From Bacteroidales bacterium (GTDB taxonomy: Bacteria; Bacteroidota; Bacteroidia; Bacteroidales; P3), in NCBI GenBank assembly GCA_017962615.1, contig JAGCUZ010000060.1:1-35833 (forward strand): a stretch of DNA of 35,833 nt, given 5' to 3'. The translations under genes and the position numbers were made by a program. The notes beneath the pieces were generated by a model. It searched no databases and had not been told where the DNA came from. It was given only the letters and a program-made list of their open reading frames with translations. Below are positions 1 through 35,833 of this stretch, piece by piece. Every line of letters starts with the position of its first letter. Within the stretch, counting starts at the first letter, position 1.

Positions 1-484
1 GAGTCTTCTCAATATAAGCCAGGCACTTCTCTATGCGCTCGCTGGGACTCTCGTCGTCCTTCTGTCCGGCGAAACGGCGGCGTGTGCAGTGACGGCAGTA
101 CATGGAGCACATGTCGGTGATGAGGAACAGCACGCGGTCTGGATAGCGGTGCGTGAGGCCCGGAGCGGGCGAGTCCTCGTCCTCGTGCAGCGGGTCGTTA
201 AGGTCGGCCGGGGCTATGTTGCACTCGGCGCCCTGCGGTATAGCCTGACGGCGGATGGGGTCGTACGGGTCATTGGGGTCGATGAGACTCAGGTAGTAAG
301 GCGTTATAGCCATACGGAACTTGGCCAGGGCCTGCTTGATGCCCTCGGCCTCTTCGGCGCCGAAGCTGAAATACTTGCTCAGTTCTTCGTAGGTCTCGAT
401 GCGGTTGCGCACCTGCCATTTCCAGTCGTTCCACTCAGCATCGCTGACATTGGGAAACAATTCTTTTCTTCTATTTACTTTCAT
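1..484 (-). CDS. kamA: Lysine 2,3-aminomutase, N-terminal part (runs off left edge)
   Basis: Reading the minus strand from the ATG at 484-482 gives 161 uninterrupted residues to the window edge. The radical SAM cluster motif CSMYCRHC lies at residues 126-133 (Cys126, Cys130, Cys133), preceded by GLTHRYPDRVLFL and followed by TRRRFAG. This is the conserved block of the KamA family, which interconverts L-lysine and beta-lysine using SAM, a [4Fe-4S] cluster and PLP. The N-terminal helical segment (residues 1-110) also fits the family. The PLP-binding part and C-terminus are outside the window. In Bacteroidales the enzyme usually belongs to lysine fermentation, but no neighbouring lysine genes are visible here to confirm that. 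A Bacteroidota-type promoter lies about 75-105 bp upstream. The plus-strand frame over the same bases (89-691) is a shadow. Confidence 0.93.
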   Translation of the reverse strand, partial: MKVNRRKELFPNVSDAEWNDWKWQVRNRIETYEELSKYFSFGAEEAEGIKQALAKFRMAITPYYLSLIDPNDPYDPIRRQAIPQGAECNIAPADLNDPLHEDEDSPAPGLTHRYPDRVLFLITDMCSMYCRHCTRRRFAGQKDDESPSERIEKCLAYIEKT

Positions 485-557
485 ATAAAACTATTTGTTT
501 ATTTTTCAATTACATATTCATCACATGACACGCCCCACGGCATATCATTTCATAATG

Positions 558-589
558 CAAATTTACAAATATTTTTGGAATGGATACAA
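558..589 (-). promoter_or_regulatory. Promoter for kamA
   Basis: On the minus strand, TAAATTTG (565-558) matches the Bacteroidota -7 consensus TAnnTTTG. A TTG lies at 589-587, with a 21-bp spacer. It points toward kamA and would give a leader of about 70 nt. It sits back to back with the promoter of the surface operon. Confidence 0.6.
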
Positions 590-596
590 CTTTTTC

Positions 597-626
597 TTGC
601 CATATCGGGAAAAAGTTGTAATTTTG
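597..626 (+). promoter_or_regulatory. Promoter for the LRR/fimbrillin operon
   Basis: TTG (597-599), a 19-bp spacer, then TAATTTTG (619-626). This is a full match to the Bacteroidota -33/-7 pattern. Transcription would begin near 632, leaving an unusually long leader of about 290 nt before the ATG at 924. Confidence 0.65.
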
Positions 627-631
627 CAGCC

Positions 632-672
632 GCAAACCGCGAGACATGGTTTGCCGAGAAAGCGCATTTTCG
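632..672 (+). promoter_or_regulatory. Two-hairpin leader element
   Basis: Directly after the promoter, GCAAACC (632-638) pairs perfectly with GGTTTGC (648-654). CGAGAA (655-660) then pairs with TTTTCG (667-672), with one G-T pair. The block GGTTTGCCGAGAAAGCGC followed by ATTTT resembles a block at 11677-11699, where the same arrangement (promoter, hairpin, CCGAGA, GC-rich bases, T run) recurs. It could be an attenuator or a small-RNA-like leader; the sequence alone does not decide. Confidence 0.4.
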
Positions 673-923
673 CCTTGTTCCGAGTTTGTGAAACTAGACA
701 CTTCACCACAATAGCAGAGGAACATGGGTAAATGGATGCTCCTGTTGGAATGTATTATGCAATTAATGATACACTCCCCAGTGGAGCGAATCATTATACC
801 TTTGTTTTATGCTATAGGGAGTCTAGCCCTCACAAACAAAATGAGGTGTCTAATGGATGGCTCCACTTTCTTTGTTGTGTGTATTCGTCTGCGAGCCGAG
901 ACAGAGAAGTCAAACACTCGAAG

Positions 924-3473
924 ATGAAAAGGCATATACTATCATTTCTCATGCTGATTGCGGTGTCCGTAACCCCAAATTTGGTTAATGCCATAGGACC
1001 AGTAACCATTGGGCAACTAACGTTTACACTTAACACCACAAATCACACAGCAACAGTAAAGGCTGCAACTGGTGAGACTATAACTGGCGTGCTTAACATA
1101 CCGTCAATTGTGCATTACTATGACGAAGATTACATAGTGACCCAAATAGCCACAAGAGCATTTAGGGACCAAGCAGGTATAACGAAAGTGAACTTACCGA
1201 ACACAATCAGCGTAGTCGGCACACAGGCTTTTGCTAATTGCATAGGTTTGTCAGAGTTGCCGTCGCTATGCAATATTAAAACCATTGGAGGCTATGCCTT
1301 CCGTAACGATTCCGCAATATGTGGGGAAATAGTGATACCTTCCAATGTGACAGCTATTGGCTCATATGCATTCTATGGATGCCACGGCATTACAAAAGTC
1401 TCATATAATGCCGTTAATGCCAATACATCTTCACCTGGTCGAATCTTTTATAACTGCAGGAATCTAAAAACCATAATAGTTGGGCAAGAGGTGACAAATA
1501 TTCCCAATGGGATTTTTAGAGGCTGCGACAGTTTAAAGCATGTGATTTATTCGGCCACAAATGCCACAGCGGGAAGTGATGTTTTCTATGGTTGTAACTC
1601 ACTAAAAACTGTCACAATAACAGCCAATGTGCAGTCAATACCTGACTACATATTCAATTATCATCCACTTGACAGTCTTTCTGTACGTGCAACAACACCA
1701 CCGTCTGTAGGTGCAAACTCGTTCTATATTGGGGGATACACTAGGCTGATTGTTGCAAACAGCACAGTGATGATGGCTTACATAAGCCACCCAGTGTGGA
1801 CGACATTCATTATTTCTATTGAGCCAGGACCAGCGAATATCAACTATAGTGTTAGTGTTGTGAGCGAGGACAGCACTAAGGGCAGCGCGACGGGCTCGGC
1901 AACAGTTGCTGAGGGTGGCGTTACAACGATAAGTGCCACGGCGAACAGACTCTACCACTTCACCCAATGGCTTGACGGCAACAAGGAGAACCCGCGCACG
2001 GTGACGGTGGTGAGCGACATGGCCTATACGGCTTGCTTTGCCAGCAACATCGTGGATATTACCGAAACAGTGTGTTCAAGTACAACATGGCACGATAGAA
2101 CCTATTCCTCAAGCGGCGTATACTACTGGATAACTCCAGCAACAAGCTACATCGGTGATAGTGTGCAGTTGCTATACCTTAGTGTCAACCAATGTGTTGC
2201 CTTTAAATCCGACGGCAACTGGAACGACAGTACCAAGTGGAGCACGGGCGAGGTGCCGGGCAGCGGGGACGATGTGCTTGTGGTAGCGGACGCCACCATC
2301 CCCGACGGCTGCACGGCGTATGTCAACAGCATATCTATCGACGGCGGCAGCATCACAATTGCCGACGGCGGGCAACTATTAGCCACCAACTCCGTCCCAG
2401 TGACGGTGCAGAAAGAAGTGAGTGCCGCCACATGGCACGCCATTGCTGCACCGGTGAATAACAACAGCATAGCACCGCTCACATCTGGCATCTACGACCT
2501 CTTTGCCTACGACGAGGAGCACGGCACATGGCTCAACCAGAAGGAGCACGGCGACTTTGCCCTTGGCCGCGGCCTCGGCTACGTATACCGCCGCGCGGCG
2601 GCCACCACCGTCAGCTTTGAGGGCAACACCAATGTAAGCAACATCAGTGGCCTGTCGCTGTCGTGGCGCTGCGCCGACGGCGGTCTTAAAGGCTTCAACC
2701 TTGTTGGCAACCCCTATCCGCACAATATATACCTCGGCGCAGGTCTACAGACCACAGGCTGTGCCGCAGGCTACTACACCCTGCAACGCGACGGCACATG
2801 GCGCGTGGCCACCAGCGGTCCAATAGCCGTAGGACAGGCGGCGCTGCTGCAAGCCACTGGGAATGACGCCACAGTGTCCTTCATTGACGACGCCACCGCT
2901 CCTGCAGCCAAGAGCGCAACGGCAGGGCTGACCTTCACGTTGAGCGACGGGAGGCACGAGGATGTGACTATTGCCACCTTCGGCGAGGGCGCAGGCCTGC
3001 GGAAGGTAAGCCACCTCAACGCCGAGGCTCCGATGCTATATATACCGCAGGAGGATGCCGACTATGCCGTGGCCATGGTGGGCGAAGACGTTGAGGAGTT
3101 TCCCCTGCACATGAGGACTGTAGCTCGAGGACAGTACACGCTCAACGTTGCTGGCGTTGTCCCTGGGATGCAGATTATAGACATGCAGACGGGCCGGACC
3201 ATTGCCATGCCCTACAGCTTTGAGGGCAGTGGTACGGCTCGCTTCCTGGTGCGGATGCGCCCCTATGACGGCGACAGACCATTTGCCTTCCAGAACGGAG
3301 GCAACGTTGTCGTTGCGGGCGAAGGCACACTGCAGGCCTACGACATCATGGGACGCCTGCTGTTCAGCAGCGAGGTGAACAACCAGTTGTCGATACCCAG
3401 TTCCAAGTTCCCCGCCACAGGGGTATACCTCCTGCGCCTCGGCGGCAAGAGCCAGAAGATAGTCATAAAGTAA
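924..3473 (+). CDS. BspA-type LRR surface protein with InlB-like repeat and T9SS sorting tail
   Basis: This is an 849-residue secreted protein. The start at 924 (MKRHILSFLMLIAVSV...) is chosen because it opens a clear signal peptide ending near residue 23. The frame stays open back to 732, but that extension is not signal-like. Residues about 73-266 hold BspA-type leucine-rich units (IxxxAFxGCxxLxxV, for example IPNGIFRGCDSLKHV). Residues about 307-370 form a divergent InlB B-repeat (ATVAEGGVTTISATANRLYHF). A Cys/Trp/Tyr-rich segment follows near 375-410. The last about 47 residues (LQAYDIMGRLLFSS to KIVIK) match a type A T9SS C-terminal sorting domain, so the protein is probably exported and surface-anchored or released. 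BspA-type LRRs often mediate adhesion; that role is inferred. The first third is visibly more AT-rich than the rest. It leads an operon with the two following genes. Confidence 0.85.
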   Translation: MKRHILSFLMLIAVSVTPNLVNAIGPVTIGQLTFTLNTTNHTATVKAATGETITGVLNIPSIVHYYDEDYIVTQIATRAFRDQAGITKVNLPNTISVVGTQAFANCIGLSELPSLCNIKTIGGYAFRNDSAICGEIVIPSNVTAIGSYAFYGCHGITKVSYNAVNANTSSPGRIFYNCRNLKTIIVGQEVTNIPNGIFRGCDSLKHVIYSATNATAGSDVFYGCNSLKTVTITANVQSIPDYIFNYHPLDSLSVRATTPPSVGANSFYIGGYTRLIVANSTVMMAYISHPVWTTFIISIEPGPANINYSVSVVSEDSTKGSATGSATVAEGGVTTISATANRLYHFTQWLDGNKENPRTVTVVSDMAYTACFASNIVDITETVCSSTTWHDRTYSSSGVYYWITPATSYIGDSVQLLYLSVNQCVAFKSDGNWNDSTKWSTGEVPGSGDDVLVVADATIPDGCTAYVNSISIDGGSITIADGGQLLATNSVPVTVQKEVSAATWHAIAAPVNNNSIAPLTSGIYDLFAYDEEHGTWLNQKEHGDFALGRGLGYVYRRAAATTVSFEGNTNVSNISGLSLSWRCADGGLKGFNLVGNPYPHNIYLGAGLQTTGCAAGYYTLQRDGTWRVATSGPIAVGQAALLQATGNDATVSFIDDATAPAAKSATAGLTFTLSDGRHEDVTIATFGEGAGLRKVSHLNAEAPMLYIPQEDADYAVAMVGEDVEEFPLHMRTVARGQYTLNVAGVVPGMQIIDMQTGRTIAMPYSFEGSGTARFLVRMRPYDGDRPFAFQNGGNVVVAGEGTLQAYDIMGRLLFSSEVNNQLSIPSSKFPATGVYLLRLGGKSQKIVIK

Positions 3474-3491
3474 TTGAAAACAACAATCACG

Positions 3492-4376
3492 ATGAAGACA
3501 TACAGATATTTAGGGATAATGCTTGTGGCGGCCTTGGCCGTGGGCTGTTCGAAGGATAAGGCCGACCGCATCAGCATCTTTGCCGAAAGCATGAACGGCA
3601 GCGACAGCAAGGTGTGGATGGATCCCTCCAACGTGAACACCGCCACATGGGTGGAGGGTGAGGCCATCGACCTCAACGGCAACCCTTACACCATAGTTGA
3701 CGATGTTGACAGGGGCTTCTGCCTCGACATCGAGCCGCAGGACAGGGCCATGTACGCCATCTATCCTGCCACAACCTCTACAGGCGGCAACGACATCACT
3801 GTGGAGAACAACAACGGCACGGGCAGCAGGGTTACGCTGAGGAGCCTTGCGGTCAACTTCCTGTCCACAAGTGGGCACACCGTGTGCTTCCCCATGGAGT
3901 CGCAGGCGATGGCACGCTCCTCGGCGCTGTACTTCAACCACCTGACGGGAAACCTGAGGGTTACGCTTGCCGATACCTCGGCCATGCCCGTCACCCTCGG
4001 AGCTGTGAAGATAGTGCTGCGCAGCACCAGCGACGTGGCGCCCATCAGCCACAACGGCGTCACGGTGAGCTGGGCGGTGCAGGGACCGACGATGCCCGGC
4101 GGCGAGGTGGGCGAGATTAGCGGCGACCAGGACGTGAAATATTCAAGCGAGATGTACTTCGTGCTGAAGACAGACGGCAACGCCAACGCCACCGTGGCGG
4201 CGCGCGGCAGCAAGAGCTTCTGTGTGCCTGTGACGGTGCCGTCGCTGAGGTACATCACCGTGACGGGCTACAACCCCGACGGCTCGCAGCGCTTTACCAT
4301 CAGCAAAGACCTTGGAACGTCGATAGCCATTACACGCAACCGTATTCGTACACTCCCAACAATCAACATCAAATAA
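3492..4376 (+). CDS. Fimbrillin-like lipoprotein
   Basis: The product is 294 residues. The ATG at 3492 opens a lipoprotein signal with lipobox AVGC (Cys19), so this start is preferred to an in-frame codon at 3474. The mature part looks like the FimA/Mfa-like fimbrillin superfamily: an early WVEGEAI segment, MYAIYPATT, then LYFNHLTGNLRVTL, which is the typical 'hydrophobic-FxHLxxxLxVxL' signature of fimbrillin-like proteins. A C-terminal domain of beta strands ends in NRIRTLPTINIK. Such proteins are lipidated, exported and either polymerise as fimbriae or cap them. It lies 18 bp after the LRR gene and 3 bp before a small gene, so the three are probably co-transcribed. The exact family member (stalk, anchor or tip) cannot be told. 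Confidence 0.7.
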   Translation: MKTYRYLGIMLVAALAVGCSKDKADRISIFAESMNGSDSKVWMDPSNVNTATWVEGEAIDLNGNPYTIVDDVDRGFCLDIEPQDRAMYAIYPATTSTGGNDITVENNNGTGSRVTLRSLAVNFLSTSGHTVCFPMESQAMARSSALYFNHLTGNLRVTLADTSAMPVTLGAVKIVLRSTSDVAPISHNGVTVSWAVQGPTMPGGEVGEISGDQDVKYSSEMYFVLKTDGNANATVAARGSKSFCVPVTVPSLRYITVTGYNPDGSQRFTISKDLGTSIAITRNRIRTLPTINIK

Positions 4377-4379
4377 GCC

Positions 4380-4556
4380 ATGAACAAGAGACAATATATA
4401 GCACCGACATTGACAGTAGTCACATTTGCAGTGGAACATGGATTTGCCTACAGTGGCATAGGCTTGGCCCAGCCAAACCCAAATGCACCGGAGGATTATA
4501 ACGACCAGGCTCAGGAGAACTGGGAGGACGGCGGCAATCTCTTCGGCGACTGGTAG
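4380..4556 (+). CDS. 58-residue peptide of the fimbrial operon
   Basis: The ATG at 4380 follows the fimbrillin stop by 3 bp and opens a 58-codon frame ending in TAG at 4554-4556. The protein begins MNKRQYIAPTLTVVTFAVEHGFA and ends in an acidic, Trp-rich tail (ENWEDGGNLFGDW). There is no signal peptide or lipobox. Short proteins opening with a 'YxxPxLxVVxFxxExGF' pattern occur next to fimbrillin-like and surface lipoprotein genes in Bacteroidales; I recognise the pattern but know no function. The tight spacing, natural composition and a terminator right after it support a real gene. Confidence 0.65.
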   Translation: MNKRQYIAPTLTVVTFAVEHGFAYSGIGLAQPNPNAPEDYNDQAQENWEDGGNLFGDW

Positions 4557-4591
4557 AGACGCGAGCCGTCGACTACGCCAAACGTCGCAAC

Positions 4592-4659
4592 AAAAGTGCG
4601 AGCAATTTATCAAAAATCTATATAAAACAACACATTTTTGATGATTTGCTGGCACTTTT
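4592..4659. terminator. Bidirectional terminator
   Basis: The arms 4592-4617 and 4634-4659 are inverted copies (22 of 26 positions pair) around a 16-nt loop. There is an A4 run on the left and a T run on the right (4655-4661). The hairpin lies between two convergent genes, ending at 4556 (plus) and 4719 (minus), so it can stop transcription from both sides. Confidence 0.8.
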
Positions 4660-4718
4660 TTCCCTAACAACACCAGTTTCCGGACTCTATCCAGAAAGCA
4701 ATAATCACCTTACCACAG

Positions 4719-6977
4719 TCATAATCCCGTACTTGCGGCAAGGTAGGGTCGGGTGACCGACTGGTCGCAGCGCAGCATCGCTGTGGGCTCGCCGCAGAAC
4801 AGCAACCGCCCGCCGTCGTCGCCTCCTCCGGGGCCGAGTTCTATCAGGTAGTCGGCCTCCTTCATCACCTCCAGGCTGTGCTCTATCAGTATCAGCGTGT
4901 TACCCGCGTCGGTCATCTCGTTGAAGAGTTTCAGCAACCGCTCCACGTCGTTGAGGTGCAGGCCGTCGGTAGGCTCGTCGATAACGAACACCTCGCCTTT
5001 GCTGTGCAGCTGGTCGGCCAGCTTCACGCGCTGCAGCTCGCCGCCGCTCAACGTGCTCATCGACTGGTTCAGATGCAGATAGCCCAGTCCCACGCGGTCG
5101 AGGGCTTCCAGTCGCGGCAGGAAAGGCTGGTCGGCGTAGAAGCGCAGAGCCTCCTCAACCGTCAGGTCGAGGGCTTCCGAGATGTTGAGCCCTCGGTAGC
5201 GGTGCGACAGTGCATCCTCGTTGTAGCGGCTACCGTGGCACGCCTCACACACCGTCTCTATCGACTCCATGAAAGCCATATCGCTCACTATGATACCTTT
5301 GCCCTTACAGGCGGGACATGCTCCGGTGCTGTTGAACGAGAAGAGGTTGACCCTTTGGTGCGATGCCTTGGCGAAGAGCTGCCGCACCCTGTCGGCAATG
5401 CCGAGGTAGGTGGCAGGCGTCGAGCGCAGGTTGATGCCTATATTCTTCTGTCCTATAAAGATAACCTGACGGTCGCACTGCTTCATAAACTCCTCCATCA
5501 GCGAGCTCTTGCCCGAGCCCGCCACTCCGGCCACCACGGTCATCACCCCCATCGGTATCTCCACGTCCACCGCCTTGAGGTTGTGCAGCGTGGCCTGCTT
5601 AAGGCTGAACCAGCCCTGCGGCTCGCGGCAGCGGCTCTTCACCGTCGAGCGGTGCCTGAGCATACGTCCCGTAACGGTGTCGGACTTCAGCAGGTCGGCA
5701 TACGACCCTTCGAACATTATCTCGCCGCCGTGGCTGCCTGCCATGGGGCCGAGGTCCACCACGTGGTCGGCCATGGCTATTATCTCGCGGTGGTGCTCAA
5801 CCACAAGCACCGTGTTGCCTGCGTCGCGCAGGTGCTGCAGCGACCGCTTCAGGCGGTGTATGTCCTGCGGATGCAGTCCCACGCTGGGCTCGTCGAGCAC
5901 ATAGGCCATATCGGTGAGGGCCGAGTTGATGTATTTTGCTATCTTTATGCGCTGTGCCTCGCCGCCGCTCAGCGTGCCGGTGCCGCGGCTCAGCGTAAGG
6001 TAGCCCACGCCTATGTCGACCAACGCGGCAAGGCGCCGTTGCAGTTCCTTCTTGATATCGACGCCCAGCGGCGCCTCGATACCTTGCACCCATTTCAGCG
6101 CATCGGATATCGACAGCGACACCACGTCGGCCAGGTTCTTGCCCTCGATGCGGCAGCTGCGCACCCGCTCATTGAGGCGTGTGCCATGGCATTCGGGACA
6201 CACCGTGATGCACAGCATCGGGTCGAGCACCTTCTGCTGTCGCTTGCCCTCCTTGGTGGTGATGATGCTGCGGTACATGCGGGGATAGAGACCTTCAAAC
6301 TTGGCCGACTTGGGCCAGTTCGACGGCGGGTTCTTCAGCCGTACCTGCGGCGAGTAGAGGAACATGTCGAGTTCCTCCTTGCTGTAGTCCTTTATCTTCT
6401 TGTCGAGGTCGAACAGTCCGCTGTAGGCGTACCGCTTCCACCGCCACGCGCCCGTGGTGAAGGTAGGGAAATGTATAACATCCTCGTCGTTAAGGCATTT
6501 GTCGAAATCGACAAGCTTGTGTATATCGAGGTCGGTCACCACCCCCAAGCCCGTACAGCGCGGACAGCTGCCCGACGGATGGTTGAACGAGAAGGTGTCG
6601 CTGTAGCCCACGAAAGGCTGACCCACCCTTGAGAACAGAAGCCGCAACAGGGCGTACACGTCGGTGTAGGTAGCCACCGTGGAACGGTTGTTCGACGCAG
6701 GCTTCTTCTGGTCTATCACTATGGTTACAGGCATGTTGCCTATATGCTCCACATTAGGACGTCCGTAATGCGGCAGGTATTGTTGCACGAAGCTGGGGAA
6801 TGTCTCGTTGAGTTCTCTGCGGCTCTCGGCGGCTATGGTGTCGAGACACAGCGACGACTTGCCCGACCCCGACACACCGGTAAATACCGTAATCTTCCCC
6901 TTCGGAATCCTCAGCGACACATTCTTGAGATTGTTCTCCGAGGCTCCTTCAATGACGATAAATCCTTGTCCTGCCAT
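4719..6977 (-). CDS. UvrA-like ABC ATPase without UvrB-binding domain
   Basis: This 752-residue protein has two UvrA-type ATPase halves: Walker A GVSGSGKSS at 34-42 with signature LSGGE at 336-340, and GVAGSGKSS near 480 with LSGGE near 675. Zinc-binding CxxC pairs are at C138/C141, C260/C263 and two more in the second half (CPACKGKG, CEACHGSR). In canonical UvrA (about 940 residues) roughly 115 residues of UvrB-binding domain separate LLFxRVGxP from FSFNxPxGxCPxC. Here LLFSRVGQPFVGYSDTFSFNHP runs straight through, so that domain is absent. This is the layout of UvrA2/DrrC-type paralogs, some of which protect against DNA-binding drugs; that role is inferred. The start at 6977 is chosen because TAATG overlaps the sdhB stop by one base, implying translational coupling. 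Confidence 0.88.
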   Translation of the reverse strand: MAGQGFIVIEGASENNLKNVSLRIPKGKITVFTGVSGSGKSSLCLDTIAAESRRELNETFPSFVQQYLPHYGRPNVEHIGNMPVTIVIDQKKPASNNRSTVATYTDVYALLRLLFSRVGQPFVGYSDTFSFNHPSGSCPRCTGLGVVTDLDIHKLVDFDKCLNDEDVIHFPTFTTGAWRWKRYAYSGLFDLDKKIKDYSKEELDMFLYSPQVRLKNPPSNWPKSAKFEGLYPRMYRSIITTKEGKRQQKVLDPMLCITVCPECHGTRLNERVRSCRIEGKNLADVVSLSISDALKWVQGIEAPLGVDIKKELQRRLAALVDIGVGYLTLSRGTGTLSGGEAQRIKIAKYINSALTDMAYVLDEPSVGLHPQDIHRLKRSLQHLRDAGNTVLVVEHHREIIAMADHVVDLGPMAGSHGGEIMFEGSYADLLKSDTVTGRMLRHRSTVKSRCREPQGWFSLKQATLHNLKAVDVEIPMGVMTVVAGVAGSGKSSLMEEFMKQCDRQVIFIGQKNIGINLRSTPATYLGIADRVRQLFAKASHQRVNLFSFNSTGACPACKGKGIIVSDMAFMESIETVCEACHGSRYNEDALSHRYRGLNISEALDLTVEEALRFYADQPFLPRLEALDRVGLGYLHLNQSMSTLSGGELQRVKLADQLHSKGEVFVIDEPTDGLHLNDVERLLKLFNEMTDAGNTLILIEHSLEVMKEADYLIELGPGGGDDGGRLLFCGEPTAMLRCDQSVTRPYLAASTGL

Positions 6978-7735
6978 TACTCCTTGCGGTCGCGGCCCAG
7001 GCGCGATGCCAGCCACCAGCGGTTAAGCCGCGCTATGTTCTGACGCTTTATCTGTTTGGGGCACTCTGCCTCGCAGGCGTAGGTGTTGGTGCAGCCGCCA
7101 AAGCCAAGCTCGTCCATCTTCACCACCATGTTCCTCACCCTGTCCAGAGCCTCCAGCCGCCCCTGCGGCAGCATATTGAGGTGGCTTACCTTGGCACCCA
7201 CGAAGAGCATGGCGCTGGCGTTCTTGCACGCCGCCACACAGGCCCCGCAGCCTATGCACTCAGCCGCATCCATGGCCTTGTCGGCTATGTGCTTGGCCAC
7301 CGGCACACTGTTGGCCTCGGCCACTCCGCCCACCGTGGTGCTTATGTAGCCGCCTGCCTGTATGATTTTGTCGAACGCCGAGCGGTCGACCACCAAGTCC
7401 TTTATCACGGGGAATGCCTTGGCGCGCCAGGGCTCCACCCATATCTCGTCGCCGTCGTGGAAGCGGCGCATATGCAGCTGGCAGGTGGTCACTCCGTCGT
7501 CATTGCCGTGCGGACGTCCGTTGATATACAGGCCGCACATGCCGCAGATACCCTCGCGGCAGTCGTTGTCGAAGCACACCGGATGCGCCACGGCGTCGTT
7601 CACCAGTTGCTCGTTCAGTATGTCGAGCATCTCAAGGAAGGAGCAGTCGGACGACACGTTGTCAACCATATAGGTCTCGAAACGGCCCTCGGCCTTGGCG
7701 CTCTCCTGCCTCCAGATATGTAGTGTGAATTTCAT
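6977..7735 (-). CDS. sdhB: Succinate dehydrogenase/fumarate reductase iron-sulfur subunit
   Basis: The product is 252 residues, starting at ATG 7735 ([11 protein letters not shown]); a TTG five codons upstream is less likely. The N-terminal [2Fe-2S] domain has Cys59, Cys64, Cys67 and Cys85 (CREGICGMC ... TTC). The C-terminal half carries the two ferredoxin-type clusters ([11 protein letters not shown] and [15 protein letters not shown]). It passes electrons between the flavoprotein and the haem subunit at the inner face of the cytoplasmic membrane. It is the third gene of sdhC-A-B, 24 bp after sdhA, and overlaps the UvrA-like gene by one base. In Bacteroidales the complex usually works as fumarate reductase, so frdB is an equally valid name. 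Confidence 0.96.
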
Positions 7736-7759
7736 GTTGGATAAAGTCAAAACAGTTTC

Positions 7760-9727
<1,968 letters not shown>

Positions 9728-9787
9728 CTTAATAATCTGTTGTAAGTTTTTCGTCCTAAAATAGTTCCTTTCGCCATAACGGCCTCA

Positions 9788-10759
9788 TCAAAACAGCAGC
9801 ACCCCTATCGGCACCGCCGCAAAGCCCAGGCACACCACCCACGCATACACCACACCCACTATCTCAATGGCACGCCCATACTTGTAGTTGTTCAGTCCCA
9901 GCGTCTGGAACGCCGACGGGAACGCATGGCGCATGTGGATCCACAACACCGCAAAGAACAGCAGGTAGAACACGCAGATATGCGGCACCTTGAACTTCTC
10001 GCGGGCCATCACGTAGAAGTCCGGATGCACGTCAACCCCCTCTATGGCAGCCTCCAAGGCCGCCTTGTCAGCCTTGTCAAGACCACGGATCCAACGGTTA
10101 TCTATCACAAAACGCCCCTCGTTGTATGCCTTCTCCATTATGTTTACCACAGGAACCACCTTCCTCAAGTCGTCCAAGTTCTTGTTCAGCTGAGCCATCT
10201 CGCCGGGGCTGAAGTTGTCTGCATACTGCTGCAGCTGCATATCGTACATATCCAGGAACTCCTCAGGGGTCATGCCCTGTTGCACAGCACCTTGCTGCAA
10301 GGTCGTCACCTCGTCGGTGCGCAACGACTCAGCCTCAACAATGTAGGTAGGCTCCGAGAAGGTGGGCCATCCAAACTTGGCAAAGAAGAAATCCCCGAAG
10401 TGCATCAGCAAACAAAAGAATATCAGCACCCCTGTCCACATCATTAGTTTCGACCCACGGTCGGTCTTCGACCGCTGAGGCTTGTGGTAGCCCACCGGAC
10501 GCGCCCTGCGGTTGCCTATCCACAACCACACCGTGATGATTATATGCAACGCCAGCATGGCTAACAGCACCACCTCGAACACCTTCACCACATAGTTCTT
10601 GCCCATGAAATAGCAGAAATCCGTGTACCAACGGCCGTCGTCAGCACGCAATATACACAAATTCGCGCACATGTGGAAAAGCAGAAACAGCAGCAGAAAA
10701 CCGCCCGCAAAAGCCACCAAGACTTTTTTCGTAACAGATTGTAACTTTGGTAACGACAT
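9788..10759 (-). CDS. sdhC: Succinate dehydrogenase/fumarate reductase cytochrome b subunit with large insertion
   Basis: The product is 323 residues from ATG 10759 (MSLPKLQSVTKK). Five membrane segments lie at about 13-37, 57-81, 104-128, 258-280 and 298-323. Candidate haem ligands His29, His72, His120 and His275/278 lie in the first four, matching the dihaem FrdC type. The conserved end SAFQTLGLNNYKYGRAIE is present. Between the third and fourth segments there are about 105 extra residues (about 135-243), hydrophilic and acidic. By the positive-inside rule these face the periplasm; the basic loop 84-103 is inside. Family members I know are about 230 residues, so the insertion is unusual. 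It is first gene of the operon, preceded by a Bacteroidota-type promoter. Confidence 0.9.
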   Translation of the reverse strand: MSLPKLQSVTKKVLVAFAGGFLLLFLLFHMCANLCILRADDGRWYTDFCYFMGKNYVVKVFEVVLLAMLALHIIITVWLWIGNRRARPVGYHKPQRSKTDRGSKLMMWTGVLIFFCLLMHFGDFFFAKFGWPTFSEPTYIVEAESLRTDEVTTLQQGAVQQGMTPEEFLDMYDMQLQQYADNFSPGEMAQLNKNLDDLRKVVPVVNIMEKAYNEGRFVIDNRWIRGLDKADKAALEAAIEGVDVHPDFYVMAREKFKVPHICVFYLLFFAVLWIHMRHAFPSAFQTLGLNNYKYGRAIEIVGVVYAWVVCLGFAAVPIGVLLF

Positions 10760-10896
10760 TGTCTTTTTAATAGTTAGGAATATCTTTATAAATAATAATG
10801 TTAGCATAATACACTACAATGCTTCGACCTCCCAAACGGCTGAGGCTCTTGCAAATATAACGCTCCGGCACTCATCATCCGGCATCTTTCCGACTG

Positions 10897-10929
10897 CAAA
10901 GATACGAAATAATTTCCAAACATCAGCAA
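10897..10929 (-). promoter_or_regulatory. Promoter for sdhCAB
   Basis: On the minus strand TATCTTTG (10904-10897) is an exact TAnnTTTG -7 box, with TTG at 10929-10927 after a 22-bp spacer, slightly long. A second match, TATATTTG (10859-10852), lies closer to the gene but has no clear -33 partner. The leader would be about 130 nt. Confidence 0.5.
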
Positions 10930-10964
10930 CATCAAAATCAAGAACATCCCGACCCGCGCATGCG

Positions 10965-11157
10965 TCAAGAAAAGAGCAGGAACATCAACTGGATGTTGCC
11001 GTAGCCGTCGAAGTTATTATACAGGGCATCCTCCTGTATTTGCAGACTGCTGTTTCTATTTCAAGTACAAGTTCTTGAATTCTGCCAGTGTGATTTGTTG
11101 CTCAATGAGCTTGTCGAAGGAGACTGTATGAACAAATGGTTCAATATTAGGGATGAG
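10965..11157 (-). pseudogene. Possible decayed gene ends on minus strand
   Basis: Two minus-strand reading segments look protein-like but are short and in different frames. One ends FDKLIEQQITLAEFKNLYLK-stop (stop at 11058-11056). The next ends QEDALYNNFDGYGNIQLMF and stops at 10967-10965. Neither has a start or enough length for a gene, and the first overlaps the 5' part of the plus-strand gene at 11128. They could be remnants of one frameshifted gene left by prophage rearrangement, or chance. No family was recognised. Confidence 0.22.
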
Positions 11158-11460
11158 TCAAAGGCTTTGGGTGTTGGTGTCCAGGAACTGGATGCCATGC
11201 TTGGTCAGTTTGAGCGGCTTGGTTTATGCGAGGTTATGCGTAATATCGGAGGGCGTGTCGATGTCTCGCTCAATGCAGAGGCACACGACATGGTGCTCCA
11301 CGGTGGCTTTGTGGCACAGGAAGAGCTTCTTCGCAAGAATATAGAGAAGCTTGAGCTTGAACTGAAAAGCCTTGAGCCCTCGCTTCTTGGCAAAGTGGAA
11401 ACCATCAGCAACATCGCCGCCAATATTGCCACGGCGCTGGGCTTGTTTGTGAAGTTCTAA
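11128..11460 (+). CDS. Small HTH/coiled-coil protein, possibly 5'-truncated
   Basis: The product is 110 residues from ATG 11128, which has AAGGAG 6 nt upstream. Residues 1-45 resemble a winged-helix fold (ESKALGVGVQELDAMLGQFERLGLCEVM). A short basic/beta part follows, then EELLRKNIEKLELELKSLEP, a likely coiled coil, and a hydrophobic C-terminus (ISNIAANIATALGLFV). The same frame stays open and protein-like back to 11005 (for example DLLLNELVEGD, and TTG 11095 is possible) but has no ATG there, so the original N-terminus may be lost. Small proteins with this order occur in Bacteroidales mobile elements; function unknown. It lies beside the prophage remnant and is probably part of it. Confidence 0.6.
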   Translation: MNKWFNIRDESKALGVGVQELDAMLGQFERLGLCEVMRNIGGRVDVSLNAEAHDMVLHGGFVAQEELLRKNIEKLELELKSLEPSLLGKVETISNIAANIATALGLFVKF

Positions 11461-11598
11461 CTTTGCGGCGAGATTTTCCATGCGTTCGAGGTCGCTCGTG
11501 CTGCCGGCAAGCTGTGTGTAGCTGGCTATCTCGCAGCCGTCAATATACAGTGTGCGTGTGACATTTTGCTCCGTTAGTAAGTTGCATTTATGTGCCAT
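11224..11598 (-). CDS. Uncertain ORF convergent with and overlapping the HTH gene
   Basis: The minus-strand frame from ATG 11598 gives 124 residues. The first about 45 (MAHKCNLLTEQNVTRTLYI..., then TSDLERMENLAAKL) look like a natural protein and cover bases with no other gene. The remaining about 80 residues are read antisense to the convincing plus-strand gene ending at 11460 and look like a shadow. The likeliest explanation is the genuine N-terminus of a small prophage gene whose 3' part was replaced. No family was recognised. Confidence 0.35.
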   Translation of the reverse strand: MAHKCNLLTEQNVTRTLYIDGCEIASYTQLAGSTSDLERMENLAAKLELHKQAQRRGNIGGDVADGFHFAKKRGLKAFQFKLKLLYILAKKLFLCHKATVEHHVVCLCIERDIDTPSDITHNLA

Positions 11599-11612
11599 TT
11601 TGAAAATATTTT

Positions 11613-11642
11613 TTGCTAATTAAAAAAAAAGTCGTAATTTTG
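11613..11642 (+). promoter_or_regulatory. Strong consensus promoter without an obvious gene
   Basis: TTG (11613-11615), a 19-bp spacer, and TAATTTTG (11635-11642) match the Bacteroidota consensus as well as the promoter at 597-626. Downstream on the plus strand there is only a short structured segment and then the 3' end of a minus-strand gene. Confidence 0.6.
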
Positions 11643-11652
11643 CAATTGAATT

Positions 11653-11702
11653 AATCCAGGGCATTGCCGTGGATTGGGGTTACCGAGAGGGCCCCATTTT
11701 TT
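11653..11702 (+). ncRNA. Candidate small RNA with two hairpins and T tract
   Basis: Eleven bases after the promoter, AATCCA (11653-11658) pairs with TGGATT (11670-11675), with an inner GGC/GCC stem and an ATT loop. TGGGG (11675-11679) can then pair with CCCCA (11692-11696), followed by six T (11697-11702), as in an intrinsic terminator. The predicted transcript is about 50 nt and ends at the 3' end of the toxin-like gene on the other strand. The CCGAGA block and layout match the leader at 632-672. It could be a small RNA, a 3' antisense RNA or a decapitated leader. Confidence 0.4.
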
Positions 11703-12462
11703 ATATGTTATATTCGTATATTTCGTTATTACTCAACACACAATATAGTTTCTTTATTCTAACCTTGCCTCCATATCTTTTGGTGATTTCCTTGTAGCCG
11801 CCAATATTTTTTTGGATTTCTTTTTTGTCAAAATAAGAAACGTCGTGGAAATAGAGGCATAGCTTGTCCGAGTGACCAGTCCCAGCCTTTTCTGCTCTAT
11901 GGATTTGGTCGTTTTTCTTAACCAAAGCGTTTCTTATTGTGTTTTCATTGTGTTTTGTTATTGAACGGATGTCGAGGACAGAGCCGTCAAGCCATAAATC
12001 GAGGGCAGACAACTGTTTCCCATCGGGAGAAAAGACCTTTTCGTTTCTAAGGATGACTCTATTGCCATTCTTGAAGAATACCTCCGCACAATCCTTTTCG
12101 AGTTGGGAAGTGGTCTTATTCCCAAAGAAAACAGGTTCGTTAGGCTTATCGTGAGATATATGCCCAACGTGAGTTGCTTTGTAAGCACCAGTTTGAGGGT
12201 TAAATTCAAGGTCGGTGTAGTTGCCAGAAGCAACCAGTTCGTCGAAAGCCTTGCGGTGCTCTTCTATAGTCGCTTCCTGCATACATTTTGCCAGCACGTT
12301 GCAGGCTTGGCACATGGGGTTGTCGGGATTGTAGCCGAGGCGGCGTTCTGCGCGGTACAGGCAGCTGCCGCAGCCCTTTGGGAAGTAGGGGTGGCGGGGC
12401 GGGAAGACGCGCTGCGTCTTGCCGGGGTTGAAGCGGGAAGCCGCCGCAGTATAACCAATAAT
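11701..12462 (-). pseudogene. 5'-truncated phage minor-head protein with CdiA-type toxin C-terminus
   Basis: The coherent frame spans 253 codons, from 12462 down to the stop at 11701. It begins just after a TGA (12465-12463) and has no start before an internal ATG at 12315, so the 5' part is missing. The first about 50 residues (TQRVFPPRHPYFPKGCGSC ... CQACNVLAKC) resemble the Cys-rich end of Mu F-like minor head proteins of Bacteroidetes phages. After a linker (NPQTGAYKATHVGH) comes an AT-richer domain with ALDLWLDGSVLDIRSI, NTIRNAL and LCLYFHDVSYF, similar to the CdiA C-terminal tRNase-type fold that such phage proteins carry. The toxin domain itself looks complete. No immunity gene is recognised beside it. 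It opposes the tail genes, and the break lies 12 bp before the next gene. Confidence 0.6.
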
Positions 12463-12473
12463 TCAAACCCGAA

Positions 12474-12989
12474 ATGTCCTTCAACCTCGCCACATATCTG
12501 CGTCCCGAAGTAACCGCTCCCGCTGTAGCCAGTCTCTATCCGACGGGTGTCGCTGAGCACATGAAGGAACGGGTTCCGCTGAATTTGGTCTCCACCACCA
12601 ACGGAAAAATCCGCTTCGACTTTCCCTTAGACCCCGTGGTCAGCGTGCAGGGCAAGACCATCATCACCCGCCGCAACGTAGCCAAGGGCGGCACCATACA
12701 CGGCACCATAAAGGAGAGCTGGCGCGAGGATGATTGGACCGTATCCATAGCCGCCGTACTCACGTACGACACCGCCGACGAGCTCAATAACTCCATAGGC
12801 GCCCTGCGGCAGCTTTGCGAGAGCGGCGAAACCCTCAATGTAGAGAACCAGTGGCTTAACACTGCCTTTGGTATTACCCGCCTCGTGGTGGAGAGTTTAG
12901 ATTTCCAGCACACCAAAGGCCTCAACAACCAGACGGTGACCCTCACCTGCTACAGCGACGACAGTTACACCCTTCTCGAAGAGATTTGA
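12474..12989 (+). CDS. Phage tail protein, DUF6046-like
   Basis: The product is 171 residues. The middle reads IRFDFPLDPVVSVQGKTIITRRNVAKG, then GTIKESWREDDWTVSIAAVL. This is the pattern of the small Bacteroidetes-phage protein family DUF6046 (usually about 200 residues), thought to be tail or baseplate components. The C-terminal SLDFQHTKGLNNQTVTLTCYSDD also fits. It ends 2 bp before the hub gene and shares its GC-rich codon use. The DUF assignment is from memory of the pattern and could not be searched. Confidence 0.65.
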   Translation: MSFNLATYLRPEVTAPAVASLYPTGVAEHMKERVPLNLVSTTNGKIRFDFPLDPVVSVQGKTIITRRNVAKGGTIHGTIKESWREDDWTVSIAAVLTYDTADELNNSIGALRQLCESGETLNVENQWLNTAFGITRLVVESLDFQHTKGLNNQTVTLTCYSDDSYTLLEEI

Positions 12990-12991
12990 CC

Positions 12992-13951
12992 ATGTTCCGG
13001 CTAACCCACGACATAACCATCGGCAAATACCGCCTCAAGCTGGTCGACAGCGTAAGCATCAAATGCAGCGTCGAGACCCTGAGCGACACCGCCGTCATCA
13101 CCCTGCCCGGCAGCGTGATGAACGCCGCCCTCCAGATAGAGGGCAAGATAAACGTGGGCGACGCGGTGAGCATCCGTCTCGGCTACGACGGTGAGCTCAA
13201 AGAAGAATTCACCGGCTACGTGGAGAAAATCTCTACCAACGACGGCAGCCTGAAGATAGAGTGTCTCGACGCGCTCTACCTCTTCAAGAAGACCGCTATA
13301 AAGGATGCCCAACGCAAGGATATTACCCTCGCCGCACTGCTGCGGAAGGTGTGCGCCGAGGTGGACAGCAGTATCAAGGTGAACTGCGACTACAGCTTCA
13401 CCTACGACGACTTCGTAATCTACAAGGCCAACGGCTACGACGTGCTGAAGAAGGTGCACGAAGACACCAAGGCCGACATCTATTTTGCGGGCAACACGCT
13501 GCACGTGCACATGCCCTACACCCAGAACGCCGACACCACACCGGTGCGCTTCGACTTCAGCCGCAACATCGAGAAGAGCGACCTAACCTACCGCAAAGCT
13601 GAAGACATCAAGGTGGAGGTGGAAGTGAAAATCAAGACTCCTGATGGCAAAGAAAAGTCTATTACTCACGGCACCAGTGAAGGCGAGAAAATATCATTGA
13701 AATCCCCTTCCCAGAACGAGGCTGATGCAAAGAAGGTGGCTGAAGCCGAATACCGCCGCCGCTCGTTCGACGGCTACGAAGGCTCATTTACCGCATGGCT
13801 GATACCCCACGTGAAGCCTACCAGCACCGTGCACCTGCACGACAAAGACTACCCCACCAAAGACGGCAACTACTACGTTACCGGTACCGAAACCACATAC
13901 AGCAGTTCCGGCGGCGTAAGAAAAATAAAACTGGGAAGGAGAATATCGTAA
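12992..13951 (+). CDS. Phage baseplate hub protein (gpD / VgrG N-terminal type)
   Basis: The product is 319 residues from ATG 12992; a TTG two codons earlier is less likely. Segments GDAVSIRLGYDGELKEEFTGYVEKI and LKIECLDALYLFK, then LRKVCAEVD, IYKANGYDVLKKVHEDTKADIYF and EAEYRRRSFDGYEGSFTAWL follow the order of late-control gpD / phage-tail hub proteins. These form the trimeric hub on which the spike sits. C-terminal residues end in a beta-rich HLHDKDYPTKDGNYYVTGTETTYSSSGG. The gene follows the DUF6046-like gene. It ends 3 bp from the end of the convergent lipoprotein gene that separates it from the spike gene. Confidence 0.75.
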   Translation: MFRLTHDITIGKYRLKLVDSVSIKCSVETLSDTAVITLPGSVMNAALQIEGKINVGDAVSIRLGYDGELKEEFTGYVEKISTNDGSLKIECLDALYLFKKTAIKDAQRKDITLAALLRKVCAEVDSSIKVNCDYSFTYDDFVIYKANGYDVLKKVHEDTKADIYFAGNTLHVHMPYTQNADTTPVRFDFSRNIEKSDLTYRKAEDIKVEVEVKIKTPDGKEKSITHGTSEGEKISLKSPSQNEADAKKVAEAEYRRRSFDGYEGSFTAWLIPHVKPTSTVHLHDKDYPTKDGNYYVTGTETTYSSSGGVRKIKLGRRIS

Positions 13952-13954
13952 ATA

Positions 13955-14383
13955 TTATTCGCAGTGATGTGTGATGTTATCCCAATGTTCCCATTCCTCC
14001 ATTGAAATAAATCTTACAGAAAAATGCTCGTCTTTATCGACAAACCTTATTGAAAAATCAGAATCCTCGCGACTACTTACAAAACGCCACTGACCTTTAT
14101 ATGGCATACGCCGATTTGTTATGGCAATATCCAAATCCGACCATTCTGTCCGCCCTTTAACAATACGCACTTCAAAATCAACCTTTTCTCCTGGCTTTGC
14201 TACATATACTTTGCCCCATAGACTTACGACTTTTGACCCCGCCCATGAACTCCATACCTGCTTGTCATAATCTATACTTGGCTTTTTATTGCTGACAACG
14301 GACCACTTTTCCCAATCATCCTGTCCCCAGGCGCAGCAGCCGGACACAAGCATTAAAACAACGATTAAACAGCGCTTAAACAT
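13955..14383 (-). CDS. AT-rich lipoprotein 'moron' inside the tail genes
   Basis: The product is 142 residues from ATG 14383. The signal sequence MFKRCLIVVLMLVSGC contains a lipobox-like VSGC (Cys16); type I cleavage after AWG is an alternative. The mature part is rich in aromatic and charged beta-strand units repeated every about 14-20 residues (KVDFEVRIVKG, WSDLDIAIT, KGQWRFV, DSDFSIRFV, EHFSVRFI). This resembles DUF6150-like proteins; the match is tentative. It is transcribed against the flanking hub and spike genes, has its own -7 box, and is much more AT-rich than they are. These are the marks of a phage moron, a cargo gene expressed from the prophage. An effect on the host envelope is a guess. 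Confidence 0.75.
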   Translation of the reverse strand: MFKRCLIVVLMLVSGCCAWGQDDWEKWSVVSNKKPSIDYDKQVWSSWAGSKVVSLWGKVYVAKPGEKVDFEVRIVKGRTEWSDLDIAITNRRMPYKGQWRFVSSREDSDFSIRFVDKDEHFSVRFISMEEWEHWDNITHHCE

Positions 14384-14399
14384 AGCACGAAATTTTTTG

Positions 14400-14407
14400 C
14401 AAAGATA
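14400..14407 (-). promoter_or_regulatory. -7 box for the moron gene
   Basis: TATCTTTG on the minus strand (14407-14400) is an exact TAnnTTTG. It gives a leader of only about 10 nt. A clear -33 box is not visible; it would lie within the first codons of the spike gene. Confidence 0.45.
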
Positions 14408-14416
14408 CGAATAAAA

Positions 14417-14887
14417 ATGGAAACCGCCACAGAAATAGCACGAATGTTCCGCAAACTGATACCCACGCGCGACATGCTCCACATTGCCAAGGTGGTGAAG
14501 GTGGATGGCGACGGGTGCACCGTCGACCTCGACGGCCTCCAGCTCGAAGGGGTGCGGCTGCGCGCCGTGGCCGACGGTTCCGACACCGGTCTGCTGCTCA
14601 CGCCCAAGGCTGGCAGCTACGTGCTGGTGGCCGACCTCTCGAACGGCGACCTGCGGCAGCTGGCCGTCATAGCCTACAGCGAAGTGGAGACCATCGAGAT
14701 ACACGGCGGCGACAAAGGCGGCCTCGTCAACATCAAGCAGCTCACCAACAAACTCAACAACCTCGTGCAGGCGTTCAACGAGCATACGCACAACTGCACC
14801 GCCGTGGGCTCCCCGACAGGCCCATCGCTGATGCAAACGCTGAGCTTCAACGCCTCCGACTACGAAGACACCACGATAAAACACTGA
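14417..14887 (+). CDS. Phage baseplate spike protein (gpV-like)
   Basis: The product is 156 residues. An OB-fold-like first part (IAKVVKVDGDGCTVDLDGLQLEGVRLRAV ... LLTPKAGSYVLVADL) is followed by the stalk. The C-terminal LVQAFNEHTHNC carries an HxH motif (EHTHNC), the iron-binding signature at the tip of phage P2 gpV / phi92-type spikes. It should sit on the hub encoded at 12992. It is now separated from the hub gene by the inserted moron. The genes normally next in a baseplate operon (gpW, gpJ, gpI types) are absent; the following DNA is non-coding, so the tail module is only a fragment. Confidence 0.7.
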   Translation: METATEIARMFRKLIPTRDMLHIAKVVKVDGDGCTVDLDGLQLEGVRLRAVADGSDTGLLLTPKAGSYVLVADLSNGDLRQLAVIAYSEVETIEIHGGDKGGLVNIKQLTNKLNNLVQAFNEHTHNCTAVGSPTGPSLMQTLSFNASDYEDTTIKH

Positions 14888-14911
14888 CCGCGTCAGCCAC
14901 GGAGGTTTTTT
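14884..14911 (+). terminator. Weak terminator candidate after the spike gene
   Basis: CTGAC (14884-14888) and GTCAG (14892-14896) form a small hairpin overlapping the spike stop codon. Nine bases and a run of six T (14906-14911) follow. The stem is short and not directly followed by the T run. Confidence 0.3.
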
Positions 14912-15023
14912 AGATGTGTTTTTATAGCGCATCCGACGAGGTCATTTTACCCCTTTTCCCACCCTGATTCGCCCCCTTTTTTCAACCCCGTTTCAACCGA
15001 AATATATGGTTCATTTAGAGAAG

Positions 15024-15074
15024 GTATATAGATGATAAGGAGTTGGTCCCACCAACTCCTTATCAACTATATAC
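15024..15074. repeat. Large inverted repeat with 3-nt loop
   Basis: The arms 15024-15047 and 15051-15074 pair at 23 of 24 positions around CCC, with core GATAAGGAGTTGGT / ACCAACTCCTTATC. The outer ten bases 15023-15032 (GGTATATAGA) also pair perfectly with 15088-15097 (TCTATATACC), which offers an alternative structure. There is no T tract, so a plain terminator is unlikely. The stretch 14912-15290 around it contains no convincing gene. Confidence 0.85.
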
Positions 15075-15290
15075 TTACGATTTACATTCTATATACCAAA
15101 CTCGGGGTGTTGAAGGATTTTGCGAACGACTGATTTTTGAACGATAAAGAAATGAACTACAATGTATTGCAACGGCAAGCAAATCAATTTTGACGTCGAA
15201 ACGCATTGTTGCCGTTTTGGCTATCGGGAACACAAAATCTTGACTGATTTCGGGCACCTGAAATCAAGTCGCACAAAAGGAGCCATATTT

Positions 15291-15434
15291 CGGAAAAGTG
15301 TAGTTTTTGACCATCGTTTTTATCGGAAAAGTGTAATTTGGGGCTATCGTTTTTATCGGAAAAGTGTATTTTTTGTTTGTGTATTTCATCGGAAAAGTGT
15401 ATTTTTGCAACACGAATTTTACAGGAAAAGTGTA
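15291..15434 (+). repeat. Five-copy array with 33-bp period (core GGAAAAGTGTA)
   Basis: CGGAAAAGTGTA begins at 15291, 15324, 15357 and 15390; a fifth copy (AGGAAAAGTGTA) begins at 15423. The spacing is exactly 33 bp each time. The bases before several cores are TTTTTATC and TTTCATC. The 21-bp intervals vary. The array ends 35 bp before the ATG of the lipoprotein at 15470, and copy 4 supplies the -7 box of its promoter. Confidence 0.9.
15376..15407 (+). promoter_or_regulatory. Promoter formed by the repeat array
   Basis: TTTG (15376-15379), a 20-bp spacer, then TATTTTTG (15400-15407), a full TAnnTTTG match. The other array copies have the same surroundings but are one base off the consensus, so only copy 4 makes a proper promoter. 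The leader to 15470 would be about 55 nt. Confidence 0.6.
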
Positions 15435-15469
15435 ATTACGCTATTCATAAAGACTGAAAATCAACGACT

Positions 15470-16009
15470 ATGAAAAACATTAGACAGTACATCATTGCCG
15501 GGGCGGTGTGCATGGCACTGGCGGGATGCGGGGGCAGGGGTGCCGAGGTGGCGATTGACAGCGCCTTGATGCATGAGATAGACCGCGCCATGGCCGACCT
15601 GCAAGAACTCATGCAGGATGAGTATTTTGAGTATTATCAACTTGGGGATTACTATTCATCGCTGGCAACGACGGCGGTGCTGGTTGACTTCAAAGTGTGG
15701 GAAGAAGACACCGTTGTGAACATTACACTCTTCGACACTACGATTCGCGATTATCCCGAGCCCGAGTATTTCGACTGCTTTAGGGCTGCCAACCGCGGGT
15801 ATGACATATACATATCCGACACGGCGCACCTGGGCATACTTTACAACGACCCTGTTGAGCAGAGGCAGACGTGCCGCAAAATGTGCGTGGGAATCTCCCG
15901 CATGTTCCTCTACCACAACGGCGAACTGATGGCAATGCCGTTGCCGCCCGACGACGATGAGGAAACAGAAGTGGATTTGGCAGAGACTGACTCCTACACA
16001 GACGATTAG
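15470..16009 (+). CDS. Lipoprotein of unknown function
   Basis: The product is 179 residues. The signal MKNIRQYIIAGAVCMALAGC has lipobox LAGC (Cys20). The mature protein is acidic, with a helical start (LMHEIDRAMADLQELMQDEYF), a beta-rich centre (VDFKVWEEDTVVNITLFDTT ... GYDIYISDTAHLGILY), two Cys (CRKMC) and an Asp/Glu-rich tail. No family recognised. It is monocistronic, with its own promoter in the 33-bp array and a strong terminator 40 bp after the stop. Confidence 0.8.
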   Translation: MKNIRQYIIAGAVCMALAGCGGRGAEVAIDSALMHEIDRAMADLQELMQDEYFEYYQLGDYYSSLATTAVLVDFKVWEEDTVVNITLFDTTIRDYPEPEYFDCFRAANRGYDIYISDTAHLGILYNDPVEQRQTCRKMCVGISRMFLYHNGELMAMPLPPDDDEETEVDLAETDSYTDD

Positions 16010-16048
16010 CCCGCCCGGAGGCATCCTCTCCGCAAAGCGGACAACGAC

Positions 16049-16074
16049 AACCCTCGGCATGGTCGCCGAGGGTT
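16049..16074 (+). terminator. Intrinsic terminator after the lipoprotein gene
   Basis: AACCCTCGGC (16049-16058) and GCCGAGGGTT (16065-16074) form a perfect 10-bp stem with a 6-nt loop, followed by ATTTGTTTGG, which is T-rich but interrupted. Confidence 0.75.
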
Positions 16075-16128
16075 ATTTGTTTGGATTTTGTCAAAATTTG
16101 GCAAATTATTTGTTTGGATTTTGTCAAA
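16073..16128. repeat. 23-bp direct repeat with 33-bp period
   Basis: The 23 bases at 16073-16095 (TTATTTGTTTGG ...) recur identically at 16106-16128, again exactly 33 bp apart. They lie between the terminator and the promoter of the next gene. Confidence 0.85.
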
Positions 16129-16177
16129 TTTTTTAAGAATAATATATTATTTATAATAATATGTCGGAGTTTTTTCG

Positions 16178-16185
16178 TATTTTTG
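16178..16185 (+). promoter_or_regulatory. -7 box for the gene at 16214
   Basis: TATTTTTG matches TAnnTTTG and is followed by CAG, as at many Bacteroidota promoters. No good -33 TTG is present at 19-21 bp. The leader would be about 25 nt. Confidence 0.45.
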
Positions 16186-16213
16186 CAGTTGCTTTCAAGG
16201 GCTGTGCCTGGAT

Positions 16214-17374
16214 ATGAAACGCTCGGAAACAAATATCAACCACAACGTTAACGCGCCGCGCCGCGACAGCCGCCATGCCGGAATGGCAAGGATTATGGCT
16301 GTGGTTGCAGCCGTTGTGCTCTTCACCGCCAAGGCCAACGCCCAAGACCTGCTGCGCCCTGAGGCTTGGTTCCCTTCTGAGTACATCATGACCTACAACC
16401 TTGCGTGTTATAACAAACTGGTGCACCAACGTGCGAACACGTTCTACATGTGCTATCCAGCGTTCTCGGCGGAGTATGCGCTTTCGGTTATGATTGACCA
16501 ATATTCCCCAAATAGCAACGGCAGGCTGGAGCTGAGGCGCGCCAAGGAGAACATCGGGTATCACGACGATTACCCGACTTTGGGCAAACGTAGACGGCAC
16601 AACAAATATGAGTCCGAGAAGCACAACGTGGAGGTAGAGACTTTCACGCTTGCCGTGAAGGGGGAGACGCTTAGGCTGATTGCCGCCCTGGTGAAGGCGT
16701 CCACCGAGACGGCCACGTATTTCAACGGTGAGCCTAATGGATGCGACGGCGTGACCTATATTTTCTACACTTACGGAATGGCTGGCAGGTTGGCAGGCCG
16801 CGCATGGTCGCCCAAGAAGGGCTGCCGCACACGGAGGCTTGTGGATGCGATGGACAGCATCTGCCTCGCTGTGCAGAAGGGCGACACGAATGTGCTGAAC
16901 CGCCAGATGCCACTGTGCCGCACTCTGCTCCACGAGTTCCGCCGCGAGTATCCGCCGAGGGCCTTCGAGCCGCAGACGGTGAAATATGGCTACGTCGACA
17001 GCACAGGGCATCACTATGTAAGAGAAGTGGGGACGGAGCAGGTAAAGGTGTGTCGCAGGTCCGACACATTGATGTCGGAGGAACAGTCCAATATGTGGAG
17101 CGCATCGATAGCGGGGCGCGTAGCCGCGCTGTCGCGGAAGCTGTTCCTTGGCGAGGGTACAGAACTTGTTAGAATCGTAATACAGATTGTGGAGAACGGG
17201 CCTACGCTATTCTTCAAAGACAACTATGGGTACTGCTATTTCTGCATGCCCACCACGGACGGCTTCGAGGAGCGCTGCCTGTCGGCCCCGCTGCAAAAGG
17301 ATGGGTGCTGGCATCTGGAGGAGGACGGGCAGTGGCACCAGGTGGATGCCGACGAAGCAAAGAAATGGTTTTAG
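16214..17374 (+). CDS. Secreted protein of unknown function
   Basis: The product is 386 residues. A basic N-terminus is followed by the hydrophobic stretch ARIMAVVAAVVLFTAKANAQ (about residues 25-44), a plausible type I signal with cleavage after ANA; an internal Met at residue 24 would give a shorter signal. The mature protein is mixed alpha/beta with many Tyr and Cys (FYMCYPAFSAEYALSVMI; YGYCYFCMPTTDGFEERC) and ends HLEEDGQWHQVDADEAKKWF. No family recognised. It is preceded by its own -7 box. An 8-bp tandem array separates it from sufB. The minus-strand frame 16151-17014 is a shadow. Confidence 0.75.
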   Translation: MKRSETNINHNVNAPRRDSRHAGMARIMAVVAAVVLFTAKANAQDLLRPEAWFPSEYIMTYNLACYNKLVHQRANTFYMCYPAFSAEYALSVMIDQYSPNSNGRLELRRAKENIGYHDDYPTLGKRRRHNKYESEKHNVEVETFTLAVKGETLRLIAALVKASTETATYFNGEPNGCDGVTYIFYTYGMAGRLAGRAWSPKKGCRTRRLVDAMDSICLAVQKGDTNVLNRQMPLCRTLLHEFRREYPPRAFEPQTVKYGYVDSTGHHYVREVGTEQVKVCRRSDTLMSEEQSNMWSASIAGRVAALSRKLFLGEGTELVRIVIQIVENGPTLFFKDNYGYCYFCMPTTDGFEERCLSAPLQKDGCWHLEEDGQWHQVDADEAKKWF

Positions 17375-17438
17375 ACTACGAGACTACAAGACTACGAGAC
17401 CACGAGACTACAAGACTTCAAGACAACGAGACAATAAG
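17375..17438. repeat. Eight copies of an 8-bp tandem repeat
   Basis: From the base after the preceding stop, the unit ACTACRAG repeats eight times in register: ACTACGAG, ACTACAAG, ACTACGAG, ACCACGAG, ACTACAAG, ACTTCAAG, ACAACGAG, ACAATAAG. It ends 8 bp before the sufB start codon, so it would be its whole leader if a promoter lies nearby. Copy-number change by slippage is possible. Confidence 0.9.
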
Positions 17439-17446
17439 TCAATAAT

Positions 17447-18928
17447 ATGGAAGACAAAGATATAATACAGGAAGTCACCAACGAAGAGTACAAATGGGGC
17501 TTCACCACAGACATAGACACCGAGACGATACGCAAAGGCTTGGACGAGGAGGTGGTGCGTATCATCTCGAAGAAGAAGAACGAACCCGACTGGCTGCTGC
17601 AGTACCGCCTCGACGCCTACCGCCGCTGGCAGCAGATGAAGGAGCCCGACTGGGCGCACCTGGAATACGAGACTCCCAACTACCAGGACATCATATATTT
17701 TGCCGCCCCCAAGCAGGAGAAGAAGAAAAGCATCGACGAGGTTGACCCCGAGCTGCTTGCCACCTTCGACAAGCTGGGCATACCGCTGCGCGAGCGCGAG
17801 GTGCTGGCCGGAGTGGAGAGCGGGAAAGCCGCAGGGAGTGCGACTTCGGGAGGCGTGGCCTACGACGCCATCATGGACTCGGTGAGCGTGAAGACCACGT
17901 CGCAGAAGATGCTCGAAGAGCAGGGCATTATATTCTGTCCCATCAGCGAAGCGGTGCAGAAGCATCCCGAGCTGGTGAAGCAGTACATGGGGTCGGTGGT
18001 GCCGTCGACGGACAACTTCTTCGCCGCCCTCAACTCGGCGGTGTTCAGCGACGGGTCGTTCTGCTACATCCCCAAAGGGGTGCGGTGCCCGATAGAGCTG
18101 AGCAGCTATTTCCGCATCAACGCCAAAGGCACCGGACAGTTCGAGCGCACGCTGATAGTGGCCGACGAAGGGGCCTACGTGAGCTACATGGAAGGCTGCA
18201 CGGCACCGCAGCGCGACGAGAACCAGCTGCATGCCGCCGTGGTGGAGATAGTGGCGCTGAAGGATGCCGAGGTGAAATACAGCACGGTGCAGAACTGGTA
18301 CCCGGGCGACAAGGACGGCAAAGGCGGCATATACAACTTCGTCACGAAGCGAGGCATCTGCAAGGGGTCGCGCTCGAAGATATCGTGGACGCAGGTGGAG
18401 ACAGGCAGCGCGGTGACATGGAAATACCCGAGCTGCATACTGCAGGGCGACGACTCGACGGCGGAGTTCTACAGCGTGGCCGTCACCAACAACTACCAGC
18501 AGGCCGACACGGGCACCAAGATGATACACATAGGCAAGAACACCCGCAGCACCATCATGAGCAAAGGCATCAGCGCGGGACACAGCCAGAACAGCTACCG
18601 CGGACTTGTGCAGATAAACAAGAGCGCCGAGAACGCCCGCAACTTCTCGCAGTGCGACAGTCTGCTGCTTGGCGACCGCTGCGGGGCGCACACCTGGCCC
18701 TATATCAAAGCCAACAACAGCACGGCGATACTGGAGCACGAGGCCACGACGAGCAAGATATCGGAAGACCAGCTGCTGTACTGCCAGCAGCGCGGCATAA
18801 GCCAGGAGAGCGCCGTGGGGCTCATCGTGAACGGCTACGCCAAGGACGTGCTGAAGAAACTCCCCATGGAGTTCGCCGTCGAAGCACAGAAACTGCTCAG
18901 CATAAGCCTCGAAGGAAGCGTGGGGTAA
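17447..18928 (+). CDS. sufB: Fe-S cluster assembly scaffold protein SufB
   Basis: The product is 493 residues. Family hallmarks run throughout: YKWGF at the start, [78 protein letters not shown], and the C-terminal [11 protein letters not shown]-type and [19 protein letters not shown] blocks. SufB works with SufC and SufD to build Fe-S clusters. A low-complexity insertion (about residues 125-137, [13 protein letters not shown]) lies where most homologs read LAGVAVDAV. Normally sufC and sufD follow directly; here they do not, and the next gene is an unrelated lipoprotein. Confidence 0.95.
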
Positions 18929-19051
18929 TTGCTATTTATAAGTTATTAGTTTTAAGTTCTAAGTTGTAATAGATGCGATAGATATGATAGATACAATAGA
19001 GGCTGGCGCGATTTTAATTTTTAATTCTTAATTTTTAATTTCCAACATATC

Positions 19052-19402
19052 ATGAAACTCAAAGTCCTACTATCCTTAGCAGCCGTGATGCTGGTTGCCT
19101 GCGCTGCAGGATGCAACCGGCACAGGAACCACCTGGCGGGCACATGGATAGAGGCAGCCACGGTGAGCGGCGTGCCGCAGGGCATCACCTTGGGCCACAA
19201 CGGTTGGGCTGCGTCGGTGAACAAGCCTACGCTGCAATACAACCACTGGACGTCGCACGGCAAGACATTGGTGCTGGAAGGCATCCTCTTTGCCGACAAC
19301 AGAGTGCAGCACGTCAAGGACACGTTCGTGGTGGAGCATGTGGGCAGCGAGACCATGACGCTGCGCCACGGCGACAACCACCTGCGATACTTTAAGCAAT
19401 AA
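19052..19402 (+). CDS. Lipocalin-like lipoprotein
   Basis: The product is 116 residues with a lipoprotein signal; the lipobox Cys is either Cys17 (LVAC) or Cys21 (AAGC). The mature part is one small beta-barrel-like domain: LAGTWIEA, QGITLGHNGWAASVNKPTLQYNHWTSHGKTLVLEG, VEHVGSETMTLRHGDNHLRYF. This is the pattern of Bacteroidales 'lipocalin-like' lipoproteins (G-x-W start, a 'YxxWxxxGxxLxLxG' centre, and an 'L-x-L ... Y' end). The ligand is unknown. It is flanked by repeat-bearing gaps, so operon membership is unclear. Confidence 0.7.
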   Translation: MKLKVLLSLAAVMLVACAAGCNRHRNHLAGTWIEAATVSGVPQGITLGHNGWAASVNKPTLQYNHWTSHGKTLVLEGILFADNRVQHVKDTFVVEHVGSETMTLRHGDNHLRYFKQ

Positions 19403-19453
19403 TTTTGAGTTATTAGTTTTAAGTTCTAAGTTTTAAGTAGCTGACGCACATAA

Positions 19454-19517
19454 CATATCTGCCGAAGGCTGCGAGTACCAACAAATAAAAAACACGGATA
19501 ACGAGCAACATATCAAC
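19454..19517 (+). repeat. 64-bp dispersed repeat, copy 1
   Basis: All 64 bases are identical to 22143-22206. It begins CATATCTGCCGAAGGCTGCG and ends ATATCAAC. It is preceded by a TTTTAAGT(A/G)GCTGACGC motif that recurs in other gaps. It sits between the lipocalin-like gene and the GWxTD gene. Confidence 0.95.
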
Positions 19518-19572
19518 TTATCAACAGATAACATATCAACTTATCAACGGATTAACATATCAACCTATCAAC
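19511..19572 (+). repeat. Six TATCAAC units upstream of the GWxTD gene
   Basis: TATCAAC begins at 19511, 19519, 19534, 19542, 19558 and 19566, in pairs 8 bp apart. The array ends 17 bp before the ATG at 19590. Confidence 0.9.
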
Positions 19573-19589
19573 GATTAAATCAACATAAC

Positions 19590-21125
19590 ATGAAATACAA
19601 AATCTTTCTTACCATCGCTGCCTTGATAATGGCCGTCGGTGCCGGTGCAACCGAACGGGTGCAGGATGCATCAACCGACGCCAAACAGATGTCGGCCATG
19701 TTCTCCTATGCCACCTTCGCCACGGGAGGGCAGCCTTACGTGGAGCTGTACCTGTCGTTCAACGCATGGACCATGACCTTCGTGCCTACCGGCGACGGGC
19801 ACTACCGCGCCACCGCCGACATACTGGTGGTCATGCGGCGCAGCGACTCAATAGTGTACGCCAAGAAATACCAGCTGCACAGTCCTACGGTGTCGCATCC
19901 CGACTCGACCAACTTCGACTTCCTCGACGTGCAGCGTTTCTCGATAGACAACGGCATCTACGACCTTGAGCTGAACGTGAGCGACGCCGCTGCCGGCAAT
20001 GGAGATGCCGCAGCCAACAGGCTGCACCAGAAGATACTCGTGGGCTTCGCCCAAGGCAAGCCAGCCATGTCGTCGGTGCAGATGATGGCATCGGCAACAC
20101 CCACTACGAAGGAGAACATCCTGTCGCGCGGGGGCTACGACATGCAGCCCTACGTGAGCGACTACGTGCCCGAGCAGGTACGCACCATGAACTTCTACGT
20201 GGAGTTCTACAACATCGGCGAGGAGGTGGGCAACAAGCCGTTCCTCGTCTACGCCTATATAGAGAGCCAGGAGACCGGAGCAAGAGCAGGCAACATGCAG
20301 TACATCAAACGCAAGGAGGCTGCGCCCACGGTGCCCATATACGCCGGCATCGACATCAGCGGCCTGCCGTCGGGCAACTACAACCTGGTGGTGGAAGCCC
20401 GCAACCGCGACAACCAGACCCTGCTGGCGCGGCGCGTACCTTTCTTCCGCTCCAACCCGTCGGTGAAAGACCTAAGTAACCTCGCACTGTATGCCAACAC
20501 CTTCGCCTCGCTCCTCAACGACGAGCAGCAGCTCAACATGTACCTCGACGCCCTCTACCCTATCGCCCTTGAGCGCGAGAAGACCGTCATCAACGACCTC
20601 ATCAAGCACCCGGGACTGGAGGAGAAACAAGCCTTCATGTATCAGTTCTGGGTGGCCCGCGACCCGCTGAACCCCGAAGGTAAATGGCGTGAATACCGCG
20701 AAAGGATTGATTATGTGGAGAAGACCTTCTCCTACCCGCGCGTGCACGGCTACAACACCGACCGTGGCCGCGTGTACCTGCAATACGGTCCGCCGAGCTA
20801 CGTGCGCGACGAGAAGAACTTCGTGAGCACCCGTTTCATGGGAGCCGGCACCGAGGGTCGCTCGCAACGAGGCGATGCCGAGACGGCCACCGGCCAGATA
20901 TTCTACCTGCCCTACCAGCTGTGGCGCTACGACCTGATACCCGGCGACGACCCCAAGCGCGTATTTCTATTCTGGGACGAGTTCCGCTCGGGATACTACA
21001 AACTGCTAAACTCCAACGCCCGCGGCGAGGTGCAGGACCCCAAATGGGAACGTCGCCTGAGCCAGCAGCAACTCAACGAAGACCTGAAAGGCGAGGTAGG
21101 CCTGCAGTTTGACAGAGGATACTAA
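19590..21125 (+). CDS. GWxTD domain-containing secreted protein
   Basis: The product is 511 residues with a signal peptide (MKYKIFLTIAALIMAVGAGA). The N-terminal half is beta-rich (VELYLSFNAWTMTFVP, then ADILVVMRRSDSIVYAKKY). The C-terminal half has the GWxTD region: QAFMYQFWVARDPLNPEGKWREYRERIDYV, then GYNTDRGRVYLQYGPPSYV near residue 385 (GYNTD stands for GWxTD), then YQLWRYDLIPGD ... VFLFWDEFRSGYYKLL. The family is common in Bacteroidota and has no settled function. It is followed, after a repeat-filled 109-bp gap, by the acyltransferase gene. Confidence 0.88.
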   Translation: MKYKIFLTIAALIMAVGAGATERVQDASTDAKQMSAMFSYATFATGGQPYVELYLSFNAWTMTFVPTGDGHYRATADILVVMRRSDSIVYAKKYQLHSPTVSHPDSTNFDFLDVQRFSIDNGIYDLELNVSDAAAGNGDAAANRLHQKILVGFAQGKPAMSSVQMMASATPTTKENILSRGGYDMQPYVSDYVPEQVRTMNFYVEFYNIGEEVGNKPFLVYAYIESQETGARAGNMQYIKRKEAAPTVPIYAGIDISGLPSGNYNLVVEARNRDNQTLLARRVPFFRSNPSVKDLSNLALYANTFASLLNDEQQLNMYLDALYPIALEREKTVINDLIKHPGLEEKQAFMYQFWVARDPLNPEGKWREYRERIDYVEKTFSYPRVHGYNTDRGRVYLQYGPPSYVRDEKNFVSTRFMGAGTEGRSQRGDAETATGQIFYLPYQLWRYDLIPGDDPKRVFLFWDEFRSGYYKLLNSNARGEVQDPKWERRLSQQQLNEDLKGEVGLQFDRGY

Positions 21126-21149
21126 TAGTTATCAGTTCTAAGTTATTAG

Positions 21150-21227
21150 TTTTAAGTGGCTGACACGCCTATCATATCAACGTATCAACATCAAACATAT
21201 CAACATCAAACATATCAACCTATCAAC
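21150..21227 (+). repeat. TTTTAAGTGGCTGAC motif plus five TATCAAC units
   Basis: This gap repeats the TTTTAAGTGGCTGACRCGCC motif also seen near 22120. It then holds TATCAAC at 21175, 21183, 21198, 21213 and 21221, with a 15-bp higher-order period (CATATCAACATCAAA twice). It ends 7 bp before the ATG at 21235. Confidence 0.85.
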
Positions 21228-21234
21228 ATAAATC

Positions 21235-22116
21235 ATGCTGTCGAGAGTGCTTTTCAGATGTCTGCTGATGCCGCTGGCCTACCTGCCGCTGTGGGTGCAC
21301 TATGCCTTCAGCAGCCTGGCCGCGCCGGTGCTGCACCGCGTGCTGCGCTACCGTCTCGACGTGGTACGGCGCAACCTGCAGGCGGCATTCCCCGACAAAA
21401 GCGACAAGGAGCGCCGACAGATAGAGCGTCGCTACTACCGCCACCTTGCCGACCTGCTGGTCGAAGGCATTTACAACCTGAGAGCCACGCCGCGACAACT
21501 GCTAAACCACTACCGTCTGTGCAACCGCGAGGTGGTGAACCGCTACTACGAGGAGGGACAAAGCGTGATACTCATGTCGTCGCACTACAACAACTGGGAG
21601 TACATGGTGTCGTCGCTCAACTTCCAGCTGAGGCACCACGGCGTGGGAGTAGGCAAACCTATAAGCGACAAAGGCTTCGGTTACGAGCTTAACAAACGCC
21701 GCACACGCTATGGCACCGAAGTGGTTGACCAGACCAACGTGCGCCAGGTGATGGCATGGTACGAGGAGCACCACGTGCCGGTGGCTTATATGATGCTGTC
21801 CGACCAGTCGCCCTCTAATCCTATGAAAAGTTTCTGGACTCAGTTCCTCAACCAAGACACAGCCTTCCTATACGGCAGCGAGCATTTCGCAAGGAAATAC
21901 CACTACCCTGTAATCTACTACGAAGTACGAAAAGAGCGTCGCGGCCACTACGCAGTGTACTTCCACGAGCTGTGCGCCGACCCCGACGAGCTGCCAGAGG
22001 GCGGCATAACCTATAACTACGTGAACAAGCTGGAGCATCTGATAAAAGACAAGCCGGAATACTGGCTCTGGAGCCACCGCCGCTGGAAGCTAAACAAGAA
22101 AAAAGTTATAAGTTAA
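21235..22116 (+). CDS. Lipid A acyltransferase, LpxL/HtrB family
   Basis: The product is 293 residues. A hydrophobic N-terminus (MLSRVLFRCLLMPLAYLPLWVHYAFSSL) anchors it to the inner membrane. VVRRNLQAAFPDKS and the acyltransferase motif SSHYNNWE (HX4E, near residue 116) give the catalytic His and Glu. VAYMMLSDQSPSNPMKSFWTQFLN contains the second conserved block. The C-terminal PEYWLWSHRRWK is the family signature. It adds a secondary acyl chain to lipid A precursors using acyl-ACP. The length is normal. It lies just upstream of a glycosyltransferase gene. Confidence 0.9.
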   Translation: MLSRVLFRCLLMPLAYLPLWVHYAFSSLAAPVLHRVLRYRLDVVRRNLQAAFPDKSDKERRQIERRYYRHLADLLVEGIYNLRATPRQLLNHYRLCNREVVNRYYEEGQSVILMSSHYNNWEYMVSSLNFQLRHHGVGVGKPISDKGFGYELNKRRTRYGTEVVDQTNVRQVMAWYEEHHVPVAYMMLSDQSPSNPMKSFWTQFLNQDTAFLYGSEHFARKYHYPVIYYEVRKERRGHYAVYFHELCADPDELPEGGITYNYVNKLEHLIKDKPEYWLWSHRRWKLNKKKVIS

Positions 22117-22142
22117 TTGTTTTAAGTGGCTGACGCGCCTAT

Positions 22143-22206
22143 CATATCTGCCGAAGGCTGCGAGTACCAACAAATAAAAAACACGGATAACGAGCAACAT
22201 ATCAAC
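22143..22206 (+). repeat. 64-bp dispersed repeat, copy 2
   Basis: Identical over 64 bp to 19454-19517. It is followed by further TATCAAC units at 22208, 22232 and 22247, the last ending 9 bp before the ATG at 22263. The preceding TTTTAAGTGGCTGACGCGCC also matches the gap at 21150. Confidence 0.95.
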
Positions 22207-22262
22207 CTATCAACATCCAAACCAATTACCCTATCAACATCTAACATATCAACACTTAGTAA

Positions 22263-23273
22263 ATGACCATAGCCGTTATCATTCTCAACTGGAACGGGCG
22301 CCACATGCTGGAGCGTTTTCTCCCGTCGGTCACACGTCATACAACAGGCGACGCACGCGTGATTATTGCCGACAACGGCTCGACCGACGACTCGCTGGAG
22401 TTCCTTGCCGCCAAATACCCCCAGCTGCAGGTGATAGCCTTCGACCGCAACTACGGCTTTGCCGAAGGCTACAACAAAGCCATAGCGCAGGTGGAAGCCG
22501 ACTACTACGTGCTCCTGAACGACGACGTGGAGGTTAGCGAAGGATGGTGGCAGGCCGTGGTGGCACAGATGGAGGCCGACCCCTCGGTGGCGATAGCGCA
22601 GCCCAAGCTGCTGATGTACGACCAGCGCGACACCTTCGAGTATGCAGGAGGCGCAGGCGGCTTCATAGACAAATACGGCTACCCGTTCTGCCGTGGACGC
22701 ATATTCTCAACCCTCGAACAGGACCACGGCCAGTACGACGATGCCCGCGAAATATTCTGGGCCAGCGGCGCCGCCATGTTCGTCAAATCCGAGGCATGGA
22801 AAGCCCTCGGCGGCCTCGACGGCGACTTCTTCGCCCACATGGAGGAGATAGACCTGTGCTGGCGTGCCAAGAACGCAGGCTACAAGGTGGTTTACTGCCC
22901 CGCCGCCACAGTGTACCACGTGGGGGGCGGCACCCTGCCCAAGAGCTCTCCGTTCAAGACACAACTCAACTTCCGCAACAACAGGGCCATGCTCTACAAG
23001 AACTTGCCTTCGCAGCGCAAGACATGGGTGCTGTTCGTCCGCTTTGTGCTCGACTGGGTGGCTGCACTGAGTTTCCTCCTCAAAGGCAACGGCAAGGAAT
23101 GCCTCGCCGTATTTACAGCCCACCGCCAGTATCGCGCATGGAAAAGCAACCTGCGCCGCAAGCGCGCCGCCATCAACCCCGGCACAGTGAGTTGTATCTA
23201 CAACGGACACCTGCTGCTGAGCTATCACCTCTTCGGCGCCAAGCGGTTCTCGCAACTGCGCTGGCACAATTGA
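22263..23273 (+). CDS. Family 2 glycosyltransferase
   Basis: The product is 336 residues. The GT-A nucleotide-binding start is VIILNWNGRHMLERFLPSV, followed by IIADNGSTDDS and a DxD-type metal site in LLNDDVEVS near residue 88. Acceptor-side elements are FVKSEAWKALGGLDGDFFAHMEEIDLCWRAKNAGYKVVY. A hydrophobic segment (WVLFVRFVLDWVAALSFLL) near residue 255 suggests membrane association. It resembles rhamnosyl/GT2 enzymes of polysaccharide synthesis; the sugar is not predictable. The neighbouring lipid A acyltransferase suggests an envelope glycan. Confidence 0.9.
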   Translation: MTIAVIILNWNGRHMLERFLPSVTRHTTGDARVIIADNGSTDDSLEFLAAKYPQLQVIAFDRNYGFAEGYNKAIAQVEADYYVLLNDDVEVSEGWWQAVVAQMEADPSVAIAQPKLLMYDQRDTFEYAGGAGGFIDKYGYPFCRGRIFSTLEQDHGQYDDAREIFWASGAAMFVKSEAWKALGGLDGDFFAHMEEIDLCWRAKNAGYKVVYCPAATVYHVGGGTLPKSSPFKTQLNFRNNRAMLYKNLPSQRKTWVLFVRFVLDWVAALSFLLKGNGKECLAVFTAHRQYRAWKSNLRRKRAAINPGTVSCIYNGHLLLSYHLFGAKRFSQLRWHN

Positions 23274-23311
23274 CAAACCAACAGAAAACTAACAACAAAT
23301 AATAAAGACCA

Positions 23312-24853
23312 ATGAACGACAAAGTAAGAGTACGCTTCGCGCCGAGTCCAACAGGACCCCTGCATATAGGTGGTGTGCGCACGGCACTATACAACTATCT
23401 CTTCGCCCGCCAAAACGGCGGCACCATGATTCTCCGCATCGAGGACACCGACCAGACGCGCTTTGTGCCTGGTGCCGAGCAATACATAATAGAAGCCCTC
23501 ACGTGGCTTGGCATCGAGTTTGACGAAGGCGTGCATGTGGGTGGTCCCTACGGTCCCTACCGCCAGAGCGACCGCAAGTCCATGTACCGCCAGTATGCCG
23601 AGCAGCTGCTGCGCGACGGTTATGCCTACTACGCCTTCGACCGTCCAGAAGCCCTAGAATCTAAACGCAAGGAATACGAGGCACAGAAGAAGACTTTCCA
23701 ATACGACTGCACCTCACGTGGAAGCATGGAGAACAGTCTCACCCTGCCCGCCGACGAGGTGCAGCGCCGCCTCGACGCAGGCGAGCCCTACGTGGTGCGT
23801 TTCAAATTCCCCGAAAACCTCGACATCACCGTACACGACCTCATACGAGGCGACGTCACGATGAGCAGCAACCTACTGGACGACAAGGTGCTCTTTAAGA
23901 GCGACGGCATGCCGACCTATCACCTGGCCAATATCGTCGACGACCACACCATGGCCGTCAGCCACGTGATACGCGGCGAGGAATGGCTTCCCTCGGCACC
24001 CCTCCATGTGATGCTCTACAAGGCCTTCGGCTGGGAGAGCACAATGCCGCAGTTTGCCCACCTGCCCCTCCTGCTCAAGCCAGAGGGCAACGGCAAACTC
24101 AGCAAGCGCGACGGCGACCGACTCGGATTCCCCGTCTTCCCCCTCGACTGGCACGACCCCAAGACCGGCGAGCTCAGCAGCGGCTACCGCGAACAGGGCT
24201 ACCTGCCCGAGGCTGTGGTCAACATACTTGCCCTCCTTGGCTGGAACCCCGGCACCGAACAAGAGATACTGAGCATGGACGAGCTCATCAAGCTCTTCAG
24301 CATAGAACACATAAGCAAGAGCGGTGCCAAGTTCAACGTCGAGAAGGCCAAGTGGTTCAACCACGAATACATGCAGAAGCTTAGCGACGAAGCCGTCGCC
24401 GAGATGTTCCAGCCGCAACTCAAAGCTCACGGCATCGAGGCTGAGCACGACTACGTTGTGAAGGTGTGCGGCATGATGAAAGAGCGTATTACCTTCCCCT
24501 CCGAGCTATGGGACACCTGCTGCTACTTCTTCAAAGCCCCCGACAGCTACGACCCCGCAGCGATAAAGAAGCGTTGGAAGCCCGGCATGACGACCCACAT
24601 GGCCAAAGTCATCGAGATACTCAACACTGTGCCGTTCGAATACGACGCCATCCACAAGGCGCTCCTCGACGACTACATCGTGGGCAACCAGCTCAACATG
24701 GGACAGATAATGAACTCCTTCCGCCTCGCCGTGGTGGGCAAGACCGTTGGACCAGACATGCTCACCCTCGTTATGACCATCGGACGCGACGAGACCATCA
24801 GCCGCGTACAGCGCGCCATCGACACCATTGGAGAAATGAAGGATGTTCAGTGA
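23312..24853 (+). CDS. gltX: Glutamyl-tRNA synthetase
   Basis: The product is 513 residues, normal for the family. The class I signature HIGG is at residues 18-21 ([26 protein letters not shown]), and the KMSKS-equivalent KLSKRDG lies near residue 262. Also present are [28 protein letters not shown] and the insert [34 protein letters not shown]. It charges tRNA-Glu. The absence of a recognisable glnS nearby says nothing about misacylation routes. It lies 38 bp after the glycosyltransferase gene. Confidence 0.97.
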
Positions 24854-24930
24854 ACATCCGATAGCGAAGCGGAGAACAAAGAATAACCCATAAACATATC
24901 AACGGATAAAAATATCAACATAAAACAATC

Positions 24931-25605
24931 ATGGAAAACGACGAAATCATCAACCCTAAACCTGAAAACAAGAGCTGTCGCCACACCCCCTGCATGGGCA
25001 CCCTCGTGGCGCTCAACATCATCCTGCTTGCCGGTCTCATAGGCATATATGTGTGCCACTTTGCAGGCATAGGCGGCGTGAAGAGCAAGAAGAACCCCGA
25101 CGCCACTCCCGTCATGGTACCCAAGGACGGAGCCCTCAAGGTAGCCTATATCAACTCCGACTCAATACTGGCCAAATACCAGTACGCCCTCGACCTCGAG
25201 AAAGGGCTGCGCGACTTCCAGCAGGCCAAGGAGAACGAGTACAAGAACAAGATGACCACCTTCCAGAACGACTATCAGAACTACCTCAAGACCGGTGCCG
25301 ACCTCACCCTCAGCCAGCAGAAGGCCAAGGAAGAGGAGCTGAAGCAACGTGCCGAGAAACTCAGCACCCTCGAGCAGGAGCTTGCCCTGCAGATGGAAGA
25401 GCGACGTTTTAACGACAACAAGAAACTGCTCGATGCCATCTACGCCTTCGTGCGCGAATACAACGAGCAGAACCAGCAGTTCGACATCATCCTGCGCAAG
25501 ACTTACACCGACCCCCCGACGCTCTACATGAATCCCGCCATGGACATCACCGACGAGATCATCAAAGGCCTCAACGAGGAATACGCCAGCTTGAAAGAGA
25601 AATAA
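24931..25605 (+). CDS. OmpH/Skp-like protein with N-terminal membrane anchor
   Basis: The product is 224 residues. A cytoplasmic stub (1-27) precedes one membrane segment (about 28-47, LVALNIILLAGLIGIYVCHF), so it is anchored rather than cleaved. From residue 70 the OmpH pattern begins (KVAYINSDSILAKYQ). A long coiled coil follows (LEKGLRDFQQAKENEYKNKM ... KAKEEELKQRAEKLSTLEQE). The C-terminus closes with FDIILRKTYTDPPTLYMNPAMDITDEIIKGLNEEY, typical of Bacteroidales OmpH proteins. Skp/OmpH are periplasmic chaperones for outer membrane proteins. It lies after gltX with a short gap holding two ATATCAAC units. Confidence 0.9.
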   Translation: MENDEIINPKPENKSCRHTPCMGTLVALNIILLAGLIGIYVCHFAGIGGVKSKKNPDATPVMVPKDGALKVAYINSDSILAKYQYALDLEKGLRDFQQAKENEYKNKMTTFQNDYQNYLKTGADLTLSQQKAKEEELKQRAEKLSTLEQELALQMEERRFNDNKKLLDAIYAFVREYNEQNQQFDIILRKTYTDPPTLYMNPAMDITDEIIKGLNEEYASLKEK

Positions 25606-25610
25606 GCCTC

Positions 25611-25632
25611 GTCGCGACCGAATGGGAGCAAC
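25611..25632 (+). repeat. Fragment related to the MITE-like element
   Basis: GTCGCGACCG then AATGGGAGCAAC matches 29966-29987 at 21 of 22 positions. It lies just after the OmpH stop. The rest of this gap (25633-25758) carries TTATTAGTTTTTAAGTTATAAGTAGCCGGCGCC and ATCTAT units like the other gaps. Confidence 0.7.
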
Positions 25633-25758
25633 GACCTTCTATTGAAGGCAGGGTATAGCTGTTAGTTATTAGTTTTTAAGTTATAAGTAGCCGGCGCCAT
25701 CATCTATCCCATCTGTCACGTCTATCATATCTATCGCGCAACTTTCAAATATTCCATC

Positions 25759-28092
25759 ATGAAAACAAGCAGAATCCTTGGTGCAATGCTGCTTCTTGTC
25801 AGCCTTGCTTCTCTTAACGCCACAGGCCTGAAAGCCCAGGAGACAGAGTCCGACCGCACTTTGTCGCCCTACTTCGTGGTAATCAGCGACAACCCCGACG
25901 TCGACCAACTGCCGTTGAAATCCACCACGGTGAAGGGCAACATTGTTGGCTCGATAGCCGACGTAACCGTGCGTCAGACCTACGTGAACAACGGCAAGAA
26001 CACGTTGGAGGCCATCTACACCTTCCCTCTCTCCACGCGCGCCGCCGTCTACGGCATGCAGATGACCATAGGCTCACGCATTATACGCGCAAAGATTGAG
26101 GAGAAAAACAAGGCCCGCGCCGACTACGAGCAAGCCAAACAGGAAGGCAAACGCGCCTCCCTCCTCGAGCAGAGCCGCCCCAACGTCTTCACCATGAACG
26201 TGTCCAACATAATGGTGGGCGACACCATCGAGGTAGAGCTCAAATACACCGAACTGCTTGTGCCCGAGAAAGGGGTATACAGTTTCGTATACCCCACCGT
26301 TGTCGGTCCGCGCTACGCAGGCAAGACACGCTCCGACTCTGCGCCCGGCGACCCCTTCGTCGCCTCGCCCTACACCCACCAAGGCACAGCACCCGCCTAC
26401 GATTTCGGCTACGAGCTCACCATCAACTCAGCTGTGCCGTTACAAGACGTGACATGCACGTCGCACAAGATGAAAGAGCATGTCGCCGGCCTGCGCCACA
26501 TAACCTTGCGCCTCGACAGCACCGAGGTGCGCGGCGGCAACCGCGACGTGATAGTCAACTACTCCCTGCGCGGCAACGAGATACAGAGCGGGGTAATGCT
26601 CTATGAGGGTGAGGAAGAGAACTTCTTCCTCGCCATGGTGCAGCCGCCCAAGCGAGTGCAAGCCGACAAGATACCACCTCGCGAGTATATATTCATCGTC
26701 GACGTGTCGGGCTCCATGTGGGGCACCCCGATGGATGTCACCAAGAAGCTGATGCGCAACCTGATATCAAACCTCAAGCCCGACGACAAGTTCAACATAG
26801 TACTCTTCTCGGGCAACGCCGCACTCTTCAACCCCGTGTCGGTCGACGCCACAAGCGCCAACATCGACCGCGGCGTCAACTTCATCCAGAGCGGCCATGC
26901 CTACGGCGGCACCGAGGTGCTCAACGCCTTGCGCACCGCCTATGCCCTGCCAAGGCTCGACGACGACGTGGCCCGCACCTTCGTCATGGCCACCGACGGC
27001 TACGTAACCTGCGAGGACGACTGCTTCGAGCTCGTGCGCAACAACTCCGGCAGCACCAACTTCTTCATCTTCGGCATAGGCACAAGTGTGAACCGCTACA
27101 TGATTGAGGGCATGGCCTTTGCCGGCGGCGGCGAGCCGATGATAGTAACCAAGATGGACGAAGCCGCCAGGCAGGCCGAGCGCTTCCGCGAATATATAAG
27201 CACCCCCGTGCTCACACGCATAAAACTCAACACCAAGAGCTTCAAAGCCTACGACATAGAACCCTCCTCCGTACCCGACATGATGGCCGAGCGGCCAATA
27301 CTCATCTTCGGCAAATACACAGGCAAAGCCGCCGGAAGCATCACCATCACCGGCAAGGTTGGCCGCGAACAATGGCGGCAGACCTTCGACCTGTCAAAGT
27401 ATGCAGCCGACACCGCCAACGCCGCACTGCGCTACCTGTGGGCACGCGAGCGCATCAAATACCTCGACTATCTCAATGGCATGAGCCGCAACCATTACAA
27501 CGACACATCAGCCATCGCCCGGCAGATTCTCAGTCTCGGCCTCAAGTACAACCTCATGACCAACTACACCTCATTCGTGGCCATCGACGAAGTTGTGGTT
27601 AACCGCGACGGCAAACAGGTTGCCGTCAAGCAAGCCCTGCCACTCCCCGAAGGCGTGAGCGACTACGCTGTAGGCTACGATGCAGGCCAACTCTCGGCCC
27701 GATCCATGGGCAAAAGCAACCGCGCCAGCTTGATAGGGTTTGTTGTCCACGAAGATGAAGTAGAAGTCAGCTCTGAAGATGAGATCTTCTCGATTGTGGA
27801 GACCACTCCCGAGTTCCCCGGAGGTCTCGACTCCCTCGCCGCATTCCTGCAACGCAACATCAAATACCCCGCCAAAGCGAAGAAAAACAAGATTGAAGGC
27901 ACCGTATATATCAATTTCTGCGTCGAAAAGGACGGCAGCATAAGCAACATAAAAATAATACGCGACATTGGCGGCGGCTGCGGAGCCGAGGCCGTGCGCG
28001 TAGTGTCGATGATGCCGCGCTGGACACCGGGAAAACAAAGCGGCAAACCCGTCCGCACACAATTCACCCTGCCAGTAAGATTCAAACTATAG
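25759..28092 (+). CDS. VIT-VWA protein fused to a TonB C-terminal domain
   Basis: The product is 777 residues with a cleavable signal (1-26, ending GLKAQ). Residues about 48-180 form a VIT domain (VADVTVRQTYVNNGKNTLEAIYTFPL-type start, then SLLEQSRPNVFTMNVSNI). Residues about 309-480 form a von Willebrand A domain with an intact MIDAS: DVSGS at 315-319, the GGTEV threonine and the ATDG aspartate. A beta-sandwich and helical region follows. Residues about 685-777 are a TonB_C domain (EFPGGLDSLAAFLQRNIKYP ... GTVYINFCVEKDGSISNIKI ... MPRWTPGKQSGKPV). Unlike TonB there is no uncleaved N-terminal anchor and no proline-rich linker. It is probably periplasmic or outer-membrane associated; ligand and partner unknown. 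Confidence 0.88.
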   Translation: MKTSRILGAMLLLVSLASLNATGLKAQETESDRTLSPYFVVISDNPDVDQLPLKSTTVKGNIVGSIADVTVRQTYVNNGKNTLEAIYTFPLSTRAAVYGMQMTIGSRIIRAKIEEKNKARADYEQAKQEGKRASLLEQSRPNVFTMNVSNIMVGDTIEVELKYTELLVPEKGVYSFVYPTVVGPRYAGKTRSDSAPGDPFVASPYTHQGTAPAYDFGYELTINSAVPLQDVTCTSHKMKEHVAGLRHITLRLDSTEVRGGNRDVIVNYSLRGNEIQSGVMLYEGEEENFFLAMVQPPKRVQADKIPPREYIFIVDVSGSMWGTPMDVTKKLMRNLISNLKPDDKFNIVLFSGNAALFNPVSVDATSANIDRGVNFIQSGHAYGGTEVLNALRTAYALPRLDDDVARTFVMATDGYVTCEDDCFELVRNNSGSTNFFIFGIGTSVNRYMIEGMAFAGGGEPMIVTKMDEAARQAERFREYISTPVLTRIKLNTKSFKAYDIEPSSVPDMMAERPILIFGKYTGKAAGSITITGKVGREQWRQTFDLSKYAADTANAALRYLWARERIKYLDYLNGMSRNHYNDTSAIARQILSLGLKYNLMTNYTSFVAIDEVVVNRDGKQVAVKQALPLPEGVSDYAVGYDAGQLSARSMGKSNRASLIGFVVHEDEVEVSSEDEIFSIVETTPEFPGGLDSLAAFLQRNIKYPAKAKKNKIEGTVYINFCVEKDGSISNIKIIRDIGGGCGAEAVRVVSMMPRWTPGKQSGKPVRTQFTLPVRFKL

Positions 28093-28100
28093 CCAATACT

Positions 28101-28148
28101 TTGATACGTTCAGGCGACAACAACATATCAACATATCAACATATCAAC
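28101..28148 (+). repeat. Intergenic repeat matching GH94 coding DNA, with three TATCAAC units
   Basis: The 24 bases 28101-28124 (TTGATACGTTCAGG ...) are identical to the minus strand at 31725-31702 inside the GH94 gene. The match continues to 35 of 37 positions. TATCAAC begins at 28126, 28134 and 28142, an exact 8-bp period. Confidence 0.9.
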
Positions 28149-28177
28149 AATCACGCATATGTTTTAACGTTGATTTC

Positions 28178-28200
28178 CATTAATTAACCATTAATTAATG
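28178..28200. repeat. AT-rich palindrome
   Basis: CATTAATTAA (28178-28187) and TTAATTAATG (28191-28200) are perfect inverted copies with a CCA loop. They sit in a strikingly AT-rich block (about 28160-28275) that also repeats ATTAATG and ATTAACGT. It could be an operator or a curved-DNA element; there is no T-tract terminator shape. Confidence 0.6.
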
Positions 28201-28309
28201 TATTGATAACAAAAACATTAATGAAAATTAACGTACAATTATACGATAATTAACGTTTAAAAATTAAAAATTGGCTGGCGCATACACATCTATGGCATCT
28301 ATGGCATCT

Positions 28310-29392
28310 ATGGTCAAGGTTGGCATGTTCATCCTGGTTGCAGCTGTTGCCGCGGTATCCTGCAACCGTCGGGACACTGCGGCCACAGCCGACACCGTGA
28401 CTGATACCGTTATTGGAACTATCGACACCTTGCCTCGTGCCTCCATCACCTTCATTCTCGGCAACGACCACAGTGCCTATAACCAATACTATACAATGGC
28501 CAATCAATACTATCGCCTCAATGCCTCCGACCGCACCGAGACGGTAGTCGACAACCTCACCAGCCTGGGCGAAGTGCTGAATTATCTCAAAGCACATCCC
28601 GACACCGTCTACGGCCGACCCTACGGGCTCATCAATCTGGTAAGCCACGGCAACGAGTTCATCGACCTACAGATGAAGGTTGTACCGCACGGAGCCCGTA
28701 CCTCGGTCCAGGCGCTGCAAGCGGCTCTCAACGACTCGCTGCTCGCCATTCCCGACAGCACTTTGGTTGACAGTCTTACATTGGTTTACCTGCACGGCTG
28801 CGCCGTGGGCAACAACCAAGAGCTGCTCAACGACTTGGCCGAAGCCTTCGGCGGACGGGCCACCGTCATGGCATCCAAACTCTTCGAATACTACGCCTAC
28901 ACTTCGCCAGGCAGGAATCCGCAAAACATCAAGCACTACTTTGCCAAGGCTTGGTACGCCTTCTATAACCCCGACTCGACCACCAGCGACCTACAGCTGG
29001 CCGCACAGCTGCGGCACCGCTACCCCGACGAGGATGTCGACTGGCTCGACGGCCTGCGCCGTCGCCTGCAGGACAACCCATTGCAGCTTTACCACTTCAC
29101 CTTCATCCTGCCATGCATCTATGAAGAGACCTACGACCGGCTGGAAGAGATTCCGCCGGCAGGTTCGCTGAAACAACGCCCGCAGTTCCGCGCATTGCTC
29201 GAACGTTCGCACATACCGCCCGAATACTTCCAAACCAAGGTGTACCGCAAGACATACACCATGGACGACGGCAGCACCATGTACGGCTTGAAAGTCAAGG
29301 CCCGCGCAGGCGTCATCTGCCTTGTACAGCCACTCATCGCCACCGACAGCACCGCGTTTGCATTCTCCACTAACCGAAAGTTCAACATATAA
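28310..29392 (+). CDS. Lipoprotein with clan CD peptidase-like His/Cys arrangement
   Basis: The product is 360 residues from ATG 28310. The signal MVKVGMFILVAAVAAVSC has lipobox AVSC (Cys18). ATGs at 28292 and 28301 lie in a 9-bp tandem repeat (ATCTATGGC, three times) and would only add Ala-Ser-Met units. No known family was recognised. However, a hydrophobic strand ending in SHGN (YGLINLVSHGNEF, His113) and a second ending in HGCAVGNN (LTLVYLHGCAVG, Cys164) reproduce the order and spacing of the catalytic His-Gly and Cys blocks of caspase/gingipain/clostripain-type (clan CD) peptidases. The rest is helical with a basic C-terminal domain. It follows the VWA-TonB gene and lies 8 bp before the deaminase gene. 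Confidence 0.7.
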   Translation: MVKVGMFILVAAVAAVSCNRRDTAATADTVTDTVIGTIDTLPRASITFILGNDHSAYNQYYTMANQYYRLNASDRTETVVDNLTSLGEVLNYLKAHPDTVYGRPYGLINLVSHGNEFIDLQMKVVPHGARTSVQALQAALNDSLLAIPDSTLVDSLTLVYLHGCAVGNNQELLNDLAEAFGGRATVMASKLFEYYAYTSPGRNPQNIKHYFAKAWYAFYNPDSTTSDLQLAAQLRHRYPDEDVDWLDGLRRRLQDNPLQLYHFTFILPCIYEETYDRLEEIPPAGSLKQRPQFRALLERSHIPPEYFQTKVYRKTYTMDDGSTMYGLKVKARAGVICLVQPLIATDSTAFAFSTNRKFNI

Positions 29393-29400
29393 CATCATCA

Positions 29401-29862
29401 ATGACTAACAAATTCATGCAGACAGCCATAAACGAGGCTCGCCAAGGCATAGCCGTTGGCGACGGAGGCCCCTTCGGGTCGGTGGTTGTTAAAGAAGGTG
29501 TCATAGTAGGCCGTGGACACAACAGGGTGCTCGGCAACAACGACCCCACGGCTCACGGCGAGGTTGAGGCTATACGCGATGCCTGCCATCGTCTCGGCAC
29601 ACACGACCTAAGCGGATGCGACATCTACACTACCGGCGAGCCCTGCCACATGTGCCTCTGCGCCTGCATGTGGGCTAACATCAGCCATATATACTACGGC
29701 TGCACCATCAAAGACAACGCCATCATAGGCTTCCGCGACGACAAGTTCAACGACCTGTTCAACGGCCGCGAACGCCTGAACGACTACCTCACCGAGACCG
29801 ACCGCGACGCCTGCCTCGCCCTCTTCAGGGAATACCTCGACTCAGAGCACAGCAATTATTAG
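29401..29862 (+). CDS. Guanine deaminase-like nucleoside deaminase
   Basis: The product is 153 residues, the usual length of GuaD of the cytidine-deaminase fold. The zinc and proton-shuttle motif is TAHGEVEAI (around residues 49-57, HGE instead of the usual HAE). The second zinc motif is GEPCHMCLC (around residues 80-88). GGPFGSVVVK and IIGFRDDKF also fit the GuaD group, which converts guanine to xanthine. Adenosine- or other nucleobase-deaminase activity cannot be excluded. It starts 8 bp after the preceding lipoprotein gene, so the two may be co-transcribed. Its TAG stop is completed by the first two bases of the MITE-like element. Confidence 0.9.
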   Translation: MTNKFMQTAINEARQGIAVGDGGPFGSVVVKEGVIVGRGHNRVLGNNDPTAHGEVEAIRDACHRLGTHDLSGCDIYTTGEPCHMCLCACMWANISHIYYGCTIKDNAIIGFRDDKFNDLFNGRERLNDYLTETDRDACLALFREYLDSEHSNY

Positions 29863-30058
29863 AAACTGTTTAAATTTGATTGATGAGATTTATTAAGCAG
29901 ATGGGCGAGCAGATTTTTCTTCTTTTTGAAGGCGCAATGGGGTTCCATTGTAACTGAAAAAGGAGGTCGCGACCGCATGGGAGCAACTGATTTTTCAGGG
30001 GGAAAGATGCCGCACAGATGCTTCAAGAAAGACATTGAATTAAATTTAAACAGTTTCT
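29861..30058. mobile_element. 198-bp MITE-like element with 17-bp perfect terminal inverted repeats
   Basis: The ends 29861-29877 (AGAAACTGTTTAAATTT) and 30042-30058 (AAATTTAAACAGTTTCT) are perfect inverted repeats. Inside, CTGAAAAA (29954-29961) and TTTTTCAG (29991-29998) form a nested inverted pair around the palindrome GGTCGCGACC. There is no transposase. The element lies exactly between two convergent genes, and its first and last bases take part in both stop codons. No clear target duplication is visible. A related 22-bp piece lies at 25611. Confidence 0.75.
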
Positions 30059-33000
30059 TAGGCCTCGTAATTGTGCTCCGCCCCGTCGTCGACGAGGTCG
30101 ATAGTCAGCCTCAATAGTGGCATGTTGCTCCCATCCGGTAGCGACAGTTCGCCGCCTCGGCCGTCGCCACCGTTCTTGAACTTTATAACATACATGCTGT
30201 TGCCATAGCGGTAGCGCAGCGTGTAGCCTGTCCACTCGGTAGGCACCTGCGGCGAGACCACCAAGCGGTTGCCTTCCTTGCGCAAGCCCAGGATATTCTC
30301 AATACCCGTCTTATATGCCCACGAGGCTGAACCGGTGTACCATGTCCAGCCGCCTCGGCCGGGATGCTGCGGATTGCTGTAGATATCGGCTGCTATACAA
30401 TAGGGCTCGACCTTGTACTTCAGCACGTCGGCCAGCGTCTGCGTGCGGTGTATCGGATTGATGAGCGAATAGAGGAAATAGCCCATGTCGTAGCGTTCTT
30501 CCTTGAGCTGCGCCATGATGTACCACATGGCTCCGTGCGTGTACTGGCCTCCATTCTCGCGCACGCCGACGGGATAGTTCATGATGTAGCCCGGCGACGG
30601 CTGCGAGTTCTGGAAGGCGGGGGTAAGCAGCTGTATTATCTCGTGCTCGCGGTTGACAAGACGGCGGTCCGTCTCCTTCATCACGCTTTGCTTCTGCTCC
30701 TCAGTGGCTACGTCGGTCAGTATCGACCACGCCTGCGATATAAGGTCTATCTGGCATTCAGTGTTGTTGCGCGAACCCAGCGGGTCGCCGTTGTCGTTGT
30801 AGGCACGCAGGAACCAGGCACCGTCCCACGCCGTCTTCTGTACCGCGTCGACCAGACGGCTGCGAAACGAAGCAAGTTCCTCGCAGTACGACAGGTCGGC
30901 ATCGGGTATCAGCTGCGTCAGGCGTTCCATCTTGGGCAGCAGGTCGGCCAGGAAGAAGGCCACCCACACGCTCTCGCCCCTGTTCTCCACACCAATGGCC
31001 GACATGCCGTCGTTCCAGTCGCCACAGCCCATCAGCGGCAGTCCATGCACGCCTATACGCGACATCGAACGGTTCACCGCCCTGCGCAGGTGCTCATAAA
31101 GCGTGGCGTACTCGAAGGCGGGATCCTCTGAACCGATCTCGGCGCCGCATCCTCCCTCAGGCAGACGATAGTTCATACCGCGCTCGGCCTCGCCGGGAGC
31201 CAGGCTGTCGGCCTGGCAGAAAGGCACCCGCTCGGCCAATATCGACGTGTCGCCGGTAACGCTTACATACTGGTCGGTGACAAACACCAGCCACAGGTAG
31301 TCGTCGCTAAACGTCGTGCGAGCTCCAAGCTTCATGCTCTTGTGCCACCAGTGCAGCACATCGCCTTCGGCAAACTGGTGCGCCGCATGGTCGAGTATCT
31401 GGCGCCGAGCGTAGGCCGGGTCGCTGTACAGCACGCTCATCACGTCCTGCAGCTGGTCGCGGAAGCCAGTGGCCCCACCCACCTGATAGAAGCCTGCCCT
31501 TGCAAACAGGCGCGAAGAATAGACCTGGTACAAATACCAACGGTTTATCATGTAGTCGAAGCTACGGTCAGGAGTCTCCACCTGTATGGCCGTCAGCTTC
31601 TCCTCCCAATAAGCCTCCACCTTCTCAAACTCAGCATTGATTGTTGATAGGTTGATAGGTTCGCTCGTCAAGCTCGCGGGGCTCACCAGATATGTTAATA
31701 GGTTGTTGTCGCCTGAACGTATCAACTTGTCAGCATCCAACGTATCAACAGACATCACGAAGGCAGCCGTCTTCTCGCCGCCGGCGGGCAACTCCAGGCC
31801 GAAGCCCGTGCGCTTGCGGTTAGGATAGTCCAGCACAGCTTCGTCGATGCGTTCCGTAGCCGACAGCCGCAGCACCTTGTCGCGATATATCGGATGATAC
31901 ACGTTGCGCACAAGCACACTGTTGCTCTCCTCGTCCCACTCCGACCACAGGTAGCGCGCCGTCTGTTCCTCACACATGCCCATCACCAGCTCGTACACCA
32001 TGTCGAGGTGCACCTTGCGCACCTCGGCACTCTTGTTGGTGAGGCGTATCTGGCAGTATTTCTCCATGCGGTCAATGGCCACGAACACTCGCACCTCCAC
32101 CTTCAGGTCGTCGTACTCGGCGTCGAAGGCCGACCAGCCCTGGCTGTGGCGCGCCGTGGCGGGGACGAACTGACGGCCGTCCACCAGCAGCATCTCGCTG
32201 GCACTGTCGCGCACCATGTCGTTGCTCCATCTGGTCAGCTTGAACTGCTGCGCGTTGTAGGCAAAGGTGAAGCCGGCCATAGTCGAGCTCACCACGCAGC
32301 CAAACGCTCCGCCCTGGGCGCTGCCGTCATTGGCAATGACGTTGACCCATGGCATCGGGGTGTTGGTATTGGTAACCACATAGTCGCGACCGTCGCGGTC
32401 GAAGCCGCCGTACTGGTTGTAGAAGTCCAGCCCGCTCCACACGCGGAACTCCTTCTTCGGCCGCAGCACGGGGTACTCTATCTTGTCCTGGTAGTGCTGG
32501 TTGGCCTGCTCGAGGCGGTGCAGCTGCTGCTCTATGGTCAGACCCTCGCGGGTGTCGAAAGCCAGCCGCGCCACCGTGTGCAGCAGCACCCGCTCGGCCT
32601 CGCTCAGGTCGCCGCCGTCTATCACGTACACCCGCCCCGCGTCGCTGTGCGTCGTCCACAGGTGCTCGGTGTTGGCCATGTTGTATATGAAATGTTTCAG
32701 GGCCTCGTTGTCGTCGCCGCCGCCCGTCGACTTTATATCATTGATAAACACCAGGTCGAGCCTCAGCCCGTGCACCTTGAAATACTCGAAAGCCCGCAGC
32801 ATCTCCTTGGCGTAGCCCGAGCATTCCATGCGGTCTATCTCCATAAGCAGTATAGCCAGGTCGCCGCTTATGCCGAAGCGCCACAGGCCGCTCTGCGACA
32901 GGGTGTTCCTGCTCAGCAGGTCGTTGCGCCCGTTGCCCAGAGTGGCAGTCTGCGCCATGTATTTGCTTATGTTGTTGTACAGTCGCATCTGACTGCCTTT

Positions 33001-35833
33001 GAGCAGCGACATACTGTTGCGCATGTTGTTGAACACCGAGGCCGACTTGAAGGCATGCTCTATGTCGGCCGCGTTGCGGTACTGCTCTGCAACCTGCAGC
33101 AGCTGCTCGCGTGCTTTGGCGAATCCCGTTATGGCGTAGGCCTCAACGCTCGCGCCTGCCGCCACATGCAGTCTGCGGCGCATCGCCGCCACGGGGTCCA
33201 AGGTGGTGCCCACGGTCCCCGTCAGCGTGCGGCGGCTCTCCATGATGTCGGCGTGGCGCAGGCTGCCGCCGCGACCGAGGAACTTAATACGCGAAGTCTC
33301 GTACTCCACAAGGCTCGACTCTTCCTGGTCATCCACCCACAGCCTGTGCATCATATAGTTGCGCGTATTGTTGGCGGCCGGACGGTTGAAGAGCAGTGCT
33401 TCGTGCGCCTCGTCCCACTCCGACGCCACCTTCATGCTGTTGAACACGCGGTGACTCTCATCCTCGGCGGCCGTCGACAGCACCACCTCGCCGTAAGTGG
33501 TGATTTCCAAGTCCACGTCCTCGGCCGAGTGGTTGGTGAAAGTGTAGCGCCGTATCTCGGCACTGCGGTCCTTGAGCACCGTCACCTCCGTCTTGGTCTC
33601 TATGCCGTTGTCCACCCGCAAGTAGGCAATCTTGTCGCTGGCAAAGCTCACATGGTATTTCTCCGGCATCACGTCCAACGGGGAGTAGGTGGCACTCCAG
33701 ATGCGGTCGGTCTTCAGGTTGCGCACGTAGAGGTACATTCCGTAGTGGTCCGACGATATCTTGCGGTAGCGGTTCAGCATGGTGTCGCGGAAGCGCGAGA
33801 AGCCGCTGCCGCGGTCGTTGAGCAGCACCGTGTACTGGCCGTTGCTCACCACGCCTGTCTCGGGCACGTTGGCTATGCCGTCGTAGTCGCGGGCGTCACT
33901 CTCGGTGGTCACCTTCTGGTAGCGGTAGCGCTTGTACTGCGTGACCCTCAGGTCTATATAAGGCCTCACCTGGGCCTTCTCCTTGAGCAGCGTCTCCATC
34001 GAGCGCATCACGGGCTCACGCATAAAGTAGCGCTGTATACAGTTGTCGGTAAGATAGTTGGCCAATGCGGCAAGTATCATGCCCTGGTGGTGGGCGTAGT
34101 GCGCCATGACGGGCACGCGGTCCTCGTCGTCGTAGCTCTCGAAGAAGCCGAAAGCTCCGCTCCCAGACTCATTCACGTCGTACATACCCATCTCTCTGAG
34201 CCGCCGCAGGTTGTCGTACACGGCACGGTCGTCCACGCCTATGGCCATCGCCGAGCTGTAGGGCGACACCACGATGCGGTCGGGCGTGGTGTTCTGGAAT
34301 TTCAGGTAAGGCACACCGAAGGCGTGGTACTTATAGTTCTGCGCGTCGTCCAGCTCGTTGTAGGCCGTCTCGCTTATGCCCCACGGCAGGCTCTTGCCGC
34401 CGGTGTTGCGGGCAAAGGCACGCTGCGCCCGTATGGCAAAGCTGTAGGTCTCGTCCATCAGCGTATGCCTGTAGGTGGGCAGGAATATCAGTGGCATGAA
34501 GTACTCGAACATCGTGCCGTACCACGACGCCACACCCTTGTAGCCTTTGTACTGCACCAGCGTCTTGTCCAGGCAGAACCAGTGCTTGTACGGCGCGTCG
34601 CCCTGGGCGATGGCCAGGAACGAGGTGAGCCTCGCCTCGCTGGCAAAGTTGTTGTAGTGGTAAGGCAGCAGGCGGTACGAGGCGGTGTCGTAGCCTATGC
34701 TGAACACGTCCAACTCGGGGTTGTACAGCTTCATGAAGTCGGTCTGGTCTATAAGGCGTTCCACCTTGGCCGGCAGTCCCGACTTGTCGTCACGGCTTTC
34801 CAGCCAGCCCTTCACCACGTACAGGCAGGCCACGAAGTTGCCCGAGTCGCAGGTGCTGATGAAGAAGTTGGGCAGAGCCTTCAGCCGCCTCACGTCGTAC
34901 CAGTTATACAGGTGGCCGTTCCATTTGTCCAGCTTGGTCACCGAGTCTATTATGCGGTCGATCCTCTCCACGGCCTCCTTCTCGGTTATGAATCCCAGTT
35001 CCGAAGCCGACACCACCGCCGTAAGCGAGTACCCTATGTTGGTCGGCGAAGTCTTGTAGTCGGTCTTGTTGCCGCGGTTCAGCTGGTAGTTGTCGGGGAT
35101 GAGCCAGTTGTTTTCCTCGCTCAGCAGGCTGTCGAAGAAGTTCCATGTGTCGTGTGCCATCTGCCGCACCTCCTCGGTCTCCTTGGCCTTGAGGTTCCTG
35201 CCTTGGGCGAAGCCTTTGCCCAGCCAGTGCATCAGCAGCGGCGCGCCCATCCATACCGCACAGGCTATGGCTGCCGCCACCACTGCCATGATGTCGCCGC
35301 CCGTAAGCTCACTGCGATTGTCGAGCACCCGCCAGGCCAACACCGCAAGCACTCCCGAGCATACGTAGTTGAACCAGAACTTGCCCACGTAGTCGCCCAG
35401 CGTGCCTTTGGTGCTCTTGGCGGCCTCGTCGCTGGGCACCCAGTTCAGCAGGTTGCGGTGCGACACCCACATGCGCCAGCAGGCTCTCACGGCCGCGTCG
35501 GTGTACATCCAGGCCTCCTTGGGCAGCAGTGCAAACTGCACCACCGAGCGGTAAATGATGACCTTGAAACCGCGCATCAATGTGGCATAGTAGTGGTAAC
35601 GCCGGCCAAACGAGGGCAGCTTGGTCACCTGCCCCAGGATAAAGAACAGCACGGGACTTGCCACCACCACAAAGGCAGCCAGCAGGTACCACGAAGGACT
35701 GATATGACCTCCTGTGCCAATACCTATGGCGTAGCCCGCCAGTATCATCACCATCACCGCTACGCTCAGCACCGAGCGACGCAGGTTGTCTAATATCTTC
35801 CAGCGGCCGATGGTGTTCACCTGATTCTTCACC
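30058..35833 (-). CDS. NdvB / cyclic beta-glucan synthase-like protein with GH94 domain (5' end beyond window)
   Basis: At least 1925 residues; the frame is open through the right edge, so the N-terminus is missing. Visible order (numbered from the edge): the junction TIGRWKILDNLRRS (7-20) that follows the GT84-type transferase part in this family; membrane segments near 20-70 and 155-205; a glycoamylase-like transglycosylation domain about 240-640 (NWLIPDNYQ, TSPTNIGYSLTAV, VSPYSSAMAI, HHQGMILAALANYL); two GT36/carbohydrate-binding regions about 670-900 and 1140-1340; and a GH94 phosphorylase domain about 1410-1850 with MGCGDWNDGM near 1604 carrying the catalytic Asp. Family members make or trim beta-1,2-glucans in the periplasm. 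A linker (about 1370-1397) is encoded by repeat-like DNA. The long plus-strand frame 31894-35793 is a shadow. Confidence 0.88.
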   Translation of the reverse strand, partial: VKNQVNTIGRWKILDNLRRSVLSVAVMVMILAGYAIGIGTGGHISPSWYLLAAFVVVASPVLFFILGQVTKLPSFGRRYHYYATLMRGFKVIIYRSVVQFALLPKEAWMYTDAAVRACWRMWVSHRNLLNWVPSDEAAKSTKGTLGDYVGKFWFNYVCSGVLAVLAWRVLDNRSELTGGDIMAVVAAAIACAVWMGAPLLMHWLGKGFAQGRNLKAKETEEVRQMAHDTWNFFDSLLSEENNWLIPDNYQLNRGNKTDYKTSPTNIGYSLTAVVSASELGFITEKEAVERIDRIIDSVTKLDKWNGHLYNWYDVRRLKALPNFFISTCDSGNFVACLYVVKGWLESRDDKSGLPAKVERLIDQTDFMKLYNPELDVFSIGYDTASYRLLPYHYNNFASEARLTSFLAIAQGDAPYKHWFCLDKTLVQYKGYKGVASWYGTMFEYFMPLIFLPTYRHTLMDETYSFAIRAQRAFARNTGGKSLPWGISETAYNELDDAQNYKYHAFGVPYLKFQNTTPDRIVVSPYSSAMAIGVDDRAVYDNLRRLREMGMYDVNESGSGAFGFFESYDDEDRVPVMAHYAHHQGMILAALANYLTDNCIQRYFMREPVMRSMETLLKEKAQVRPYIDLRVTQYKRYRYQKVTTESDARDYDGIANVPETGVVSNGQYTVLLNDRGSGFSRFRDTMLNRYRKISSDHYGMYLYVRNLKTDRIWSATYSPLDVMPEKYHVSFASDKIAYLRVDNGIETKTEVTVLKDRSAEIRRYTFTNHSAEDVDLEITTYGEVVLSTAAEDESHRVFNSMKVASEWDEAHEALLFNRPAANNTRNYMMHRLWVDDQEESSLVEYETSRIKFLGRGGSLRHADIMESRRTLTGTVGTTLDPVAAMRRRLHVAAGASVEAYAITGFAKAREQLLQVAEQYRNAADIEHAFKSASVFNNMRNSMSLLKGSQMRLYNNISKYMAQTATLGNGRNDLLSRNTLSQSGLWRFGISGDLAILLMEIDRMECSGYAKEMLRAFEYFKVHGLRLDLVFINDIKSTGGGDDNEALKHFIYNMANTEHLWTTHSDAGRVYVIDGGDLSEAERVLLHTVARLAFDTREGLTIEQQLHRLEQANQHYQDKIEYPVLRPKKEFRVWSGLDFYNQYGGFDRDGRDYVVTNTNTPMPWVNVIANDGSAQGGAFGCVVSSTMAGFTFAYNAQQFKLTRWSNDMVRDSASEMLLVDGRQFVPATARHSQGWSAFDAEYDDLKVEVRVFVAIDRMEKYCQIRLTNKSAEVRKVHLDMVYELVMGMCEEQTARYLWSEWDEESNSVLVRNVYHPIYRDKVLRLSATERIDEAVLDYPNRKRTGFGLELPAGGEKTAAFVMSVDTLDADKLIRSGDNNLLTYLVSPASLTSEPINLSTINAEFEKVEAYWEEKLTAIQVETPDRSFDYMINRWYLYQVYSSRLFARAGFYQVGGATGFRDQLQDVMSVLYSDPAYARRQILDHAAHQFAEGDVLHWWHKSMKLGARTTFSDDYLWLVFVTDQYVSVTGDTSILAERVPFCQADSLAPGEAERGMNYRLPEGGCGAEIGSEDPAFEYATLYEHLRRAVNRSMSRIGVHGLPLMGCGDWNDGMSAIGVENRGESVWVAFFLADLLPKMERLTQLIPDADLSYCEELASFRSRLVDAVQKTAWDGAWFLRAYNDNGDPLGSRNNTECQIDLISQAWSILTDVATEEQKQSVMKETDRRLVNREHEIIQLLTPAFQNSQPSPGYIMNYPVGVRENGGQYTHGAMWYIMAQLKEERYDMGYFLYSLINPIHRTQTLADVLKYKVEPYCIAADIYSNPQHPGRGGWTWYTGSASWAYKTGIENILGLRKEGNRLVVSPQVPTEWTGYTLRYRYGNSMYVIKFKNGGDGRGGELSLPDGSNMPLLRLTIDLVDDGAEHNYEA
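31643..31725 (-). repeat. Dispersed intergenic repeat translated inside the GH94 gene
   Basis: Read on the minus strand, 31725-31702 is identical to 28101-28124. Two TATCAAC units 8 bp apart (31657-31651 and 31649-31643) encode part of EPINLSTINAE. The segment lies between the sugar-binding and GH94 catalytic regions, where a linker would be tolerated. Confidence 0.8.

Follow-up and report, generated by a model that had tools for sequence, protein, structure and literature searches.

The 33-bp Array and the Promoter in Its Fourth Copy

The locus described here lies in a window of 35,833 nucleotides (the whole stretch of DNA that was analyzed), and comprises a tandem array of five copies of GGAAAAGTGTA with a 33-bp period (15291..15434, plus strand), in which conserved cores alternate with diverged spacers, a promoter inside the array, a short stretch that resembles the beginning of an ATPase gene, and a lipoprotein gene. 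The cores start at 15292, 15325, 15358, 15391, and 15424, all on the plus strand and exactly 33 bp apart; the recomputed coordinates agree with an earlier note on this DNA, which had described five cores at this spacing. GGAAAAGTGTA was not found elsewhere in the window on either strand, and Tandem Repeats Finder delimited the repeat at 15290-15434 (period 33, 4.4 copies, score 131). In the window's own assembly (2.0 Mb, 67% complete), CGGAAAAGTGTA occurs at four places, all within the window array (none for the reversed-pattern control), and the exact 11-mer GGAAAAGTGTA occurs outside the window at one place, C22:48628, inside a second array. A chance origin of the array was ruled out by the Tandem Repeats Finder score, the exact spacing, and the zero count of the reversed-pattern control. 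The core columns are the same in five of five copies, whereas pairwise comparison of the spacers in copies 1-4 shows differences at 43% of sites, indicating that the array is not a freshly slipped repeat, that its copies are old, and that the cores were preserved; near-identical units, as expected of a slippage-prone (phase-variable) repeat, are not found in it. Rfam returned six matches for 14880-16250, all below the gathering score and none on the array.

A promoter of the form TTTG-N20-TATTTTTG occupies 15376..15407 (plus strand), with TTTG at 15376 and the -7 box TATTTTTG at 15400. In promoters of the sigma-ABfr type the spacer between TTTG and TAnnTTTG ranges from N19 to N21, and TTTG-N19-21-TAnnTTTG is thus present at 15376-15407, in agreement with the statement of the earlier note that copy 4 contains a full TTTG-N20 promoter. 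Its companion statement, that the other copies miss the -7 consensus by one base, is correct for copies 1-3 and incorrect for copy 5, which is two bases off. The box at 15400 is the sole TAnnTTTG between 14900 and 16170 on the two strands searched, and its start precedes the last core by 24 bp, which places it in the penultimate copy. The last core (15424..15434, plus strand) lies downstream of the promoter and, judging from its position relative to the -7 box, is predicted to fall in the 5' untranslated region. The Bacteroidetes primary-sigma (sigma-ABfr) promoter is described, in the accessible part of the source, as TAnnTTTG at -7 with TTTG near -33 (PMC7366714); copy 4 resembles it in having both boxes with a 20-bp gap, and differs from it in that the -7 box lies inside a single unit of a phased array.

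The Lipoprotein and Neighboring Genes

The first gene after the array (15470..16009, plus strand) encodes a lipoprotein of 179 aa with a signal peptide containing LAGC, for which no Pfam family was found. Relatives were found in 2 of the 98 other genomes of the genus that were searched (31% and 27% identity), and no GGAAAAGTGTA-type core is present within the 3.4-3.5 kb around each of them, suggesting that the array was probably not built for the lipoprotein; the idea that it represents a regulon of the lipoprotein is accordingly disfavored.

Both relatives (in L293 and L294) directly follow ORFs that, presumably, correspond to RHS toxin C-termini, which they resemble, suggesting that the lipoprotein may be an orphan protein of the immunity type. 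Shortly upstream of the window array, at 12474-13951, there are genes resembling those of a phage-tail baseplate (DUF6046, phrog_5233, and the baseplate hub phrog_4930).

The Same Core in Other Genomes

We scanned a public species-genome collection (one genome per species) for two cores 7-37 bp apart and obtained at least 119 stretches; six further stretches matched in viral contigs. Among the matches listed, 80 records were labeled, of which about 66 belonged to Bacteroidota, mostly Bacteroidales, and most of the others to Clostridia or Bacilli (labels counted by eye). The spacings among the matches listed, with at most one mismatch per core, were 33 bp in 196 cases, 32 bp in 22, and other lengths in 26. 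From these matches we retained the 115 arrays spaced at 32-34 bp. The three viral ones among them have no ATPase: L152 (33 bp) and L154 (32 bp) each consist of a simple pair, and L157 has one 32-bp spacing among others.

Within 200 bp downstream of 69 of the 115 arrays among the matches listed there is an ORF with an ATPase motif of the GxRQxGK type (full length in 51 cases, truncated where the sequence stretch ends in 17, and short in 1). The remaining listed arrays are accompanied by ATPase similarity without such an ORF (13), lie at a contig edge (5), or show nothing by ORF or tblastn (28); the group of 13 includes two doubtful loci, L084, which is probably a P-loop match only, and L061, where the similarity begins 879 bp away. 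Two of the 28 (L078 and L101) show a start stub, and the other 26 are orphan arrays without a trace, which may have another origin. AAA_14 and DUF4143 were found in five of five checked ATPases behind the arrays, and four of four matched PDC-S01, a phage-defense candidate of PADLOC (best E-values 1e-171 to 1e-192). The earlier note had suggested looking for the same array elsewhere, and it is present in many genomes, in front of ATPase genes, which speaks against an array system special to the lipoprotein. The window array has the properties that define these PDC-S01 arrays (core GGAAAAGTGTA, at least two copies, 33/32-bp period); because no AAA_14-DUF4143 ORF follows it, we filed the window as an orphaned array and not as a complete module. 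As a single 12-mer, CGGAAAAGTGTA occurs in 22 of 61 genomes, its own included, and no second core was found beside it in relatives at the 13 forward-strand places among the matches listed.

Several loci in this set are worth describing individually. At L042, L047, L081, L102, L107, L110, and L141, the array is directly followed by similarity to the C-terminal part of the ATPase only, beginning at the last core itself in L141, and these loci look as if a deletion had started at the array and run into the ATPase gene. At L036, which was counted among the ATPase-less arrays, the gene behind the array belongs to ATPase_2 (PF01637) and has a LexA-type DNA-binding match that narrowly misses the cut-off; arrays of this kind may thus also occur with a second ATPase family. 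In L084 and L091, from two different MAGs, the same core occurs as a pair with 32-bp spacing, 68-69 bp upstream of a gene that we take, from its sequence, to be miaA-like. Elsewhere orphan arrays precede varied genes, and this gene, found twice, is the sole recurrence.

Arrays Upstream of DUF4143 ATPases Chosen by Protein

The association was also examined from the protein side. Our genus survey consisted of 124 loci (15 from the window's own assembly, 29 best hits per genome, and 80 of 81 further listed rows), weighted to strong DUF4143 scores, from which we excluded 8 without a usable ATPase start, 2 duplicates, and 4 with N or short upstreams. An upstream tandem array was found in 74 of the 110 genus DUF4143 ATPases, compared with 26 of 365 other genes and none of 550 dinucleotide shuffles. 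In the set before removal of the N-containing or short upstreams, 75 of 112 ATPases passed, with periods of 33 (29 loci), 32 (22), 23 (9), 22 (6), and other lengths (9); a 32- or 33-bp period was thus present in 51 of 112 genus ATPases versus 4 of 365 other genes. Across the order, the array score was passed by 8 of 27 best hits (one per genome; 27 of 29 loci usable), many of which are of the TGPRQSGK type and seemingly array-poor, and some DUF4143 subfamilies seem to be without arrays. Six genomes labeled as Clostridia, Bacilli, or similar, which had been reached through arrays of the same core, gave 17 passing loci of 24 usable (30 of 43 matches were taken). When the relatives of the L073 ATPase were chosen by protein, 17 of 28 usable loci passed (30 loci in all), and among the 6 relatives with at least 54% identity, 4 have GGAAAAGTGTA or close variants of it with 33-bp spacing; a different core is found in the remaining two, L355 and the window's own L359.

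The intact relatives usually have two to five core copies at 33/32 bp, a -7 box overlapping or following the last copies, and then the ATPase start. TAnnTTTG is found no more than 110 bp from the start in 64 of 68 arrays of the genus; the corresponding counts are 27 of 36 for ATPases without an array and 89 of 365 for other genes. The conserved columns of the genus arrays are modestly clustered (longest run, median 7 versus 5.3 expected; p <= 0.05 in 22 of 59).

Private Cores and Their Covariation with the Protein

The window's own assembly yielded 15 DUF4143 hits, and most of the listed upstreams show tandem arrays whose cores differ between paralogs, including ATTCCCTCATAAAAATGTA (32 bp), GGAAAAAGTTGTA (32 bp, five copies), TTCGGGAACAAAAAGTCCACAAG (23 bp), and GGGAAAGTATCTGACGTTTT (33 bp). 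None of the 15 hits in this 67%-complete assembly is preceded by an exact GGAAAAGTGTA array; the nearest cores are GGAAAAAGTTGTA (32 bp, L173), AAAAAAGTGTA/GGAAAAATGTA (L170), and AGAAAAGTGTA/GAAATAATGTA (L172). A second ATPase-less array is located at C22:48562-48638 (L181:5563-5639), with the cores GGAAAAGTGTC/GGAAAAGTGTC/GGAAAAGTGTA at 33 bp; it is followed by ATGCTATGTAAC, with no ATPase ORF behind it and no TAnnTTTG in its penultimate copy.

Core similarity and protein similarity were correlated among 99 array-bearing loci (Mantel rho 0.167; not reached in any of 999 permutations). The fraction of pairs with a strong core match was 0.04 for proteins less than 25% identical, 0.27 for those at 50-60%, and 0.86 for those above 80%. 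This correlation is partly shared ancestry, and the search with the L073 relatives, which were chosen by protein, is the cleaner test of core-protein pairing. When we asked which protein segments follow the core, in a set that also includes array-selected loci, the larger weights fell on the AAA and winged-helix-like segments at 20-65% identity, where the C-terminus has no weight, and on the winged-helix-like and C-terminal ones at 30-65%, so that either assignment is tentative. The winged-helix-like segment is, we assume, part of DUF4143. No relative of the array-associated ATPases was found in the PDB.

A Probable Stub of a Lost ATPase Gene

Between the last core and the lipoprotein gene, 15438..15467 (plus strand) is probably what is left of the beginning, ~10 codons, of an AAA_14-DUF4143 ATPase gene (TLFIKTENQR), with an altered start codon. 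Its nearest relative is the start of the ATPase gene of L073 (MLFRKIENQI), with which it shares 22 of 30 bases; true ATPase starts match their nearest fellow at 21-27 of 30. This identity to the L073 start is reached by 1 of the 35,803 plus-strand positions of the window and by 0 of 366 control upstream stretches, in which the maximum was 21. The position agrees as well, the stub and the L073 start each lying 14 bp after the last core, and 27 short-leader starts of the ML-x-RK type are located 10-19 bp after it, with one at 29. Changes affect both the start codon and the codon for an arginine that does not vary in an alignment of 25 ATPases. Scored with a cleaned start profile, the stub ranks second of 71,606 positions, behind a minus-strand place at 517, and scores 6.1 versus 20.4-36.0 for the intact starts from which the profile was built; we therefore note that our call rests on the identity count and the upstream controls, and not on the profile rank. 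Neither an ATPase ORF nor protein-level ATPase similarity was found in the window by ORFs and tblastn, and the 30-bp stub is the sole trace.

The position of the promoter matches too. Of the 36 related arrays whose last core is followed within 30 bp by the start of an ATPase-motif ORF, 23 have the -7 box at -24, in the penultimate copy, compared with 1 of 33 arrays with longer leaders; the window, with TAnnTTTG in the penultimate copy at exactly -24, falls in this short-leader class. There are also parallels for the presumed loss. L117 has an array, an ATPase stub of 28 aa, and another gene 142 bp on, and broken ATPase starts come right after the array in L035, L056, L078, and L101. Taken as a decayed remnant, the stub stands beside an array in which all 55 core bases are intact, which a plain relic need not show; under equal decay of cores and stub, a rough beta-binomial estimate gives this a probability of 0.002 (with a uniform prior and changes at 2 of 8 constrained stub sites).

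Origin of the Array and Alternative Explanations

We consider it likely that an AAA_14-DUF4143 (PDC-S01) ATPase-nuclease gene, since lost, had the window array as its promoter/operator array. What we observe directly is the array, the fact that such arrays go with these ATPases, the agreement in promoter position, and the stub-like sequence; from these we infer the loss of a once complete gene. Several findings weigh against this origin: ORFs and tblastn show no protein-level ATPase similarity in the window, the stub is short and scores low with the profile, 26 orphan arrays are without any ATPase trace, some DUF4143 subfamilies seem to be without arrays, the clustering of conserved columns is modest, the core-protein correlation is partly ancestral, and the five cores have stayed intact beside the stub. 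In the mechanism that we propose, the ATPase would bind its own private core cooperatively, via the winged-helix-like part of DUF4143, and would thereby repress its own promoter; the 32/33-bp phasing would place the cores on one face of the helix, so that several bound proteins could touch. Since the -7 box overlaps with the core in the penultimate copy, a protein bound to that core would block RNA polymerase. Autorepression by the encoded ATPase is our best guess, from position and covariation. In the window the ATPase gene would have decayed to about ten codons, and transcripts from the copy-4 promoter would then run into the lipoprotein gene, whose start lies 63 bp after the -7 box. The description in the earlier note of a regularly phased array with one good promoter is in our judgment right, and the cooperative regulator array that it offered as one possibility is probable.

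The array might instead still be in use, with an ATPase of the same specificity encoded elsewhere in the genome binding in trans and the lipoprotein belonging to its regulon. The five perfect cores beside a decayed stub, with the low probability estimated for them above, favor this explanation, and the matching ATPase could be missing from an assembly of this completeness. On the other hand, the exact 11-mer outside the window is confined to the orphan array on C22, none of the 15 DUF4143 hits follows an exact GGAAAAGTGTA array, the genes behind orphan arrays elsewhere are varied except for the miaA-like pair, and the two lipoprotein relatives have no core in their surroundings, and we regard it as unlikely. 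An explanation to which we give similarly little credence is that the array is bound by something else, or serves as a self-tag or target of the ATPase-nuclease and not as a transcriptional operator, its place at the promoter being secondary. It would suit the PD-(D/E)-X-K domain that PDC-S01 is said to carry in the accessible part of PMC12988326, the difference of cores between paralogs, and the 13 of 115 listed arrays beside ATPase similarity without a whole ORF (L061 and L084 being doubtful); against it, the -7 box is fixed at -24 in most short-leader arrays and lies within 110 bp of the start in nearly all genus arrays, as would be expected of an operator.

The lost-gene origin also has to be weighed against two explanations drawn from the repeat itself. 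The earlier note had proposed a slippage-prone promoter bank, in which copy number or one-base changes tune the lipoprotein, and the one-base distance of copies 1-3 to the -7 consensus agrees with it; we nevertheless hold it to be very improbable, since the spacers have diverged so far that the copies must be old, the related short-leader arrays mostly hold the -7 box in the same penultimate copy, and this type of array accompanies ATPase genes. The frame that it had read through the array as repeated FYRKSV is a real ORF (15162..15473, plus strand, 103 aa), which we judge not to be a gene. Such a frame is open in 49 of 95 exact-33 arrays elsewhere, a small excess over the 38.0 expected from spacer shuffles, as protein-coding repeats might show. 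The 22 spacings of 32 bp would break the frame, making coding unlikely, and together with the missing Pfam match for the 103-aa frame and the 32-, 22-, or 23-bp periods of other subfamilies they led us to reject a coding repeat, to which we attach next to no probability.

Relation to Known Systems

Phased operator and iteron arrays belong to self-regulating DNA-binding proteins. The arrays described here are similar to them in that tandem cores stand about two or three helical turns apart by the promoter of the presumed binder, and differ in that the cores vary between ATPase paralogs and the binding is putative. Defense genes are likewise held down by a repressor in the RptR-type defense islands, according to the accessible part of PMC12255303; there the repressor is a separate protein, whereas the presumed repressor here is the encoded ATPase itself. 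PDC-S01, the single-gene PADLOC candidate with AAA_14 and DUF4143, is presented in the accessible text of PMC12988326 as an ATPase fused to a PD-(D/E)-X-K domain and as the fourth most common defense across prokaryotes, validation being pending for most such candidates, and in that of PMC13356809 as the most frequent individual locus among rumen defense systems; upstream arrays are not mentioned in these parts of the two accounts. The checked ATPases behind our arrays all match this candidate, and the window differs in having no such gene, only the probable 10-codon stub. Among the papers listed by our searches of the PubMed Central literature, outside which most subscription papers and bioRxiv preprints lie, we found none on such arrays with PDC-S01 genes, judging by titles and the first lines of abstracts. 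Phased operators, the sigma-ABfr promoter, and PDC-S01 are known kinds, and the association of PDC-S01 with private arrays does not appear in the papers listed.

As a tentative generalization, which we would call possible rather than probable, PDC-S01 may not be a single-gene system: many copies would come with a private phased array that diversifies alongside the protein and forms a working part of the system (sensor, operator, or self-tag), and the array could outlive the gene, as here, handing its promoter to a neighbor. A private array before most of the sampled genus PDC-S01 genes (74 of 110) would give a handle on their control and perhaps on the target that is recognized. If this is true, each paralog predicts its own binding site, so that protein-DNA pairs are testable and swappable, gut Bacteroidales would hold natural orthogonal promoter-regulator pairs, and the arrays would be a mark for finding lost PDC-S01 copies.

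Other Repeats in the Window and Its Assembly

Short tandem repeats of the CAACATAT type recur in the window at 19506-19578, 21179-21219, and 28117-28153. A palindromic element, AAGGAGTTGGTnnnACCAACTCCTT, is located at 15037-15061, and 83 places in the assembly match it with at most three mismatches (0 for the reversed control). Further palindromes of the AAGGAGTTGGTnnnACCAACTCCTT type are found on C22, where one lies ~390 bp from the second orphan array, and on C5, C14, and C47, at roughly 250-320 bp from ATPase genes (distances by hand).
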